Assembly (NCBI RefSeq): GCF_029968095.1
Contig: NZ_JASCIR010000002.1
Location: 62,001 to 126,000, forward strand
Origin: Streptomyces solicavernae
Lineage (GTDB): Bacteria > Actinomycetota > Actinomycetes > Streptomycetales > Streptomycetaceae
Reading direction: 5' to 3'
Length of the DNA stretch: 64,000 nucleotides
Shown: positions 1 to 64,000 of the stretch, piece after piece
Layout: every line of letters begins with the position of its first letter
Position numbering within the stretch: position 1 is the first letter of the stretch
Notes under the pieces: generated by a model
Seen by the model: only the letters and a program-made list of their open reading frames with translations
Database searches by the model: none
What the model was told of the DNA's origin: nothing
Translations under genes and position numbers: made by a program

Positions 1-2
1 TG

Positions 3-830
3 ACCTGGGCCATTGACGCGGCTCTCGGCCATGGCACGGAGGTGGTGGCCGCCCACGTCCGCGCGGGCCGCGGCGCCGCGCCGGCGGACGGCACCGATCC
101 GGTACGGGCCAAGGTGGAGGCGACGGTCGCGGCGTACGGGGACCAGGCGCCGCCCGTGCGGTACGTGGAGGCCGACGGCCACCCCGCGGCCGCGCTCGGC
201 GAACTCGCGCAGAAGGCCGGCCTGCTCGTCCTCGGCTCCCGTGGCCTCGGCGGGTTCGCGGCGCTGCTGCTCGGCTCCACGGGCCGCAAGTGCGCCGCGC
301 AGGCCCCGTGCCCGGTGGTGGTCGTCCCGCACGAGTCCCGTACGGCGGAGGCCGCCGCGCAGCCCGGTCCGCCCGGACGGGTCGTCCTCGGCCTGGACCC
401 GGAGGAGACGGCCGACGAGGTCATCGAGTTCGCGTTCGCCGCGGCGGCCCGGCGGGGCGTGGAACTCCAGGTGGTCTCCACGTACCGGGTGCCGCTGCGG
501 GCCCTGACGACGATGGGCGACCTGGTCCCCGGCGACGCGGCGGACGCGCGCAGGGCGGGCCTCGCCCTGACGGCGGGCCAGCGCGAACGCCTCACCGCGT
601 TCGCGGAGCGCTACCCGAAGGTCGCCGTCGACCCGGTCGTCGCCCCCGCGGACCCGGCCGGCCGCCTGGTCACGGCCTCCCGCACGGCCGGTCTCCTGGT
701 GGTGGGCCGCCACCGCCGCCGCCTCACCACGGACACGCTCCTCATGGGCTCGGTCGCCAACGCGGTGCTGTTGCATGCGCATTGCGCGGTGGCGGTGGTG
801 CCGGGGCGCGTCAGCGAGTGGCGTACGTGA
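3..830 (+). CDS. Universal stress protein family, 5' end cut by window edge
   Basis: The frame is open from the first bases of the window to the stop at 828-830, so the true start lies upstream; about 275 residues are visible. Two tandem UspA-like halves can be seen. The first contains GHGTEVVAAHVRAG and ends with LLVLGSRGLGGFAALLLGS, which fits the Usp ATP-binding loop GxxG-(9)-GS. The second contains LLVVGRHRRR and LLMGSVANAVLLHAHCAVAVVP. Tandem-domain Usp proteins bind ATP or nucleotides and are linked to stress or dormancy in actinobacteria. The 3' end overlaps the convergent DUF397 gene by 20 bp. The family call is secure; the exact role is not visible. Confidence 0.85.
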   Translation, partial: TWAIDAALGHGTEVVAAHVRAGRGAAPADGTDPVRAKVEATVAAYGDQAPPVRYVEADGHPAAALGELAQKAGLLVLGSRGLGGFAALLLGSTGRKCAAQAPCPVVVVPHESRTAEAAAQPGPPGRVVLGLDPEETADEVIEFAFAAAARRGVELQVVSTYRVPLRALTTMGDLVPGDAADARRAGLALTAGQRERLTAFAERYPKVAVDPVVAPADPAGRLVTASRTAGLLVVGRHRRRLTTDTLLMGSVANAVLLHAHCAVAVVPGRVSEWRT

Positions 831-1008
831 GGAACGCCGACCAGGCGTCGGGGGTGGTGGTGAGGTGGGGGAGGGTGGGGTTCTTGGAGTCGCGGATATG
901 GATCAAGTCCCTTGAGTTTCCTTGGGCTTGGGCGAGTTCGAGGCAGTCGCCGCCCCCACCGTCGCTGTAGCTCGACTTGAACCAGGCGAGTTGTTCGGTG
1001 GAGGTCAT
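811..1008 (-). CDS. DUF397 domain protein
   Basis: A 65-residue protein with the typical DUF397 layout: an N-terminal LAWFKSSYSDGGGGDCLELA segment and a later IRDSKNPTLPHL followed by W-x-x-F. In Streptomyces such proteins are nearly always paired with a Scr1/WhiJ-like helix-turn-helix regulator, as here. Its ATG (1006-1008) overlaps the stop of the upstream regulator gene in an ATGA arrangement, so translation is probably coupled. The biochemical role of DUF397 proteins is not established; they are thought to act as partners of the HTH protein. Its 3' end runs into the convergent Usp gene. Confidence 0.85.
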   Translation of the reverse strand: MTSTEQLAWFKSSYSDGGGGDCLELAQAQGNSRDLIHIRDSKNPTLPHLTTTPDAWSAFLTYATR

Positions 1009-1862
1009 AGCTTCTCCAGCTTCCTCTCGATCAGCTCCAAGGACTTCAGTGGCGTCAGCGCCGCCGCCCTCATGATCCCATAGCGCTCGGCGAGTACTCG
1101 GGCCTCGGCGGGATCGGAGATCAGGCGGGGGTGCTCCTGAATCTCGGTGTAACCAACCTGGTGATGCTGCCCTTTGGGCACCAGTAGGTTGAACGACCCG
1201 CCCAGGTTGGGGTGGGCTTCGCAGGCCGTCGGCATCACCTGTAGCTCGACGTTGCGCATGGAGCTGATGTCCATGATGTGCCGCAACTGCGTTTCGTGCA
1301 CGCTCAGTCCGCCGACAGGCCGGTCCAGAAGGGCTTCCTCCAAGACATAGCTGATGACCGGTGCGGGCTGTCGAGTGAAGAGCTTCTGTCGGTCCAGGCG
1401 GTCGGCGATGCGCTTGTCGATCGTCAACTCATCGAGGAGCGGCCGACGGTGCCGGAACACCGCCTCCGCATGCCCAGCAGTCTGCAGCAGCCCATGCAGT
1501 GCCGAGCTGCAGTAGTGATGCAGCTCCACGGCCTCCGACTCCAGCTGCGCATGCCCCCGATACCACTCCGGATGCCGAGTCCGCGCCCGCGCCAGCGCCG
1601 CCTTCACCTCCGGGATCGCCGCCGTCAGGATCCCGCCCGCGTCCAGCGCGACCTCCGCCAGTTCCAGGAACCGCGGCTGCGGAATCCGTACGTTGCGCTC
1701 GATCGCCGACACCAGGTCCAGGCTCACGTGCGTGGCCGTCGCCAGTTCGCGTTGGCCCATGCCGCGGGCCTCGCGCAGGACTTTGATCTGTTTGCCCAGC
1801 GTGGCGAAGAGATGATTCGTGCCGTCCGCCTGCGCGGGCCGCTCCGGCCGTTGTTCGTGCAT
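1005..1862 (-). CDS. XRE-type HTH regulator with DUF5753 (Scr1/WhiJ-like)
   Basis: About 285 residues from the ATG at 1860-1862; an upstream in-frame start at 1928 would add a Ser/Arg-rich leader unlike the family. An XRE-type helix-turn-helix lies near residues 14-60 (LREARGMGQRELATATHVSL). It is followed by a long DUF5753 domain, recognisable by EWYRGHAQLESEA, the LLQTAGHAEAVF segment and ERYGIMRAAAL near the C-terminus. This family forms conserved modules with DUF397 and HATPase proteins that affect development and antibiotic production (whiJ and abaA-like loci). It is divergent from the HATPase gene at 1965, and the 102-bp gap should hold both promoters. Confidence 0.87.
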   Translation of the reverse strand: MHEQRPERPAQADGTNHLFATLGKQIKVLREARGMGQRELATATHVSLDLVSAIERNVRIPQPRFLELAEVALDAGGILTAAIPEVKAALARARTRHPEWYRGHAQLESEAVELHHYCSSALHGLLQTAGHAEAVFRHRRPLLDELTIDKRIADRLDRQKLFTRQPAPVISYVLEEALLDRPVGGLSVHETQLRHIMDISSMRNVELQVMPTACEAHPNLGGSFNLLVPKGQHHQVGYTEIQEHPRLISDPAEARVLAERYGIMRAAALTPLKSLELIERKLEKL

Positions 1863-1964
1863 GTCCGTACCACCCGTACACCCAGCGGAGCGGACCCGTA
1901 CGGCTACGCTCCGTCGTCCAGTCGTCACTGGTCAGCGTAGGAGCAAACGGCCACGCTCGGTGAC

Positions 1965-2384
1965 ATGAAAGCTCAAATCCCCAGCCCTGACCTGAAGTTC
2001 AGGCAGATGCTCAGCGCGACCCCCCGAGGTGCGCGGCTCGCGCGCCGGCTCGCTTGCTGCCAACTCGAAGAGTGGGGTTTCCCACACGGCGGCGAGACCT
2101 CCCGCGCGGCCGCGTCGATCGTGGCCGAGCTGGCCGTGAACGCCGTCACGCACGGCCGCGTGTCCGGGCGGGACTTCGCGCTCACCCTGCTGTTGCGGGG
2201 CGAACTCCTGCGTATCGAGGTCGCGGACGCGTGTGCGGAGCGGCGGCCGGAGGCGGGGCGCGCGGGTGGGTTCGGGCTGCGGATCGTGGCCGCGCTCGCG
2301 GATTCCTGGGGCGTACGTGACCGCCGGATCGGGAAGATCGTTTGGGCTGAAGTGTCGGGATTGAAGAGGTCGGAGGAGGAATGA
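1965..2384 (+). CDS. Anti-sigma-factor-like HATPase (RsbW type)
   Basis: A 139-residue single-domain GHKL ATPase. Visible motifs are an N-box IVAELAVNAVTHG, a short G1-like segment RIEVADAC, and GGFGLRIVAALADSWGV near the C-terminus. Proteins of this class in Streptomyces are either serine kinases or anti-sigma factors that bind a sigma factor. There is no sensor or transmembrane part. It is divergent from the HTH/DUF397 pair, completing the well-known three-gene module. The partner of the ATPase cannot be told from the sequence. Confidence 0.85.
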   Translation: MKAQIPSPDLKFRQMLSATPRGARLARRLACCQLEEWGFPHGGETSRAAASIVAELAVNAVTHGRVSGRDFALTLLLRGELLRIEVADACAERRPEAGRAGGFGLRIVAALADSWGVRDRRIGKIVWAEVSGLKRSEEE

Positions 2385-2454
2385 GGGGGGTGGGCAGACG
2401 GGGCCACGGTCTGCATAATCGGTGGCCGCTTCATGGAAGGTGTGTGGACGAACG

Positions 2455-3219
2455 GTGAGTGGACAGAGCTGCCCCGGATGCGGAACCGCGTTTCTGCCGG
2501 ACTTCAGGCCCGGCTGTGACTGTGCCCGGCGGGTGCGCGAGGAGCTGCCCGAGCGCCCTGAGGCCGACCCCGTCTTCGGGCACGTCGCCCCGCCCGACGC
2601 CGACGCCGACGACACTCGGCCGACGCAGGAAATCCTCCGGCTCTTCGACCAGCAGCCGAGTGAACTCCCCTACCAGGCAACGGAGTTGAGCCGTTCCGAC
2701 CGCCCCGGCACCTCCGGCAAGGGCCGGTGGTACGGGCCGCTCGCCGGGGCCGCCGCCCTCGTCGCGGTGACCGTCGGCGTGGCCGGTGGGTACATCCCCG
2801 GCGGCGGCAGCGAACCGGGCGCCGAAGCGGGCCCCGCCGACACCGTCCAGGTCACCGATCCGGCCACCTCCGCCTCGCCCACCCCCACAACCCGCGAGTC
2901 CCGGCGCGCGAACCGCAGCTCGGAGCGCCCCACGAGCCCGGCGGCCACGCCCACGACGCCGCAGACCGGCACCAGTACCGGCACCAGCACCAGCACCGGC
3001 ACCCTCCGTCGCGGCGACAGCGGCGAACAGGTCGTCGAGCTTCAACTCCGGCTCCGGCAGCTGCAGTTGCTCGTCGCCCCCGCCAACGGCACGTACGGCC
3101 CGGCCACCGAGGCGGCCGTGACCCGCTTCCAGCAGGCCCGCAACATCGGCGAGGAGCCCGGTGCGTACGGCCCGAAGACCCGCGCGGCGGTCGAGGCGGA
3201 GACCTCCGGACCGGAGTGA
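2455..3219 (+). CDS. Membrane-anchored peptidoglycan-binding protein
   Basis: Start chosen at the GTG at 2455, giving 254 residues that begin VSGQSCPGCG; the in-frame GTG at 2422 would add an unlikely leader. Parts in order: a Cys-rich N-terminus (CPGC, CDCARR) that looks like a small zinc-binding segment, an acidic linker, one transmembrane helix near residues 95-114, a long Ser/Thr/Pro linker (115-178), and a C-terminal PG_binding_1 domain (LRRGDSGEQVVELQ, then VTRFQQARNI). The layout puts the N-terminus in the cytoplasm and the wall-binding domain outside. Short (ACCGGC)n-type repeats encode the TSTGTSTSTGT part of the linker, so its length may vary between strains. Confidence 0.85.
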   Translation: MSGQSCPGCGTAFLPDFRPGCDCARRVREELPERPEADPVFGHVAPPDADADDTRPTQEILRLFDQQPSELPYQATELSRSDRPGTSGKGRWYGPLAGAAALVAVTVGVAGGYIPGGGSEPGAEAGPADTVQVTDPATSASPTPTTRESRRANRSSERPTSPAATPTTPQTGTSTGTSTSTGTLRRGDSGEQVVELQLRLRQLQLLVAPANGTYGPATEAAVTRFQQARNIGEEPGAYGPKTRAAVEAETSGPE

Positions 3220-3420
3220 ACGGACCCGGGGGCGACCGACCGGAATCAGCCACGCGATCACCCCTGTCGCCGACCCCACCCGCGTCTTAGGATGCAGCAA
3301 CTCGCCCGCTCCACGCGGCGGCGCGGGTCAGTTCGCGTACCACGACATACCTCGCAACACGCACACCGCACCCCCGCACCACCTGCTCGGTTGTCCGGCT
3401 GTTGCCGCCTTGGAGGCCCC

Positions 3421-4242
3421 GTGTCCGTGTCCGTTCGTACCGCCCTGCCCGTGACCGCCGCGGCCGCCGCCGTCGCCCTGCTGCTTACGGGCTGTACCAG
3501 CACCAAGTCGGAGGGCGGTGCCGCGGGCGACAAGGGCGGTGGCGTGCGGCTCGTGACCGAGGGGGTCCTGAAGACCTGCACGCATCTGCCGTACCCGCCG
3601 TTCCAGTCCAAGAAGGACGGGGAGGTCGTCGGCTTCGACGTGGACCTCATCGATCTCGTGGCCGCGGAACTCGACGTGAAGCAGGAGATAGTCAACACGC
3701 CCTTCGAGGGCATCGAGACCGGCCAGGACTTCAACACCAACAAGTGCGACCTGGCCGCCGCCGGCATGACCATCACGCCCGAGCGCGACAAGGTCATGGA
3801 CTTCTCCGTCCCGTACTTCGACGCCACCCAGGCCCTGATCACCCGAAAGGGCAAGAAATACAAGACATTTGAGGATCTGAAGGGGAAGAAGTTCGGGTAT
3901 CAGAAGGCGACCACCGGCGGTGAGTACGCGAAGAAGAACGCGCCGAAGAGCGTGGAACTCGTCGAGTTCGAGGACGTCGGACTGCTGCTCGCCGCCGTGA
4001 AGTCCGGGCAGGTCGCCGCGGGCATCAACGACAACGGCGTCCTCTACGACTACGTGAAGCAGAACCCCGACACCCAGGTCACCGCCGAGTTCGACACCGG
4101 CGAGCAGTACGGCATCGGCTTCCGCACCGGCAACGACGCGCTGCGCAAGAAGGTCGACGGGATCATCGAGGCGGCCAAGAAGGACGGGCGCTACGACGAG
4201 ATCTACAAAAAGTGGTTCGGCACGGCCCCCAAGAGCAAGTGA
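3421..4242 (+). CDS. Amino-acid ABC transporter substrate-binding lipoprotein
   Basis: Start at the GTG at 3421, giving a clean lipoprotein signal: basic N-terminus, hydrophobic stretch and lipobox LLTGC (Cys near residue 23). The mature part is a family-3 solute-binding domain ([11 protein letters not shown], then [32 protein letters not shown], and [17 protein letters not shown]). These proteins bind glutamate, glutamine, arginine or cystine-type polar amino acids outside the cell. The stop overlaps the ATG of the permease gene by one base (TGATG), so the three genes 3421-5857 form one importer operon. The exact substrate cannot be told. Confidence 0.9.
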
Positions 4243-5030
4243 TGGCGCCCCTCACCCGCAGCCAGCGGGCCCGCGCCTTCCGGGGCGCGCAGTACGCGCT
4301 GCTCGGCGCCGCGCTCGCCGTGGTCGTGCTGCTCGCCGACTGGGAGCGGCTGCGGCAGGCGTTCTTCGACGTCGAGGTGGCGAAGGCGCAGTTCCCCGAC
4401 ATCCTGACGACCGCCCTGGTCAACACGGTCCTCTACACGCTGCTCGGCTTCGGTTTCGGGCTCGTGCTCGGGCTTGCGCTCGCGCTGATGCGGCTGTCGT
4501 CGGTGCCGCCGTACCGCTGGCTCGCCGTCACCTACATCGAGTTCTTCCGGGGCGTGCCCGCGCTGCTCGTGTTCATCGCGCTGGGCTTCGGCGTGCCGCT
4601 CGCCTTCGAGGTGGCGCTCGACAAGTACGCGACGGTGATGCTCGCGCTCGGGCTCGTGGGTGCCGCGTACATGGCGGAGACCATCCGGGCCGGGATCCGG
4701 GCCGTGCCCAAGGGACAGATGGAGGCGGCCCGTTCGCTGGGCATGTCGCACGGGCGGGCCATGGTGTCCGTGATCATCCCGCAGGCGTTCCGGATCGTCC
4801 TTCCGCCGCTGACGAACGAGCTGATCCTGCTGACGAAGGACTCCTCGCTCGTGTACCTCCTCGGGCTCTCGCTCGGCCAGTACGAACTGGCCAACTTCGG
4901 CCGCGACGCCCTCAACGAGCACAAGAGCCTCACCCCGATCCTGATCGCCGGCCTGCTCTATCTCATGATCACGCTGCCGCTCGGGCATCTGGTGCGGCGC
5001 CTGGAATCCCGTACGGCGAAGGCGAGTTGA
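4242..5030 (+). CDS. Amino-acid ABC transporter permease
   Basis: 262 residues from the ATG overlapping the upstream stop. It has the HisM/GlnP layout: an N-terminal helix ([15 protein letters not shown]), a long periplasmic stretch, then [21 protein letters not shown] and further helices. The cytoplasmic EAA loop is clear ([19 protein letters not shown], followed by [16 protein letters not shown]). It forms the membrane channel with the neighbouring binding protein and ATPase. As a single permease gene it probably works as a homodimer. Its stop overlaps the TTG at 5027, 12 bp before the likely ATG of the ATPase gene. Confidence 0.92.
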
Positions 5031-5038
5031 GCATCCCC

Positions 5039-5857
5039 ATGAGTACCGGTACACAGATTGAAGTGCGGGGACTGCACAAGGCGTTCGGGGACCTGGAGGT
5101 GCTGCGCGGGATCGACGTCACCGTCGCGCGCGGCGAGGTCGTCTGCGTCATCGGGCCGTCCGGCTCCGGCAAGTCCACGCTGCTGCGGTGCGTCAACCTC
5201 CTGGAGGAGCCGACGTCGGGGACGGTCACCGTCGCCGGTACGGAGGTCACGGATCCGGATGTGGACATCGACCGGGTGCGGCGCCGGATCGGCATGGTCT
5301 TCCAGTCCTTCAACCTGTTCCCGCACCTCACCGTCCTGGCCAACCTGACCCTCGCCCAGCGGCGCGTGCTGCGGCGGGACCGGCGTGAGGCGGCCGAGGT
5401 GGCGCGCGCCAACCTGGAGCGGGTTGGGCTCGCGGAGAAGGCGGAGGCGTACCCGGCGCAGCTGTCCGGCGGGCAGCAGCAGCGGGTCGCGATCGCGCGG
5501 GCGCTGTCGATGGACCCGGACCTGATGCTCTTCGACGAGCCGACGTCCGCGCTCGACCCGGAGCTGGTCGGGGACGTGCTCGCGGTGATGCGGTCGCTCG
5601 CGCAGGAGGGCATGACGATGCTGGTCGTCACGCACGAGATGAGCTTCGCGCGGGAGGTCGCGGACCGGGTGGTGTTCATGGACGGCGGCGTGATCGTGGA
5701 GGAGGGGCCCGCGCAGCGGGTGGTGGGGGACCCGCAGCACGAGCGGACCCGTACGTTCCTGGCCCGCGTCCTCGACCCGGCGGCGGCGCCGGAGCCGGTG
5801 CTGGGGCCGACGCCGACGCCGGTGCCGGGGGATGTGGGCAAGCAGGGTCAGAGATGA
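5039..5857 (+). CDS. Amino-acid ABC transporter ATP-binding protein
   Basis: 272 residues from the ATG at 5039 (a TTG at 5027 is also in frame). All ATPase motifs are intact: Walker [11 protein letters not shown]-loop [14 protein letters not shown], signature LSGGQQQR, Walker [13 protein letters not shown], and switch His in [14 protein letters not shown]. This is the GlnQ/HisP class that powers polar amino-acid import. The last 30 residues form a Pro/Thr-rich tail ending GDVGKQGQR. The DNA for that tail end (about 5834-5854) is repeated almost exactly 40 bp downstream (about 5874-5894), so the tail may come from a local duplication. Confidence 0.93.
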
Positions 5858-5894
5858 GCAATATGGACCAGAGGTGGGCAAGCAGGGCCAGAAG
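5834..5894. repeat. Two-copy 21-bp direct repeat
   Basis: GTGGGCAAGCAGGGTCAGAG near 5834-5854 recurs near 5874-5894 with a T-to-C change. The first copy encodes the end of the ABC ATPase; the second is noncoding. It is one of many short direct repeats in this window. Confidence 0.7.
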
Positions 5895-5966
5895 GTGCAA
5901 GCTGGATGTACGGCGGGCGGCCCCGGGGAGAGCCGGGCTGTCCGGCATACAGGGCTGGAGGACACC

Positions 5967-6266
5967 ATGTCTCACACCACCGACTGGCAGGCCCGCGTCC
6001 ACCTGGTCGAGGAGGACCGCACGACCAAGGTCAGCGTCGACCTGGACACGGGAAGCACCCACATCACCGGGCACGGCGTCGCGCACCGCAACCCGTCGGA
6101 CCGGGACGTACCCGAGATAGGCGACGAACTCGCGACCGCCCGCGCGCTGGAGAACCTGGCCGACCAGCTCAAGCAGACGGCCCATCACGGCATGGCGGCG
6201 GCGGGAAACGTCAGACGAGAGGAGACTTCCGCGCCCTACGGCGGGTGGCCGGACGCCAGAGCCTAG
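5967..6266 (+). CDS. DUF1876 (dsRBD-like) protein
   Basis: 99 residues from the ATG at 5967, preceded by a good ribosome site (GGAGGAC). The body (WQARVHLVEEDRTTKVSVDL, then GHGVAHRNPSDRDVPEIGDE and ALENLADQLKQTA) matches the DUF1876 family of small actinobacterial proteins with a dsRBD-like fold. Their function is unknown; they are often found near stress or nitrogen genes. About 20 C-terminal residues (EETSAPYGGWPDARA) look disordered. It is convergent with the LuxR regulator gene downstream. Confidence 0.8.
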   Translation: MSHTTDWQARVHLVEEDRTTKVSVDLDTGSTHITGHGVAHRNPSDRDVPEIGDELATARALENLADQLKQTAHHGMAAAGNVRREETSAPYGGWPDARA

Positions 6267-6282
6267 TTCCTGCGGCGGTCTC

Positions 6283-7125
6283 CTACGGCAGAATCCCGGC
6301 CCTGCGCGCCGCCACCACCGCTTCGAGGCGGGTGTGCGCGCCCAGTTTCCGCATCGCCGAGCGGAGGTAGCCCTTGACCGTCTCCGGGCGCAGGCCGAGC
6401 CGGTCCGCGGCCGCCGCGTTCGTCGCGCCCGACGCCACGCAGGACAGGACGTCCACCTCGCGCGGCGCGAGCCGTACCGCGCAGTCCCGCACCGCGTACT
6501 CCCGGGGCGGGCTGCTCGCGGTCGCCAACCGGCCCACCACGCCGAGGAGTTCGGCCCGCAGCAGGGGGTCGGCGATCCGCGGGGCCAGGGCGCGCAGCGC
6601 CGCGTGGGCCTCGCGGACCTGCTCCCAGGCGCCGGCGTCCGCCGCGGGCGCCCGCATCTCGGCGAGCAGCGCCCGCGCCTCGTCCCGTACGACCAGGGCC
6701 TGCTCCACGTCGCGGGCGGCGGCGACGGCCGCGTTCAGGGTGCGGTCGCCCAGCGGCTGGGCGGTGCGCAGCGCCCCGTACAGGACACCCCGCACCCGGC
6801 GCCGCACCACCACCGGCACCGCGAGCATCGAGCGCAGGCCCTCGGCGTTGACCGGGACGTCGTACTCGTGGCTGATGTGCCGCGACGTGCTGTAGTCCGT
6901 GACGGCGCAGGCGCGGGCCAGGGCGTGCGCCTTGCCGCCGAGGCCGCTGCCCGGGGCGACCGCGAGGCCCCGCAGCGAGGCGGTGGCGGCGCCGCTCAGC
7001 TCGCCGATGCGCAGCCCGCGCCCGTCCTCGACCAGGCCGCCGAAGGCGACCGTCAGGCCCGTGGCGCGGCGCAGCCGCACGAGGGCCGCCCTTACCTCCG
7101 CGGCTGCTCCGGCGTCCGCCGTCAC
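6283..7125 (-). CDS. GAF-domain LuxR-type transcriptional regulator
   Basis: Start chosen at the GTG at 7123-7125, which has GGAGGGA eight bases upstream; the longer frame to 7164 lacks a site. A GAF-like sensory domain fills about residues 15-160 (RATGLTVAFGGLVEDGRGL; AVPVVVRRRVRGVLYGALR). The C-terminal 60 residues are a LuxR helix-turn-helix (LAPREVDVLSCVASGATNAA, then RLGLRPETVKGYLRSAMRKLGA). This layout is common for regulators of the divergent acyl-CoA ligase gene in Streptomyces, and the gene at 7290 is read away from it. It probably responds to a small ligand or an acyl-CoA-linked signal; that is inference. Confidence 0.85.
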   Translation of the reverse strand: MTADAGAAAEVRAALVRLRRATGLTVAFGGLVEDGRGLRIGELSGAATASLRGLAVAPGSGLGGKAHALARACAVTDYSTSRHISHEYDVPVNAEGLRSMLAVPVVVRRRVRGVLYGALRTAQPLGDRTLNAAVAAARDVEQALVVRDEARALLAEMRAPAADAGAWEQVREAHAALRALAPRIADPLLRAELLGVVGRLATASSPPREYAVRDCAVRLAPREVDVLSCVASGATNAAAADRLGLRPETVKGYLRSAMRKLGAHTRLEAVVAARRAGILP

Positions 7126-7289
7126 GCGTACTCCCTCCGTCGCCCCGGGCCGGTTCGCCCGCACCCCCCGTCCGGGGGTGGCGGGATCCGGTCACCGCTT
7201 CCACGATGTTAATGAGCGGTCCGGTGCGGGGGAGGCGCTTGGCGGCAATCCCCCCGCAGTGTGGGACCACGGGACGACAGGAGACAGGC

Positions 7290-8831
7290 ATGCGGACACC
7301 GATGACCGTCGCGGACTTCCTCGACCGGGCCGAGCTGGGGTTCGCCTCCAGCCCCGGCGTGATCGACGAACCCGCCCAACCGGCCCTTCCCGTACCGGAG
7401 TTGACGTACGGCGGGCTCGGTGAGCGGGTGCGGGCCTGGCAGGCCGGGTTCGACGCGCTCGGTGTCGGCGAGGGCGAGCGCGTGGCCGTCGTCAGCCACA
7501 ATTCCACCCGCCTCCTTGAGCTGCTGTTCGCGGTGCCGATGAGCGGCCGGATCTGCGTGCCGGTCAACTTCCGCCTCAAGCCGGAGGAGATCGAGTACGT
7601 GGTGCGGCAGAGCGGCGCCTCCGTGCTGCTCGTCGACCCGGAGCTGGACGAGGCGCTCGCCGGGGTCAAGGCCCGGCACCGCTTCGTGCTCGGCGAGCAG
7701 ACCGACACGGAGCTGATGCGCTTCGGCGTCGAGCCCCGCCCCTGGTCCCGGCCGGACGAGGACGCCACCGCGACGATCAACTACACCTCCGGTACGACCG
7801 CCCGCCCCAAGGGCGTCCAGCTCACCCACCGCAACATCTGGGTCAACGGCCTCACCTTCGGCCTGCACACCCGCTCCTGGGAGCAGGACGTCTACCTGCA
7901 CACCCTGCCGATGTTCCACTGCAACGGCTGGGGCATGCCGTACGTGATGGCCGGGCTCGGCGTGAAGCAGGTGGTCCTGCGCAAGGTGGACGGCGCGGAG
8001 ATCCTGCGCCGCGTCGAGGAGCACGGCGTCACGCTGATGTGCGGGGCGCCCGCCGTGTGGAACATGGTCCTGGACGCGGCCGCGAGCTGGCGGGGCGAGA
8101 TCCCGGGCCGGGACAAGGTGCGCATCGTGTGCGCGGGCGCGCCGCCGCCGACCAAGGTGATCCAGCGCGTCGGCGACGAGCTGGGCTGGGAGTTCACCCA
8201 GATCTACGGCCTCACGGAGACGTCCCCGGTGCTCACCTTCAACCGGGCCCGCCCCGAGGACGCCGCCCTGCCCGCCGAGGAGCGCGCCCGCAAGCTGTCG
8301 CGGGCCGGACTGCCCGCGCTGGGCGTCAAGTTGAAGGTCTCGGACGGGGGCGAGGTCCTTGCCCGCTCCAACGTCGTACTCGACGGGTACTGGGAGAAGC
8401 CCGAGGAGACCGAGGCGGCCCTGGAGGGCGGCTGGTTCCACACCGGCGACGGCGGCACCCTCGACGCGGCGGACGGCCACCTCACCATCTCCGACCGCAA
8501 GAAGGACGTGATCATCACCGGCGGCGAGAACGTCTCGTCGATCGAGGTCGAGGACGCGGTGTTCAGCCACCCCGCAGTCGCCGAGGTCGCCGTGATCGGC
8601 GTCCCGCACGAGAAGTGGGGCGAGACCATCAAGGCCCTGGTGGTCCTCGCCGAGGGCGCGACCGCCGACGAGGCCGCCATCATCGCCCACTGCAAGGCGC
8701 GCATGGCGGGCTACAAGGCCCCGACGAGCGTCGAGTTCCGCGCCGAGATCCCCCGTACGGCCACCGGCAAGATCCAGAAGTTCAAGCTGCGGGAGCCGTA
8801 CTGGGAGGGGCTGGGGCGGGAGGTCAACTGA
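7290..8831 (+). CDS. AMP-dependent acyl-CoA synthetase (fatty acid-CoA ligase type)
   Basis: 513 residues from the ATG at 7290 (GACAGGAGACAGGC upstream). ANL-superfamily motifs are complete: INYTSGTTARPKGVQ (phosphate loop), the QIYGLTETSP motif, YWEKPEETEAALEGGWFHTGD, and catalytic Lys in PRTATGKIQKFKLRE. It should activate a carboxylic acid with ATP and CoA, giving acyl-CoA, AMP and PPi. The size and the HCNGWGMPY segment resemble medium/short-chain fatty-acid CoA ligases. It is transcribed away from the GAF-LuxR regulator, which may control it. The chain-length preference cannot be read from the sequence. Confidence 0.9.
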   Translation: MRTPMTVADFLDRAELGFASSPGVIDEPAQPALPVPELTYGGLGERVRAWQAGFDALGVGEGERVAVVSHNSTRLLELLFAVPMSGRICVPVNFRLKPEEIEYVVRQSGASVLLVDPELDEALAGVKARHRFVLGEQTDTELMRFGVEPRPWSRPDEDATATINYTSGTTARPKGVQLTHRNIWVNGLTFGLHTRSWEQDVYLHTLPMFHCNGWGMPYVMAGLGVKQVVLRKVDGAEILRRVEEHGVTLMCGAPAVWNMVLDAAASWRGEIPGRDKVRIVCAGAPPPTKVIQRVGDELGWEFTQIYGLTETSPVLTFNRARPEDAALPAEERARKLSRAGLPALGVKLKVSDGGEVLARSNVVLDGYWEKPEETEAALEGGWFHTGDGGTLDAADGHLTISDRKKDVIITGGENVSSIEVEDAVFSHPAVAEVAVIGVPHEKWGETIKALVVLAEGATADEAAIIAHCKARMAGYKAPTSVEFRAEIPRTATGKIQKFKLREPYWEGLGREVN

Positions 8832-8878
8832 ACCTTTCCTGACGGGTTGGGGGCAGGGTTGGGGGCAGTCACCCCCTG

Positions 8879-10123
8879 TCACCCCGCCATCACCGCATGC
8901 AGCGCCTCCGCCGCCCCCCGCCCGAACTCCGCATCGTTGAGATGCCTATCGACCTCCACCACCTCCACCCCACTGCCCCGCAGCCCCTCCCGCAACGCCC
9001 CGAACAGCACCTGATCCAGCTCCGGTTCGTAGTACGGACCACCGGGCCCACCCAGCGTGGACAACCCCCGCAGCGGCAGCAACAGCGTCGTCGGCCCGAC
9101 CGCCGCACGCAGCTTCGCCGCGACCAGAGCGCCCAGCTCGGCGCACTCCTGTGCGGTGGTGCGGACCACGCTGATGGACGGGTTGTGCACCCGCGGCCGC
9201 CGCGCCCGGAACCGCTCCGGGACCCGTTCCATCGGCCCGAACTTGATCATGTCGAGCGCGCCCGGCGCCACCACCTGCGGCACCCCCGCCCGCCCCGCAC
9301 CGCTCAACCGGTCCGGCCCCGCCGTGAGGATCCCCCCGAGCGCCTCGTCAGCGATCTCGCACAGCGTCAGGTCGAGCACCCCGGCCAACAGGCCCCGCCC
9401 CGCCAACTCCTCAAGCGACCGCCCGCCGGTGCCCGAGGCGTGGAACACCAGGACCTCGTAGCCGAGTTCGGTGAGCCGGGCGCGGGCCGCGTCCACACCG
9501 GGCGTCGTCACCCCCGCCATGGACGCCGCGACCAGCGGCCGGTCGCCCGCCGCGAACTCCACGGACCGCTCGGCGCGGGCGGCCGCCGCGTACCCCTGCG
9601 CCATCCCGGCGGCCGCGTCGGCGGCGTTGGCGAGGACGGGCCGCGACACCCGGTTCACGCCCGCGATGTCGACGATGCTGTACAGCATGGCGATGTCCGA
9701 GCCGCCCACATACGGCGACACGTCCCCGGCGGCCATCGACGACACCATCAACTTCGGTACGCCCAACGGCAGTTCACGCATCGCCCGGGTCGCGATCGAC
9801 GTACCGCCGCTGCCGCCCACCGCGAGCACCGCGTGCAGCCGCCCCGCCGCGTGCAGCCCGGTCACGACCCGGGCGGCGCCCCGCGCCATCACGGTCACGG
9901 CCGCGCCCCGGTCCCCGTCCCGGGCGAGCCGCGCGACCTCGCTCCCGGCGGCCCGGGCCACCTCGTCCCGCGTGATGTCGGGCAGCACGCGGGGCGTGCC
10001 GACGATCCCGGTGTCCACGAGCAGCGTCCCGACCCCCCGCTCCCGTAGCCGGTCCCGCACCCATCCGTACTCCTCGCCCTTGGTGTCCAACGTTCCGACC
10101 AGCACAACCATGGGTATCGGCAT
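8879..10123 (-). CDS. Tm-1-like ATP-binding domain (UPF0261) protein
   Basis: 414 residues from ATG 10121-10123 (a second ATG four codons in is also possible). The family signature is at the N-terminus: VVLVGTLDTKGEEYGWVRD, followed by LLVDTGIVG and AVLAVGGSGGTSIATRAMR. The second half has ASMAGVTTPGVDAARARL and VLVFHASGTGGRSLEELA. Plant Tm-1 uses this domain to bind viral replicase; bacterial members are of uncertain function, in some genomes placed near TIM-barrel and catabolic enzymes. It is divergent from the acyl-CoA synthetase gene at 10496. Most of the gap between them is a 283-bp inverted-repeat element, so its promoter must lie in or beside that element. Confidence 0.87.
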   Translation of the reverse strand: MPIPMVVLVGTLDTKGEEYGWVRDRLRERGVGTLLVDTGIVGTPRVLPDITRDEVARAAGSEVARLARDGDRGAAVTVMARGAARVVTGLHAAGRLHAVLAVGGSGGTSIATRAMRELPLGVPKLMVSSMAAGDVSPYVGGSDIAMLYSIVDIAGVNRVSRPVLANAADAAAGMAQGYAAAARAERSVEFAAGDRPLVAASMAGVTTPGVDAARARLTELGYEVLVFHASGTGGRSLEELAGRGLLAGVLDLTLCEIADEALGGILTAGPDRLSGAGRAGVPQVVAPGALDMIKFGPMERVPERFRARRPRVHNPSISVVRTTAQECAELGALVAAKLRAAVGPTTLLLPLRGLSTLGGPGGPYYEPELDQVLFGALREGLRGSGVEVVEVDRHLNDAEFGRGAAEALHAVMAG

Positions 10124-10177
10124 GAAGATCAGTGTTCGCCGACGAGGACACGCACGGCAAGACCACGAACAAGATCC

Positions 10178-10460
10178 AGGGCCTGTCCGGCGGATCTTCG
10201 CGGAACAGGCCGCGGCGTCATGGGGGTCCCCCCTGTTCGAGCGGAGCCGAGAGCTTGGGGGAGCGTGCTCTGGGGGTCCCCCCGGCCGAAGGCTGGGGGA
10301 GTGCGCCCGGATCGCCCTCGTACTGGACGTACTTGGGTGATTCGGGCGTGCGGCGAGTGGGGGTACCCCCGGCCGGAGGCTGGGGGAGCGTGCCTGGGGG
10401 CACCCACAGCGGTAGCTGGGGGAGCGTCGTGGGCCCGCGAAGATCCGCCGGACAGGCCCT
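10178..10460. mobile_element. 283-bp MITE-like element with 26-bp terminal inverted repeats
   Basis: Bases 10178-10203 and 10435-10460 are perfect reverse complements (26 bp; outer ends AGGGCCTGTCCGGCGGATCT). Inside are four imperfect hairpin repeats (10221-10262, 10271-10301, 10358-10387, 10394-10423), each opening with GGGGGTCCCCC or a variant and closing with GCT-TGGGGGAG or GCTGGGGGAG. No open frame in it looks like a protein. No clear target-site duplication flanks it. It sits between two divergent genes and leaves only 54 and 35 bp outside it. Size, terminal repeats and lack of coding suggest a non-autonomous insertion element or an amplified Streptomyces intergenic repeat. Confidence 0.7.
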
Positions 10461-10495
10461 AGCCGCACCCCCGGCCCCCGGGGCATGCTGACGCC

Positions 10496-12139
10496 ATGCT
10501 GCAGAGCGAACCCCTGTCGAGCGAACCCCCGTCGAGCGAACCCCTCTCGTACGCACATGGCCTCGGTGACACCCCGCTGACCGGGGACACCATCGGACGC
10601 AACCTCGACCGGGCGATCGCCCGGCACCCGGACCGCGATGCGCTCGTCGACGTGCCGTCCGGCCGGCGCTGGACGTACGCCGAGTTCGGCGCCGCCGTCG
10701 AGGAGGTCGCGCTCGGACTTCTCGGCCGGGGCGTGGCCAAGGGTGACCGGGTCGGCATCTGGGCCGTCAACTGCCCGGAGTGGGTGCTGGTCCAGTACGC
10801 CACCGCCCGCATCGGCGCGATCATGGTCAATATCAACCCGGCCTACCGCGCCCACGAGCTGGAGTACGTCCTCGGCCAGGCCGGGATCGGCGTCCTCGTC
10901 GCCTCCCTCGGCCACAAGACCAGCGACTACCGCGCCCTGGTCGAGGAGGTGCGGCCGCGCTGCCCGGGCCTGCGCGGCACGTACTACATCGGCGACGAAG
11001 CCAGCTGGGCGGAACTCCTCGCCCGCCCGGCCGACCGGGCCCGACTCGCCGCCCGTGAGGCCGAGTTGAGCTGCGACGACCCGGTCAACATCCAGTACAC
11101 CTCGGGCACCACCGGCTTCCCGAAGGGCGCCACGCTCTCGCACCACAACATCCTCAACAACGGCCACCGCGTGGGGCAGTTGATCGGTTACAGCGAGCAG
11201 GACCGGATCTGTCTGCCGGTGCCCTTCTACCATTGCTTCGGCATGGTCATGGGCAACCTCGCGGCGACCGCGCACGGCGCCTGCATCGTCATCCCCGCCC
11301 CGTCCTTCGAGCCCGCGGCGACACTGCACGCGGTCCAGCAGGAGCGCTGCACCTCCCTGTACGGCGTGCCGACGATGTTCATCGCCGAGCTGAGCCTGCC
11401 CGACTTCGCCTCGTACGACCTGACCTCGCTGCGCACCGGCATCATGGCGGGCTCGCCCTGCCCCGTGGAGGTCATGAAGCGGGTCGTCGCCGAGATGCAC
11501 ATGGAGCAGGTGTCGATCTGCTACGGCATGACGGAGACGTCCCCGGTGTCGCTGCAGACCCGCATGTCGGACGACCTGGAGCGGCGCACCGGCACGGTCG
11601 GCAGCGTCCACCCGCACCTGGAGGTGAAGGTCGTCGACCCGGCCACGGGGGTCACGGTGCCGCGCGGTGAGCCGGGCGAGCTGTGCACCCGCGGCTACAG
11701 CGTGATGCTCGGCTACTGGGACGAGCCGGAGAAGACCTCCGAGGCCATCGACGCCGGCCGCTGGATGCACACCGGGGACCAGGCGGTGATGCGCGAGGAC
11801 GGGTACGTGCAGATCGTCGGCCGGATCAAGGACATGATCATCCGGGGCGGCGAGAACATCTACCCGCGCGAGATCGAGGAGTTCCTGTACGGGCACCCGC
11901 TGATCTCCGACGTCCAGGTGGTCGGCGTACCGCACGAGAAGTACGGCGAGGAGGTCCTGGCCTGCGTCATCCTGCGCTCGCCGGAGGACGGCCTGACCCT
12001 GGACGAGCTGCGCGCCTACTGCCACGACCGCCTCGCCCACTACAAGATCCCGACCCGCCTGCAGATCGTGGAGTCCTTCCCGATGACGGTGTCGGGGAAG
12101 GTGCGGAAGGTGGAGCTGCGGGAGAGGTTCGGGGGCTGA
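10496..12139 (+). CDS. AMP-dependent acyl-CoA synthetase
   Basis: 547 residues. Complete ANL motifs: [60 protein letters not shown] and the catalytic Lys in [14 protein letters not shown]. The family resembles FadD3/medium-chain acyl-CoA synthetases. The N-terminus carries three near-identical SEPxS units, encoded by a 15-bp direct repeat at about 10503-10547, which is not part of the family fold. The second ligase in 5 kb, it is read divergently from the UPF0261 gene and starts 36 bp after the MITE-like element, so its promoter may lie within the element. Confidence 0.9.
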
Positions 12140-12206
12140 GGGCGGGCTCCGACAGGGGTGCGGGGGGAATCGGGGGGAATCCAGCCCCCGATCGCCGCCC
12201 AGCCCC

Positions 12207-12941
12207 CTACTCCCCGCCCCCCGTGGTCACCAGCTCGTCCGCAGGGCTGTTCACCGGCTGCGGTGTTCCCGTGAGGTCGAGCACGAACAGCGGGACCGCG
12301 AGCGTGTCCGCGCGGAAGCGGGCCCCGTCCGCGTACCCGGCGAGCGAGAAGTGCACCGGCACCGCCGACTCGGCGAGCGCCGACAGCCACAGGGTCTCCA
12401 CGTCCCGCACCGCCGTCCGCCGCGTGGACGGCTCGACCCGGGCGACCAGGCCCGGCGCGTACAGGCCGACCGTCGCGCCGTCGCGCGGCTCGACGTGCCG
12501 TACGTCCCGGTAGCCCAGCCACTTCAGGTACAGCGCGGCCGCAGTCACCGCGTCCCGGGCGGTCCGGATCGTCACCGGGTGGAACGCGGGCCGCGGCGCG
12601 GGCGCGGTGGGCGGCAGCGGTATGTGCAGGGGCGGCGCGGCGGGCCCGGCGACGCCTGCCCCGTCGCCGGGGCCCGCGGCGACCGAGCGCACGATGATGC
12701 GCAGGATCGTTCCGCAGGGGCAGCCCAGCTCCGGGTGCGGCCACTGGTCCTGGCGCCCGCAGGCCTGGCAGCGCACGCTCACCCAGTCCTCCGACCAGGT
12801 GCGGTGCGTGATGGGTACGGGGGTCGCGCCGCGCGCGAGGGGCGGGCGCACGGGCGCCCCGCAGGCGCAGGGGAACGCGGGCGCCGCGTACACGTGCTCC
12901 CGCCGGCAGGCCGGGCAGCGCACCGGCACACTCTCAGCCAT
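12207..12941 (-). CDS. Zinc-ribbon protein of unknown function
   Basis: 244 residues from ATG 12939-12941. Two zinc ribbons are visible in the N-terminal third: VRCPACRRE with FPCACG about 16 residues later, and VRCQACGRQ with GCPCGT. The C-terminal half ([30 protein letters not shown] and [18 protein letters not shown]) has no motif I recognise; the order of predicted strands and helices and the phrase ADELVTTGG at the end suggest a restriction-endonuclease-like or trafficking fold, but this is a guess. The product is likely cytosolic. Convergent with the acyl-CoA synthetase gene. Confidence 0.6.
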
Positions 12942-13154
12942 CGACGCCGCCCTTCCGGCGGTCGCCGGTGGTGCCCTTCCGGCTCTCGGCACTGCCCCTC
13001 CGGTCGCCGGTGCCGCCCCTCAGGCCCGCAGCGCCGCCGCTCGCCATGGTCGCCCCCTTCGCTGTGACGCCCCGTATTGCCATGCCGCGCCCCCATCGTC
13101 CACCAAGGACGCGCTTCTGGGGAGGGAGTTGGCCAGGTTGGCGGGGGTGGCCTC

Positions 13155-13183
13155 TTGACGACCCGAACAACCTGCTTCTACAT
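13155..13183 (+). promoter_or_regulatory. Candidate gcl promoter
   Basis: TTGACG at 13155-13160 and CTACAT at 13178-13183 with a 17-bp spacer fit a vegetative promoter. Transcription would begin near 13190, inside the first of the paired operators. A weaker alternative (TTGCTT 13184, TACTTC 13206) would place the first operator in the spacer, as at aceB. Confidence 0.5.
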
Positions 13184-13186
13184 TGC

Positions 13187-13222
13187 TTCCGTATAGCAGA
13201 ACAATACTTCCGCATAGTGAAA
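13187..13222. promoter_or_regulatory. Tandem AllR-type operators, gcl
   Basis: Two 15-bp imperfect palindromes, TTCCGTATAGCAGAA (13187-13201) and TTCCGCATAGTGAAA (13208-13222), start exactly 21 bp apart. The same motif pair with the same pitch is found at hyi, aceB and allR. Two helical turns place both sites on one face of the DNA, which suits a tetrameric IclR-family repressor. Placement just downstream of the promoter implies repression. Confidence 0.75.
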
Positions 13223-13285
13223 ACCACCGGAAACGGCCAGGTGGTGCCGGTGGAAGTGCCCGACAGGTCGACGCAGGAGTACTCG

Positions 13286-15073
<1,788 letters not shown>

Positions 15074-15096
15074 CGCTCACGCGTTCCCGAACGCAG

Positions 15097-15134
15097 CAAG
15101 GGCGGTCCACCCGGAGGGGGGTGGACCGCCCTTG
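15097..15134. terminator. Strong hairpin terminator after gcl
   Basis: CAAGGGCGGTCCACCC (15097-15112) pairs perfectly with 15119-15134 over 16 bp with a 6-base loop. It follows the gcl stop by 23 bp and lies between convergent genes, so it may serve both directions. Confidence 0.85.
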
Positions 15135-15193
15135 TGCTGTGTACGGGTTTGTCGTACGGGCTCACAGCGGTACGGGTTCAGAACGGGACGGGT

Positions 15194-15817
15194 TCAGAAC
15201 GGTACGGGCGCCTTCGGTTCGAGCACGCCGGGAACCTGCCGGGCGAACTCCTCGTGGTCGGCCACGTGCAGCGTCACCCAGGAGCCGTCGGTGAAGCCCC
15301 ACTCGTGGTGCTTGCCGTCCTTGTGCCGCCGGATCCACGCGAGGCGCTCACGCGGGAACGCGGGCCCCGCGAGGACGCCCTCGGCGAGCTCGAAGGCGCT
15401 GGACTGGTGACTGGGGGCGTAGTACACCCGCAGCCCCTCCGGGGTGAGCGCCAGGAAGCTCCACACGTACCACCAGCGGGACACGGGCTGCACGGCCGCC
15501 AGGAGCTGCCCCGCGGTGCTCTCCCAGCCGCCGAAGAAGGCCTTGCCCTTCTGCCGGAACTCCGCCCGCCGGGCCGGATCGGCGCCGAACTCCTGGGGGC
15601 CGCTGGGGTTCCCCTTCTCGCTCCAGAAGATCTGCATGCCGGCCGCCCACATCTTCCGGAGCGCACCGCCCGTCATCCGCTGCTCGCTGAACACCTCGGG
15701 CCTGAGCCCCTTGGGAGCCACCGGCTCCTTCTCCTTCATCAGCCCGAACCGGTCGATGTGAAACGGCCCGACGAGCCCGGGGACGTCGCCGTACCGGTCG
15801 GTGATGCGCTGTCTCAT
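15194..15817 (-). CDS. Conserved hypothetical protein, 207 aa
   Basis: Start set at ATG 15815-15817; an in-frame TTG at 15832 is also possible, and neither has a clear ribosome site. The protein is rich in aromatic residues (RWWYVWSFLALTPEGLRVYY, and FFGGWESTAGQL) and has no signal peptide or clear membrane helix. I do not recognise a family. The C-terminal half (HHEWGFTDGSWVTLHVADHE) looks like a beta-rich, PH-like or scramblase-like fold, which is only an impression. Codon use looks like its neighbours, so it is probably real. It is convergent with gcl. Confidence 0.6.
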   Translation of the reverse strand: MRQRITDRYGDVPGLVGPFHIDRFGLMKEKEPVAPKGLRPEVFSEQRMTGGALRKMWAAGMQIFWSEKGNPSGPQEFGADPARRAEFRQKGKAFFGGWESTAGQLLAAVQPVSRWWYVWSFLALTPEGLRVYYAPSHQSSAFELAEGVLAGPAFPRERLAWIRRHKDGKHHEWGFTDGSWVTLHVADHEEFARQVPGVLEPKAPVPF

Positions 15818-16309
15818 GAGGGTGGAATGCAAGACACAACCAATCGTGATCGCTCGCTACGTGGCCACCGTAACGCGCGAAAGAGCGCCGAGTCGCGGGA
15901 CCGTACCGCAACTCGGCGCTCTGGCCGGGGAGTTGGAGGGGAAGTGTGCTTGCCGTCCGACGGCGCAAGGCTGGCGCGACAGGACGTTCGCGCCGCCGGA
16001 CGGAGTCCGAAGCAGCCTCGGGGAGGAGGCTGGAGGCGCAGCCTCGGGGAGGAGCTGGAGGAGCAGCCTCGGGGAGGCTGAAGTCGCTGGGGACCGCGGC
16101 GGATGCGATGGAGCCCGGTCTCCCTTCCCTCAGGTCGAGAAGGGCCCGTGGCACCTTTACCACCGCACTGGCTCGCATGCCGCCGCGGTCCTTAGGCCCG
16201 CCGAAGCGGACGCCCCGCCAGGACCACCCCTCATCCGGGTCCGTGGCCAGGGCCTGGCCGTCAGGGATCTGACCTCCCGTCACATCCCTGACGGAGCCTG
16301 CGATTCGCC
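15818..16309. other. Noncoding region with direct repeats between catalase and the 15194 gene
   Basis: No convincing gene is seen in these 492 bases. GCAGCCTCGGGGAGG occurs three times between about 16012 and 16078, spaced 29 and 25 bp apart, making a small repeat cluster. The left end should hold the promoter of the minus-strand 207-aa gene. The right end holds the catalase terminator. Confidence 0.6.
16258..16294 (-). terminator. Catalase terminator
   Basis: CCGTCAGGGAT (16258-16268) pairs perfectly with ATCCCTGACGG (16284-16294) across a 15-base loop, just after the catalase stop on the minus strand. Confidence 0.7.
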
Positions 16310-17767
16310 TCAGTCCTCGCGCAGGGCGCGGACCGCGTCCTCGACGCGCTTGCCGTAGTCGGTGTCGGCGGCGTGGAAGTGGGCGAGGTTCTTCTCGACG
16401 ACGTCGTCGCGGGTGACCTGCGAGAGGCCGCCGGCGATGTTCGCGACGAGGCGCTTCTTCTCGTCCTCGGACATCAGGCGGTACAGCTCGCCCGCCTGGA
16501 AGAAGTCGTCGTCCTTGGTGTGCGCCGGGGCCTCGTGGGTGCCGGTGTGGCCGGACACGGCCAGCGGGGCGGCCAGCGGCCGACCGGTCTCGGCGGGGCC
16601 GTCGTACGAGTTGGGCTCGTAGTTCTTGGCGCCGCGGGCCTGCGCGTTGGTGGCCATCAGGCCGTCGCGGCCGTAGTTGTCGGCCTCGGTCGCCTTCGGG
16701 GCGTTGACCGGCAGCTGGGTGTGGTTGACGCCCAGGCGGTAGCGGTGCGCGTCCGCGTAGGCGAAGAGGCGGCCCTGCAGCATCTTGTCGGGGGAGGGGC
16801 CGATGCCCGGAACGAAGTTGTTCGGGGAGAACGCGGCCTGCTCGACCTCGGCGAAGACGTTGTCGGGGTTGCGGTCCAGGACCAGGCGGCCGACGCGCTG
16901 CAGCGGGTAGTCCTTGTGCGGCCACACCTTGGTGAGGTCGAACGGGTTGAAGCGGTAGTCCGCGGCCTCGGCGGCCGGCATGACCTGCACGTACAGGGTC
17001 CAGGACGGGTTGACGCCGCGCTCGATGGCCTGGAGGAGGTCCGTCTGGTGCGAGTTGGCGTCCTGGCCGGCCAGCTCGGCGCCCTGCTCGGCGGAGAGGG
17101 AGCGGATGCCCTGGTTCGTCTTGAAGTGGTACTTGACGAAGAAGGCCTCACCCTGGGCGTTGGTCCACTGGTAGGTGTGGGAGCCGTAGCCGTTCATGTG
17201 GCGGTACGAGGCCGGGATGCCGCGGTCGCCCATGAGCCAGGTGATCTGGTGCGTGGCCTCGGGGGCGTGGGCCCAGAAGTCCCAGACGTTGTCCGCCTCC
17301 TGCTTGCCCGTGAAGGGGTCGCGCTTCTGGGAGTGGATGAAGTCGGGGAACTTGATCGGGTCCTTGATGAAGAAGACGGGCGTGTTGTTGCCTACGAGGT
17401 CGTAGTTGCCCTCCTCCGTGTAGAACTTCAGGGCGAAGCCGCGCGGGTCACGGACGGCGTCCGCGCCGCCGAGGCTGTCGGCCACGGTCGAGAAGCGCAG
17501 GAACGTCTCGGTCTTCTTGCCGACCTCGGAGAGGAAGTCGGCGGAGGTGAAGCCGGTGACGTCGTCGGTCACCTCGAAGTAGCCGTACGCGCCCGAGCCG
17601 CGGGCGTGCACCACGCGCTCCGGGATGCGCTCGCGGTTGAAGCGGGCGAGCTTCTCCAGGAGGTGCTGGTCCTGCAGGAGGATGGGGCCGCCGACGCCGG
17701 CGGTGGCGGAGTTCTGGTTGTCGGCGACCGGGGCGCCGGACTCGGTGGTAAGCACGCGCTGCGGCAT
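16310..17767 (-). CDS. Monofunctional haem catalase (small-subunit clade)
   Basis: 485 residues from ATG 17765-17767. It shows the catalase active-site His in [17 protein letters not shown], the Asn region [18 protein letters not shown], and the proximal haem Tyr in [17 protein letters not shown]. It disproportionates H2O2 in the cytoplasm. Its promoter shares a near-identical operator and -35 box with the uraD-uraH-uricase promoter; uricase makes H2O2, so the enzyme is probably dedicated, at least partly, to purine breakdown. Upstream of the ATG the leader contains three 18-bp tandem repeats. Between glxR and catalase there is a terminator, so it is transcribed on its own. Confidence 0.95.
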
Positions 17768-17801
17768 GTTGTCGGGTGACCTTCCGTGCGGGAGCTGCTG
17801 G

Positions 17802-17855
17802 GCGGAGAGAATCCGCTGAGCGGAGAGAGTCCGCCGAGCGGAGAGATTCCGCGGA
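17802..17855. repeat. Three 18-bp tandem repeats in catalase leader
   Basis: GCGGAGAGAATCCGCTGA and two variants lie head to tail at 17802-17819, 17820-17837 and 17838-17855. Each unit contains a small hairpin (GCGGA...TCCGC). They lie in the 5' untranslated region, about 35-90 bp before the start codon. Confidence 0.85.
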
Positions 17856-17887
17856 TGCCGCGGAAAGACTTTTCCGCTGTGTGGTGG

Positions 17888-17929
17888 AGCGTAGGTTCGC
17901 CTCAAACTGAACGTCAACAGTTTGTTGAA
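17888..17929 (-). promoter_or_regulatory. Catalase promoter with 17-bp palindromic operator
   Basis: On the minus strand, TTGACG (17912-17917) and TACGCT (17888-17893) are 18 bp apart. The palindrome TTCAACAAACTGTTGAC occupies 17913-17929, overlapping the -35 box. The uraD promoter has TTCAACAAAGTGTTGACG in the same position relative to its -35 box, and allB has TTCAACAGAATGTTGAA. The position suggests a repressor that blocks RNA polymerase. Confidence 0.7.
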
Positions 17930-18044
17930 AAAAGGCGAACAGCCGGTTCCCGGCGGCGTCGTGGCATGCCTGACCGGGCCCTGGCGCGAGGTGGCCGGGG
18001 CCCGGGGCAGCAGACCTGAGCGGGTCAGGCCGTACGGGATATGT

Positions 18045-18102
18045 CCGGGCGGCGCCCGCGCCTGGGCGCGACAGGACAGGTGTCAGCGCGGGCGCCGCCC
18101 GG
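18045..18102 (-). terminator. Terminator after glxR
   Basis: CCGGGCGGCGCCCGCGC (18045-18061) is the perfect reverse complement of 18086-18102 (17 bp), with a 24-base loop. It lies 31 bp past the glxR stop on the minus strand and should separate hyi-glxR from catalase. Confidence 0.75.
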
Positions 18103-18133
18103 GGTTCTGGGGGACCGGCGAGGTCCCGGAGGG

Positions 18134-19024
18134 TCAGACCTGCTGGCCCGAAAGGCGCTCGACGGAGCGGAGTAGCGCGGAGTGGTCCAGGCCGCCGTCG
18201 CCCTGGGCGCGCAGCGAGGCGACCAGCTGGGCCACCACGCCGCCGACCGGCAGCGAGGCGCCGACGTTGCGGGCGGCGTCGGTGACGATGCCCATGTCCT
18301 TGTGGTGCAGGTCGATCCGGAAGCCCGGCTTGAAGTCCCGGTTCAGGAAGTTGTCCTTCTTGCGGGTCAGGACCGTGGAGCCGGCCAGGCCGCCGTTGAG
18401 GACGTCGAGCGCGGCCTTCAGGTCCACGCCGGACTTCTCCAGGAAGACCACGGCCTCGGCGCACGCCTGGATGTTGACGGCGACGATCAGCTGGTTGGCG
18501 GCCTTCACCGTCTGGCCGGAGCCGTGCGGGCCGCAGAGCACGATGGTCTTGCCGAGGGCGTCGAGGATCGGCTTGGCGGTGTCAAAGTCGGCCTGCTCGC
18601 CGCCGACCATGATGGACAGGACGGCCTCGATGGCGCCGGCCTCGCCACCGGAGACGGGCGCGTCGATGACGCGGATGCCCTTGTCCTTGGCGTTCTTGGC
18701 CAGGTCGACGGAGGTCTGCGGGGTGATCGACGACATGTCGATGATCAGCGCGCCCGACTTCGCGTTCTCCAGGATGCCGTCAGGGCCGTACGAGATGGCC
18801 TCGACCTGCGGCGACGCGGGCACCATCGTGACGACGACGTCGGCGTCCTTGACGGCCTCGGCGATCGACTTGGCCGCGGTGCCACCGGCGGCGGCGAGGC
18901 GGTCCAGCTTGTCCTGCTCCAGGGTGAAGCCGGTGACGTCGTAACCGGCCTTGATCAGGTTCTCGGACATGGGGGAGCCCATGATGCCGAGGCCGATCCA
19001 TGCGATCTTGGGAAGGTTGGACAT
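18134..19024 (-). CDS. glxR: 2-hydroxy-3-oxopropionate (tartronate semialdehyde) reductase
   Basis: 296 residues from ATG 19022-19024 with AGAGG upstream. It has the beta-hydroxyacid dehydrogenase layout: Rossmann motif WIGLGIMGSPMSENL at the N-terminus, DAPVSGGEAGAIEAVLSIM around residue 120 for substrate binding, and the catalytic Lys in GSGQTVKAANQLIV. It reduces tartronate semialdehyde to D-glycerate with NAD(P)H, the step after Gcl. It lies 91 bp downstream of hyi and is read in the same direction, so the two are probably one operon controlled from the hyi promoter. Confidence 0.94.
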   Translation of the reverse strand: MSNLPKIAWIGLGIMGSPMSENLIKAGYDVTGFTLEQDKLDRLAAAGGTAAKSIAEAVKDADVVVTMVPASPQVEAISYGPDGILENAKSGALIIDMSSITPQTSVDLAKNAKDKGIRVIDAPVSGGEAGAIEAVLSIMVGGEQADFDTAKPILDALGKTIVLCGPHGSGQTVKAANQLIVAVNIQACAEAVVFLEKSGVDLKAALDVLNGGLAGSTVLTRKKDNFLNRDFKPGFRIDLHHKDMGIVTDAARNVGASLPVGGVVAQLVASLRAQGDGGLDHSALLRSVERLSGQQV

Positions 19025-19115
19025 GAGGGTGCCTCTTTCAAAACGCTTGATACGGGGGTGAGTTGCCGCCCGCCGCACAGTCGGGCGGCAACTGGCTCGT
19101 GAGAGGGAGGGAGGC

Positions 19116-19955
19116 TCAGCGAGCGGCGCGGGCCTCGGCCGGCAGCCAGTCGAAGGCCTCGGCGCTCGGCTTGTCGCCGGGCTTGTACTCCAGGCCGACG
19201 TAGCCCTCGTAACCGGCCTGCTTCAGCTGGTCCAGGAGGGACTCCAGGGGCAGGTCACCGGTGCCCGGAGCACCGCGGCCCGGGTTGTCGGCGATCTGCA
19301 CGTGGCCGGTCTTCTCGGTGTACTTCGCGATGATCTCGTCGAGGTCCTCGCCGTTCATGGACAGGTGGTACAGGTCCATGAGGAACTTGGCGTTGCCGAG
19401 GCCGGTGGCGGCGTTGACCGCGTCCACGATCTCGATCGCCTTGGGGGCGCTCACGATCGGGCACTTCGGCGACTCCGGCGCGTTCAGCGCCTCGACCAGG
19501 AGGATCGCGCCGACGCGGTCCGCCTCGGCGGCGGCCAGCTTCAGGTTCTCCAGGGCGAGCTCGTCCTGGGCGGCCGGGTCCACGCCGTCGACGCGGTTGC
19601 CGTACAGGGCGTTGAGCGCCTTGCAGCCGAGCGACTGCGCGAAGTCCGCGGCCACCTTGAGGTTGGCGCGGAACTTGTCCGACTCCTCGCCGGGGACGGA
19701 CAGCGCGCCGCGGTCCGGTCCCGGAAGCTGGCCGGCGTAGAAGTTCAGGCCCGTGAGCTGCACACCGGCGTCCTCGATCGCCTTCTTCAGGGCGTCGAGC
19801 TCGGCCTGCTCGGGCGTCGGGGAGTCGACCCAGGGCCACCACAGCTCGACCGCGGTGAAGCCCGCCGCGGCGGCGGCCGCGGGGCGCTCCAGAAGCGGGA
19901 GCTCGGTGAAGAGGATCGACAGGTTCACATTGAAGCGCTGGTCCGGGTAGCCCAT
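19116..19955 (-). CDS. hyi: Hydroxypyruvate isomerase
   Basis: 279 residues from ATG 19953-19955. It is a TIM-barrel of the AP-endonuclease-2 family: RFNVNLSILFTELPLLERP at the N-terminus, GFTAVELWWPW, ILLVEALNAPESPKCPI and KFLMDLYHLSMNGED for metal binding, and HVQIADNPGRGAPGTGDL near the end. It interconverts hydroxypyruvate and tartronate semialdehyde. The ribosome site GGAAGGAG directly abuts the first AllR-type operator. It heads the hyi-glxR operon and is divergent from the thiamine-binding-like gene at 20101. Confidence 0.93.
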   Translation of the reverse strand: MGYPDQRFNVNLSILFTELPLLERPAAAAAAGFTAVELWWPWVDSPTPEQAELDALKKAIEDAGVQLTGLNFYAGQLPGPDRGALSVPGEESDKFRANLKVAADFAQSLGCKALNALYGNRVDGVDPAAQDELALENLKLAAAEADRVGAILLVEALNAPESPKCPIVSAPKAIEIVDAVNAATGLGNAKFLMDLYHLSMNGEDLDEIIAKYTEKTGHVQIADNPGRGAPGTGDLPLESLLDQLKQAGYEGYVGLEYKPGDKPSAEAFDWLPAEARAAR

Positions 19956-19971
19956 GAGGGGTCGGCGCTCC

Positions 19972-20007
19972 TTCCGTATTGCGGAAGTTACTTTCTACTT
20001 GATGGAA
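19972..20007. promoter_or_regulatory. Tandem AllR-type operators, hyi
   Basis: TTCCGTATTGCGGAA (19972-19986) and TTCTACTTGATGGAA (19993-20007) start exactly 21 bp apart, 17 bp upstream of the hyi ATG. The second site covers the expected transcription start. Confidence 0.78.
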
Positions 20008-20037
20008 AGATTGCCTGCAGGTGGGGAGGGCTGTCAA
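20008..20037 (-). promoter_or_regulatory. Candidate hyi promoter
   Basis: On the minus strand TTGACA (20032-20037) is followed after 18 bp by CAATCT (20008-20013). Transcription would start near 20001, inside the paired operators. Confidence 0.5.
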
Positions 20038-20100
20038 GACCGGCGGTGCACGGAACGGGGGGACTGCCGGAAATCGCCCCGCGCCCGCTAGGTTGACGGG

Positions 20101-20352
20101 GTGCGATTGAGAGTGGAGTTCACGACCGAGCCCTTCGACCTCGACGAAGCCCCCGCCCACGCGGTGGTGGCCCGGGACGTCATCCAGGCGGCCGAGCTCG
20201 ACGCCGTCGACGTCGGCCCCTTCGGCAACACCGCGGAGGGCGGCGCCGACGAGGTCCTGACCGCGGTGGACGCGCTGCTGCGCAAGTCCCTGGCGGCCGG
20301 CGCCACCCGCGTCTCGCTCCAGGTCAACGTGGTCGGGGAGGACGAGCGGTGA
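20101..20352 (+). CDS. Small thiamine-binding-like (MTH1187/DUF77 fold) protein
   Basis: 83 residues from GTG 20101. The segment VDVGPFGNTAEGGADEVLTA followed by GATRVSLQVNVV resembles the MTH1187/YkoF family, in which the usual form is PMGTVIEG...RVSTTIKID. Those proteins bind thiamine or related ligands in a ferredoxin-like fold. The protein is slightly shorter than usual. It overlaps the following HTH gene by 4 bp (GTGA), so both are translated together, which suggests a ligand sensor paired with a DNA-binding protein. The assignment is from remote similarity only. Confidence 0.6.
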   Translation: MRLRVEFTTEPFDLDEAPAHAVVARDVIQAAELDAVDVGPFGNTAEGGADEVLTAVDALLRKSLAAGATRVSLQVNVVGEDER

Positions 20353-20726
20353 CCGAGCCCCGAGACCACCCGTTCGTCACCGCGGTCAAGCCGCTGGTCG
20401 ACGCCATGGGCGGCGAACTGCTCAGACCCGACGAGGCCGCCGGTGACGACGTCGTCCTGGCCTGGGAGGGCGAGGACCTCCTGGCCGTCCGGCTGCCCCA
20501 GCTCGCCGACTCCCTCGACCACATCCTGGCCGCCCTGGAGCGCCGTTACGGACAGCCCCTCGCCGAGCTCGACCGCAAGGCGAAGCAGGAGGTCGTACGG
20601 ATACTGGAGGGGCGCGGCGCCTTCTCCGTACGGCATGGCGTGGAGACCGTCGCGGGCGCGCTCGGGGTCTCCCGGTTCACCGTCTACAACTACCTGAACA
20701 GGGAGAATGCCGCGAAGACGGACTGA
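20349..20726 (+). CDS. Small HTH protein (YheO/HTH_22-like C-terminus)
   Basis: 125 residues from GTG 20349, overlapping the previous stop. The N-terminal 55 residues have no motif. The C-terminal half (ELDRKAKQEVVRILEGRGAF, then VETVAGALGVSRFTVYNYLN) fits the HTH_22 domain of YheO-type regulators, where a dR-x-IV-x-L helix precedes the helix-turn-helix. It lies 149 bp upstream of uraD, which has the 17-bp operator at its promoter, so it is a candidate for the unknown regulator of that operator. That link is inference from position. Confidence 0.65.
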   Translation: MTEPRDHPFVTAVKPLVDAMGGELLRPDEAAGDDVVLAWEGEDLLAVRLPQLADSLDHILAALERRYGQPLAELDRKAKQEVVRILEGRGAFSVRHGVETVAGALGVSRFTVYNYLNRENAAKTD

Positions 20727-20749
20727 CGACCGTTACGCCCTGTAGAGCA

Positions 20750-20777
20750 GCCGTCGCCCGGAGGATCGGGCGGCGGC
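20750..20777 (+). terminator. Terminator between the HTH gene and uraD
   Basis: GCCGTCGCCCG (20750-20760) pairs with CGGGCGGCGGC (20767-20777), with one G-T pair, followed by TTCTTTGTT. It has the stem plus T-rich tail of an intrinsic terminator. Confidence 0.7.
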
Positions 20778-20794
20778 TTCTTTGTTCAAGTTAT

Positions 20795-20836
20795 TTCAAC
20801 AAAGTGTTGACGCGGTGTTGTTGAGGGTCTTAGCTG
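20795..20836 (+). promoter_or_regulatory. uraD promoter with 17-bp palindromic operator
   Basis: TTCAACAAAGTGTTGAC (20795-20811) overlaps a TTGACG -35 box (20807-20812); TAGCTG at 20831-20836 is a possible -10 box after 18 bp. The operator and -35 differ by one base from the catalase promoter over 18 bp. Confidence 0.7.
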
Positions 20837-20875
20837 TTCCGCAGCCCGTCCAGCACAGCCACGGAAGGCAATCCC

Positions 20876-21430
20876 GTGACTTCGAGCACCACGCCGGGAC
20901 TCTCCCGGTTCAACGCTTCCGAGGAGCCTGCGGCCACCGCAGCGCTCCACGAGGTGTGCAGCAGTCCGGCCTGGGGCAGCAAGATCCTCGCCCAGCGCCC
21001 GTACGCATCGGCCGCCCTCCTCCTCGCCGCCAGTGACGCCGCCATGGCCGAGCTGACCCCCGCGGACCTGGAGGAGGCCATGGCGGGGCACCCGCCCATC
21101 GGCCGCCCGAAGCCGGGTGACCCGACCTCGGCCCGCGAACAGCGGGGCATGGCCGGGGCCTCCGAGGAGCTCAAGGCCGAACTGCTCGAACTCAACCTGG
21201 CCTACCAGGAGAAGTTCGGACACGTCTTCCTCATCTGCGCCACCGGCGCCACGGCCGAGTTCATGCTCGACCGGATCAGGACCCGCATCGAGAACGGGCC
21301 CGAGCAGGAGCGCGAGATCGTCCGCACCGAACTGGGCAAGATCAACCGCATTCGGCTCACCCGCCTCGTCGAGGAGCCCGCAGAGGCCCAAGAGGCCCAA
21401 GAGGCCGCAGAGGAAGGAAGCAAGGCATGA
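20876..21430 (+). CDS. uraD: 2-oxo-4-hydroxy-4-carboxy-5-ureidoimidazoline (OHCU) decarboxylase
   Basis: 184 residues from GTG 20876 (GGAAGG upstream). Family motifs: FNASEEPAATAALHEVCSS and a W-G-S-K-I-L stretch, the signature AGHPPIGRP (catalytic His), SAREQRGMAGAS, and FGHVFLICATGATA near residue 125. It decarboxylates OHCU to S-allantoin, the third step of urate breakdown. The last 20 residues are an Ala/Glu-rich tail (AEAQEAQEAAEE) with no counterpart in the family. It overlaps uraH by 4 bp (ATGA) and heads the uraD-uraH-uricase operon. Confidence 0.94.
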   Translation: MTSSTTPGLSRFNASEEPAATAALHEVCSSPAWGSKILAQRPYASAALLLAASDAAMAELTPADLEEAMAGHPPIGRPKPGDPTSAREQRGMAGASEELKAELLELNLAYQEKFGHVFLICATGATAEFMLDRIRTRIENGPEQEREIVRTELGKINRIRLTRLVEEPAEAQEAQEAAEEGSKA

Positions 21431-21825
21431 GCACCGCCACCACGGCATCGGTGTCCACGCACATCCTGGACACCAGCAAGGGCCGCCCCGCAGAGGGCGT
21501 CGCGATCCAGCTCTCCGCCCGCAGCGGCGCGAGCGCCGATTTCGTCGCGCTCGGCGGCTCCAAGACCGATGCCGACGGGCGCTGCAAGGACCTGCCGGCC
21601 CTGCCGGAAGGCACCACCCACGTACGACTCGACTTCGAGACCGAGGCGTACTTCCTGACCCAGCACAACCAGCAAGCCGAGGCGCAGCAGGACGCCCCCG
21701 CGAATCGGGACAGCGGTGCGTTCTTCCCGGAGGTGGCGATCACATTCGCCGTCAAGCCGGGCGAGCACTACCACGTACCGCTGCTGCTCAACCCGTTCGG
21801 CTACTCCGTTTACCGAGGGAGCTAG
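21427..21825 (+). CDS. uraH: Hydroxyisourate hydrolase (transthyretin-like)
   Basis: 132 residues. The two family hallmarks are present: VSTHILDTSKGRPAEGVAI at the N-terminus (active-site His) and the C-terminal YRGS. It hydrolyses 5-hydroxyisourate to OHCU. An insertion around residues 75-100 (QHNQQAEAQQDAPANRDSG) is longer than in many homologues. Start and stop are tightly packed in the operon: ATGA overlap with uraD, and the uricase ATG follows five bases after the stop. Confidence 0.94.
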   Translation: MSTATTASVSTHILDTSKGRPAEGVAIQLSARSGASADFVALGGSKTDADGRCKDLPALPEGTTHVRLDFETEAYFLTQHNQQAEAQQDAPANRDSGAFFPEVAITFAVKPGEHYHVPLLLNPFGYSVYRGS

Positions 21826-21830
21826 CAGAC

Positions 21831-22754
21831 ATGCCCACGATTCTCGGCCAGAACCAGTACGGCAAAGCAGAGAACCGCGTCGTCAAGATCACGCGGGACG
21901 GCGACACCCACCACATCAAGGACCTGAACGTCTCCGTCGCCCTCTCCGGCGACCTGGAGGACGTGCACCTCTCCGGCTCGAACGCCCACTGCCTCCCGAC
22001 GGACACCACCAAGAACACGGTGTACGCGTTCGCCAAGGAGTACGGCATCGAGTCCGCCGAGCAGTTCGGCATCCACCTCGCCCGGCACTTCGTGACGTCG
22101 CAGGAGCCGATCAAGCGGGCCCGCATCCGCATCGAGGAGTACGCCTGGGAGCGCATCGAGACCTCCGAGGCCAACTCGAAGTTCATCGGCGCCGACGACG
22201 TCAAGCACTCCTTCGTCCGCAAGGGCCAGGAGACCCGCGTCAGCGAGATCACCTACGACGGTGAGAACTGGCAGGTCATCTCCGGCCTCAAGGACCTCAT
22301 CGTCATGAACTCCACCAACTCGGAGTTCTGGGGCTACATCAAGGACAAGTACACGACCCTCCAGGAGGCGTACGACCGCATCCTGGCCACCCAGGTGTCG
22401 GGCCGCTGGCGGTTCAACTGGACCGACGACGAGCAGCGCATGCCCAACTGGGAGAAGTCGTACGACCAGGTCAAGAAGCACATGCTGCAGGCCTTCGCGG
22501 AGACCTACTCGCTGTCCCTGCAGCAGACCCTGTACCAGATGGGTTCGCGCATCATCAACAGCCGTTCGGAGATCGACGAGGTCCGCTTCTCGCTCCCGAA
22601 CAAGCACCACTTCCTGGTGGACCTGGAGCCGTTCGGCCTGAAGAACGACAACGAGGTCTACTACGCGGCCGACCGCCCCTACGGCCTCATCGAGGCCACG
22701 ATCCTGCGGGACGGCGTAGAGCCCCAGATCCCGGTCGACATGACCAACCTCTGA
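21831..22754 (+). CDS. uox: Urate oxidase (uricase)
   Basis: 307 residues from ATG 21831, the usual length. Family motifs: GQNQYGKAENRVVKITRD, then DTTKNTVYAFAKEYGI with the catalytic Lys/Thr pair, RIRIEEYAWERI, LKDLIVMNSTNSEFWGYI, RWRFNWTD and SLPNKHHFLVDLEPFGL. It oxidises urate to 5-hydroxyisourate with O2 and releases H2O2, without cofactor, in the cytoplasm. It ends the uraD-uraH-uox operon. The expected product use by UraH and UraD, and removal of H2O2 by catalase 4 kb away, match the shared operator. Confidence 0.96.
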   Translation: MPTILGQNQYGKAENRVVKITRDGDTHHIKDLNVSVALSGDLEDVHLSGSNAHCLPTDTTKNTVYAFAKEYGIESAEQFGIHLARHFVTSQEPIKRARIRIEEYAWERIETSEANSKFIGADDVKHSFVRKGQETRVSEITYDGENWQVISGLKDLIVMNSTNSEFWGYIKDKYTTLQEAYDRILATQVSGRWRFNWTDDEQRMPNWEKSYDQVKKHMLQAFAETYSLSLQQTLYQMGSRIINSRSEIDEVRFSLPNKHHFLVDLEPFGLKNDNEVYYAADRPYGLIEATILRDGVEPQIPVDMTNL

Positions 22755-22764
22755 CGCGGGACGT

Positions 22765-22801
22765 GCGCGCCCCCGTCCGTCCGCAGCGGACGGGGGCGCG
22801 C
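22765..22801 (+). terminator. Hairpin between uricase and permease genes
   Basis: GCGCGCCCCCGTCCG (22765-22779) is a perfect 15-bp inverted repeat with 22787-22801. It lies 10 bp after the uricase stop and 23 bp before the permease start, so it may lower read-through within the operon rather than end it. Confidence 0.75.
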
Positions 22802-22824
22802 CACACCGGAGGGAACGCACAGCA

Positions 22825-24240
22825 ATGGCACAGCCTGCAGAAGGGCCTGTGGAAGGCCCGTGTTCCACCCCATCGGAGACCGGCAGCACCGCAACTCCCG
22901 ACTGCCACCCGGTGGATGAGAAGCTCCACCCGTCGCGGCTCATCCCCGCCGCCCTTCAGCACATCGCCGCCATGTACGCGGGCGTCGTCACCCCTCCGCT
23001 GATCATCGGCCAGGCCGTCGGCCTGGACACCGTCGCGCAGACCCGGCTCATCGCCGCGGGACTGCTCATCGCGGGACTCACCACCGTCCTGCAGACCCTC
23101 GGCGTCAAGAACTTCGCCGGCAACCGGCTGCCGTTCGTCAACGCCGCCTCCTCCGCGGGCATCGCCCCGATCCTCGCCATCGCGGAGACCAACGCCCACG
23201 GCGAGCAACTCCCCGCCATCTACGGCGCGGTGATGGTCGCCGGCGTCTTCTGTCTCGCCGTCGGACCGTTCTTCGGACGGCTGCTGCGCTTCTTCCCGCC
23301 GCTCGTCACCGGCGTCGTCATCACCCTCATCGGTGTGACCCTGATGCCCGTGCCCGTCGGCTGGGCCCAGGGAGGCGACAAGGAAGCCGCCGACTACGGC
23401 GACATGAGGTACCTGGCGCTCGCCGCCTTCACGCTCGTCGTGATCCTGCTCTTCCAGCGCTTCGGACGCGGCTTCGTCAAGCAAGTCGCCCTGCTCATGG
23501 GCCTGTTCATCGGTACGGTCGTCGCGATCCCGTTCGGCATGGCGGACTTCTCGTCCCTCAAGGCCGCGCCGGTCGCCGCGCTGCCCACGCCGTTCGACGC
23601 CGGCCTGCCCACGTTCCAGCCCGCGGCGATCCTCTCGCTCTGCATCGTGATGCTGGTCCTGATGACCGAGTCCTCGGCCGGCATGATCGCCGTGGGCGAG
23701 ATCTGCGAGCGCAAGACCGACGGCAGGACCATCACCCGCGGCCTGCGCACCGACGGCATCGCCACCCTGCTCGGCCCCGTCTTCGGCGGTTTCCCCACCT
23801 CGGCGTTCGCGCAGAACGTCGGCGTCGTCTCGCTGACCCGGGTGCGCAGCCGGTACGTCGTCGCCGTCGCCGGTGGCGCGCTCATCGTGCTCGGCGCCTT
23901 CCCGGTGCTCGGCGCGGTCGTCTCCCTGGTGCCGATGCCGGTCCTCGGCGGTGCGGGCATCGTGCTGTTCGGCTCGATCGCGGTCAGCGGCATCCGTACG
24001 CTCTCGGAGGCCGGGCTCGACGACAGCTCCAACATCATCCTGGTGGCCGTCTCGCTCGGCGCGGGCATCATCCCGCTCGCCGCACCCACGTTCTACGCCG
24101 ACTTCCCCGCCTGGGCGCAGACCGTGCTCGGCTCCGGCATCAGCGCCGGCGCGCTCGTCGCCGTATCGCTGAACCTGTTCTTCCACCATCTCGGCACCCG
24201 TGGACGCGCCCCCGTGCCCGCGGCACTCAAATCCTCCTAG
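22825..24240 (+). CDS. NCS2-family nucleobase (urate/xanthine) permease
   Basis: 471 residues. NCS2 signs: an N-terminal HPVDEKLHPSRLIPAALQHI block, the QHIAAMYAGVVTPPLIIGQA segment, VNAASSAGIAPILAI, the conserved MTESSAGMIAVGEIC region near residue 290, and GGFPTSAFAQNVGVVSLT. About 12-14 membrane helices are expected. The family imports purines or urate with H+ or Na+. Place in the operon right after uricase suggests urate or xanthine. A second copy-like permease lies at 26118, and the two proteins share most of their motifs. Confidence 0.92.
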   Translation: MAQPAEGPVEGPCSTPSETGSTATPDCHPVDEKLHPSRLIPAALQHIAAMYAGVVTPPLIIGQAVGLDTVAQTRLIAAGLLIAGLTTVLQTLGVKNFAGNRLPFVNAASSAGIAPILAIAETNAHGEQLPAIYGAVMVAGVFCLAVGPFFGRLLRFFPPLVTGVVITLIGVTLMPVPVGWAQGGDKEAADYGDMRYLALAAFTLVVILLFQRFGRGFVKQVALLMGLFIGTVVAIPFGMADFSSLKAAPVAALPTPFDAGLPTFQPAAILSLCIVMLVLMTESSAGMIAVGEICERKTDGRTITRGLRTDGIATLLGPVFGGFPTSAFAQNVGVVSLTRVRSRYVVAVAGGALIVLGAFPVLGAVVSLVPMPVLGGAGIVLFGSIAVSGIRTLSEAGLDDSSNIILVAVSLGAGIIPLAAPTFYADFPAWAQTVLGSGISAGALVAVSLNLFFHHLGTRGRAPVPAALKSS

Positions 24241-24315
24241 GGTCCTGCCGTGCCCTCCCCGCCACCCGCCCCCGGGCGCGGGAAAACCCCGCCACACACA
24301 AGAAGGAAGCGCACC

Positions 24316-25704
24316 ATGGCACCTTCGGCAGCCCCTCAGCGCATCGTCATCGAGAACGCGGCGATCGCCACCGTCGACGCCCAGGACACCGAGTTCGCCT
24401 CGGGCCACCTGGTCGTCGCCGACAACAGGATCGAGTCCATCGGCGCGGGTCCCGCACCGGAGGGCCTGGACAACGTGGTCCGGCGCATCGACGCCACCGG
24501 CCACCTGATCACGCCGGGTCTGGTCAACACCCACCACCACTTCTACCAGTGGATCACCCGCGGCCTGGCCACGGACCACAACCTGTTCAACTGGCTCGTC
24601 GCCCTCTACCCGACCTGGGCGCGCATCGACGAGCCGATGGTCCGCGCCGCCGCGCAGGGCTCCCTCGCGATGATGGCCAGTGGCGGTGTCACCACCGCGA
24701 TGGACCACCACTACGTCTACCCGCAGGGCTCCGGCGACCTGTCCGGCGCGATCATCGGCTCCGCCCGCGACATGGGCGTACGGTTCACGCTCGCCCGCGG
24801 CTCCATGGACCGCTCCGAGAAGGACGGCGGACTGCCCCCGGACTTCGCCGTCGAGACCACCGAGGGCGCGCTCGCCGCGACCGAGGAGACCGTCAAGAAG
24901 CACCACGACGCCTCCTTCGACGCCATGACGCAGGTCGCCGTCGCCCCCTGCTCCCCGTTCTCCATCTCCACCGAACTCCTGCGTGAGGGCGCTGCGTTGG
25001 GCCGCCGGCTCGGCGTGCGCATGCACACCCACGGCTCGGAGACCGTGGAGGAGGAGAAGTTCTGCCACGAGCTGTTCGGCATGGGCCCGACCGACTACTT
25101 CGAGTCCACCGGATTCCTCGGCGAGGACGTGTGGATGGCGCACTGCGTCCACATGAACGACTCCGACATCGCCGCCTTCGCCCGTACGAAGACCGGTGTC
25201 GCGCACTGCCCGTCGTCCAACGCCCGGCTCGCCGCCGGTATCGCCCGCGTGCCCGACATGCTGGCGGCCGGTGTCCCCGTGGGCCTCGGCGTGGACGGCA
25301 CCGCGTCCAACGAGTCCGGTGAACTCCACACCGAACTGCGCAACGCGCTCCTCATCAACCGGCTCGGCGCCCACAAGGAGGCCGCGCTCAACGCCCGCCA
25401 GGCCCTGCGCCTCGGCACCTACGGCGGTGCCCAGGTGCTCGGCCGCGCCGACCAGATCGGCTCGCTCGAAGCGGGCAAGCTGGCCGACTTCGTCCTCTGG
25501 AAGATCGACGGCATCGGTCACTCGTCCATCGCCGACCCGGTCACCGCGATCGTGTTCGGCGCGGCGGCCCCGGTCACCGCGTCGTTCGTCAACGGCAAGC
25601 AGATCGTCGAGGCCAACCGGCTTCTGACGGTCGACGAAGAGGCCATCGCCCGCGACGCCCGAGCCGAGGCCCAGCGCCTCGCGCGGATCGCGGCCTCGGC
25701 CTGA
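24316..25704 (+). CDS. Amidohydrolase, 8-oxoguanine deaminase / guanine deaminase type
   Basis: 462 residues from ATG 24316, with AAGGAAGC upstream. It belongs to the AtzA/TrzA group. Metal ligands are seen in VNTHHHFYQW near residue 72, MHTHGSE, WMAHCVHMND and VDGTASNESGE (Asp). The phrases ITRGLATDHNLFNWL and MDHHYVYPQG are typical of actinobacterial 8-oxoguanine deaminases. The reaction would be deamination of an oxopurine to xanthine or urate, feeding the uricase route. It lies between two NCS2 permeases and follows the first by 75 bp. Guanine deaminase is an alternative call. Confidence 0.85.
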   Translation: MAPSAAPQRIVIENAAIATVDAQDTEFASGHLVVADNRIESIGAGPAPEGLDNVVRRIDATGHLITPGLVNTHHHFYQWITRGLATDHNLFNWLVALYPTWARIDEPMVRAAAQGSLAMMASGGVTTAMDHHYVYPQGSGDLSGAIIGSARDMGVRFTLARGSMDRSEKDGGLPPDFAVETTEGALAATEETVKKHHDASFDAMTQVAVAPCSPFSISTELLREGAALGRRLGVRMHTHGSETVEEEKFCHELFGMGPTDYFESTGFLGEDVWMAHCVHMNDSDIAAFARTKTGVAHCPSSNARLAAGIARVPDMLAAGVPVGLGVDGTASNESGELHTELRNALLINRLGAHKEAALNARQALRLGTYGGAQVLGRADQIGSLEAGKLADFVLWKIDGIGHSSIADPVTAIVFGAAAPVTASFVNGKQIVEANRLLTVDEEAIARDARAEAQRLARIAASA

Positions 25705-25748
25705 CCGTCCCCGAGAGTCCGGCTGAGGGGGACGGCCCTCGGCCGGTC

Positions 25749-25775
25749 GCCGTGGACCCGAGCGGGGTCCACGGC
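25749..25775 (+). terminator. Terminator after the deaminase
   Basis: GCCGTGGACCC (25749-25759) pairs perfectly with GGGTCCACGGC (25765-25775) with a 5-base loop, 44 bp past the stop codon. Confidence 0.8.
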
Positions 25776-26117
25776 AGCCGGAGCCGGTGGGCGCGGCGCC
25801 ATCGCCCCGCCCACCGGTGACGGTGAACCGTCACACGTACGACCCGGCTCGTACGACCCGCACCACCGGAAGTACCCGCACCACCGGAAGTACCCGCACC
25901 ACCGGAAGTACCCGCACAGCGACCGCACATCGCAGCCCCGCGCCACCACAACCGCACACCGCACACCGCTCAGCAGTACGTGCACGACCCGCAGCACCAG
26001 CACCGCCAGCTGTTTGCACCACCAGCCGTTCGTTCGTACGAGCAGCTGTCCGCACCAGTTACGACCTCCATGACACCCGCGTCGCTGGCGACGCGTTACC
26101 CGACCGGAGGAACCGCA
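25776..26117. other. Leader of the second NCS2 permease gene
   Basis: These 342 bases have no clear gene. They contain three and a half 18-bp tandem repeats (25856-25917), several CGTACGACC-type repeats before them, and a GC-poorer stretch (26010-26075) that could hold the promoter. No operator of the two shared kinds was seen. Confidence 0.55.
25856..25917. repeat. 18-bp tandem repeats, 3.4 copies
   Basis: ACCCGCACCACCGGAAGT is repeated without change at 25856-25873, 25874-25891 and 25892-25909, then partly to 25917. It lies about 200 bp before the permease start. Confidence 0.9.
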
Positions 26118-27587
26118 GTGGCAGCCAAGCCCAGGGTTCGAGAAGCAGTCGCCGTGCCAGAGGACGACAACGTCCGCGACCAGATGCCCGCAAAGCACCC
26201 GGTCGACGAGAAGTTGCCGCCTCTCAAGATGATGACCAGTGGCCTCCAGCACGTGGCCGCCATGTACGCGGGCGTGGTCGCCCCGCCGCTCATCGTGGGA
26301 GCCGCCGTCGGGCTCTCCGCGAAGGAGCTCACGTTCCTCACCGGGGCCAGCCTGTTCACCGCGGGCCTGGCCACGTTCCTGCAGACGCTCGGCATCTGGA
26401 AGATCGGTGCCAGGCTCCCCTTCGTCAACGGCGTCACCTTCGCGGGCGTCGCGCCCATGGTGGCGATCGTCAACCAGACCCCGGACAAGAAGGACGCGCT
26501 GCCGATCATCTTCGGCGCCGTGATCGTCGCCGGTCTGCTCGGCTTCCTGGCAGCCCCCTACTTCTCCAAGCTGGTCCGGTTCTTCCCGCCCGTCGTCACC
26601 GGCACCGTGATCACCCTGATCGGCATCTCGCTGATGCCCGTCGCCTTCGGCTGGGCGCAGGGACCCGATCCGGCCGCCCAGGACTACGGCTCGTTCAAGT
26701 ACCTGGGCCTGGCCGCGATATCCCTGGTCATCGTCCTGCTGATCCGCCGCTTCACCACCGGCTTCGTCAAGCAGATCGCCGTACTTCTGGGGCTCGTACT
26801 GGGCACCCTCATCGCCATCCCGTTCGGCGTCGCCGACTTCAGTGCGCTCGGCGAGGCGGACCTGGTCGGCTTCCCGACGCCGTTCCACTTCGGCGCCCCG
26901 CAGTTCGCGCTCGCCGCGATCGTGTCGATGACCGTCGTCATGGTGGTCTCCATGACCGAGTCCACCGCCGACATGCTCGCCCTCGGTGAGATCGTCGAGC
27001 GCCCCGCGGACGAGAAGACCATCGCGGCCGGCCTGCGCGCCGACACCCTCGGCTCGGCCCTCTCGCCGTTCTTCAACGGGTTCCTGGCGAGCGCGTTCGC
27101 GCAGAACGTCGGCCTGGTGGCGATGACGAAGATCCGCAGCCGGTTCGTGGTCGCCGTCGGCGGTGGCTTCCTGGTCCTGATGGGCCTGTGCCCGATCGCG
27201 GCCTCGCTGATCGCGGTCGTGCCGCGCCCGGTGCTCGGCGGCGCCGGCATCGTGCTGTTCGGCTCGGTCGCGGCCAGCGGCATCCAGACGCTGGCGAAGG
27301 CGGGCCTCGACAAGGACAACAACGTCCTGATCGTGGCCGTCTCGATCGCCATCGGCCTGATCCCGATCGCGGTGCCGACGTTCTACCACGCGTTCCCCGA
27401 GACCGCGATGATCATCCTGGACTCCGGTATCTCCACGGGCTGTGTGGCCGCGGTTCTGCTGAACCTGGTCTTCAACCACGTGGGCAAGAGCAAGGATGCG
27501 GCGGACGTCACGCATCCGATGGAGGGCGGTCAGGACCTCGCGGGCTCGGTCCCGGCCAAGCGCACGGAGGAGGCTCCGGCCCACTGA
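26118..27587 (+). CDS. NCS2-family nucleobase permease, second copy
   Basis: Start at GTG 26118, which has GGAGGAACC upstream; earlier in-frame ATGs at 26070 and 25980 lack one. 489 residues. The motifs parallel those of the permease at 22825: HPVDEKLPPLKMMTSGLQHV, AAMYAGVVAPPLIVGAAVG, FVNGVTFAGVAPMVAIV, MTESTADMLALGEIVE, FLASAFAQNVGLVAMT. About 12-14 helices are expected. It should be a purine or urate importer. The 3' end of the gene is inside a run of four 25-bp repeats, and the stop codon lies in the first of them. Confidence 0.92.
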   Translation: MAAKPRVREAVAVPEDDNVRDQMPAKHPVDEKLPPLKMMTSGLQHVAAMYAGVVAPPLIVGAAVGLSAKELTFLTGASLFTAGLATFLQTLGIWKIGARLPFVNGVTFAGVAPMVAIVNQTPDKKDALPIIFGAVIVAGLLGFLAAPYFSKLVRFFPPVVTGTVITLIGISLMPVAFGWAQGPDPAAQDYGSFKYLGLAAISLVIVLLIRRFTTGFVKQIAVLLGLVLGTLIAIPFGVADFSALGEADLVGFPTPFHFGAPQFALAAIVSMTVVMVVSMTESTADMLALGEIVERPADEKTIAAGLRADTLGSALSPFFNGFLASAFAQNVGLVAMTKIRSRFVVAVGGGFLVLMGLCPIAASLIAVVPRPVLGGAGIVLFGSVAASGIQTLAKAGLDKDNNVLIVAVSIAIGLIPIAVPTFYHAFPETAMIILDSGISTGCVAAVLLNLVFNHVGKSKDAADVTHPMEGGQDLAGSVPAKRTEEAPAH

Positions 27588-27679
27588 GCCCTCCGGGGGT
27601 TTGACCCACTGGGCCCTCCGGGGGTTTGACCCACTGAGCCCTCCGGGGGCTTGACCCGCTGAGCCCTCCGGGGATTGAC
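27581..27679. repeat. Four 25-bp tandem repeats at the permease stop
   Basis: CCACTGAGCCCTCCGGGGGT plus TTGAC is repeated at 27581-27605, 27606-27630, 27631-27655 and, one base shorter, 27656-27679. The permease stop TGA is in the first copy. Confidence 0.9.
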
Positions 27680-27688
27680 GGGGCGTTT

Positions 27689-27727
27689 GCGTGGCGCGTA
27701 CGGCGACAACTGCCGTACGCGCCACGC
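27689..27727. terminator. Bidirectional terminator between convergent genes
   Basis: GCGTGGCGCGTACGGC (27689-27704) is a perfect 16-bp inverted repeat with 27712-27727 around a 7-base loop, between the permease and the convergent lipoprotein gene. Confidence 0.85.
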
Positions 27728-27766
27728 GTGTTGCTCCCCGCGTTGCTCCCGCCCCGCCCCGCCCCG

Positions 27767-28333
27767 TTACTCGGACACGAGGTGGAGCAGTGCCGTGCCG
27801 TCCGCGCCGGACACCAACTGCACGACCACGGCGTCGGGTTGGGGGTCGGGTGGGGACGACGGGTCGATCCGGCCGCAGGTGTTGCCGCTGCCGTTCGCGT
27901 GCAGCACGGTGATGCATCCCTGCCCCGGCCCGCTCGCGCTGCCCCGGGACTGCCCGTTCGCGGACTTCACGGTGTACGCGACCTTGTTCGGCCCGACCTC
28001 GGTCACGGACAGGGTGGTCTTCCCGCCGGGCCCGTCGAAGCTCACCTTGACGGGCTTCGACGTGACGACCTCGCAGTCGGCGTCCGCGCAGGCCTTGATG
28101 TCGTGCCCGTCCTCGGCGGTGAACGAGGGCTTCGGAGTCGGCTTCGGAGTCGGCTCCGGCCTCGGTCCCGGCTTCGCGGAGCGGCTGTGTCCGGGGGCGC
28201 CGCCCTTGCCGTCGCCGCCCTTGCCGTCGTCGGCCGGTCCGGCGCACGCCGTGAGCGACACGGAGGCGAGCAGCACGGCACTTACGGCAGCTATGGCCCC
28301 GACACCGACGCGCAAGGAAGTCGTCGCACCCAT
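27767..28333 (-). CDS. Putative secreted lipoprotein
   Basis: 188 residues from ATG 28331-28333. A lipoprotein signal is clear: basic start, hydrophobic VGAIAAVSAVLLASV and lipobox LTAC at about residue 30. A Pro/Lys-rich linker (PRPEPTPKPTPKPS, encoded by short repeats) follows. The mature domain has four Cys (KACADADCEV, GQGCITV, NTCGRID), probably two disulphides. I do not recognise the domain. It is convergent with the permease and has no obvious operon partner. Confidence 0.7.
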   Translation of the reverse strand: MGATTSLRVGVGAIAAVSAVLLASVSLTACAGPADDGKGGDGKGGAPGHSRSAKPGPRPEPTPKPTPKPSFTAEDGHDIKACADADCEVVTSKPVKVSFDGPGGKTTLSVTEVGPNKVAYTVKSANGQSRGSASGPGQGCITVLHANGSGNTCGRIDPSSPPDPQPDAVVVQLVSGADGTALLHLVSE

Positions 28334-28480
28334 GCGGGCACGCTAGTCCACATCGCCGTACGCCGTCCCGGCTTTCAGCCCGTCGCTCCAGTCGATGACG
28401 GGCTACGCCTGTCGTCCCGGCGCGGTGATCACTACGGTGGGTGCGTGCACGTGCGGGCAGCGTGCCGGAAGACATGGGGG

Positions 28481-30970
28481 ATGAGCGTGGACGCGGAAAT
28501 CGCCAATCTGGCGCGGGCAGGGGCGGCCACTGTGGTGTCGCTCGCCACGACGGGCCTGGTCAACTGGGCCACGGCCGGGTTCGGGAAGGTCCGGGAGCTC
28601 ATGGCCCGGAACCGGCAGGACGAGCCCGGAGGAACCGAGCCTCCCGGCCCCGACCTGGAGCAGCTGGTCCGCGAACTCACTCAGGCGCACGAGGCGGGAG
28701 ACCAGGGCGCCGTCGAGGACCTGCGCGCCCAACTGACGTCCGGCCTTGCGGAGTTGCTGCACGCCCGGCCCGAACACGGGCCCGCAGCCGTACGGGAGCT
28801 GGTGCAGGAGGGGCGCGAGGCGTGCGCGCATCCCGCGCTCGTGCCGATCACCCTGCACCGCGTCAACCACGACCCCCTCAACGCGGAGATGGAGGACTAC
28901 TGGTCGCGGTGCCGGGCGGCCGGCGTGGCCGCGGTGATGCTCCTCGTGGGCCCGCGCGGGAGCGGTCGCAGAACCGCCCGCCGCCGCTTCACGGGCGCGC
29001 ACCTCGACTCCTTCCGCGGCCCCGTCCTCACCTACGACCTGGGCCGCACCGCGAACGGTACGCACGCGGACCCGGCCACGGTGCTCGACACCTGGCTGCA
29101 CCAGCTCGACGCGCCGCCCCAGGACCGCTCGGGGGACCTGACCGCCAAGTCGCGAGCATTCCGCGAGGCCTGCGCCCGGGCGCACCGCACGACGGGCCCC
29201 GTCGTCGTCATCCTCGAAAACGCCGGGACCCGGGCGCAGATCGAGCCGCTGCTCCCGGGCACCCCGGGCAGCGTGGCCCTCATCACCTGCGGTCAAGCCC
29301 CGGCGAGGCTCGACGGAGCTCCCGACTTCCGCAAGTTCCGGGTGCCGCCGCTGCAGGCCGACCACGGGGTTGAACTGCTCGGCAGGGTCAGTGAGCTGGC
29401 CGTGGCGCCGGAGCGGCTGCGCCCGATCGCCCTCAGCGTCGGCGGCAGCCCCTGGGGCCTGCGGATGGCCGCCGCTTCGCTGCACTCCACGGACCTGGAA
29501 GTCCTGGACGACGTCGTCGGCCTCCTGGCCCACCGCCACTCCAGGCAGGAGCTCCTTCACATGGACCACGACGATCACCTGTACACGCACTTCGACCTCG
29601 CCTACGGCGAGCTCGGCCCGAAGGCGGCCCGGCTCTACCGGCTCCTCGGACTGCTGCCGGGCGGCCGGGTCCACCTGGACACGCTGTACGCCCTGCTGCC
29701 CGCCTGGAGCGCGGCCGAAGTGCGGTTCGCGCTGCGTGAACTGTGGGACCGCAGTGTCGTCGAGCGCCCGGACCGGGAGGCGTGCCGTCTGGAGCCGCTC
29801 GTCCACGACCACGCGCTGTCCCGCGCCGAACAGGACGAGGAGGACGGCTCGCGCGAAGACCTGCTCGACCGGTTCTTCGCGTACATCCTGGAGTTCGCGG
29901 AGCGGGGCGAGGCGGCCCTCTCACTGCGGTGGCTGCACGCACCGCAGTACGTGGCCCCGCTGCGGGACCGGGCGGCGGGAACCCCGACGTACGAGGAGGG
30001 GGCAGCCGAACAGGCCAGGGCGGAGGGGGAGTTCGCGCGCCGTCGGGACACTCTGGTGCCGGCCGTGCTGCTCGCCCACGCCACCGGCCGGCACCGGCAC
30101 GCCTGGCTGCTGTGTCAGGCCCTGTGGAGCTTCTACCTGCGGACCCGCAGCCACGCGGAGTGGATCGAGTCGCACCGCGCGGGCCTCGCCGCCGCACAGG
30201 AGTGCGGCGACCCTCTCGCGGTCGCCCGGATGCACTTCCAGCTCGGCTTCGCCCACCTGGACCGCTGGAGCCTCGACGAGGACGACCCCCGCCTCGCGCG
30301 CGAGCAGTTCGACAAGGCGCTGCGGCTCGTACGGGCTCAGGGGCACGGGGAGGCTCAGGGGCGCGGGGAGGCGGAGCGGCGCACCGAGTCCAGCGTCCTG
30401 GAAGCGATGGGCCTGCGCGCCCTGAAGCTGAAGCACGCACAGCACGCCCTGGACTGCTTCGCACAGGCCGAGGCTGCGCTCCAGGGTGTCGAGCACCCGC
30501 GTGGCCGCGCCCTGCTGATCTTCCACACGGCCCGCGCGTACACCGTCCTGAACCGGCACAACGATGCCGACCGCGAACTCGTCCGCGCCCGGCAGGAGTT
30601 CGAGCGGCTGCCGTACGGCCCGGACCGGTTCAACGTGGCCAAGACCTGGCTGCGGCAGGCCGAGGACCGCATGGCCTGCGGGCAGCCGGACGCCGCGCTG
30701 AGCCATCTGGACGCGGCCGACGAGGGCATGGGACAGCTCGCCGCCGCATATCAGCAGGCCGAGGTCCGGCTGCTGCGCGGCAGGCTCCACGCGCAGCGGG
30801 CCGACCGGCAGGCGGCGCGAGCCGACTGGGAGAGCGCCCGCGACCTGTTCGAGCAGAGCAACAGCGCCCGCGCGAACGAGGTGCAGGCCCTGCTGGACGA
30901 GCTGGACGAGCTGGACGAGCCGGACGAGCTGGGCGAGCCGGACGAGCTGGGCGAACTGGACGAGCGGTAG
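28481..30970 (+). CDS. STAND/NB-ARC-like ATPase with TPR repeats and degenerate P-loop
   Basis: 829 residues from ATG 28481. An N-terminal helical part (AGAATVVSLATTGLVNWATA) is followed by a predicted NTPase around residues 120-400. The P-loop is VGPRGSGRRTARR (about 156-168), with Arg in place of the Walker A Lys; the Walker B-like segment is VVVILENAG and the sensor region VALITCGQAP. Residues from about 430 form a winged-helix-like and then TPR region (for example ARMHFQLGFAHLDRW, VLEAMGLRALKLKHAQHALD). The C-terminus is a DELDEPDELGEPDELG repeat. No DNA-binding domain is present, unlike AfsR. It may act as a signalling or defence protein; that is inference. Confidence 0.8.
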   Translation: MSVDAEIANLARAGAATVVSLATTGLVNWATAGFGKVRELMARNRQDEPGGTEPPGPDLEQLVRELTQAHEAGDQGAVEDLRAQLTSGLAELLHARPEHGPAAVRELVQEGREACAHPALVPITLHRVNHDPLNAEMEDYWSRCRAAGVAAVMLLVGPRGSGRRTARRRFTGAHLDSFRGPVLTYDLGRTANGTHADPATVLDTWLHQLDAPPQDRSGDLTAKSRAFREACARAHRTTGPVVVILENAGTRAQIEPLLPGTPGSVALITCGQAPARLDGAPDFRKFRVPPLQADHGVELLGRVSELAVAPERLRPIALSVGGSPWGLRMAAASLHSTDLEVLDDVVGLLAHRHSRQELLHMDHDDHLYTHFDLAYGELGPKAARLYRLLGLLPGGRVHLDTLYALLPAWSAAEVRFALRELWDRSVVERPDREACRLEPLVHDHALSRAEQDEEDGSREDLLDRFFAYILEFAERGEAALSLRWLHAPQYVAPLRDRAAGTPTYEEGAAEQARAEGEFARRRDTLVPAVLLAHATGRHRHAWLLCQALWSFYLRTRSHAEWIESHRAGLAAAQECGDPLAVARMHFQLGFAHLDRWSLDEDDPRLAREQFDKALRLVRAQGHGEAQGRGEAERRTESSVLEAMGLRALKLKHAQHALDCFAQAEAALQGVEHPRGRALLIFHTARAYTVLNRHNDADRELVRARQEFERLPYGPDRFNVAKTWLRQAEDRMACGQPDAALSHLDAADEGMGQLAAAYQQAEVRLLRGRLHAQRADRQAARADWESARDLFEQSNSARANEVQALLDELDELDEPDELGEPDELGELDER

Positions 30971-31021
30971 GACTGCGGGCGTGGTCCACGGGGGCGGCGC
31001 CCCCGGGCATGTCGCCGCGGC

Positions 31022-32845
<1,824 letters not shown>

Positions 32846-32958
32846 CCCATCACTCCTCGCGTCCACGTCCCCCCGGGCTGCGGACACGATAGCGCCGCCA
32901 GGACGCAGCCCCCGCACCGGCCGTGCGCGACCTCGCAGGGGGGTGCGCCAGGCCGGTC

Positions 32959-32994
32959 CTGACCGATCGGTTAGATTGCTGTCCGGTCGGTCAG
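32959..32994. promoter_or_regulatory. Paired TetR-type operators upstream of the monooxygenase
   Basis: CTGACCGATCGG (32959-32970) and CCGGTCGGTCAG (32983-32994) are inverted half-matches of one motif (11 of 12 bases). The first contains a perfect ACCGATCGGT palindrome. They lie 21 bp before the monooxygenase start, and GACCGATCGGT-type sites are typical of TetR regulators. The TetR gene at 34273 is the likely protein. Confidence 0.65.
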
Positions 32995-33014
32995 TCGAGC
33001 TGTGGAGGTACGCG

Positions 33015-34265
33015 ATGACCCTGGAACGTACGACGTGCTGCGTCGTCGGCGGCGGCCCCGCCGGACTGATGCTCGGGCTGCTGCTCGCCCGTGCCGGGGT
33101 CGACGTGACCGTCCTGGAGAAGCACCGCGACTTCCTGCGCGACTTCCGCGGCGACACCGTCCACCCCTCGACGCTCCGCCTGCTCGACGAACTCGGCCTC
33201 GGCGCCCGCTTCGCGCGGCTGCCCGCGCACCGTCTGGAGGAGATGCGGATCCGGGTCGGCGCGACCACCGTCACCATGGCGGACTTCCGGCGCATGCCGG
33301 GCCGCACGCGGCACAAGTACCTCGCGATGGTCCCGCAGTGGGACTTCCTCGACCTGCTCGCCGAGGCGGCCGCGGCGGAGCCCGCCTTCACGCTGCGCCG
33401 CAGCACCGCAGTCACCGGCCTGGTCACGGACTCCACGGGCCGCGTCACGGGCGTACGCCTCACGGACGAGCGCGGCGCCCCGGGCACGCTCGCCGCGGAC
33501 CTCGTCGTCGGCTGCGACGGGCGCCGCTCCGCCGTCGCCGCGGCGGCCGGCCTGCGGCAGCGGAACTTCCCCGTACCCATGGACGTATGGCAGGTCCGCG
33601 TGCCCGCACCCGGCGCGGACGCCGCGCACCGCGGGCGGGTCTTCGGTCACTTCGGGTCCGGACAGGTCGCCGTCACCATGGACCGCGGCGACTACTTCCA
33701 GACCTCCTACCTCATAGCGAAAGGCACCGACGCCGCCCGCCGCCGCCAGGACGTGGCCGCGCTGCGCGCACGCCTCGGCCAACTCTTCGACTGGGGACCC
33801 GAGTTCACCGACGCCATCCGCTCCTGGGACGACGTGAAACTGCTCGACGTCACGATGGGGCGGCTGCCGCGCTGGTACGCCGACGGGCTGCTCTGCATCG
33901 GCGACGCCGCCCACACCATGTCCCCGGTCGGCGGCGTCGGCGTCAACCTGGCCGTGCAGGACGCCGTGGCCGCCGCCCGCCTCCTCGCCGGTCCGCTGCG
34001 CCGTGGCCGGGTCGCCGAGGCCGACCTCGCGCGGGTGCAGAAACGGCGCGCCCTGCCCGCGGCCGTCACGCAGAAGTCGCAGCTCGCCGAGCACGACCTG
34101 CTGATCCGCCCCGCCCTCGACGGCACCCTCGACCACCGCCCGCTGCCGCTGCCGCTGCGCGCCCTGCGCCGCTCGCCCCTGCTCCAGGGCATCGCGGCGT
34201 ACGGGGGAGGCATGGGCGTACGACCGGAACGCGCGCCGGAGTTCGCCCGCAGGACGGTGTCGTGA
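33015..34265 (+). CDS. FAD-dependent aromatic-type monooxygenase
   Basis: 416 residues from ATG 33015 with GGAGG upstream. Visible motifs of the p-hydroxybenzoate hydroxylase class: CCVVGGGPAGLMLGLLLARA (FAD dinucleotide loop), VVGCDGRRSAVA (the DG motif for NADPH and FAD), and LCIGDAAHTMSPVGGVGVN (the GD motif). It would hydroxylate an aromatic or polyketide-like substrate. The only neighbour of like theme is the convergent TetR gene, 7 bp away, and two TetR-like operators precede it, so it may be an inducible detoxification or resistance enzyme. The substrate is unknown. Confidence 0.88.
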   Translation: MTLERTTCCVVGGGPAGLMLGLLLARAGVDVTVLEKHRDFLRDFRGDTVHPSTLRLLDELGLGARFARLPAHRLEEMRIRVGATTVTMADFRRMPGRTRHKYLAMVPQWDFLDLLAEAAAAEPAFTLRRSTAVTGLVTDSTGRVTGVRLTDERGAPGTLAADLVVGCDGRRSAVAAAAGLRQRNFPVPMDVWQVRVPAPGADAAHRGRVFGHFGSGQVAVTMDRGDYFQTSYLIAKGTDAARRRQDVAALRARLGQLFDWGPEFTDAIRSWDDVKLLDVTMGRLPRWYADGLLCIGDAAHTMSPVGGVGVNLAVQDAVAAARLLAGPLRRGRVAEADLARVQKRRALPAAVTQKSQLAEHDLLIRPALDGTLDHRPLPLPLRALRRSPLLQGIAAYGGGMGVRPERAPEFARRTVS

Positions 34266-34272
34266 GGGTGCG

Positions 34273-34902
34273 TCAGGCGTCGACCGCGCGCAGCGTGAAC
34301 GCGACCAGCTCGTCGGCCGCCGCGTCCAGGTCGAGCGCCGGGTCCGAGAGCCAGGCGGCGACCACCCCGTCGATCGCGCCGCCCACCGCCAGGGCGACCG
34401 TGCGCGGCTCGAACTCGCGGAACACGCCCGCCTGTTGGCCTGCGGTGAGCAGCTGCACGAGCCCGTCGAGGCGACCCGTCGCCTCGTGCCCGCCCGGTGT
34501 CTTCAGGCGGGTGCCGCCCGCGTCGTCGAGCAGGGTCTCGGTGATGACGCGGACATGGCTGCGGTTGGCCTGCTGGTAGCCGACCATCGCGCGCACGTAC
34601 GCGACGAGCGCCGCGCGCGGATCGGGCGCGGCGTCCACCCGCTCGTGCACATACGCCGCGAACCGGCTCACCACGTGGTCGAACGCGGCCCGCGTCAGCT
34701 TGTCCTTCGAGCCGAAGTGGTAGAGCACCGCGGCCTTCGACAGGCCGGCCCGCTCGGCGATCGCGGCGAGCGAGGCGGCCGGGTAGCCGCGGCTCGCGAT
34801 CAGCTCGATCGTGCACGCCACGAGCTGTTCGCGGCGGGCCCGCTCGGTGAAGGTCGGCTCACCGGATCCAGCTCCGGATCCGGTGGCCCGGCGCGGGCTC
34901 AT
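34273..34902 (-). CDS. TetR-family transcriptional repressor
   Basis: 209 residues from ATG 34900-34902. The N-terminal helix-turn-helix is clear: ELIASRGYPAASLAAIAERA then GLSKAAVLYHFGSKDKLTRA. The C-terminal part is a helical ligand domain with no recognised pocket. It converges with the monooxygenase gene with only 7 bp between their ends. The two inverted GACCG motifs before the monooxygenase, 1.3 kb away, are the most likely operators. Its own promoter region holds five 18-bp repeats and no obvious copy of that motif. Confidence 0.87.
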   Translation of the reverse strand: MSPRRATGSGAGSGEPTFTERARREQLVACTIELIASRGYPAASLAAIAERAGLSKAAVLYHFGSKDKLTRAAFDHVVSRFAAYVHERVDAAPDPRAALVAYVRAMVGYQQANRSHVRVITETLLDDAGGTRLKTPGGHEATGRLDGLVQLLTAGQQAGVFREFEPRTVALAVGGAIDGVVAAWLSDPALDLDAAADELVAFTLRAVDA

Positions 34903-34920
34903 CGTGGCTCATCTCCCCTG

Positions 34921-35010
34921 CGTACGGGCGGTTCCAGGTGTACGGGCCGTTCCGGGCGTACGGGCCGTTCCGGGCGTACGGGCCGTTCCGGACGTACGGG
35001 CGGTTCCAGG
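34921..35010. repeat. Five 18-bp tandem repeats between tetR and folD
   Basis: CGTACGGGCCGTTCCGGG and close variants lie head to tail at 34921-34938, 34939-34956, 34957-34974, 34975-34992 and 34993-35010. The first and last copies are identical (CGTACGGGCGGTTCCAGG). Transcription of tetR would start beyond them. Confidence 0.92.
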
Positions 35011-35067
35011 CCGGGCAGCCGGGCGCCGCGACCGGGACCGACCGTACACCGGCACCTCTGCGGGGCC

Positions 35068-35952
35068 TCAGGCGGCGGTCACGCCAACGCCCAGCTGCCG
35101 CTCGGCCGCGTCCAGGGTCTGCTCCAGGAGCACCGCGATCGTCATCGGGCCGACACCGCCCGGCACCGGCGTGATCAGGCTCGCCCGCTCGGCCGCCGCC
35201 GCGAACTCGACGTCGCCGACGTTGCCCGCGTTGTACCCGGCGTCGACGACGACCGCGCCGGGCTTGATGTCCGCGCCCCGGATGAACTCGGGCCGCCCGA
35301 CCGCCGCGACGAGGATGTCCGCCTCCCGGACCAGGGAGGACAGCTCACGGGTGCGCGAGTGGCAGTACGTGACCGTCGCGTCCCGCGCGAGCAGCATCAT
35401 GCCGACCGGCTTGCCGAGGATCGCGCTGCGCCCGACGACCACGGCGCGCTTGCCGCTCGGGTCGACGTCGTACGCGTCGAGGAGGCGCATGATGCCGCCC
35501 GGCGTGCAGGACGCGAAGCCGGGCAGCGCGAAGCCCATCGCCGCGAACGAGCGCATCGTCACGCCGTCGACGTCCTTCTCCGGCGCGATCGCCTCGAACG
35601 CGGCCCGCTCGTCGATGTGCGCGCCGCACGGGTGCTGCAGCAGGATGCCGTGCACCTCGGGGTCGGCGGACAGCTCGGTGAGCTTCGCGACCAGTTCCCC
35701 GGTGGTCGTCGTGGCGGGCAGCGGCACGTGCCGGGACCGGATACCGGCCTTCTCGCAGCGGTTCCGCTTCATCTTCACGTACGTCACCGACGCCGGGTCC
35801 TCGCCGACGAGGACGGTCGCCAGGCAGGGGGTGGCGCCGGTGCGCTCGGTCAGGGCGGCGGCGCGGGCGGCGGTGCGCTCCACGATGCGGCGGGCGACGG
35901 CGGTGCCGTCCATGAGCTCGGCGGTCTGGGGCGCGGTGGGCTGTGCGGTCAT
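35068..35952 (-). CDS. folD: FolD-type methylenetetrahydrofolate dehydrogenase/cyclohydrolase, variant
   Basis: 294 residues from ATG 35950-35952. The two-domain FolD layout is seen: VLVGEDPASVTYVKMKRNRC, where YVKMK carries the catalytic Lys, APEKDVDGVT, and VVVGRSAILGKPVGMMLL for NADP. The motif usually written QLPLP is replaced by LLQHPCGAHID. This form occurs in a second FolD type of some actinomycetes; the primary copy would lie elsewhere. It interconverts methylene-, methenyl- and formyl-THF. In this purine/glycine context it may handle one-carbon units from glycine or from formimino compounds. The upstream region to 36060 holds its promoter. Confidence 0.87.
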   Translation of the reverse strand: MTAQPTAPQTAELMDGTAVARRIVERTAARAAALTERTGATPCLATVLVGEDPASVTYVKMKRNRCEKAGIRSRHVPLPATTTTGELVAKLTELSADPEVHGILLQHPCGAHIDERAAFEAIAPEKDVDGVTMRSFAAMGFALPGFASCTPGGIMRLLDAYDVDPSGKRAVVVGRSAILGKPVGMMLLARDATVTYCHSRTRELSSLVREADILVAAVGRPEFIRGADIKPGAVVVDAGYNAGNVGDVEFAAAAERASLITPVPGGVGPMTIAVLLEQTLDAAERQLGVGVTAA

Positions 35953-36145
35953 GGGGTGCTCCCGGGCGTCTTCGGCATCGGCTGCGGATCTCGCCCAGGC
36001 GCGCGGCAGTGACGGAGGCCGTCGGGCCGCTCCCCGGTGGTGCTCCACCTCAGCGCCAGTCACGGCCCGCGTCCAGGGTAGACGAGGCCCCGCCCCGCCC
36101 CCGCCCCGGTCCGGGCACCGCTCCCGGTCCGGGCCCCGGCGGGGC

Positions 36146-36568
36146 TCACAGGCCGAACAGCTCCGGCCGGTCCGCGAGCGCGCGGAAGACCTCCTGCGGC
36201 TCGGCGACCAGTCTGCGCGCCTTCAGGTCCATGAGGCCGCCGACCCCGGAGAGCTCCGCCGAGACCGTGCCGTCGGCCTTGCGGATGGTCTGGGTGATCC
36301 GGAACGTCTTGCCCTCGCCCCAGTGGAAGGCGCAGTCCACCGTGACCTCGTCCCCGGCGTGCAGCTCGCGCAGATACCGGATGGTGGTCTCCAGGACGAC
36401 GGGGCCGACGCCCTTGTCCACCAGGTCGTCCTGCCCGATCCCGGCGGCCTGCAGCAGCGACCAGCGGGCGTGCTCGGCGTACTGCAGGTACACGGCCTGG
36501 TTGAGGTGCCCCTGCACATCGGTTTCGTAGCCACGGACGGTCACGGGTACGGAGAACGCTTCGGTCAC
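36146..36568 (-). CDS. 4-hydroxybenzoyl-CoA-type acyl-CoA thioesterase
   Basis: 140 residues from GTG 36566-36568, with GAGAGGAAGACC upstream. The hot-dog-fold signature is near the N-terminus: YETDVQGHLNQAVYLQYAEH, with the catalytic Asp and the GHxN turn. It would hydrolyse acyl-CoA or aryl-CoA thioesters in the cytoplasm. Substrate cannot be told; no ligase or transport gene is next to it. It is downstream of the 225-aa hypothetical gene on the same strand with 151 bp between them, most of it repeats. Confidence 0.85.
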   Translation of the reverse strand: MTEAFSVPVTVRGYETDVQGHLNQAVYLQYAEHARWSLLQAAGIGQDDLVDKGVGPVVLETTIRYLRELHAGDEVTVDCAFHWGEGKTFRITQTIRKADGTVSAELSGVGGLMDLKARRLVAEPQEVFRALADRPELFGL

Positions 36569-36651
36569 GGTCTTCCTCTCGGTCCGGGTCGGACACGGCC
36601 TGGGGCCGCGGTGGCGCGGCCGTGTTGCTCAACTGCGGTCATGGCGCGGGC

Positions 36652-36724
36652 ATTCCGGCGCTGACGCGGTATTCCGGCGCTGACGCGGTATTCCGGCGCT
36701 CACGCGGGCATTCCGGCGTTCAGA
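36652..36724. repeat. Four 19-20-bp tandem repeats
   Basis: ATTCCGGCGCTGACGCGGT is repeated at 36652-36670 and 36671-36689, with variants at about 36690-36709 and 36710-36724. The last copy runs into the end of the 36720 gene. Confidence 0.8.
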
Positions 36725-37397
36725 CGCGGCGCGGTGAGGCGAGGAGTACGCGGCCGCCGCCGCGCTCCCCGTGCTCGCTCACCTGCCACCCGGCCCGCTC
36801 CAACACGGCGGCGCACGCGGTGAGTTCGGCCCGTACGGCCTCTTCCGCGGCGCCCGGCCCGGATATCACCCGCACCGCGACCGCCTCCGGCTGCTCCGTG
36901 TCGGTGACCCGGTAGCCGGGCGGGCAGTGGTCGGCCGGGCCCGCGCCGGACGCCGGTGGCCGCCCCGCCGCCTCCAGGGCGAGCGCCGCGGCCTGGACGA
37001 GGTGGCGGCGCTCCCAGGCGCAGGGGCGGTCCGTCGCGCCGTCGGCGTTCGTCATCCGGCGCAGCTCCTGGAGGCCCTGCCAGGCGCTGTGCACCTCGCG
37101 GCGCCGTGCGGGCCCTGGCGCGGAGGCGTTCCGCTCGGACCCGGTGCGGGCGGCGAACACCGTGCCCCCGGTGTCGGTGGCCGGTGCCGGCGGGGGCGGG
37201 GCGGCGCTCAGGAATTCGGCCCGCGCCCGATGGCCCGCGGGCGTGAGGAAGTGCGCGCGCGGCGGCCGGGCGTGCCGGAACGCCAGGCCGAGCCGCACCA
37301 GGCCCGCCAACTGCGCCTCGGAGCCGGTGATCCGGCCCGTCATGTCGTCCGCCTCTGCCACGATCCGCCGCTGGCCCGCGGTCAGCCGCCCGGTCAT
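36720..37397 (-). CDS. Hypothetical protein, possible winged helix N-terminus
   Basis: 225 residues from ATG 37395-37397 (GGAAGGGGTGAGCCG upstream). The first 60 residues (LTAGQRRIVAEADDMTGRIT then LAGLVRLGLAFRH and FLTPAGHRARAE) look like a winged helix of the MarR/PadR sort. A Pro-rich linker and a C-terminal half with RVTDTEQPEAVAVRVISGPG and LTACAAVLERAGWQVSEH follow, the last resembling an ACT- or double-psi-like fold. I do not recognise a family. It may be a regulator; that is a guess. Confidence 0.55.
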   Translation of the reverse strand: MTGRLTAGQRRIVAEADDMTGRITGSEAQLAGLVRLGLAFRHARPPRAHFLTPAGHRARAEFLSAAPPPPAPATDTGGTVFAARTGSERNASAPGPARRREVHSAWQGLQELRRMTNADGATDRPCAWERRHLVQAAALALEAAGRPPASGAGPADHCPPGYRVTDTEQPEAVAVRVISGPGAAEEAVRAELTACAAVLERAGWQVSEHGERGGGRVLLASPRRV

Positions 37398-37499
37398 CGG
37401 CTCACCCCTTCCACGCCTCTTCCCCCGGTCCCCCCATCCTGCCGCGCCCCACTGACAACGGCCCTCCCGGCCCGTGGCCGAAGGGCTCGGGAGCGTCAG

Positions 37500-37745
37500 C
37501 GAAGGCGTCCGCCGCCGAACGCCCCCGAGCCGTCCGCCCGTTGCCGCCACGCTTGAAGGCCCCGCTGATCCAGGGCGCCCCAGTCCGGCGTACGGGCCAC
37601 GAGCGCGTCGCCCAGGCGGCGGCGGCCCAGGCCGACCAGGCTGCGGCCGACGGGCGCGCGCCCGCGCGCCCCAGCGCGAGCGCCGCCGCGCACCCGGCGA
37701 TGCTGCCGCCCACGACCGCGACCCTGCGCCCCTGCTGCCCCGTCC
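37500..37745 (-). pseudogene. Decayed FAD-dependent oxidoreductase fragment
   Basis: On the minus strand one frame reads RRVAVVGGSIAGCAAALAL, the FAD-binding GGSIAG start of PHBH-like monooxygenases, from about 37735 down to 37670. After a shift of frame, another reads RRRLGDALVARTPDWGALDQ (about 37640-37560), which looks like a later part of such an enzyme. The pieces are out of frame with one another and too short for a working protein (usually ~400 aa). The reading is from motif likeness only. Confidence 0.45.
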
Positions 37746-37861
37746 TGTCCGTACCGCCTTCCCGGTGGGCGGGTCAGCGCATCAACAGCCGTACGGCGGC
37801 GGCCAGTCGGCGCATCGGCCGGGTGGCTGGAGTGTGGCGGCCCACGGGGCCGCACATGGGT

Positions 37862-37902
37862 GTGCCCCCGTGGGGCGCCGCGGGGGCGCGCCACGGGGGC
37901 AC
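37862..37902 (-). terminator. Terminator after aceB
   Basis: GTGCCCCCGTGG (37862-37873) pairs perfectly with CCACGGGGGCAC (37891-37902), 50 bp past the aceB stop on the minus strand. Confidence 0.7.
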
Positions 37903-37952
37903 GTGTGGGGCCGGGCCGTCCCCCTCGACGAGGGAGGCGGCCCGGGTCCGGC

Positions 37953-39584
37953 TCAGCCGGTCAGCTGCTCGTACGCGGGCAGCGTCAGGAAGTCCGCGTA
38001 GTCGGCGTCGAGCGACACCGTCAGGAGCAGGTCGTGGGCCTGCTGCCAGTTGCCGGCCTGGAAGGCCTCGTCGCCGATCTCCTCGCGGATCTTGGCGAGT
38101 TCCTCGGCGGCGACCTTGCGGGCCAGGTCCGCGGTGGCGGTCTCACCATTCTCGAAGACGACACCCGCGTTGATCCACTGCCAGATCTGCGAGCGGGAGA
38201 TCTCGGCGGTGGCCGCGTCCTCCATCAGGTTGAAGATCGCGACGGCGCCGAGTCCGCGCAGCCAGGCCTCGATGTAGCGGGTGCCGACCTGGACGGCGTT
38301 GCGCAGGCCCTCGTAGGTGGGCTTGGCGTCGAGCGAGTCGATCGCGATGAGGTCTTCCGCCTTGACGTCGACATCCTCGCGCAGGCGGTCCTTCTGGTTC
38401 GGCTTGTCGCCGAGGACCGCGTCGAAGGAGGCCATGGCGATCGGGACCAGGTCGGGGTGGGCGACCCAGGAGCCGTCGAAGCCGTCGCCGGCCTCGCGGT
38501 CCTTGTCGTTCTTGACCTTCTCGAACGCGACCTTGTTGACCTCGGCGTCCCGGCGCGACGGGATGAACGCCGCCATGCCGCCGATGGCGTGCGCGCCGCG
38601 CTTGTGGCAGGTGCGCACGAGCAGTTCGGTGTAGGCGCGCATGAAGGGGGCGGTCATCGTCACCGCGTTGCGGTCCGGCAGGACGAACTTGGCGCCGCCG
38701 TCACGGAAGTTCTTGACGATGGAGAACAGGTAGTCCCAGCGGCCCGCGTTCAGACCGCTCGCGTGGTCGCGCAGCTCGTAGAGGATCTCCTCCATCTCGT
38801 ACGCGGCGGTGATCGTCTCGATCAGGACGGTGGCGCGGACGGTGCCCTGCGGGATGCCGACGTAGTCCTGGGCGAAGACGAAGATGTCGTTCCAGAGGCG
38901 CGCCTCCAGGTGCGACTCCGTCTTCGGCAGGTAGAAGTACGGGCCCTTGCCGAGCTCGATGAGGCGCTTGGCGTTGTGGAAGAAGTACAGGCCGAAGTCG
39001 ACCAGCGCACCCGGCACGGCGCGGCCGTCGAACTTCAGGTGCCGCTCCTCCAGGTGCCAGCCGCGCGGGCGCATCACGACGGTGGCCAGCTCGTCGGTGT
39101 CCTTGAGGGCGTACGACTTGCCGGACTTCGGGTCCGTGAAGTCGATGTTCCGGGCGTAGGCGTCCTTCAGGTTGACCTGGCCGAGGACCACGTTCTCCCA
39201 GGTGGGGGCCGAGGCGTCCTCGAAGTCGGCGAGCCAGACCCTGGCGCCCGAGTTGAGGGCGTTGATGGTCATCTTGCGGTCGGTGGGACCAGTGATCTCC
39301 ACGCGGCGGTCGTTCAGGGCCGCGGGCGCGGGGGCCACGCGCCAGGAGTCGTCCTCACGGATCTGAGCGGTCTCCGGGAGGAAGTCGAGCGTTCCAGTGC
39401 GGGCACTCGTCGAAAAGGCCGTGCGGCGCTCGGCGCGGCGGGCGAGGAGCTCGTCACGCCGGGGCGTGAACAGCCGGTGCAGCTCCGCCACGAAGGCGAG
39501 GGCAGCGTCGGTGAGGACCTCTTCCTGCCGAGGCAGGGGCTCGGCGTCGACGATGGCCAGCGGGGACGGCGCTGGTGCGGACAT
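37953..39584 (-). CDS. aceB: Malate synthase A
   Basis: 543 residues from ATG 39582-39584, the usual length of malate synthase A. Characteristic segments are [57 protein letters not shown] (catalytic and Mg-binding region), [20 protein letters not shown], and [15 protein letters not shown]. It condenses glyoxylate and acetyl-CoA to malate. There is no isocitrate lyase gene in the window, and AllR-type operators lie at its promoter, so here it probably serves glyoxylate from allantoin as well as the glyoxylate cycle. It is single, followed by a terminator. Confidence 0.96.
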
Positions 39585-39730
39585 GAGCTGTCACTTCCTT
39601 CAGCGGGATGAACGGGTGCGGCCCGAAGGCCTCGGAGCCGCTGCGACGCCGGAAGACGGGTGGCCGGGACACGGCACTGAGTGCCGCGAAGGGGCAATAC
39701 CGGCTTCCAGGCCGCCGGAGCGCGGGGCGC

Positions 39731-39766
39731 TTCTGACCAGTGGATAGTAGTTTCCTCATAGTGGAA
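39731..39766. promoter_or_regulatory. Tandem AllR-type operators, aceB
   Basis: TTCTGACCAGTGGAT (39731-39745) and TTCCTCATAGTGGAA (39752-39766) start 21 bp apart. The second occupies the spacer between the -35 and -10 boxes of aceB. Confidence 0.75.
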
Positions 39767-39772
39767 GTTCAA
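39744..39772 (-). promoter_or_regulatory. aceB promoter
   Basis: On the minus strand TTGAAC (39767-39772) and TACTAT (39744-39749) are separated by 17 bp. The spacer is almost wholly the operator TTCCACTATGAGGAA. Confidence 0.65.
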
Positions 39773-39840
39773 GGTGTGTTGATGTCGAGATTCTCCGAGT
39801 CGACAGAACATGGCTCTGAGTGCCATGCCAGTCACTCAAG

Positions 39841-39894
39841 GTTCACGCGACCGGCACCGTTCACGCGACCGGCACCGTTCACGCGACCGGCACC
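39841..39894. repeat. Three 18-bp tandem repeats
   Basis: GTTCACGCGACCGGCACC is repeated without change at 39841-39858, 39859-39876 and 39877-39894, directly after the stop of the nucleotidyltransferase gene. Confidence 0.92.
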
Positions 39895-39899
39895 GCGGT

Positions 39900-40529
39900 T
39901 CACTGCAGCCGCACCAGATCCGCCTCCGTGTCGATGTCATAGGCCTCGGCCACGTCCCCGCACTCGACCAGGGTGATCTCCGTCTCGTGCGCCTTCAGGT
40001 AGGCGCGCGCCCCCCGGTCCCCGGTCGCCGTCGCCGCGATCCCCGCCCAGCGCTCGGACCCGAACAGCACGGGATGCCCGCGCCTGCCTGCGTACGCCGC
40101 ACACACCAGACTCGACGGCGAGGTGTACGCGTCCACCACCCGGCGCACCGCGTCCGCCCCGATCCCCGGCTGGTCGACCAGGGAGACCAGGGCCGCCCGC
40201 GCGCCGCCGCCGGTCAGCGAGTCGAGCCCGGCCCGCAGCGACGAGCCCATGCCCTGCTCCCACTCCGGGTTCTCGACCAGGACACAGCCGTCGAGCGCGG
40301 CCTCCTCCCGTACCCGGTCGGCCGCCGCCCCGATGACCACGTGCACCTCGGCGCAGCCGCCCGTACGCAGCACCCGCACCGCCTGCTCCACCAGGGGCCG
40401 GCCCCGGTACGGCAGCAGCGCCTTCGGGCGGCCTCCGAGCCGCCGCCCGCCCCCCGCGGCCAGCAGCAGCCCCGCGATTCGGCCAACTCCGTCGTGCGGG
40501 TCAGGCTCGTCGAGCCACGATTCGCTCAT
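39900..40529 (-). CDS. MobA/MocA-like nucleotidyltransferase
   Basis: 209 residues from ATG 40527-40529. The NTP-transferase motif is at the N-terminus: GLLLAAGGGRRLGGRPKALL, then PLVEQAVRVL, the NPEWEQGMGSSLRAGLDSL stretch and LVSLVDQPGIGADAVRR (metal-binding Asp). The class includes CTP:molybdopterin cytidylyltransferase, which makes the cofactor of xanthine dehydrogenase. In a purine-degrading region that function is attractive, but no xdh gene is in the window. It could instead be a sugar-nucleotide or other transferase. Confidence 0.82.
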   Translation of the reverse strand: MSESWLDEPDPHDGVGRIAGLLLAAGGGRRLGGRPKALLPYRGRPLVEQAVRVLRTGGCAEVHVVIGAAADRVREEAALDGCVLVENPEWEQGMGSSLRAGLDSLTGGGARAALVSLVDQPGIGADAVRRVVDAYTSPSSLVCAAYAGRRGHPVLFGSERWAGIAATATGDRGARAYLKAHETEITLVECGDVAEAYDIDTEADLVRLQ

Positions 40530-40810
40530 ACGGCCAGCCTACGAACGCCTCAGCCGCCGCGCGGGACGGAACGGAACACTTCGCTCAGTCCCGGACAGGG
40601 GGCGGGGCAACAGATTTTGGTCACAGGAGTGGCGAATGCGCCGCCTCGTGGCGTTTACTGACCCGCACCCCTCGCGACCGACCATCGCATCGAGGGGCCG
40701 GGGGCACCGCGGGGAACGCCGCGGAGCGCGAAGCCGGGGACCAGGGGTGGCCCCGGTGCGGAAATCCAGCACGAGGAAGAGCGCACGACGGAGTGCGAGG
40801 GGGATGAGCT

Positions 40811-41128
40811 GTGTTGCGTGGTGTGCGACAGAGGCGGCCGGCGGTGGGCGGCGACATGGAGCCGAAGGTGGCACGGCTGTGCTCCGCCGTGTCCCGGCTG
40901 CGCCGCGAACTGGCCGCGTATCCGGCGGAGTTCCCGGACCGCGGCATCGCCGAGGACGAGCTGGCCGCGCTCGCCGCGATGGCCGCCCACGGCATCCCCG
41001 AGGTGCCGCGGCTGCGCCGCTCGCTGCTCCTGATCGCCGGTTCCGTCGGCTCGGTGAGCGCGCTCGCGGGTGCGCTCACCGACGTACGGGAGGCGGTGGA
41101 CGTGTTCGGGGGCCCGGCGTCCGGGTGA
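40811..41128 (+). CDS. DUF5955-like hypothetical protein
   Basis: 105 residues from GTG 40811, or 90 from ATG 40856. The body (CSAVSRLRRELAAYPAEFPD, EDELAALAAMAAHGI, VPRLRRSLLLIAGSVGSVSA) resembles a small family of Streptomyces helical proteins, DUF5955 as I recall. No catalytic motif, signal peptide or membrane helix is evident. It is convergent with the MocR gene and is followed by a 40-bp direct duplication. Confidence 0.65.
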   Translation: MLRGVRQRRPAVGGDMEPKVARLCSAVSRLRRELAAYPAEFPDRGIAEDELAALAAMAAHGIPEVPRLRRSLLLIAGSVGSVSALAGALTDVREAVDVFGGPASG

Positions 41129-41139
41129 GTCGGGCGCGG

Positions 41140-41222
41140 CGGGCGTCTGCCCGCGTGGGGAGGGCGGCTTCGGGCCGGCCGGCGTCTCCCTGCGTGGGGA
41201 GGGCGGCTTCGGGCCGGCCGGC
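41140..41222. repeat. Duplicated ~40-bp unit
   Basis: A block running GCGTGGGGAGGGCGGCTTCG then GGCCGGCCGGCGTCT occurs twice in succession at about 41150-41185 and 41190-41226, between two convergent gene ends. Confidence 0.75.
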
Positions 41223-41225
41223 GTC

Positions 41226-42743
41226 TCAGGCCACCCAGTGGCGGCGTCCGCCCGCGCCGTCGGCCGCGGGCAGCCCCGCCGCCAGCGTCGCGGCCAGCCG
41301 GCCGACCGCCGCCACGCACAGCTCGGCGGGCAGCGCGTAGGGGATGCGCAGGCGGTGCTCGTGCGTGCCCGGATCGGCGCCGAAGCGCGCGCCGCCCTCG
41401 ATACGGACGCCGTGGTCGAGCGCCGCGCTCGCCAGCGCCGAGGAGACCGGCGCGCCCAGATCCACCCACAGGCAGAGCCCGCCGGGCGGCAACTGCCAGC
41501 GCCACTCGGGGAGTTGCTCGGCGAGCGCGGCCGCGAGCGCCGACCGCTGCGCGCGCAGCAGCGGCAGCCGCTCCTTCAGCACCGCCTCCGTGCGCTCCAC
41601 CAGCTCGATCGCCAGGAGCTGGTCGAGGACGGAGCCCGCGATGTCCGTCGGTACGCGGTGCGTGGCCAGCTCGGTGATCAGCTGGGAGCTCGCCCGCACC
41701 CAGCCGATGCGCAGGCCGCCCCAGTGCGTCTTGCTCAACGAGCCGACGGTGACGAGCTGTTCGCCCACCCCGTGCCCGGCGGCGAGCGAGGCGAACGGTG
41801 CCGGGGCCGGGACGTCGAGCGCGATGTCCGTCAGCGTCTCGTCGACGATCAGCCAGGTGCCCGTACGGCGGGCCGTGTCCAGGAGGCGCCGGCGCTGCTC
41901 GACGGGCATCAGGCGGCCCGTCGGATTGTGGAAGTCCGGTACCAGATAGGCGAGTCGGGGCGCCGCCTGCCGCAGCGTCGACTCCGCCACCTCGGCGTCC
42001 CACCCGTCGTCCGTCACCGGCACGGGCGTGGCCCGCAGCCCGCCCCTGCGCACCGCGTCCAGGACGTTCGCGTACGACGGGTTCTCCACCAGGACCCGGT
42101 CGCCGGGCCGGGAGAGCAGGGAGAGCGTGAGCGACACGGCCTGCTGCGCGCCGGACGTGATCAGGATCTGCTCGGGCAGCGTGGGCAGCCCGCGCCGTGT
42201 GAACCGGTCCGCGACCGCGGCCCTCAACTCCGGCAGCCCGTAAGGGTGGTAGCCCGCGGTGGCCCCGTGCCGGGCGACCGCACCCGTCACCGCGGCGAGC
42301 GCGTCGGCGAGCACGCCCTGGGGTGCGTGCGGGGCGGCCATCGCGAGGTCGATCACGTCGTCGGTGTCGGCGTACGCGACGTTGCTGGGGCGGCGGCCCG
42401 CGGGCAGCGCGGTCCAGGTGCCGGAGCCGCGCCTGCTGTGCGCGAAGCCGTCCGTGCGGAGCAGGTCGTACGCCGCGGTGACGGTGGCCCGGCTGATGCC
42501 GAGGGCGGTCGCGAGCTCGCGCTCGGCGGGCAGGCGGCTGTGCAGCGCGATCCGGCCGTCGAGGAGCAGGGTGCGCACGCCCTGGGCGAGGGCGCGGTAG
42601 CCGGGGCGCTCGCCCGCGGTCGCCGTGAGGAGGGCGGCGAGCCGCCGGCTGCCCAGGGTGCTGCCCCGGGTGCTGTCCAGAGTGTTGCCCCGGGTGTTGC
42701 CCCGGGTGTTGTCCACGGAACGGACCACTTGCATGTCTGCCAT
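41226..42743 (-). CDS. MocR-type regulator (GntR HTH + aminotransferase fold)
   Basis: 505 residues from ATG 42741-42743. A GntR winged helix lies near residues 45-110 (GVRTLLLDGRIALHSRLPAE, LGISRATVTAAYDLLRTDGF). The rest is a class-I aminotransferase fold; the PLP Lys is in VGSLSKTHWGGLRIGW. Such proteins are PLP-dependent regulators of vitamin B6, GABA, taurine or membrane-protein genes. The N-terminus contains a repeated NTRGNTLDSTRGST stretch from short DNA repeats. The usual divergent partner is not present: the 325 bp beyond its start have no gene. Confidence 0.88.
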   Translation of the reverse strand: MADMQVVRSVDNTRGNTRGNTLDSTRGSTLGSRRLAALLTATAGERPGYRALAQGVRTLLLDGRIALHSRLPAERELATALGISRATVTAAYDLLRTDGFAHSRRGSGTWTALPAGRRPSNVAYADTDDVIDLAMAAPHAPQGVLADALAAVTGAVARHGATAGYHPYGLPELRAAVADRFTRRGLPTLPEQILITSGAQQAVSLTLSLLSRPGDRVLVENPSYANVLDAVRRGGLRATPVPVTDDGWDAEVAESTLRQAAPRLAYLVPDFHNPTGRLMPVEQRRRLLDTARRTGTWLIVDETLTDIALDVPAPAPFASLAAGHGVGEQLVTVGSLSKTHWGGLRIGWVRASSQLITELATHRVPTDIAGSVLDQLLAIELVERTEAVLKERLPLLRAQRSALAAALAEQLPEWRWQLPPGGLCLWVDLGAPVSSALASAALDHGVRIEGGARFGADPGTHEHRLRIPYALPAELCVAAVGRLAATLAAGLPAADGAGGRRHWVA

Positions 42744-43068
42744 GCCAACTCCTCGCGATTGGCCCTGCTGGCCTGGCCAATCACTGTACAGACTGGGTGC
42801 CCGGGCGGTGAAAGTGGCCTGGTTGGCCTGGTTGGCCTGGTTGGCCTGGTTGGCCTGGTTGGCCTGGTTGGGATGGTTGGGATGGTTGAGGGAGGAGTGG
42901 ACATGGCGGTGACGGGTGCCGGGAGTGGCGCGTGCAGGGTCCGGGTGGTGCCGGGGCCGGTGCGGCCCCGGGGGGTGCGGCCCCGGCGGGTGCGGCAGGG
43001 CTTGCGTCGCGGGGCGGGGGCCTGGGCCGGGTGGCGAGGCCCGGCGTGGGCGGCAGGGGGTGGCGCGG
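42744..43068. other. Intergenic region with nonamer repeats
   Basis: No gene is seen here. GGCCAATCACTGTACAG near 42775 could belong to the MocR promoter. GGCCTGGTT occurs six times (42816-42869), followed by two GGGATGGTT units (42870-42887). From 42930 to 43060 the sequence is a simple GGTGCGGCCCCGG-type run. Confidence 0.65.
42816..42887. repeat. Eight 9-bp tandem repeats
   Basis: Six perfect GGCCTGGTT copies (42816-42869) followed by two GGGATGGTT copies (42870-42887). They lie just upstream of the mocR-like gene start. Confidence 0.95.
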
Positions 43069-43704
43069 TCAGCGGCGGATGAGGCCCAGGCCCGCCGCTG
43101 TTGCCACCGCTGACGTGCGGGAGTCGACGTCGAGCTTGGCGTAGATGCGGGCCAGGTGGGACTTGACCGTGCCCTCGGTGAGGTGGAGGCGGCTGCCGAT
43201 GGCCTGGTTGGACAGGCCCTCGGCCACCAGGGACAGGACCTCCGTCTCGCGCCGGGTCAGGGTGGTGGCGGGGGTGCGCAGCCGGTTCATCAGGCGGTCG
43301 GCGACGGCCGGGGCGAGCGTCGTACGGCCGGTGGCGGCGGTGCGTACGGCCGCCGCGAGGTCCTCCGGCGGGGCGTCCTTGAGGAGATAGCCGGTGGCCC
43401 CCGCCTCGATGGCGGGCAGCGTGTCCGCGTCGGAGTCGTACGTCGTGACGATCAGGACACGGGGCGCGCCCGGCCGCTCGGTGATCCGCGCGGTGGCCTC
43501 CGCCCCGCCCATGCCCGGGCCGAACTGCAGGTCCATCAGGACGACGTCGATGTCGCCCCCGGCGGCGCGCGCGACCGCCTCCTCGGCCGTCGCCGCCTCG
43601 GCCACCACGGTGAGGCCGGGCTCCGTCTCCAGTACGGCGCGGAGTCCGGCCCGTACCACCGGGTGGTCGTCGGCCAGAAGCAGGCGGATGGGGCTCTCGG
43701 TCAC
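43069..43704 (-). CDS. NarL/LuxR-family response regulator
   Basis: 211 residues from GTG 43702-43704, overlapping the kinase stop (GTGA). The receiver has LLLADDHPVVRAGLRAVLE, phospho-Asp in VVLMDLQFGPGMGG and the conserved Lys in YLLKDAPPEDLAAA. The C-terminal LuxR helix-turn-helix is VLSLVAEGLSNQAIGSRLHL then TEGTVKSHLARIYAKLDVD. It pairs with the kinase at 43701-45020. The divergently read FtsX-type exporter at 45294 is its most likely target. Confidence 0.92.
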   Translation of the reverse strand: MTESPIRLLLADDHPVVRAGLRAVLETEPGLTVVAEAATAEEAVARAAGGDIDVVLMDLQFGPGMGGAEATARITERPGAPRVLIVTTYDSDADTLPAIEAGATGYLLKDAPPEDLAAAVRTAATGRTTLAPAVADRLMNRLRTPATTLTRRETEVLSLVAEGLSNQAIGSRLHLTEGTVKSHLARIYAKLDVDSRTSAVATAAGLGLIRR

Positions 43705-45020
43705 CGGTGGGCCTCGGATTCGCTGGAGGTGGGGGAGGCAGGGGAGGGGGAGGAGGTGGAGGAGGTGGAGGAGGCGGGGGATGCCGTGGGGGCGAGGGGG
43801 AGTTCGGCGGTCAGTACGGTGCCCCGGCCGGGGCGCGACGCGACGGCGAACGTGCCGTCGAGCGCGTGCACGCGGGCGCGCATCGCGGCGAGGCCGAATC
43901 CGCCGCTCTCGGGGTCGGGGGCGGGCAGGAGGTCCGGCTCGAAGCCGGCGCCGTCGTCGGCGACGGTGAGGGTGACCCGGTCCGGCTGATGACACAGTGT
44001 GACGTCAGCCGTTGTGGCCCCGGCGTGCTGGACCGTGTTCGCCAGCGCGGACTGCGCGATGCGGAGCAGGGCCACCTCGTGTGCGGTCGGCAGCGGCCCC
44101 GGCTCGCCCCGGAGACGGAACCGCGCGGTGAGGCGGTGCCGGGCGGAGGCGGTGGCGCAGAGCCGTTCCAGGGCACCGGCAAGCGTGGTCCCGTCCAGGG
44201 CGGGCGGGGTGAGCGCGGCGACGAAGCGCCGGGCCTCGGCCAGGTTGTCGACGGCGGCCTGCCGCGCCTGGTCCACGTAACGGGCCGCGTTGTCCGGCGC
44301 GTCGGGCAGGGCCCGCTCGGCGGCACGCAGCAGCAGCTGAATGCTGGTCAGGCCCTGGGCGAGGGTGTCGTGGATCTCCCGGGCGAGCCGTTCCCGCTCC
44401 GCGAGCACGCCCGCCGTGTGCTGTGCGGCGGCGAGGTCGGCACGGGTGGCGGTGAGTTCCTCGATCAGCTTCCGGCGCTCCTCGCTCTCCCGGTACAGGG
44501 TCTGGTACCCCCACACCACCGCGACCGCCACCGCCGCGCCCAGGGCCGGCCCGATCGCCATGGGCACGCCGAACGAGCCCTGGTGGGCGGCGTACGCGGC
44601 GATCGCCGCCACCGCGGTCGCGACCACCGCGACGAGCCCGGCCCGGCGGGACAGCAGGTGCAGCTGCAGGAAGTACAGGGGGAACGCCACCCACACCCCG
44701 TCGGCCGACAGCGCGAGCAGCGCCAGCCAGCAGCCGCCCACGCACAGCAGCCACCACGCGGCGGCCCACCGCGAGCGCCGTACCCGGGGCAGCACCGGCC
44801 CCGCCGCGTACACCAGCGCGCACACCACGGTCACGGCGACCACCGCCCCGGCGTGCGCCCGGCCGTCGGCCACCGCGCGTACCGCGGTCAGGGCGAGCAG
44901 GCCGACGATCAGCAGATGCAGGCACCAGGCCAGGATCCGGGTGGTCGGGGTGAGGGACCGGTCGGTGAGAGACCGCTCGGTGCGGGACGGGCCGGTCGGG
45001 GACGTGGCGGAGGTGTTCAC
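43701..45020 (-). CDS. NarL-type sensor histidine kinase
   Basis: 439 residues from GTG 45018-45020 (GGAAGGACT upstream). Four or five membrane helices lie in the first 170 residues (ILAWCLHLLIVGLLALTAVR; AVVAVTVVCALVYAAGPVL). The HisKA_3 segment is RERLAREIHDTLAQGLTSIQ with the phospho-His, followed by a HATPase with ALANTVQHAGATTAD and VADDGAGFEPDL. A Ser/Pro-rich tail (SPASSTSSTSSPSPASPTSS) ends it, encoded by GGAGGT-type repeats near 43740-43790. It is cotranscribed with the regulator and divergent from the ABC exporter. Confidence 0.92.
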   Translation of the reverse strand: MNTSATSPTGPSRTERSLTDRSLTPTTRILAWCLHLLIVGLLALTAVRAVADGRAHAGAVVAVTVVCALVYAAGPVLPRVRRSRWAAAWWLLCVGGCWLALLALSADGVWVAFPLYFLQLHLLSRRAGLVAVVATAVAAIAAYAAHQGSFGVPMAIGPALGAAVAVAVVWGYQTLYRESEERRKLIEELTATRADLAAAQHTAGVLAERERLAREIHDTLAQGLTSIQLLLRAAERALPDAPDNAARYVDQARQAAVDNLAEARRFVAALTPPALDGTTLAGALERLCATASARHRLTARFRLRGEPGPLPTAHEVALLRIAQSALANTVQHAGATTADVTLCHQPDRVTLTVADDGAGFEPDLLPAPDPESGGFGLAAMRARVHALDGTFAVASRPGRGTVLTAELPLAPTASPASSTSSTSSPSPASPTSSESEAHR

Positions 45021-45176
45021 AGTCCTTCCAGCCTAAAGAGGCGACCCCGAGGCGGCCTCCGTCGAAAGTTACAACTCGTCCGGCGCCTTTCGGCCGCCGA
45101 GGTGCGGTCCTGCGCCAGATGTCCGGACAGGGGGCGGACGGCGAGGGTGGAGTCCTGCCCGATCGATCCCGGGAGT

Positions 45177-45263
45177 CCTTCCCGATCCCGGGCGTCCTTC
45201 CCGATCCCGGGCGTCCTTCCCGATCGCGGGCGTCCTGCCCGATCGCGGGAGCCCTTCCCGATT
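45177..45263. repeat. Four and a half 19-bp tandem repeats
   Basis: CCTTCCCGATCCCGGGCGT and variants lie at 45177-45195, 45196-45214, 45215-45233 and 45234-45252, then partly to 45263. They fill much of the gap between the kinase gene and the divergent exporter. Confidence 0.9.
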
Positions 45264-45293
45264 CCACCACCATCCGAAGGAGCAGGCCGAGCC

Positions 45294-46379
45294 GTGTTCG
45301 TCGCCTGGAGAGACCTGAAGTTCGCCAAGGGGCGGTTCGCCCTGATGGGAACCGTCATCGTGCTGATCACCCTCCTGGTCGGCCTGCTGTCCGGGCTGAC
45401 CGCGGGCCTGGGCCGGCAGAACATCTCCGCGATCACGGGACTGCCCGCCGACCGGATCGCCTTCGCCGCGCCGAGCGGCGGCCAGGAGCTGTCGTACGCC
45501 GACTCCACCGTCACCGAAGACCAGTGGCGGCGGTGGGCCGACGCCCCGGGGGTGACCGCCGCCGAACCGCTGGGCATCGCCACCACCAGGGCCACGGCAG
45601 GCGACCGGAGCACCGGGGTGTCCGCCTTCGGTGTGCGGCCCGGATCGCCGCTGGCCCCCGACAGCGACCGACTCGAAGGCTCCGCCGCCGTGCTGTCCAC
45701 CGCGGCGGCCGACGAGCTGGCCCTGCGCCCCGGCGACACCTTCGCCCTCGCCGGGCAGCGGCTGACGGTCGCCGCCGTACGGGGCGACGCCTCGTTCAGC
45801 CACACGCCCGTGATCTGGACCGGCCTGACGACCTGGCAGCAGGCCGCACCGCCCGGCCGGGCCGACGGCCCCGTCGCCACCGTGATCGCCCTGACCACCG
45901 GCCCGGACGCCGACCTCGCGGCCACGGACCGGGCCGCGGGCACCGAGACGGTCGCCACCGAGGACTCCCTCTCCGCGATCGGCTCCTACACTTCCGAGAA
46001 CGGCTCGCTGCAGCTGATGCGCGGCTTCCTGTTCGCCATCTCCGCGCTGGTGATCGGCGCCTTCTTCACCGTATGGACCATCCAGCGCAGCGCGGACGTC
46101 GCCGTACTCAAGGCGCTCGGCGCGTCCACGGCCGGCCTGCTGAAGGACGCCCTCGGCCAGGCCCTCGTCCTGCTCACCGGCGGCACCCTGCTCGGCACCG
46201 GCATCGCCGCAGGACTGGGCGCCCTCCTCGCGGGCAGCGCGGTGCCGTTCCTGCTGACCCCCGCGACCGTCCTCGTGCCCGCCGCCGTGATGATCCTGCT
46301 CGGCGCGCTCGGGGCCGGACTGTCCATCCGCCGCATCACCTCCGTCGACCCGCTGACCGCCCTGGGGAGTGCCCGATGA
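45294..46379 (+). CDS. FtsX/MacB-type ABC transporter permease
   Basis: 361 residues from GTG 45294 (GAAGGAGCAGG upstream). The layout is one N-terminal helix (FALMGTVIVLITLLVGLLSG), a large extracellular domain of about 200 residues, and three C-terminal helices (GFLFAISALVIGAFFTVWTI, LLTGGTLLGTGIAAGLGALL, VLVPAAVMILLGALGAGLSI). This FtsX layout is used in lipoprotein release or peptide/antibiotic export. Its stop overlaps the ATPase start (ATGA). The neighbouring two-component system is read the other way and may respond to the transported or a membrane-active compound. Confidence 0.88.
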   Translation: MFVAWRDLKFAKGRFALMGTVIVLITLLVGLLSGLTAGLGRQNISAITGLPADRIAFAAPSGGQELSYADSTVTEDQWRRWADAPGVTAAEPLGIATTRATAGDRSTGVSAFGVRPGSPLAPDSDRLEGSAAVLSTAAADELALRPGDTFALAGQRLTVAAVRGDASFSHTPVIWTGLTTWQQAAPPGRADGPVATVIALTTGPDADLAATDRAAGTETVATEDSLSAIGSYTSENGSLQLMRGFLFAISALVIGAFFTVWTIQRSADVAVLKALGASTAGLLKDALGQALVLLTGGTLLGTGIAAGLGALLAGSAVPFLLTPATVLVPAAVMILLGALGAGLSIRRITSVDPLTALGSAR

Positions 46380-47623
46380 GCCTGCACCTGACCGACGTCA
46401 CCCTCACCTACCCCGACGGCGACAGCCGCCTGACCGCCCTGGACGGGGTCGGCCTGGACGTGCCCAAGGGCAGCCTGACCGCCGTCGTGGGGCCGTCCGG
46501 CTCCGGCAAGTCCAGCCTGCTCGCCGTGGCCGCCACCCTGATCACGCCGGACACCGGCACCGTCACGGTCGACGGCACCGCCACCGCGGGGCTGAGCCGG
46601 GCCGAGCTGACCGAGCTGCGCCGCCGCAAGATCGGCATCGTCTTCCAGCAGCCCAACCTGGTGCCGTCGCTCACCGCCGTCGAACAGCTCCAGGTCATGG
46701 CGCAGATCGACGGGCGCCGGCCGGCCGGGGCCCGTGCCCGCGCGCTCGAACTCCTCGACGCGGTCGGCCTGGCGGAGCAGGCCCGGCGCCGCCCGCACCA
46801 GCTCTCCGGCGGGCAGCGCCAGCGCGTGAACATCGCGCGCGCGCTGATGAACGACCCGACCGTCCTCCTGGTCGACGAGCCCACCAGCGCCCTCGACCAC
46901 GAACGCGGCGCCGCCGTCGTCGACCTGATTACGCGCCTGACCCACCGGCAGGCCACCGCCACGGTCCTGGTCACCCACGACCGCGCGCACCTGACCGCCG
47001 TCGACCAGATCGCGGAGGTCCACGACGGCCGCCTCCGCGTGCGTCAGTTCGTGTCCGTACGGCCGAACTCCCGGCCCTTCACGACCCGAACTCGCGGCCC
47101 TTCACGACCCGTTCTCCCGGCCCCTCACGACCCGTTCGTGTTCGCCAGGGCCACCGACAGTTCCGCCGCGACCTGCTGCAGGATCGGGACGATCTTCTCC
47201 GTCGCGGCCTCGGTGACGCGGCCTGCCGGGCCGGAGATCGAGATGGCCGCGGCGGTGGGGGAGTCGGGGACGGGGACCGCGAGGCAGCGGACGCCGATCT
47301 CCTGCTCGTTGTCGTCCACCGCGTACCCGGAGTCGCGGACCTCCGTGAGCGCGTCGAGGAAGCCCTCGGGCGTGGTGATCGTCTTCTCCGTGGCGGCGGG
47401 CATGCCCGTACGGGCGAGCAGGGCGCGCACCTCGTCGGCGGGGGTGCCGGCGAGCAGGGCCTTGCCCACGCCGGTGGAGTGCGGCAGCACGCGGCGGCCG
47501 ACCTCGGTGAACATCCGCATCGAGTGCTTGGACGGCACCTGCGCCACGTACACGATCTCGTCGCCGTCGAGGAGCGCCATGTTCGCGGTCTCGCCGGTCT
47601 CCTCGACGAGCCGGGCGAGGTAG
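46376..47623 (+). CDS. ABC transporter ATP-binding protein with run-on 3' end
   Basis: The ATPase fold fits the first 222 residues: Walker [11 protein letters not shown]-loop GIVFQQPNLVPSL, signature LSGGQRQR, Walker [12 protein letters not shown] and switch His VTHDRAHLT, as in LolD/MacB. A normal member would end near DGRLR (about 47040). Here the frame runs on for ~195 residues through three 23-bp repeats (47065-47133) and then antisense over most of the allR gene. The tail has no resemblance to a domain. A lost stop codon (mutation or repeat change), or a sequencing error, seems likely. The start overlaps the permease stop. Confidence 0.8.
   Translation: MSLHLTDVTLTYPDGDSRLTALDGVGLDVPKGSLTAVVGPSGSGKSSLLAVAATLITPDTGTVTVDGTATAGLSRAELTELRRRKIGIVFQQPNLVPSLTAVEQLQVMAQIDGRRPAGARARALELLDAVGLAEQARRRPHQLSGGQRQRVNIARALMNDPTVLLVDEPTSALDHERGAAVVDLITRLTHRQATATVLVTHDRAHLTAVDQIAEVHDGRLRVRQFVSVRPNSRPFTTRTRGPSRPVLPAPHDPFVFARATDSSAATCCRIGTIFSVAASVTRPAGPEIEMAAAVGESGTGTARQRTPISCSLSSTAYPESRTSVSASRKPSGVVIVFSVAAGMPVRASRARTSSAGVPASRALPTPVECGSTRRPTSVNIRIECLDGTCATYTISSPSRSAMFAVSPVSSTSRAR
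47065..47133. repeat. Three 23-bp tandem repeats at two gene ends
   Basis: GAACTCCCGGCCCTTCACG plus ACCC is repeated at 47065-47087, 47088-47110 and, with changes, 47111-47133. The third copy contains the stop codon of allR (47125-47127 on the minus strand); all three are read through by the upstream ABC ATPase frame. Confidence 0.88.
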
Positions 47624-47934
47624 GGGCGGGCCCAGGTGCCGAGGAGGCGCGATGCGGATTCGCCGAGGCGGATCAGGCGGGGGCCCAGGCTGTAGCGGCG
47701 GTTGGGCTGCTGGCGGACGTACCCGGTGGCGACGAGGGTGCGCATCAGGCGGTGGATGGTCGGCAGCGGCAGCCCGCTGCTCGCGGAGAGCTCGCTCAGG
47801 CCGACCTCGCCACCCGCGTCCGCCATGCGCTCTAGCAGGTCGAAGGCGCGCTCAAGGGACTGGACCCCGCCACTGGCGGCGGGCTTGGAGGCGGCGCTTT
47901 CGGTGGAGGCGTCGCTGGCGCTTGACGTCGGCAC
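47125..47934 (-). CDS. allR: IclR-family allantoin-pathway repressor AllR
   Basis: 269 residues from GTG 47932-47934 (GAAAGGACC upstream). A Ser/Ala-rich leader is followed by an IclR winged helix (VQSLERAFDLLERMADAGGE; LPLPTIHRLMRTLVATGYVR) and an IclR effector domain (VEETGETANMALLDGDEIVY, YAVDDNEQEIGVRCLAVPV). It is divergent from allB, and S. coelicolor AllR in the same context is known to repress allantoin genes. The likely binding site is the 15-bp motif at gcl, hyi, aceB, allR and allB. The pair at 48109-48144 overlaps its own promoter, so it is probably self-regulated. Allantoin-related compounds or glyoxylate may be the effector. Confidence 0.9.
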   Translation of the reverse strand: MPTSSASDASTESAASKPAASGGVQSLERAFDLLERMADAGGEVGLSELSASSGLPLPTIHRLMRTLVATGYVRQQPNRRYSLGPRLIRLGESASRLLGTWARPYLARLVEETGETANMALLDGDEIVYVAQVPSKHSMRMFTEVGRRVLPHSTGVGKALLAGTPADEVRALLARTGMPAATEKTITTPEGFLDALTEVRDSGYAVDDNEQEIGVRCLAVPVPDSPTAAAISISGPAGRVTEAATEKIVPILQQVAAELSVALANTNGS

Positions 47935-48108
47935 GGCGCGGTCCTTTCGGTGCTTCAGGAGCAGGAAGGCAGAGGTGCAGCCTACCCGTCGGTCGCTCGC
48001 GGGCCAGAGGCCCGTTGGAGGCGGTCTCCGCCGGTCAGTGCGTGTTTGTCCGAGTGTCGGCCCACGGTGTGCAGCGGTCGTGTGGCTTCTGTCTTGTGCG
48101 TAAGTATA

Positions 48109-48144
48109 TTCTGCGAAGCGAAATCTAGCTTTCGCTTCATGGAA
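48109..48144. promoter_or_regulatory. Tandem AllR-type operators at the allR promoter
   Basis: TTCTGCGAAGCGAAA (48109-48123) and TTTCGCTTCATGGAA (48130-48144) start exactly 21 bp apart. Together they hold a perfect 8-bp inverted repeat, AAGCGAAA (48116-48123) and TTTCGCTT (48130-48137). On the minus strand TATACT (48103-48108) is a good -10 box for allR. Confidence 0.75.
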
Positions 48145-48200
48145 AGCTCTAACCTGGGTGGACAATCGGAACGAAGTCCTCCGGGTGGGCCCGGAGGGTC

Positions 48201-48249
48201 TTGACTGGGTCTTGCGGCGCAGTGAAGATTCGTTCAACAGAATGTTGAA
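48201..48249 (+). promoter_or_regulatory. allB promoter with TTCAACA-type operator
   Basis: TTGACT (48201-48206) and GAAGAT (48224-48229) are 17 bp apart. The perfect palindrome TTCAACAGAATGTTGAA (48233-48249) covers the expected start site. Confidence 0.65.
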
Positions 48250-48256
48250 TATCCCA

Positions 48257-48271
48257 TTCCGTGCTGCGGAA
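48257..48271. promoter_or_regulatory. Single AllR-type operator, allB
   Basis: TTCCGTGCTGCGGAA matches the hyi site at 13 of 15 positions. It lies 7 bp after the TTCAACA-type palindrome. No second copy stands at 21 bp on either side. Confidence 0.65.
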
Positions 48272-48299
48272 CAGGAACGAGAAACGAGAGGGGAAACGC

Positions 48300-49637
48300 G
48301 TGTCCGACGTGGAACTTGTCCTTCGCTCGACGCGAGTCGTCACCCCCGAGGGCACGCGCGCCGCCTCCGTCGCCGTGGCCGACGGGAAGATCGCAGCCGT
48401 CCTTCCGTACGAGGCCGAGGTCCCCGAGGGCGCCCGCCTCCAGGACTTCGGTGACGACGCGCTGCTGCCCGGCATCGTCGACACCCACGTCCACGTGAAC
48501 GACCCGGGCCGCACCGAGTGGGAGGGCTTCTGGACCGCCACCCGCGCCGCGGCCGCCGGTGGCATCACGACCCTCGTGGACATGCCGCTCAACTCCCTGC
48601 CGCCGACCACGACGGTCGACAACCTGCGCACGAAGCAGGAAGTCGCCGCCGCCAAGGCGCACATCGACATCGGCTTCTGGGGCGGCGCCCTGCCCGACAA
48701 CGTGGCGGACCTCAAGCCGCTGCACGACGCCGGTGTCTACGGCTTCAAGTGCTTCCTGTCGCCCTCCGGCGTCGACGAGTTCCCGCACCTGGACCGCGAG
48801 CAGCTCGCCGCGTCCATGGGCGAGATCGCCGGCTTCGGCGGACTGCTCATCGTGCACGCCGAGGACCCGCACGAGCTGGACTCCGCCCCGCACCTCAGCG
48901 GCCCGAAGTACGGCGACTACCTGCAGACCCGGCCGCGCGTCTCCGAGGACATGGCGATCAAGGGTCTGATCGAGACCGCCAAGCGCCTGAACGCACGCGT
49001 GCACGTCCTGCACCTGTCGTCCTCCGACGCGCTCCCGCTGATCGCCGCCGCCAAGGCCGAGGGCGTCCGGCTCACCGTCGAGACCTGCCCGCACTACCTC
49101 ACCCTCACCGCCGAGGAAGTCCCGGACGGCGCCAGCGAGTTCAAGTGCTGCCCGCCCATCCGCGAGGGCGCCAACCAGGACCTCCTTTGGCAGGCGCTCG
49201 CCGACGGCACCGTCGACTGCATCGTCACCGACCACTCGCCGTCCACCGCCGACCTGAAGACCGACGACTTCGCCACCGCCTGGGGCGGCATCTCCGGCCT
49301 CCAGCTCTCCCTCCCGGCCATCTGGACCGCGGCCCGCGAGCGCGGCCACTCCCTCGACGACGTGGTGCGCTGGATGTCCGCCCGCACGTCGGAGCTGGTC
49401 GGCCTGGACCAGAAGGGCGCCATCGAGGCCGGCCGCGACGCCGACTTCGCGGTCCTCGCGCCCGACGAGACCTTCACTGTCGACCCCGCCGGACTCCAGC
49501 ACCGCAACAAGGTCACCGCGTACGCGGGCAAGACCCTGCACGGCGTCGTGAAGTCCACCTGGCTGCGGGGCGAGCGCATCCACGCGGACGGCGAGTTCAC
49601 CGAGCCCGCCGGCCGCCTCCTCGAAAGGAAGAACTGA
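48300..49637 (+). CDS. allB: Allantoinase
   Basis: 445 residues from GTG 48300 (GAGAGGGGAAACGC upstream). Dihydroorotase-like amidohydrolase with metal ligands in [12 protein letters not shown], the carboxylated Lys region [33 protein letters not shown] and VTDHSPS. It opens the ring of allantoin to allantoate. Its AT-rich promoter carries both operator types found in this region. The next gene, allantoicase, starts 5 bp after its stop, so both are one operon. Confidence 0.96.
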
Positions 49638-49642
49638 TCCCA

Positions 49643-50779
49643 GTGGCGCAGAACAATTCCGGTTTGGCCCACTTCACCGGCGACGCGAACCCGTACGGCG
49701 GCGGCGAGCCGTACGCCGACTACCGCACCCCTGGTCCGTCGGGGTTCCCCTTCACCCAGTACGCCAACCTGGCCGACCGCCAGCTCGGCGCCGGTGTCAT
49801 CGCCGCCAACGACGAGTTCTTCGCCGAGCGCGAGAACCTGCTGAAGCCCGAGGCCGCCGAGTTCGACCCGGAGCACTTCGGCCACAAGGGCAAGGTCATG
49901 GACGGCTGGGAGACCCGCCGCCGGCGCGGTGTCTCGGCCGACGTCCCGCACCCCACCGAGGGCGACCACGACTGGGCCCTGGTCCGCCTCGGCGCCCCCG
50001 GCGTCATCCGCGGCATCGTCGTCGACACCGCCCACTTCCGCGGCAACTACCCGCAGGCCGTGTCCATCGAGGGCGCCAACGTCGAAGGCTCGCCCACGCC
50101 CGACGAGCTCCTGTCCGGCGACGTGAAGTGGACGACGCTCGTCCCCCGTACCGCCGTCGGCGGCCACGCGGCCAACGGCTTCGAGGTCACCGCCGAACAG
50201 CGCTTCACACACCTGCGCGTCAACCAGCACCCCGACGGCGGCATCGCCCGGCTGCGGGTGTACGGCGAGGTCGTGCCGGACCCGAAGTGGCTCGGCGCGC
50301 TCGGCACGTTCGACGTGGTCGCCCTGGAGAACGGCGGCCAGGTCGAGGACGCCTCCGACCGCTTCTACTCCCCGGCCACCAACACCATCCAGCCGGGCCG
50401 CTCCCGCAAGATGGACGACGGCTGGGAGACCCGGCGCCGCCGCGACAAGGGCAACGACTGGATCCGCTACCAGCTCGTCCAGCAGTCCGAGATCCGCGCC
50501 GTCGAGATCGACACCGCGTACCTCAAGGGCAACTCGGCGGGCTGGGCGGCCCTTTCGGTGCGGGACGGAGAGTCCGGCGACTGGGTGGAGGTCCTTCCCC
50601 GCACCCGCCTCCAGCCCGACACCAACCACCGCTTCGTGCTCGACACGGCGGCCAAGGGCACGCACGTCCGCATCGACATCTACCCCGACGGCGGCATCTC
50701 CCGCCTCCGTCTCTTCGGTTCCCTGACCGAGGACGGCGCGGCCCGCCTGGCCGCCCGTCACCAGGAGCTGGGCGGCTGA
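49643..50779 (+). CDS. alc: Allantoicase
   Basis: 378 residues from GTG 49643. The allantoicase fold has two similar jelly-roll halves, and both copies of the signature are seen: MDGWETRRRRGVSADVPHP near residue 85, then MDDGWETRRRRDKGNDWI near residue 256. Each is followed by a segment ending FTHLRVNQHPDGGIARLRVY or THVRIDIYPDGGISRLRLFG. It splits allantoate to ureidoglycolate and urea. Ureidoglycolate lyase, needed to release glyoxylate, was not found in the window. A terminator follows. Confidence 0.96.
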   Translation: MAQNNSGLAHFTGDANPYGGGEPYADYRTPGPSGFPFTQYANLADRQLGAGVIAANDEFFAERENLLKPEAAEFDPEHFGHKGKVMDGWETRRRRGVSADVPHPTEGDHDWALVRLGAPGVIRGIVVDTAHFRGNYPQAVSIEGANVEGSPTPDELLSGDVKWTTLVPRTAVGGHAANGFEVTAEQRFTHLRVNQHPDGGIARLRVYGEVVPDPKWLGALGTFDVVALENGGQVEDASDRFYSPATNTIQPGRSRKMDDGWETRRRRDKGNDWIRYQLVQQSEIRAVEIDTAYLKGNSAGWAALSVRDGESGDWVEVLPRTRLQPDTNHRFVLDTAAKGTHVRIDIYPDGGISRLRLFGSLTEDGAARLAARHQELGG

Positions 50780-50795
50780 CGACACGCACCGCCCC

Positions 50796-50831
50796 TGGGG
50801 CGCGCCGGGAGGACAGCCCCGGCGCGCCCCA
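50796..50831. terminator. Terminator after allantoicase
   Basis: TGGGGCGCGCCGGG (50796-50809) is a perfect 14-bp inverted repeat with 50818-50831 (8-base loop), between convergent genes. Confidence 0.8.
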
Positions 50832-50848
50832 TCCGCCTTTCCGGAGGC

Positions 50849-51580
50849 TTACGCCGCGTGCCCGCCGTCCACGGAGAACTCCGCGCCGGTGACGTACGCG
50901 GCCTGAGCACCCGCCAAGTAGCCAACCATGGAAGCGACTTCGGCGGCCGAGCCGTAGCGGCCCAGGGCCGTCATCGCGCTCTGCGCCTCCGCGAAGGGGC
51001 CGTCCGCCGGGTTCATGTCCGTGTCGATCGGGCCCGGGTGCACCAGGTTCGCGGTGATGCCGCGCCCGCCCAGCTCCCGCGCGAGCGCCTTGGTCAGGCC
51101 GATCAGCGCGGCCTTGCTCGTCGCGTACAGCGTCCCGCCCGGGCCCGGCACGCGTTGCGCCATGCAGCTGCCCACCGTCACGATCCGCCCGCCCGGCCCG
51201 AGCCGCGCGGCCGCGGCCTGCGAGGTCAGGAACACCGAGCGGACGTTGACGTCGAGCACCTGGTCCACCGCGTCGAGCCCCAGCTGGTCGAGCGGGCCGA
51301 GCACGCCGACGCCCACGTTGTTGACCAGCACGTCGAGCCGCCCGAACGCGGTGACCGTACGCTCCACCACCGCCACGGAGGCGGCCGCGTCGGCCGCGTC
51401 CGCCCGGATCGCGAGGCCCCGCCGGCCCGTCGCCTCGATCTTCCCGACGACGTCGCGGGCCGCGGCCTCGTCCCGTACGTACGTGATCGCCACATCGGCG
51501 CCGTCCTCCGCCAGCCTCAGCGCGATCGCCGCACCGATACCCCGGCTGCCGCCCGTCACGAGTGCCACCTTGCCGCTCAT
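50849..51580 (-). CDS. Short-chain dehydrogenase/reductase
   Basis: 243 residues from ATG 51578-51580. Classical SDR motifs: TGGSRGIGAAIA for NAD(P), LDVLVNNVGVGV, catalytic Ser in VTVGSCMAQR and YATSK, and ITANLVHPGPIDTDMNP. It is of the FabG-like length and probably uses NADP. The substrate is unknown. It has no operon partner; the next gene (51765) is divergent. Confidence 0.9.
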   Translation of the reverse strand: MSGKVALVTGGSRGIGAAIALRLAEDGADVAITYVRDEAAARDVVGKIEATGRRGLAIRADAADAAASVAVVERTVTAFGRLDVLVNNVGVGVLGPLDQLGLDAVDQVLDVNVRSVFLTSQAAAARLGPGGRIVTVGSCMAQRVPGPGGTLYATSKAALIGLTKALARELGGRGITANLVHPGPIDTDMNPADGPFAEAQSAMTALGRYGSAAEVASMVGYLAGAQAAYVTGAEFSVDGGHAA

Positions 51581-51764
51581 ATCCGTACTCCTTGCTGTAT
51601 CCGCCGTGTTGTTGTCCTTGCGTGTTCAAGTACAGCGGTCGTACGGGGGCGGCGCTGGCGGGAATCGGACGCGGCGTCCCGGGGCGCGGGGCGAGCGATG
51701 AGTTTCCCGGTGGCGGGCGGTCATTCCTGGTGACAGCGGAGCGCACGAGACAACGGGACGGGTC

Positions 51765-52364
51765 ATGAGGCTCACACTCACCCAGATGGTCACCCTCGAC
51801 GGCGTCATGCAGGGGCCCGGCAGCCCGGACGAGGACACCAGCGGCGGCTTCACTCAGGGCGGCTGGGTCTGGCCCTACTTCGACGAGGACTTCAGCGCGT
51901 TCGTCGACGAGAACTTCCGGCGCGCGGACGCCTTCCTCCTCGGCCGTCGCACGTACGAGATCTTCGCCGCGTACTGGCCCAAGCAGAGCGGCGACCCCGT
52001 CTCCGACGCCCTCAACTCCCTGCCCAAGTACGTCGCGAGCACCACCCTGGCCGGCGCCGACTGGGAGGGAGCCCAGGTCATCGGCGGCGATCTCGCAGCA
52101 GAGGTCACCGCCCTGAAGGAGCAGCCGGGCCGCGAACTGCAGATGCACGGCAGCGCGGGCCTCGCCCGGTCGCTGTTCGCGGACGGGCTGATCGACACCG
52201 TGCACCTCATCGTGCTGCCGGTCGTGCTCGGCGCCGGGAAGCGGCTCTTCGCGGAGGGCACCCTGCCCACGGCCTTCCGCAACGCCGACACCCGCGTCAC
52301 CCGCACGGGAGTCGTCATCGGCACGTACGAGCGCGAGGGCGCCCCGGAGTACGCCTCGCTCTGA
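51765..52364 (+). CDS. Dihydrofolate reductase-family (RibD C-terminal-like) protein
   Basis: 199 residues. Family signs: RLTLTQMVTLDGVMQGPGSP at the N-terminus, FLLGRRTYEIFAAYWPKQ, KYVASTTLAGADWEGAQVI and LIDTVHLIVLPVVLGAGKRL. These proteins share the RibD/DHFR fold but their substrate is usually unknown; they are often next to regulators or efflux genes. The 3' end overlaps the convergent serine hydrolase gene by 50 bp, which is typical of such packing. Confidence 0.88.
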   Translation: MRLTLTQMVTLDGVMQGPGSPDEDTSGGFTQGGWVWPYFDEDFSAFVDENFRRADAFLLGRRTYEIFAAYWPKQSGDPVSDALNSLPKYVASTTLAGADWEGAQVIGGDLAAEVTALKEQPGRELQMHGSAGLARSLFADGLIDTVHLIVLPVVLGAGKRLFAEGTLPTAFRNADTRVTRTGVVIGTYEREGAPEYASL

Positions 52365-53847
52365 CCCGGACGACCGCGACAAGCCGGGCCGCGAGGACCA
52401 CGGACGAGGCGAGAGCCGCCGCGGCCGTACAGACGACCAGGGCGGGCCAGGCGTACGCGACTTGGCCGAGCGTTCCTGACCGGCGCATCAACAGGCCGAC
52501 GAGAGCGGCGAGTTGGCTGAGGAGCAGCGGGGGCAGGGCGTACGGCAGGACCCGCAGCGCGAGCCGCCACCACGCCCGACCGGACGTGCGCCGAGCCCAC
52601 CGCCCGGCGCGGACCGCGCCACGGGTGCCGAGGGCGAGGGCAAGGAGGGTGAGCGCGGCGAGGACCCAGTCGGCCGTCATGGAGAACGGCTCGGCCACCT
52701 CGGCCCGTCTGCCCCGGGCGAGGTCGACCAGGCCCTGGGTGATCTGGGCCGCGTCGTCCCCGGACAGCATGCCGGTGTTGGTGACGACGGCGATCCCGGT
52801 CCCGCTGTCCGGCAGCAGGGTCGCCATGGAGTTGTGCGTGAGCAGCTGACCGGTGTGCTGGATTCGCCGGGGCCCTTCGTGGGTGTGCACCGACCAGCCC
52901 ATCGCGTAGTCGCTGTCCCGTGGCGTGTCCGGCGGCGTGTGCGTGACGTCGATGGTCCGCGCGGAGGCGATGCGCCGCCCGTCGGCGGAGGCACCGTGGT
53001 TGTTCTGGACGATCAGCCACCGCGCGAGATCGTCGGCGGTGGTGACGACTCCGTGGCCGCCCGCGGCGAACCAGCGGGGGTGGCCGACGGGCACGGTCGT
53101 CCCGTACGCGCGCACATGACCGCGCGCCTGTCCGGGCATCTGCTCCGTTCCGGGGACGGACGACGTACGGGTCATGTGCAGCGGGCGGAAGATCTCCTCG
53201 GCCATGTACTCCGCGAACGGGCGTCCGTCGACGACTTCGACGAGGCGTGCGGCCACGAAGTAGTTGGGGTTGTGGTAGCTGTGCCGGGCGCCCGGAGCGG
53301 TGGCGAGGCGAGCGTTCCGCATCGCGGCGACGGCTTCCTTGAGCGTGTGCGGCTGAGCCCGCGTCAGATCCGGGTACGTCGAGTCGGCCATGCCGGAGGT
53401 CTGGGTGAGGAGGTGCCGCACGGTGATCTTCTCGGCGCGAGGGTCGGCCAGGGTGAACTCGGGCAGGTAGCGGCGCACCGGCCGGTCAAGGTCCACCAGT
53501 TCGTCCTCGACGAGCTGCATCACGGCCAGGGCGGTCATGGCCTTGGACAGCGACGCCACGGGCACCCGCGTGCTCGCGGTCATGGCCCGGCCGGACGCGG
53601 TGTGCCCGTAGCCGGCCGAGTGCACCACCTCCTCGCCCCTGGTCACGGCGACCACCGCGCCCGGCAGGCCCGTCTCCTCGACGTAGTCGTGCAGGAAGCG
53701 GTCGATCGCCGCCGCATTCAAGGCGGGGGCGGGCTCGGCGGCGGGGACGGGAGTGGCGCCCAGCAGCGTCGCCGCCGTGATGCCGAGCGCGGCCGCGAAG
53801 GCGGCGAGCCCACGGCGGGTACGGGAGTGGACAACGGGGATTCTCAT
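52315..53847 (-). CDS. Membrane-anchored serine hydrolase (beta-lactamase/ClpB-type class C)
   Basis: 510 residues from ATG 53845-53847. A signal peptide (GLAAFAAALGITAATLLGATPVPAAEP) is followed by a class-C beta-lactamase fold: SxxK in VASLSKAMTA, YxN-type YHNPNYFVA, and HTG in QHTGQLLTHNS. Three or four membrane helices follow (WVLAALTLLALALGTRG; LPPLLLSQLAALVGLL). It may be a D-aminopeptidase, esterase or wall-acting enzyme outside the cell. It is divergent from the sensor kinase gene at 53957. Confidence 0.87.
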   Translation of the reverse strand: MRIPVVHSRTRRGLAAFAAALGITAATLLGATPVPAAEPAPALNAAAIDRFLHDYVEETGLPGAVVAVTRGEEVVHSAGYGHTASGRAMTASTRVPVASLSKAMTALAVMQLVEDELVDLDRPVRRYLPEFTLADPRAEKITVRHLLTQTSGMADSTYPDLTRAQPHTLKEAVAAMRNARLATAPGARHSYHNPNYFVAARLVEVVDGRPFAEYMAEEIFRPLHMTRTSSVPGTEQMPGQARGHVRAYGTTVPVGHPRWFAAGGHGVVTTADDLARWLIVQNNHGASADGRRIASARTIDVTHTPPDTPRDSDYAMGWSVHTHEGPRRIQHTGQLLTHNSMATLLPDSGTGIAVVTNTGMLSGDDAAQITQGLVDLARGRRAEVAEPFSMTADWVLAALTLLALALGTRGAVRAGRWARRTSGRAWWRLALRVLPYALPPLLLSQLAALVGLLMRRSGTLGQVAYAWPALVVCTAAAALASSVVLAARLVAVVRVRARRTPGRPRARTCR

Positions 53848-53956
53848 GCCGACCAGTGCACCGGTCGGCGCACGCCTCGCACATTGGCGTACAGGGGAGT
53901 TCGAAGGTAGTGCGGGCACTACTGCCGCAAGATCCCCGTGCCGCTACCTTCGACGA

Positions 53957-55177
53957 ATGCGTCACCGCAACGCCTGGCAGGCCCTGGCCCAGAACCCGCT
54001 GAAGCTGCTCCGCTCCAGCTGGCCCTGGCGGTCCCTGGCCTACCTGCTGTCCGGGGTCGCCTTCGGCGCCGTGGCGACCCTCGTCCTGGTGAGCCTGCTG
54101 ATCGCGGGGTTCGCCTCGCTGATCGTGCTCGTGGGGGCGGTGCTGCTGCTCGGCGTGGCCCTCTCCGGTGTCGTCGTCACCCGGTTCGAGCGGTGGCGGC
54201 TGCGGCTCGTCGACCTGGACCCGGTGCCCGACCCGCACCGGGCACCGGAGTGGCCCGGTTTGCGCGGCTGGCTGCACACGCGGCTGCACGAACAGGCGAC
54301 CTGGCGTGAACTCGGCTTCACCGCCGTGTCCTTGACCGCACTGTGGTGGATGGACTTCCTCGTCCTGGCCTTCGCCCTGGCCGTGCCCGTCCTGGTGATG
54401 CTGTCGCCCGTCGACGACCCGGGCGCCTGGCCGCTGTTCGTCGTCGGTCTGTGCCTGCTGCCCGCCGCGCCCTACACCCTCACCGCCTGGGCCGGTGCCC
54501 GAGCCGCCGTCACCCGCCTCATGCTCGCGCCCCGCGACAGCGAACTGGGCCGGCAGCTCACCGACGTACGCGCCTCACGGACCCGCCTCGTCGACGCCTT
54601 CGACCAGGAGCGGCGGCGCATCGAACGGGATCTGCACGACGGGGCGCAGCAGCGGCTCGTCTCCCTCAACGTGCGGCTCGGCCTGGCGCGCCTCGACGCC
54701 GCGCCCGGCTCGCCGCTGGCGGCGCAGCTCGCCGAGGCACAAGCACAACTGACCCTCGCCGTAGCGGAGTTGAGGGACCTGAGCCGAGGCGTCCACCCCA
54801 AGGCCCTGACCGACCACGGTCTGGCCGCCGCGGTCGGGAACCTCGCCGCCCGCTCGGCCCTGCCGGTCACCGTCGACATCCGCCTGCCCGGCCGGCTGCC
54901 CACGCCCCTGGAGACCACCGCGTACTTCGTGATCTCCGAAGCCCTCGCCAACGCCGCCAAGCACGGCGGCGGAACCCACGCCCATGTGCAAGCCCGGCAG
55001 CACACCAACCTCCTCACCCTGACCGTCAGGGACGACGGGACCGGGGGCGCCGATCCCGGGGCGGGCAGCGGGCTGACGGGGCTCGCCGACCGGGTCGCCG
55101 CCGCGGACGGCAGGCTCCGTCTCTCCAGCCCGGTAGGCGGACCTACACTCCTGCACGTGGAGCTGCCGTGCCGCTGA
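53957..55177 (+). CDS. NarL-type sensor histidine kinase
   Basis: 406 residues from ATG 53957. A sensor part with four helices in two pairs (LLSGVAFGAVATLVLVSLL; FLVLAFALAVPVLVML) precedes the HisKA_3 segment DQERRRIERDLHDGAQQRLV, with phospho-His, and a HATPase (EALANAAKHGGGTHAH; VRDDGTGGADPGAGSGL). It ends at LPCR. The response regulator gene starts 10 bp before its stop. Its stimulus is unknown. It is divergent from the membrane serine hydrolase, which may be a target. Confidence 0.9.
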   Translation: MRHRNAWQALAQNPLKLLRSSWPWRSLAYLLSGVAFGAVATLVLVSLLIAGFASLIVLVGAVLLLGVALSGVVVTRFERWRLRLVDLDPVPDPHRAPEWPGLRGWLHTRLHEQATWRELGFTAVSLTALWWMDFLVLAFALAVPVLVMLSPVDDPGAWPLFVVGLCLLPAAPYTLTAWAGARAAVTRLMLAPRDSELGRQLTDVRASRTRLVDAFDQERRRIERDLHDGAQQRLVSLNVRLGLARLDAAPGSPLAAQLAEAQAQLTLAVAELRDLSRGVHPKALTDHGLAAAVGNLAARSALPVTVDIRLPGRLPTPLETTAYFVISEALANAAKHGGGTHAHVQARQHTNLLTLTVRDDGTGGADPGAGSGLTGLADRVAAADGRLRLSSPVGGPTLLHVELPCR

Positions 55178-55815
55178 CCGTCGTACTCGCCGAGGACTCC
55201 CCGCTCATGCGGGACGGACTCGTCGGGGTGCTCACCCGTTTCGGCCACGAGGTGGCGGCCGCCGTCTGCGACGCCGACGCCCTGGTCGCCGCCGCGCGCG
55301 AGCACCGTCCCGACATCGTCGTCACCGACGTCCGCATGCCCCCGGGCCACAGCGACGACGGCCTGCGCGCCGCCATCGCCCTGCGCCGGGAGAACCCGGC
55401 CCTGCCGGTCCTCGTCCTGAGCCAGTACATCGAGCAGTCCTACGCCGCCCACCTCCTCGACCTCGGCTCGGACAGCGGGGTGGGCTACCTCCTCAAGGAT
55501 CGCGTCAGCGCGGTCACCGAGTTCGTCGACGCCGTCACCCAAGTCGCCGCCGGAGCCACGGTGGTGGACCCCGAGGTGGTCCGCCAACTCCTCAACCGCC
55601 GCCAGGACCCGCTGCGACGGCTCACGCCACGCGAGCGCGAGGTCCTGGCCCTGATGGCGGAAGGCCGCGCCAACGCCGCCATCGCACGCGAGCTGTACGT
55701 CACCGAGGCGGCCGTGAACAAGCACGTGAGCAGCATCCTGCAGAAGCTCGAACTGCACATCGGCGGCGAGGGCCACCGCCGCGTGCTCGCGGTCCTCGCC
55801 TATCTTCGCGCGTGA
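55168..55815 (+). CDS. NarL/LuxR-family response regulator
   Basis: 215 residues from GTG 55168. Receiver motifs: TVVLAEDSPLMRDGLVGVLT, phospho-Asp in IVVTDVRMPPGHSDDG, and YLLKDRVSAVTEFVDAV. LuxR helix-turn-helix: LTPREREVLALMAEGRANAA then LYVTEAAVNKHVSSIL. It works with the kinase just upstream, whose 3' end it overlaps by 10 bp. Confidence 0.92.
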   Translation: MPLTVVLAEDSPLMRDGLVGVLTRFGHEVAAAVCDADALVAAAREHRPDIVVTDVRMPPGHSDDGLRAAIALRRENPALPVLVLSQYIEQSYAAHLLDLGSDSGVGYLLKDRVSAVTEFVDAVTQVAAGATVVDPEVVRQLLNRRQDPLRRLTPREREVLALMAEGRANAAIARELYVTEAAVNKHVSSILQKLELHIGGEGHRRVLAVLAYLRA

Positions 55816-55880
55816 ACTCGCGGAAAATATCCGGCACTTGGCGTTGACAGGGCAAGCTCTACGCGCGTCATCCTAGGGGC

Positions 55881-56306
55881 ATGCGAATCCCCCCACGCAT
55901 CGCCACAGGCATCGCTCTGGCCGCCGCGCTCCTCGTCGGCGGACCCGTCGCCGCGCACGCGGCCCCGGCCCCCACCCTCGTCCCCGTAACCGCCCGCTCC
56001 GCGACCGCGTCCGTCGCCGCCGTCGGCGACATCTGCCACTCCGCGCTGCCGCCCGAGGCCCACGACACCCTCGACCTGATCGATGCGGGCGGCCCCTTCC
56101 CGTACCCGCAGGACGGCACCGTCTTCCAGAACCGTGAGGGGCTGCTGCCCCCTCAGGACTCCGGCTACTACCACGAGTACACCGTCGAGACCCCCGGCTC
56201 CGACGACCGCGGCGCCCGCCGCATCGTCACCGGCGAGGCGAGCGAAGAGGACTACTACACCGCCGACCACTACGAGTCCTTCGACCTGGTCGACCACGGC
56301 TGCTGA
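55881..56306 (+). CDS. Secreted guanyl-specific ribonuclease, RNase Sa type
   Basis: 141 residues. A Sec signal (PPRIATGIALAAALLVGGPVAA, cut after AHA) and a short pro-region precede a 96-residue domain that aligns end to end with RNase Sa. Conserved active-site residues in RNase Sa numbering: Glu54 in GYYHEYTVE, Arg65 and Arg69 in DRGARRIVTGE, and His85 in YYTADHYES. The two Cys (GDICHSA and the final Cys) match the disulphide of RNase Sa. It cuts RNA after guanosine, outside the cell. No barstar-like inhibitor gene is next to it. Confidence 0.95.
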   Translation: MRIPPRIATGIALAAALLVGGPVAAHAAPAPTLVPVTARSATASVAAVGDICHSALPPEAHDTLDLIDAGGPFPYPQDGTVFQNREGLLPPQDSGYYHEYTVETPGSDDRGARRIVTGEASEEDYYTADHYESFDLVDHGC

Positions 56307-56327
56307 CCCGGTCCGGACCCCACGGCC

Positions 56328-56360
56328 CCGGTCGCCGCAAGCGCACCACGCGGCGACCGG
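56328..56360. terminator. Terminator after the ribonuclease gene
   Basis: CCGGTCGCCGC (56328-56338) pairs perfectly with GCGGCGACCGG (56350-56360), 22 bp after the stop; also suited to the convergent small membrane-protein gene. Confidence 0.75.
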
Positions 56361-56378
56361 AGCGGCGAGCCGTACGTA

Positions 56379-56585
56379 TCAGCCCCCCTTGCTGCTCTCC
56401 GCCGCGGCGAACACCGCCACCGACAGCACGACGAGCGCGATGCCGGCGTACAGCTCGTACCCGTGCAGGAAGTCCAGGTGCTGGACGATGCCCCAGGTGA
56501 GCTGCCAGTCGGTCAGCTCGCGCACGATCGCGAAGGCGCCCTGGATCAGCAGGATCAGACCGAGGAACTCAAGACCTTTCTTCAT
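56379..56585 (-). CDS. Small membrane protein, two helices
   Basis: 68 residues from ATG 56583-56585. Two hydrophobic segments (GLELLGLILLIQGAFAIV-like at the start, LYAGIALVVLSVAVFAAAE at the end) with a short loop carrying Trp and His (DWQLTWGIVQHLDFLHG). The family is common in Streptomyces and its function is unknown. It is convergent with the ribonuclease gene. Confidence 0.75.
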   Translation of the reverse strand: MKKGLEFLGLILLIQGAFAIVRELTDWQLTWGIVQHLDFLHGYELYAGIALVVLSVAVFAAAESSKGG

Positions 56586-56668
56586 GCGCCGATCCTCGCC
56601 CCGCCCCGCACCCCCGCACATCGGCCGCACGGCGAACCCCGCAGGGCCGTGACGGGCCGAAAGTCGAT

Positions 56669-56738
56669 GCCCGCCAGACTTTGGCTACGGTGCCCGCCAG
56701 ACTTTGGCTACGGTGCCCGCCAGACTTTTGGCTACGGT
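56669..56738. repeat. Three 23-bp tandem repeats
   Basis: GCCCGCCAGACTTTGGCTAC plus GGT is repeated at 56669-56691 and 56692-56714, then with one extra T at 56715-56738. They lie 70 bp upstream of the kinase gene start, where its promoter is expected. Confidence 0.92.
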
Positions 56739-56809
56739 CCCCCGCGCGGCGCCCGCGCGGTGTCCGAGCTGTGTCTGCGCGGCTGCGCCGCTGCGTAGAT
56801 TTGCCGACC

Positions 56810-58081
56810 ATGAGAGACATGGAGCGGCAGCCGCCCCCGGCGCACCCCACGCCGGGCCCCGAGTACCGGTGGCCCAGCCTGCTGCCCGCCGCCGTCGCCG
56901 CCGAGCTCGACCCCGACCGGATGAGGAACGGCCGGCCCCGGCGCACCGTGCGCGACTGGTTCGCCGACTTCGGCTGCTTCCTCGTCGCCGTGTTCATCGG
57001 CCTGATCGCCGCCGAGGCGATCGGCAGCAACCCGAACGTGTCCCCCGGCCTCGCCCGGCTCGACCAGCTCGTCGGCGCGCTGGCCTGCGCGGCGGTCTGG
57101 CTGCGGCGCCGCTGGCCGGTCGGTCTGGCCGTCGCGATGCTGCCGGTCAGCGTCGTCTCGGACACCGCGGGCGGCGCGGCCACCGTGGCGATCTTCACGC
57201 TCGCCGTGCACCGCCCGTTCCGGTACGTGGCATGGATCGGCGGCGTCTCCCTCGCCCTCGTCCCGTTCTTCTACCTGATCCGGCCGGACGCCGAGCTTCC
57301 GTATCTGGTCACCGTCGCCTTCTCGGTGCTGCTCTCCGTCACCGTCATCAGCCTGGGCCTGTTCGTACGCTCCCGGCGCCAGCTCCTGCTGAGCCTGCGC
57401 GAGCGCGCCGAACGCGCCGAGTCCGAGGCGGCCCTGCGCGCCAAGGAGGCCCAGCGCCTCGCCCGCGAGGCCATCGCCCGCGAGATGCACGACGTACTCG
57501 CCCACCGGCTCACTCTGCTCAGCGTGCACGCGGGCGCCCTTGAGTTCCGGCCCGACGCCCCCGAGCAGGAGGTAGCCCGGGCGGCGGGCGTGATCCGCGA
57601 CAGCGCGCACGAGGCCCTGCAGGACCTGCGGGAGATCATCGGCGTCCTGCGCACCGACGAGCCCGCCGCCGACGAGGGCGGCCGCCCGCAGCCCACCCTC
57701 GCCGCGCTCGACGCCCTGGTCGCCGAGTGCCGCGCCGCCGGCATGCGGGTCACCCTCGACAACCGCGTCGCCGACCCCGCTGCCGTCCCCGCGGGCGCCG
57801 GGCGCAACGCGTACCGCATCGCCCAGGAGGGCCTGACCAACGCCCGCAAGCACGCGCCCGGCGCCGAGGTCACCGTCCGTGTGACCGGCGCACCCGGCGA
57901 CGGCCTGACCGTCGAGGTGCGCAACCCGGCCCCTCCCGGCGACGTACCGGAGGTGCCCGGCTCGGGGCAGGGGCTGATCGGCCTGACCGAGCGCGCGATC
58001 CTCGCCGGGGGCCGCCTCACGCACGGCGCCGAGGGCGACGGCGGATTCCGGATCACGGCCTGGCTACCGTGGGCCTCATGA
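56810..58081 (+). CDS. NarL-type sensor histidine kinase
   Basis: 423 residues from ATG 56810 (a second ATG at 56819). Four or five membrane helices (FGCFLVAVFIGLIAAEAIG; VGLAVAMLPVSVVSDTAG; YLVTVAFSVLLSVTVISLGL) form the sensor. A short coiled coil (SLRERAERAESEAALRAKEA) leads to the HisKA_3 segment AREAIAREMHDVLAHRLTLL and a HATPase (EGLTNARKHAPGAEV; GSGQGLIGLTERAILAGG). The stop overlaps the regulator start (ATGA). The signal is unknown. Confidence 0.92.
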   Translation: MRDMERQPPPAHPTPGPEYRWPSLLPAAVAAELDPDRMRNGRPRRTVRDWFADFGCFLVAVFIGLIAAEAIGSNPNVSPGLARLDQLVGALACAAVWLRRRWPVGLAVAMLPVSVVSDTAGGAATVAIFTLAVHRPFRYVAWIGGVSLALVPFFYLIRPDAELPYLVTVAFSVLLSVTVISLGLFVRSRRQLLLSLRERAERAESEAALRAKEAQRLAREAIAREMHDVLAHRLTLLSVHAGALEFRPDAPEQEVARAAGVIRDSAHEALQDLREIIGVLRTDEPAADEGGRPQPTLAALDALVAECRAAGMRVTLDNRVADPAAVPAGAGRNAYRIAQEGLTNARKHAPGAEVTVRVTGAPGDGLTVEVRNPAPPGDVPEVPGSGQGLIGLTERAILAGGRLTHGAEGDGGFRITAWLPWAS

Positions 58082-58884
58082 CCTCGAACCCGATCCGGCT
58101 GCTGCTGGTCGACGACGACCCTCTCGTACGCGCCGGCCTCTCCCTGATGTTCGGCGGCGCCGACGGCATCGAGATCGTCGGGGAGGCCGCCGACGGGGCC
58201 GAAGCAGCCCGCCGCGTGGCCGAGTCGAAGCCCGACGTGGTCCTCATGGACCTGCGCATGCCGCAGGTCGACGGCCTCACCGCCACCGAGGAGCTGCGCG
58301 CCCGCGCGGACGCCCCCGAGGTGGTCGTCCTCACCACCTTCCACGCCGACGAGCAGGTTCTTCGCGCCCTGCGCGCGGGCGCCGCGGGCTTCGTCCTCAA
58401 GGACACCCCGCCCGCGGAGATCGTCGCGGCGGTACGCCGGGTGGCCGCGGGCGACCCGGTCCTCTCGCCGACCGTGACGCGTCAGCTCATCACGCGGGCG
58501 GCCGGCCCGGACCCGTACACCGACCGCAGGGCTCGCGCCGAGGCCCGCCTGGCGGTGCTCGCGGACCGGGAGCGCGAGGTCGCCGTGGCGGTCGGCCGGG
58601 GCCGCTCCAACGCGGAGATCGCGGCCCGGCTGTACATGAGCGTCGCCACGGTCAAGGCCCACGTGAGCCGCATCCTGACGAAGCTGGACCTCAACAACCG
58701 GGTGCAGATCGCGCTGCTTGCCCACGATGCGGGGCTGCTTGACGGGGCGGATGGGGGCGGTGGGGAGGGTGGCGGCGGCGGGGCCGATGGTGCGTACGGG
58801 GTCGACGGGGTCGGCGGGGCTGATGGTGCGTACGGGGTCGGCGGGGCCGATGGTGCGTACGGGGCCGACGGGGAGCGCGGTTAG
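58078..58884 (+). CDS. NarL/LuxR-family response regulator with Gly-rich tail
   Basis: 268 residues from ATG 58078. Receiver: LLLVDDDPLVRAGLSLMFGG, phospho-Asp in VVLMDLRMPQVDGL, and FVLKDTPPAEIVAAV. LuxR helix-turn-helix: REREVAVAVGRGRSNAEIA then YMSVATVKAHVSRILTKLDL. A normal member would end near ALLAHDAGLLD (about residue 222). Beyond this lies a 45-residue tail of GGADGAYGV-type units, encoded by a direct repeat at 58780-58866 (GATGGTGCGTACGGGGTC). Confidence 0.9.
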   Translation: MTSNPIRLLLVDDDPLVRAGLSLMFGGADGIEIVGEAADGAEAARRVAESKPDVVLMDLRMPQVDGLTATEELRARADAPEVVVLTTFHADEQVLRALRAGAAGFVLKDTPPAEIVAAVRRVAAGDPVLSPTVTRQLITRAAGPDPYTDRRARAEARLAVLADREREVAVAVGRGRSNAEIAARLYMSVATVKAHVSRILTKLDLNNRVQIALLAHDAGLLDGADGGGGEGGGGGADGAYGVDGVGGADGAYGVGGADGAYGADGERG

Positions 58885-58946
58885 GCACGAGCTGCCGCGC
58901 CTGACCGCGCTCGCCCGGCGCATCGCCGAGGACGCCGGTTCGACCG

Positions 58947-59453
58947 TCAGTCCCGCAGCCGGAACGCCAGCTCCGTCTCCCACTTGTTCAGATCCGGCTC
59001 CACGCGCGGGTCCGTCTTGTAGCTCTCCAGGCGGCAGCCCCACACCTCGCCCGCCTCCGTGCGCTCCATGTCCCAGGCGAGGCCCTTGGCCTCGGCCCAC
59101 TTGAGGACCGTGGCGGTCACCGCGAACAGCTCGTCGGGGTGGCCGACATGGCGGACCGTCACATAGCGTCCGGCGGGCAGTGTGCCCACGAACAGCTCGC
59201 CGCCCGGCACCCGGACCCGCTCGCCGACCGGCACCCCGGCCACCACCTCGAACTCCCGCGTACGGTCCTCCGGATCGAGCACCTCGTACTTGAAGAACGG
59301 GCCGTCGGCCATCGGGATGCCGCGCTCGCCGAGCCAGCCCACGATCTCCGGCAGCCGGTCGGCGAGCCGGCCGAACGTGTCCCACGTGACCCTGCCCCGG
59401 ACGCCCACGAAGGCCCGCTCGGGGCGCTCTTCGATCCTCGGTTGGTTCGCCAT
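58947..59453 (-). CDS. GyrI-like/effector-binding domain protein
   Basis: 168 residues from ATG 59451-59453. The protein matches the GyrI-like small-molecule-binding fold: RAFVGVRGRVTWDTFGRLAD near the start, the FFKYEVLDPEDRTREFEVVA strand, VGTLPAGRYVTVRHVGH, and WGCRLESYKTDPRVEPDLNK near the end (the last typical of the family). Single-domain forms are thought to bind drugs or metabolites. It has no helix-turn-helix. Convergent with the response-regulator gene. Confidence 0.85.
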   Translation of the reverse strand: MANQPRIEERPERAFVGVRGRVTWDTFGRLADRLPEIVGWLGERGIPMADGPFFKYEVLDPEDRTREFEVVAGVPVGERVRVPGGELFVGTLPAGRYVTVRHVGHPDELFAVTATVLKWAEAKGLAWDMERTEAGEVWGCRLESYKTDPRVEPDLNKWETELAFRLRD

Positions 59454-59806
59454 GCGCCGATCCTGCCGGGGCGCGCCGCGCTACGCACCCCGGCCGCGCG
59501 GATCAGTCCGCGGATCAGTCCGTCGGAGGGCCCGGCGGTCGTCCGGAGGGCTGGACGTGGGCCGGGTGGTGCGCGGCGTCCGCGGGTCGGCGGCCGCCGC
59601 TGCCGGTGCGGGGCGCGCGGCTGCCTGGAGGCGTACGTCGGCGCCGCGACGCTGCCGCCGGACCGGTTCCTGGACGCCGGTGGTGCGGGTAGATTCGCGC
59701 CCCGCCGCACCACGTCCACGTCCGCGTCCGCGTCCACGCCCACCTCCGCGCCCCCGCCCGTCGGCCGCCGGGCAGGCCCGCACGACGAGCAGAGGAGATC
59801 CCTACG
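59454..59806. other. Intergenic region between the GyrI-like gene and the repeat ORF
   Basis: These 353 bases have no convincing gene. GCGGATCAGTCC occurs twice at about 59498-59520. CACGTCCGCGTCCG-type repeats lie near 59712-59742. GTAGATTCGCG near 59685 is a possible -10 box for the downstream gene. Confidence 0.5.
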
Positions 59807-60034
59807 ATGACGCAGCCGCCGCCCGCAGCCGACGTGACCGCGCGTGACGTGACCGCGCGTGACGTGACCGCGCGTGACGTGACCGCGCGTGACGTGACCG
59901 CGCGTGACATGACCGCGCGTGACATGACCGCGCGCGCCGCGACCGCGCGCGCCGCCCCAGCCGCCGGGTCGGGCGGCGAGGAGAGCATGTGCGCGGCCGG
60001 ACGCCAGGGCGCCCTCCCGGTGGCGCGGGGCTGA
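59807..60034 (+). CDS. Short ORF encoding VTARD pentapeptide repeats
   Basis: 75 residues from ATG 59807, which has a strong ribosome site (AGAGGAGATCCCTACG). After MTQPPPAA comes a run of DVTARD units, encoded by eight 15-bp DNA repeats (59831-59950), then MCAAGRQGALPVARG. The next gene is in the same frame with one TGA and four codons between them, so both may once have been a single gene, or this is a leader peptide. No family resemblance is visible. Its reality as a protein is uncertain; the ribosome site supports it. Confidence 0.45.
   Translation: MTQPPPAADVTARDVTARDVTARDVTARDVTARDMTARDMTARAATARAAPAAGSGGEESMCAAGRQGALPVARG
59831..59950. repeat. Eight 15-bp tandem repeats
   Basis: Five copies of GACGTGACCGCGCGT (59831-59905), two of GACATGACCGCGCGY (59906-59935) and one of GCCGCGACCGCGCGC (59936-59950). 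Units are a multiple of three, so the short ORF stays open. Confidence 0.95.
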
Positions 60035-60040
60035 CGGCAG

Positions 60041-60547
60041 ATGCAGCGCAGCGTCGAGATCTGCACCGACGTCACCGGCCGCACCGGCGGCGGCGAGGGC
60101 TTCCACTACCTGCGGTGGAGGTCCAAGGTCGAGCTGACCCTGGACTGCTTCATCTGCGAACGGACCGCCCGCACCACACTTCTGGAGGTCGGCGCCGAAC
60201 GCGCGGTGTGCGGCGGCAGCAGGGGCGGCGCCGCCTCGCACTACACCGCTGCCCGCATCTCCGCCTTCGACGTCACCTCGGGCGCGGACCAGCTGGCGCT
60301 GCGCACCGTCGTCAGCTTCTGGTGGGCCCCGTTCACCGACGCGGCCTCCGGCCACCGCGCCGCCGCCCCGACCCTGCACCCCTGGGTCCGGCTGCACCTC
60401 GGCTACGACTGCCCGCAGGAGGGCGGCGCATCCGGCTCGTTCGGCATCCGGACGAACATGGAACGCCCGGTCAGCGAACCCTGCGCGCACTGCTCCCGTC
60501 CGGTCGCGACGAGCACCAGGACTCCCACGATCCGGCTCCTCGACTGA
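60041..60547 (+). CDS. Hypothetical protein with CxxC pairs
   Basis: 168 residues from ATG 60041. It has two CxxC pairs (DCFICERT near residue 40 and PCAHCSRP near residue 150) that could bind one zinc, and a beta-rich body between them (VELTLDCFICERTART; ALRTVVSFWWAPFTDAA; WVRLHLGYDCPQEGG). No signal peptide or membrane helix is visible. I do not recognise a family. It lies directly after the VTARD-repeat ORF in the same frame. Confidence 0.6.
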   Translation: MQRSVEICTDVTGRTGGGEGFHYLRWRSKVELTLDCFICERTARTTLLEVGAERAVCGGSRGGAASHYTAARISAFDVTSGADQLALRTVVSFWWAPFTDAASGHRAAAPTLHPWVRLHLGYDCPQEGGASGSFGIRTNMERPVSEPCAHCSRPVATSTRTPTIRLLD

Positions 60548-60625
60548 GCGGTCCCCGCGGGCGCGTGCCTCTCCCCGGACCTCGCTCCTCAGGGCGATCA
60601 ACCGCGCCCGAGCCGACAGTGCGGA

Positions 60626-61618
60626 CTACTCCGCGAGCCGCACGGCCCGCCCCTCCCGCCGGGACACCTCGCACGCCTCCGCGACCCGCAGGGCCCGCAG
60701 CGCCTCGTGACCGTCGCAGGGGTTCGCCCGCTCGCCCCCGGCCACCTCCACGAACGCCGCCAGCTCCGCCTCGTACGCCGGAGCGAACCGCTCCAGGAAC
60801 CCCGGCCACGGCTTCGTGGGCGCCGCAGGCCCCGTCGGCTCGGCCGACGTCAGCGGCGTGCGCTCGTCCCAGCCGACCGCCAACTGGTCCCGCTCACCGG
60901 CGAGCTCCATGCGTACGTCGTACCCCGCGCCGTTGCAGCGCGTCGCCGTCGCCGTGGCGAGCGTGCCGTCGTCCAGGGTGAGGACGACCGCCGCCGAGGC
61001 CACGTCGTCCGCCTCGCGGAACATCGCCGGGCCCGCGTCCGAGCCGACCGCGTACACCTCGCGCACCTCACGCCCCGTCACCCAGCGCAGCGCGTCGAAG
61101 TCGTGGATCAGGCAGTCCCGGTAGAGCCCGCCGGACAGCGGCAGATACGCGGCGGGCGGCGGCGCCGGGTCGGAGGTGACCGCCCGCACCGTGTGCAGCC
61201 GGCCGAGCCGCCCGTCCCGTACGGCTGCGCGGGCCGCCGCGTACCCCGCGTCGAAGCGCCGCTGGAAGCCGAGCTGGAGCACCGAGCCCGCCCGCTCCAC
61301 CTCCCGCAGCGCGGCCAGCGTGCCCGGCAGGTCCACGGCGACCGGCTTCTCGCAGAACGCGGGCAGCCCGGCCCGCGCCGCCCGGCCGATCAGGGCTGCG
61401 TGCGCCGAGGTCGCCGCGGTGATCACGACCGCGTCCACCCCGGCCGCGAACACCGCGGCGACCTCGGCCACGGCCTCCGCGCCCGTACGCCCCGCGAGCT
61501 CCGCAGCCCGTGCCGGATCCGCGTCGGCGACCAGCAGGGCGTCCACCCGCGGGTGCCGGGCGAGTGTCGCCGCGTGGAACGAACCGATACGACCTGTCCC
61601 GATGAGTCCGATGCGCAT
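60626..61618 (-). CDS. Gfo/Idh/MocA-family dehydrogenase (myo-inositol dehydrogenase type)
   Basis: 330 residues from ATG 61616-61618. The Rossmann motif is at the N-terminus (RIGLIGTGRIGSFHAATLAR), followed by the family's EKP motif (FCEKPVAVDLPGTL) and a catalytic His in YRDCLIHDFDALRWV. It would oxidise a sugar or cyclitol with NAD(P). It is the closest gene to the sugar ABC importer that starts at 62394 but is read the opposite way. An inositol or sugar catabolic role is likely; the substrate is not certain. Confidence 0.88.
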   Translation of the reverse strand: MRIGLIGTGRIGSFHAATLARHPRVDALLVADADPARAAELAGRTGAEAVAEVAAVFAAGVDAVVITAATSAHAALIGRAARAGLPAFCEKPVAVDLPGTLAALREVERAGSVLQLGFQRRFDAGYAAARAAVRDGRLGRLHTVRAVTSDPAPPPAAYLPLSGGLYRDCLIHDFDALRWVTGREVREVYAVGSDAGPAMFREADDVASAAVVLTLDDGTLATATATRCNGAGYDVRMELAGERDQLAVGWDERTPLTSAEPTGPAAPTKPWPGFLERFAPAYEAELAAFVEVAGGERANPCDGHEALRALRVAEACEVSRREGRAVRLAE

Positions 61619-61761
61619 GCCCCCAACCTGGCACCGCCGCCGCACCGCGTCCAGCACATGTCGGGAGGAGGAGACAGGGGACACCGGGCGGCGGAACGCC
61701 CGGCGGCGCCGCCGGTCCGCACGTACACTCGAACTTGTCCCGCAGTCAGGGGAGTTGACGC

Positions 61762-62120
61762 ATGCCGCAGGCACCAGGCAGCGACCCGCGCCACCTGATC
61801 GACACCGTCAGGCCGCACCCCGCCCACGTGTACGACTGGCATCTCGGCGGTTCCTCGACATCGGCGCGGGCATCCCCACGGAGCCGAATCTGCACCAGGT
61901 CGCCCAGACGATCGGGCCCGAGGCACGCGTGGTCCACGGCGACAACGACCCGATTACCCGATCGTGCCCGCCCACGCGGCGGCCCTGCTGCGCGGCACGC
62001 CCGAGGGCGCCACCGACTACCTTCAGGTGGACGTCCGCGAGCCGAAGCGGATCCTCGAACTGACCGCCGTGACCCTGGACTTCGACCGGCCGGTGGCCAC
62101 GCTCGGCGCCTCCTTCGCCG
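61762..62120 (+). pseudogene. Decayed SAM-dependent methyltransferase (DUF574/Methyltransf_19 type)
   Basis: Frame 1 starts LIDTVRPHPAHVYDWHLGG, the family's N-terminus. It then jumps to frame 3, RFLDIGAGIPTEPNLHQVAQ to VVHGDNDP, so the ~40 residues normally between YDW-x-LGG and FLDIG are missing. The joint has a GGCGG in common with both sides. At 61951-61965 an 8-bp partial duplication (CCCGATTACCCGAT) shifts to frame 2, which goes on PIVPAHAAALLRGTPEGATD to LDFDRPVA. After that the sequence leaves the family. With a deletion and a frameshift it cannot make the enzyme. Confidence 0.75.
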
Positions 62121-62393
62121 AGGCCGCCGTGCAGGCCGGGAAGGACTCCGGCAGCGATGCGGAGATCGACACGTCCGACCGCAACGCCGAGCTCGTCAAG
62201 CAGCTCAAGGCTGACTCCGGCGAACCGGCACCCGTTGACGACGGCGAGCCGCCCACGCAACCCCGGCGAACAGCACCCGGCGACCCCGCTGCCCGCACCC
62301 CTGATCGCCGTGACCGATACTGGGGCGTTCGGGGCGGACCGCCGGCCCGCCCCACCGCACCACCCGGCAGCACACCGAGAAGGGCACGACTTC

Positions 62394-63395
62394 GTGGCAA
62401 GAGTTCGGACCTGGGCAGCCCTCGCGCTCGCGGCGGTGCTCGGCATCGCGCTCACCGGCTGCAGCAGCACCGGCGGCAAGCGCGCCGAGGACGCCCGCAA
62501 GGCCCAGGCACAGGGCAGGGCCGCGGTCGACACCCCGCGCTGGACGATCGCCATGGTCACCCACTCGGGCGACGGCGACACCTTCTGGGACATCGTCCGC
62601 AAGGGCGCCGAACAGGCCGCCGTCAAGGACAACATCAACTTCCTGTACGCCAACCACGACGAGGGCAAGGAGCAGGCCCAGCTGGTCAACTCCTACATCG
62701 ACAAGAGGGTCGACGGTCTGATCGTCACCCTCGCCAAGCCCGACGCGATGAAGGCGTCCCTGGCCCGCGCCCGCAAGGCCGGTATCCCGGTGATCACCGT
62801 CAACTCCGGCTCCGCCGAGTCCAAGGAGTTCGGCGCCCTCGCCCACATCGGCCAGGACGAGGAGATCGCAGGCGAGGCGGTCGGCGAGGAGCTCAACAAG
62901 CGCGGGAAGAAGAAGGCCCTGTGCGTGCTGCACGAGCAGGGCAACGTCGGCCACGAGCAGCGCTGTGCCGGCGCGAGGAAGACCTTCGACGGCACGATGC
63001 AGAACCTCTACGTCGACGGCACCAACATGCCCGACGTCCAGTCCGGCATCAGCGCCAAGCTGCAGTCCGACTCCGCCATCGACGCGGTCGTCACGCTCGG
63101 CGCGCCCTTCGCCGACACCGCGGTCAAGGCCAAGGAGGACGTGGGCAGCAAGGCGGAGATCGACACCTTCGACCTGAACGCCAAGGTCGCCGCGGGCCTC
63201 AAGTCCCGCGACCTCGGCTTCGCCGTCGACCAGCAGCCGTACCTCCAGGGGTACGAGGCGGTCGACCTGCTGTGGCTGTACAAGTACAACGCCGACGTCC
63301 TCGGCGGCGGCCGGCCCGTGCTCACCGGCCCGGAGATCGTCACCGCGAAGGACGCCGCCAAGCTGGAGGAGTTCGCGAAGCGGGGGACCCGGTGA
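62394..63395 (+). CDS. Sugar ABC transporter substrate-binding lipoprotein
   Basis: 333 residues from GTG 62394. Lipobox in LAAVLGIALTGCSS (Cys at about residue 23). The body is a periplasmic-binding-protein type 1 fold: WTIAMVTHSGDGDTFWDIVR, LYANHDEGKEQAQLVNSYID, GIPVITVNSG, and VDQQPYLQGYEAVDLLWLYK near the end. It would bind a sugar or cyclitol such as ribose or myo-inositol. It overlaps the permease start (GTGA). The gene begins an operon that leaves the window. Confidence 0.9.
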   Translation: MARVRTWAALALAAVLGIALTGCSSTGGKRAEDARKAQAQGRAAVDTPRWTIAMVTHSGDGDTFWDIVRKGAEQAAVKDNINFLYANHDEGKEQAQLVNSYIDKRVDGLIVTLAKPDAMKASLARARKAGIPVITVNSGSAESKEFGALAHIGQDEEIAGEAVGEELNKRGKKKALCVLHEQGNVGHEQRCAGARKTFDGTMQNLYVDGTNMPDVQSGISAKLQSDSAIDAVVTLGAPFADTAVKAKEDVGSKAEIDTFDLNAKVAAGLKSRDLGFAVDQQPYLQGYEAVDLLWLYKYNADVLGGGRPVLTGPEIVTAKDAAKLEEFAKRGTR

Positions 63396-64000
63396 GCGCG
63401 ACCGCCCCGGCCCCGGCGCCGGACAGACCGGGCAAGCCGGACAAGCGCGCCGACGAACGGCTCCTGAAGACCTCGCACCTGCGCAAGCTGCTCGGCCGGC
63501 CCGAACTGGGCGCGGTCGTCGGCGCCGTCGCCGTGTTCATGTTCTTCTCGTTCGCCGCGGACAGCTTCCTGCGCGCGGCCAGCCTGTCGACGGTCCTGTA
63601 CGCCTCGTCGACGATCGGGATCATGGCGGTGCCGGTGGCGCTCCTTATGATCGGCGGGGAGTTCGACCTGTCCGCGGGCGTCCTGGTGACCAGCTCCGCG
63701 CTGATCTCGTCGATGTTCAGCTACCAGATGACGGCGAACGTCTGGGTGGGCGTGGGCGTCTCGCTGCTCACCACCCTCGCCATCGGCGTCTTCAACGGCT
63801 TCATGCTGACCCGTACGAAACTGCCCAGCTTCATCATCACGCTCGGCACGTTCTTGATGCTCACCGGGCTGAACCTGGGCTTCACCAAGCTGATCAGCGG
63901 CACCGTCTCCACCAAGACGATCGCCGACATGGAGGGCTTCGAGTCCGCGAAGGCGCTGTTCGCCTCGCAGTTCACCCTCGGCGGCGTCGCCTTCAAGGTG
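63392..64000 (+). CDS. Sugar ABC transporter permease, 3' end cut by window edge
   Basis: Start at GTG 63392, overlapping the stop of the binding-protein gene. At least 203 residues are visible with no stop. A cytoplasmic Pro/Lys-rich leader is followed by membrane helices (ELGAVVGAVAVFMFFSFAAD; IGIMAVPVALLMIGGEFDLS; TLAIGVFNGFMLT; PSFIITLGTFLMLTGLNLGF). MIGGEFDLSAGVLV is the usual motif of the RbsC/XylH-type permease family. The rest of the gene, and probably an ATPase gene, lie to the right. Confidence 0.9.
   Translation, partial: MSATAPAPAPDRPGKPDKRADERLLKTSHLRKLLGRPELGAVVGAVAVFMFFSFAADSFLRAASLSTVLYASSTIGIMAVPVALLMIGGEFDLSAGVLVTSSALISSMFSYQMTANVWVGVGVSLLTTLAIGVFNGFMLTRTKLPSFIITLGTFLMLTGLNLGFTKLISGTVSTKTIADMEGFESAKALFASQFTLGGVAFKV

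Follow-up and report, generated by a model that had tools for sequence, protein, structure and literature searches.

The divergently transcribed genes of a UPF0261 protein and an acyl-CoA synthetase in Streptomyces solicavernae are separated by an inverted-repeat element that contains several hairpins. The locus raises two questions: is this element a part of the promoter region or a mobile insertion, and does its folded interior do anything? The analysis started from a stretch of 64,000 nucleotides (the window), and all positions refer to it. Perfect 26-bp inverted repeats were present at 10178-10203 and 10435-10460, and the 26-bp repeat had no other site in the window with three or fewer mismatches. 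In 100 shuffles no such repeat was obtained, so the inverted ends are not chance products. A preliminary description of this DNA had given the element as 283 bp; the inverted-repeat element is real, but the outermost A/T belongs to a TA target, so the element extends over 281 bp (Table 1). Its termini read GGGCC...GGCCC and adjoin TA, the left TA copy having decayed to CA. The four hairpin units (the last of which is slightly degenerate) and the spacing to the divergent ATG codons (54 bp to the one at 10121-10123 on the minus strand, 35 bp to the one at 10496) were as that description had them. The shortness of the element and its perfect terminal inverted repeats are those of a MITE.

Table 1. 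Features of the element and its neighbours, in window coordinates
Feature	Position	Strand	Basis or remark
UPF0261 gene, left neighbour	8897..10123	-	Pfam PF06792, PF23189; start codon
Left target copy, CA (decayed TA)	10177..10178	.	Empty site in G313 is CTAG
Whole MITE, 281 bp	10179..10459	+ (better-folding strand)	Ends; empty site in G313; model match 10179-10459
Left terminal inverted repeat	10179..10203	+	Outer 20 bp identical to those of a G169 element of the IS5 family
Cassette H4, 43 nt	10221..10263	+	Absent from L013, L007, L008, L004
Cassette H3, 31 nt	10271..10301	+	Absent from L013, L007
Terminal stem-loop of the conserved core (CTCGTACTGGACGTACTTGGG loop region)	10302..10352, approximate	+	Folds; compensatory changes
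Cassette H2, 31 nt	10358..10388	+	Absent from L013, L008, L003
Cassette H1, 30 nt, degenerate CACCCAC	10395..10424	+	Absent from L013, L007, L008
Right terminal inverted repeat	10435..10459	-	Inverted repeat and end comparison
Right target copy, TA	10460..10461	.	Window sequence; empty site in G313
Acyl-CoA synthetase gene, right neighbour	10496..12139	+	Pfam PF00501, PF13193; start codon

We searched the S. solicavernae genome with the element using BLAST and obtained 78 matches, many of which covered no more than one hairpin or one end. When the loci were examined and three spurious end pairings removed, 12 copies with both ends were counted, with lengths of 34 (three copies), 52, 163, 188, 190, 194, 243, 255, 281 and 281 bp; five additional 34-bp forms showed one to four substitutions each. 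The ends matched at 16 forward and 14 reverse sites of the genome, and the controls gave 0. Further copies with the same ends thus exist in this genome, as expected of a MITE. The 34-bp mini forms (GGGCCTGTCCGGCGGATCTTCGCGGGACAGGCCC) lay at eight loci (L039:4310-4343, L042:4687-4720, L043:4478-4511, L040, L041, L044, L045 and L046) and resembled bases 1 to 33 of the long form, with a second end closing them. Two contigs of the assembly (G000:C45:1 and C6:1) started within copies of the element, so its repeats probably break this assembly. A search of phages with the element gave no match, and a search of plasmids gave partial matches in 11 Streptomyces records, none covering 80% of it.

The locus was also searched in 392 genomes of the genus (E 1e-90). 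Besides S. solicavernae, only G313 showed matches to both sides of the locus adjacent to each other. In G313, the region between the UPF0261 and acyl-CoA synthetase genes is free of the element and reads GATCTAGCCG. Of six further S. solicavernae copies whose flanks we looked for in G313, four had their flanks there, all uninterrupted: the empty sites of L004, L008 and L005 had a single TA and that of L013 had TC, and the flanks of L003 and L007 gave no match there. Empty sites and a target duplication therefore accompany the element, with the left copy in the window reading CA and the empty L013 site TC. A 4-bp duplication of CTAG was considered, since most flanks read CTAG, but the empty targets GTTAGG and CCTAATC show that TA is what is duplicated. 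These empty sites bear directly on the first question. The element takes up most of the DNA between the start codons, as a fixed, non-mobile regulatory structure of the divergent promoter might. However, the same sequence occurs elsewhere in the genome, and at the only orthologous locus found, that of G313, the site is empty, which refutes such a reading; we give it almost no credence.

The preliminary description had further proposed that the element must carry promoters or insulating hairpins for both genes. This necessity is unsupported, as the element-free locus in G313 has 98 bp between the start codons. Since both flanks were also kept in the window, promoter DNA need not have been lost, and to judge by the sequence the flanks retained from the empty state could hold the promoters. 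No sigma-70-like (promoter-like) or terminator-like site was found in 10090-10560; the terminator role considered for the hairpin cassettes was rejected on the latter result. A 15-bp tandem repeat occupied 10504-10556, among the opening codons of the acyl-CoA synthetase gene, and was shorter in G313.

A transposase that could move such an element was found in other species. G169 has a 1,522-bp element flanked by TA whose outer 20 bp are identical to those of the MITE at both ends, and G083 has a 1,570-bp element with the same outer 20 bp except for one difference at one end. Each encodes an IS5-type transposase in two overlapping frames. The G169 protein belongs to IS5 by NCBIfam NF033580 (141 bits versus a cut-off of 110), and the Pfam domains of the partner transposase were PF01609 and PF13340. 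Insertion at TA is a habit of IS5 subgroups. The first transposase frame of the G169 element contains a stop, so this copy may be inactive. An extra open frame, possibly a passenger, lay beside the transposase in both elements (G169, L119:1511-1969; G083, L135:562-1086). In the S. solicavernae assembly, which is 89% complete, no transposase element with identical ends was found; the ends of the closest one, on contig C31, matched at 16 and 15 of 20 positions. Under a strict TA rule, element ends were recovered in 8 of 30 related transposase loci. The sequences leave three candidates for the partner in this genome: it may have been lost, it may lie in the unassembled part, or a cross-acting relative may serve in its place. 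The earlier suggestion of a MITE-like, non-autonomous element is borne out by the other copies, the empty sites in a relative, the TA duplication and the transposase elements of other species whose ends are the same, and it is nearly certain that the element in the window is a MITE of IS5 type.

The second question concerns the interior. The 163-nt copy L013, which has none of the four inner hairpins, folded from end to end, and it did so well on one strand alone: the fold had 72 pairs, 12 of them G.U, and an energy of -151.2 kcal/mol (z -15.4), compared with -108.8 kcal/mol and one G.U pair on the opposite strand. The window copy folded better than shuffled sequences on both strands, with -198.9 (z -8.75) on the + strand and -161.4 (z -7.42) on the - strand, and its tally of 8 G.U, 1 A.C and 4 other pairs was less clear-cut than those of other rows. 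Among 17 end-bounded stretches in other genomes, seven from five genomes were judged homologous by eye and showed a bias in the same sense (7-1, 10-0, 9-3, 3-2, 7-2, 10-2 and 5-3); the other ten were without a consistent bias.

A covariance model was built from eight sequences. In an alignment of 36 matches, which was fitted to the model and retained one opposite-strand row, 52 of the 72 pairs had changed on both sides (362 cells), compared with a mean of 100 for shuffled alignments and 34 to 81 for slid controls. Pairing of the outer helix follows of necessity from the inverted-repeat ends; of the 47 pairs in the inner helices, which form the core, 28 had changed on both sides. A first strand tally gave 306 G.U and 23 A.C, with all 32 motif-oriented rows biased. 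As the loci in this tally were mostly picked by the model, and the model rewards G.U, it was redone on loci chosen by a DNA pattern. From 115 model matches, 73 had the 20-base pattern on their strand and 69 of these were distinct; the rest were dropped. At 42 core pairs, these 69 rows gave 2,119 Watson-Crick, 646 G.U, 9 A.C, 59 other and 65 gapped cells, and G.U exceeded A.C in every row. Many G.U positions are inherited by descent, so the independent events are far fewer than the cells. In a variable part of the stem, G-C, C-G, A-T and G.T were found at one and the same pair, and the core hairpin also contained conserved blocks of tandem G.U. The core thus shows both covariation, in an alignment fitted to the model, and a conserved fold on one strand, with its G.U pairs partly inherited, as a structured RNA would. 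Searches of Rfam with window positions 9900-10700 and with nine loci gave only weak matches, far below the gathering scores. These patterns make selection on an RNA hairpin likely.

Comparison of the copies showed that the core was not tied to one kind of end. It was found between unrelated ends such as GGGCCTGTCCGGCGGATC, GGGCCTGTCGTCAAATTC, GTGCCGCGTCAGGCAACG, GGGCCCTTCTGATGGATC and GGGGGTGTTTCGAAAGTC. At 74 pattern sites, evaluated with a script that favours TA, TA was present on both sides in 46 cases and on one side in 7, and no end pair was found in 5. Between end types two (GGGCCTGTCGTCAAATTC) and three (GTGCCGCGTCAGGCAACG), the core was 91% identical and the ends 22%, the exact 20-base pattern that chose the compared rows having raised the core identity. 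The end type of the S. solicavernae MITE itself was more distant, with 72-79% identity in the core and 45-64% in the ends. One further kind of end, GGGCCTGTTGCGAAAGT, resembled those of a G079 element of IS5 type. The S. solicavernae genome also carries core copies with other ends, L435 (G000:C12:205016-205388) and L436 (G000:C15:73400-73740), and both kept the strand bias, with G.U counts of 10 to 0 and 9 to 1, respectively. That one core, on one strand, recurs in elements whose ends differ widely suggests that it is the folded copy which is being kept.

The covariance model matched 323 of the 392 genomes of the genus, at most seven candidates being scored per genome. When the sample was widened to the class, the matches by our row count fell in 20 of 28 genomes within the genus versus 5 of 268 outside it. 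At least 80 named records had the core, and those listed comprised 77 of Streptomyces and 3 of Kitasatospora. Copies outside the genus (G449, G439, G500 and G582) had core motifs in common by eye and the same strand bias, which was weak in some of them (9 versus 7 in one). An ordinary dead MITE with IS5 ends and a functionless interior could account for part of these results, if the fold were a by-product of the inverted arms and the bias came from mutation that favours one strand, such as C to T where single strands are exposed, and from later spread of a few source copies. An ordinary transposon would indeed have such ends and such a TA target, G313 lacks the copies at five loci, which may thus have spread recently, and inheritance explains many G.U positions. 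However, the compensatory changes lie inside the core, the same strand bias occurs in homologues of several genera, and the core is kept under differing ends; moreover, plain C-to-T change cannot yield the swaps from G-C to C-G or A-T. We consider a dead MITE unlikely, although of the alternatives weighed here it deserves the most attention.

The inner GGGGG hairpins form a layer of their own. The cassette pattern, TGGGGGNNCCNCC, a variable stem-loop and TGGGGGAG, was found in 324 of the 392 genomes with up to 168 matches per genome, compared with 0 to 4 per genome in controls. The phrase "amplified Streptomyces intergenic repeat" in the preliminary description therefore suits these hairpins, which are a separate dispersed repeat throughout the genus. 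In the MITE copies, each of the four cassette sites was either filled or held a short fixed sequence, and each filling replaced a few bases. No site was filled in L013; L008 had H3, L007 had H2, L004 had H1 to H3, L003 had H1, H3 and H4, and the window copy and L002 had all four. This pattern may reflect gain, or loss or recombination. Within the hairpin, H4 faces H1 and H3 faces H2 to within two base pairs. Where a core was near by, 54 of 55 cassettes, many of them related by descent, lay on its strand and one on the opposite strand. Cassettes were also found in other settings. In G313, one was nested in the loop of another (L165:1544-1593, L166:1544-1593), and some lay within another Streptomyces repeat with CAGCCCCTC-like and ATTGAGGA-like flanks (L166:109, L168:3079, L185:340), of which there is presumably a cassette-free form.

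The nesting and the near-uniform strand of the cassettes would also fit a fold that acts in single-stranded DNA, such as that of replication forks, and serves there to move the core or cassettes between elements. G.T pairs are tolerated in single-stranded DNA, and the strand bias would be expected there as well. The ends and the TA duplication, however, indicate double-strand DDE transposition of the whole element, and we regard a single-stranded DNA function as doubtful, a weaker candidate than the dead MITE.

The reading that we consider probable is a MITE moved in trans by an IS5-family transposase, with a portable one-strand hairpin core that would act as RNA. The transposase would recognise the 20-25 bp ends and insert the MITE at TA, often within CTAG, duplicating TA. 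The core of ~105 nt and the ends together make one long hairpin when single-stranded, here on the + strand. Core sequence and pairing are kept throughout the genus while unrelated ends swap in, so that different transposases could move the same core. In the window copy, the four stem-loop cassettes occupy both arms on the same strand. Upon read-through transcription of the core strand, the RNA would form a rod of high stability from which side hairpins project, and the rod could act on the transcript as a barrier or be a target of a double-strand-specific RNase, probably RNase III. It might thereby uncouple neighbouring transcription units and make insertions tolerable. Mobilisation in trans, RNA-level selection and effects on neighbouring genes are what we infer from these comparisons.

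Gene context was counted with a gene caller that relies on a crude test of GC content at the codon positions. By this test, 13 of 54 core elements lay inside predicted genes; the neighbours of the 41 intergenic ones were convergent in 18 cases, tandem in 13 and 4, and divergent in 6. The right-hand gene often stopped exactly at the TAG of the element, which may be either real insertion of a stop codon or a boundary artefact. Cassettes without a core showed no orientation relative to genes (n = 40; 19 inside predicted genes and 21 split 6, 5, 6 and 4).

A broader proposal can be put forward more tentatively, and we hold it to be somewhat short of an even chance. The core would be a functional, strand-specific structured RNA, a portable cargo of MITEs with ends suiting many IS5-type transposases; the cargo would be selected, the ends exchangeable and the strand-locked cassettes a second mobile layer, in Streptomyces and patchily in other actinomycetes. 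Classification of MITEs mostly rests on the ends, and what lies between them is often taken as debris; here the interior is constant in structure and strand and the ends vary. If the proposal is true, the core, which is missing from Rfam, would rank with the structured elements most widely distributed in Streptomyces genomes. It raises the testable question of whether a transposon-borne RNA hairpin benefits its carrier or host enough to be kept. In addition, hairpins between Streptomyces genes should be interpreted with caution, as they may be recent insertions and not conserved regulators. In a literature search with partial journal coverage, where absence weighs little, we recognised no paper on the MITE family or the cassette in Streptomyces. 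Nor did this search turn up a core conserved beneath exchanged ends together with strand-locked cassettes.

Related known systems include the IS5-family insertion sequences (NCBIfam NF033580), of which the G169 element has the same 20-bp ends and TA flanks; they encode a transposase, whereas the MITE in the window is too short to do so. RUP of Streptococcus pneumoniae is a MITE whose ends match an insertion sequence, IS630, and which targets TA (PMC2229807). The MITE described here likewise has ends that match an insertion sequence and a TA target, but its ends match the IS5 family and its core is common to different end types. QMITE1 and QMITE2 of Coxiella burnetii are multi-copy MITEs reported as a source of small RNA (PMC5896051); they differ from the MITE in the window in ends, host and size. 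The cassette resembles REP and REPIN sequences in being a short dispersed hairpin that is sometimes nested, and we do not claim membership (PMC3116915, PMC3733652). Correia/NEMIS of Neisseria and ERIC of enterobacteria are small repeats with long stem-loop transcripts and reported effects on mRNA, and the orientation of ERIC matters (PMC2229807). By analogy, the MITE in the window would work like NEMIS or ERIC if it were transcribed. The likeness that we draw is one of form, and the exchangeable ends and nested cassettes set the Streptomyces element apart from both.
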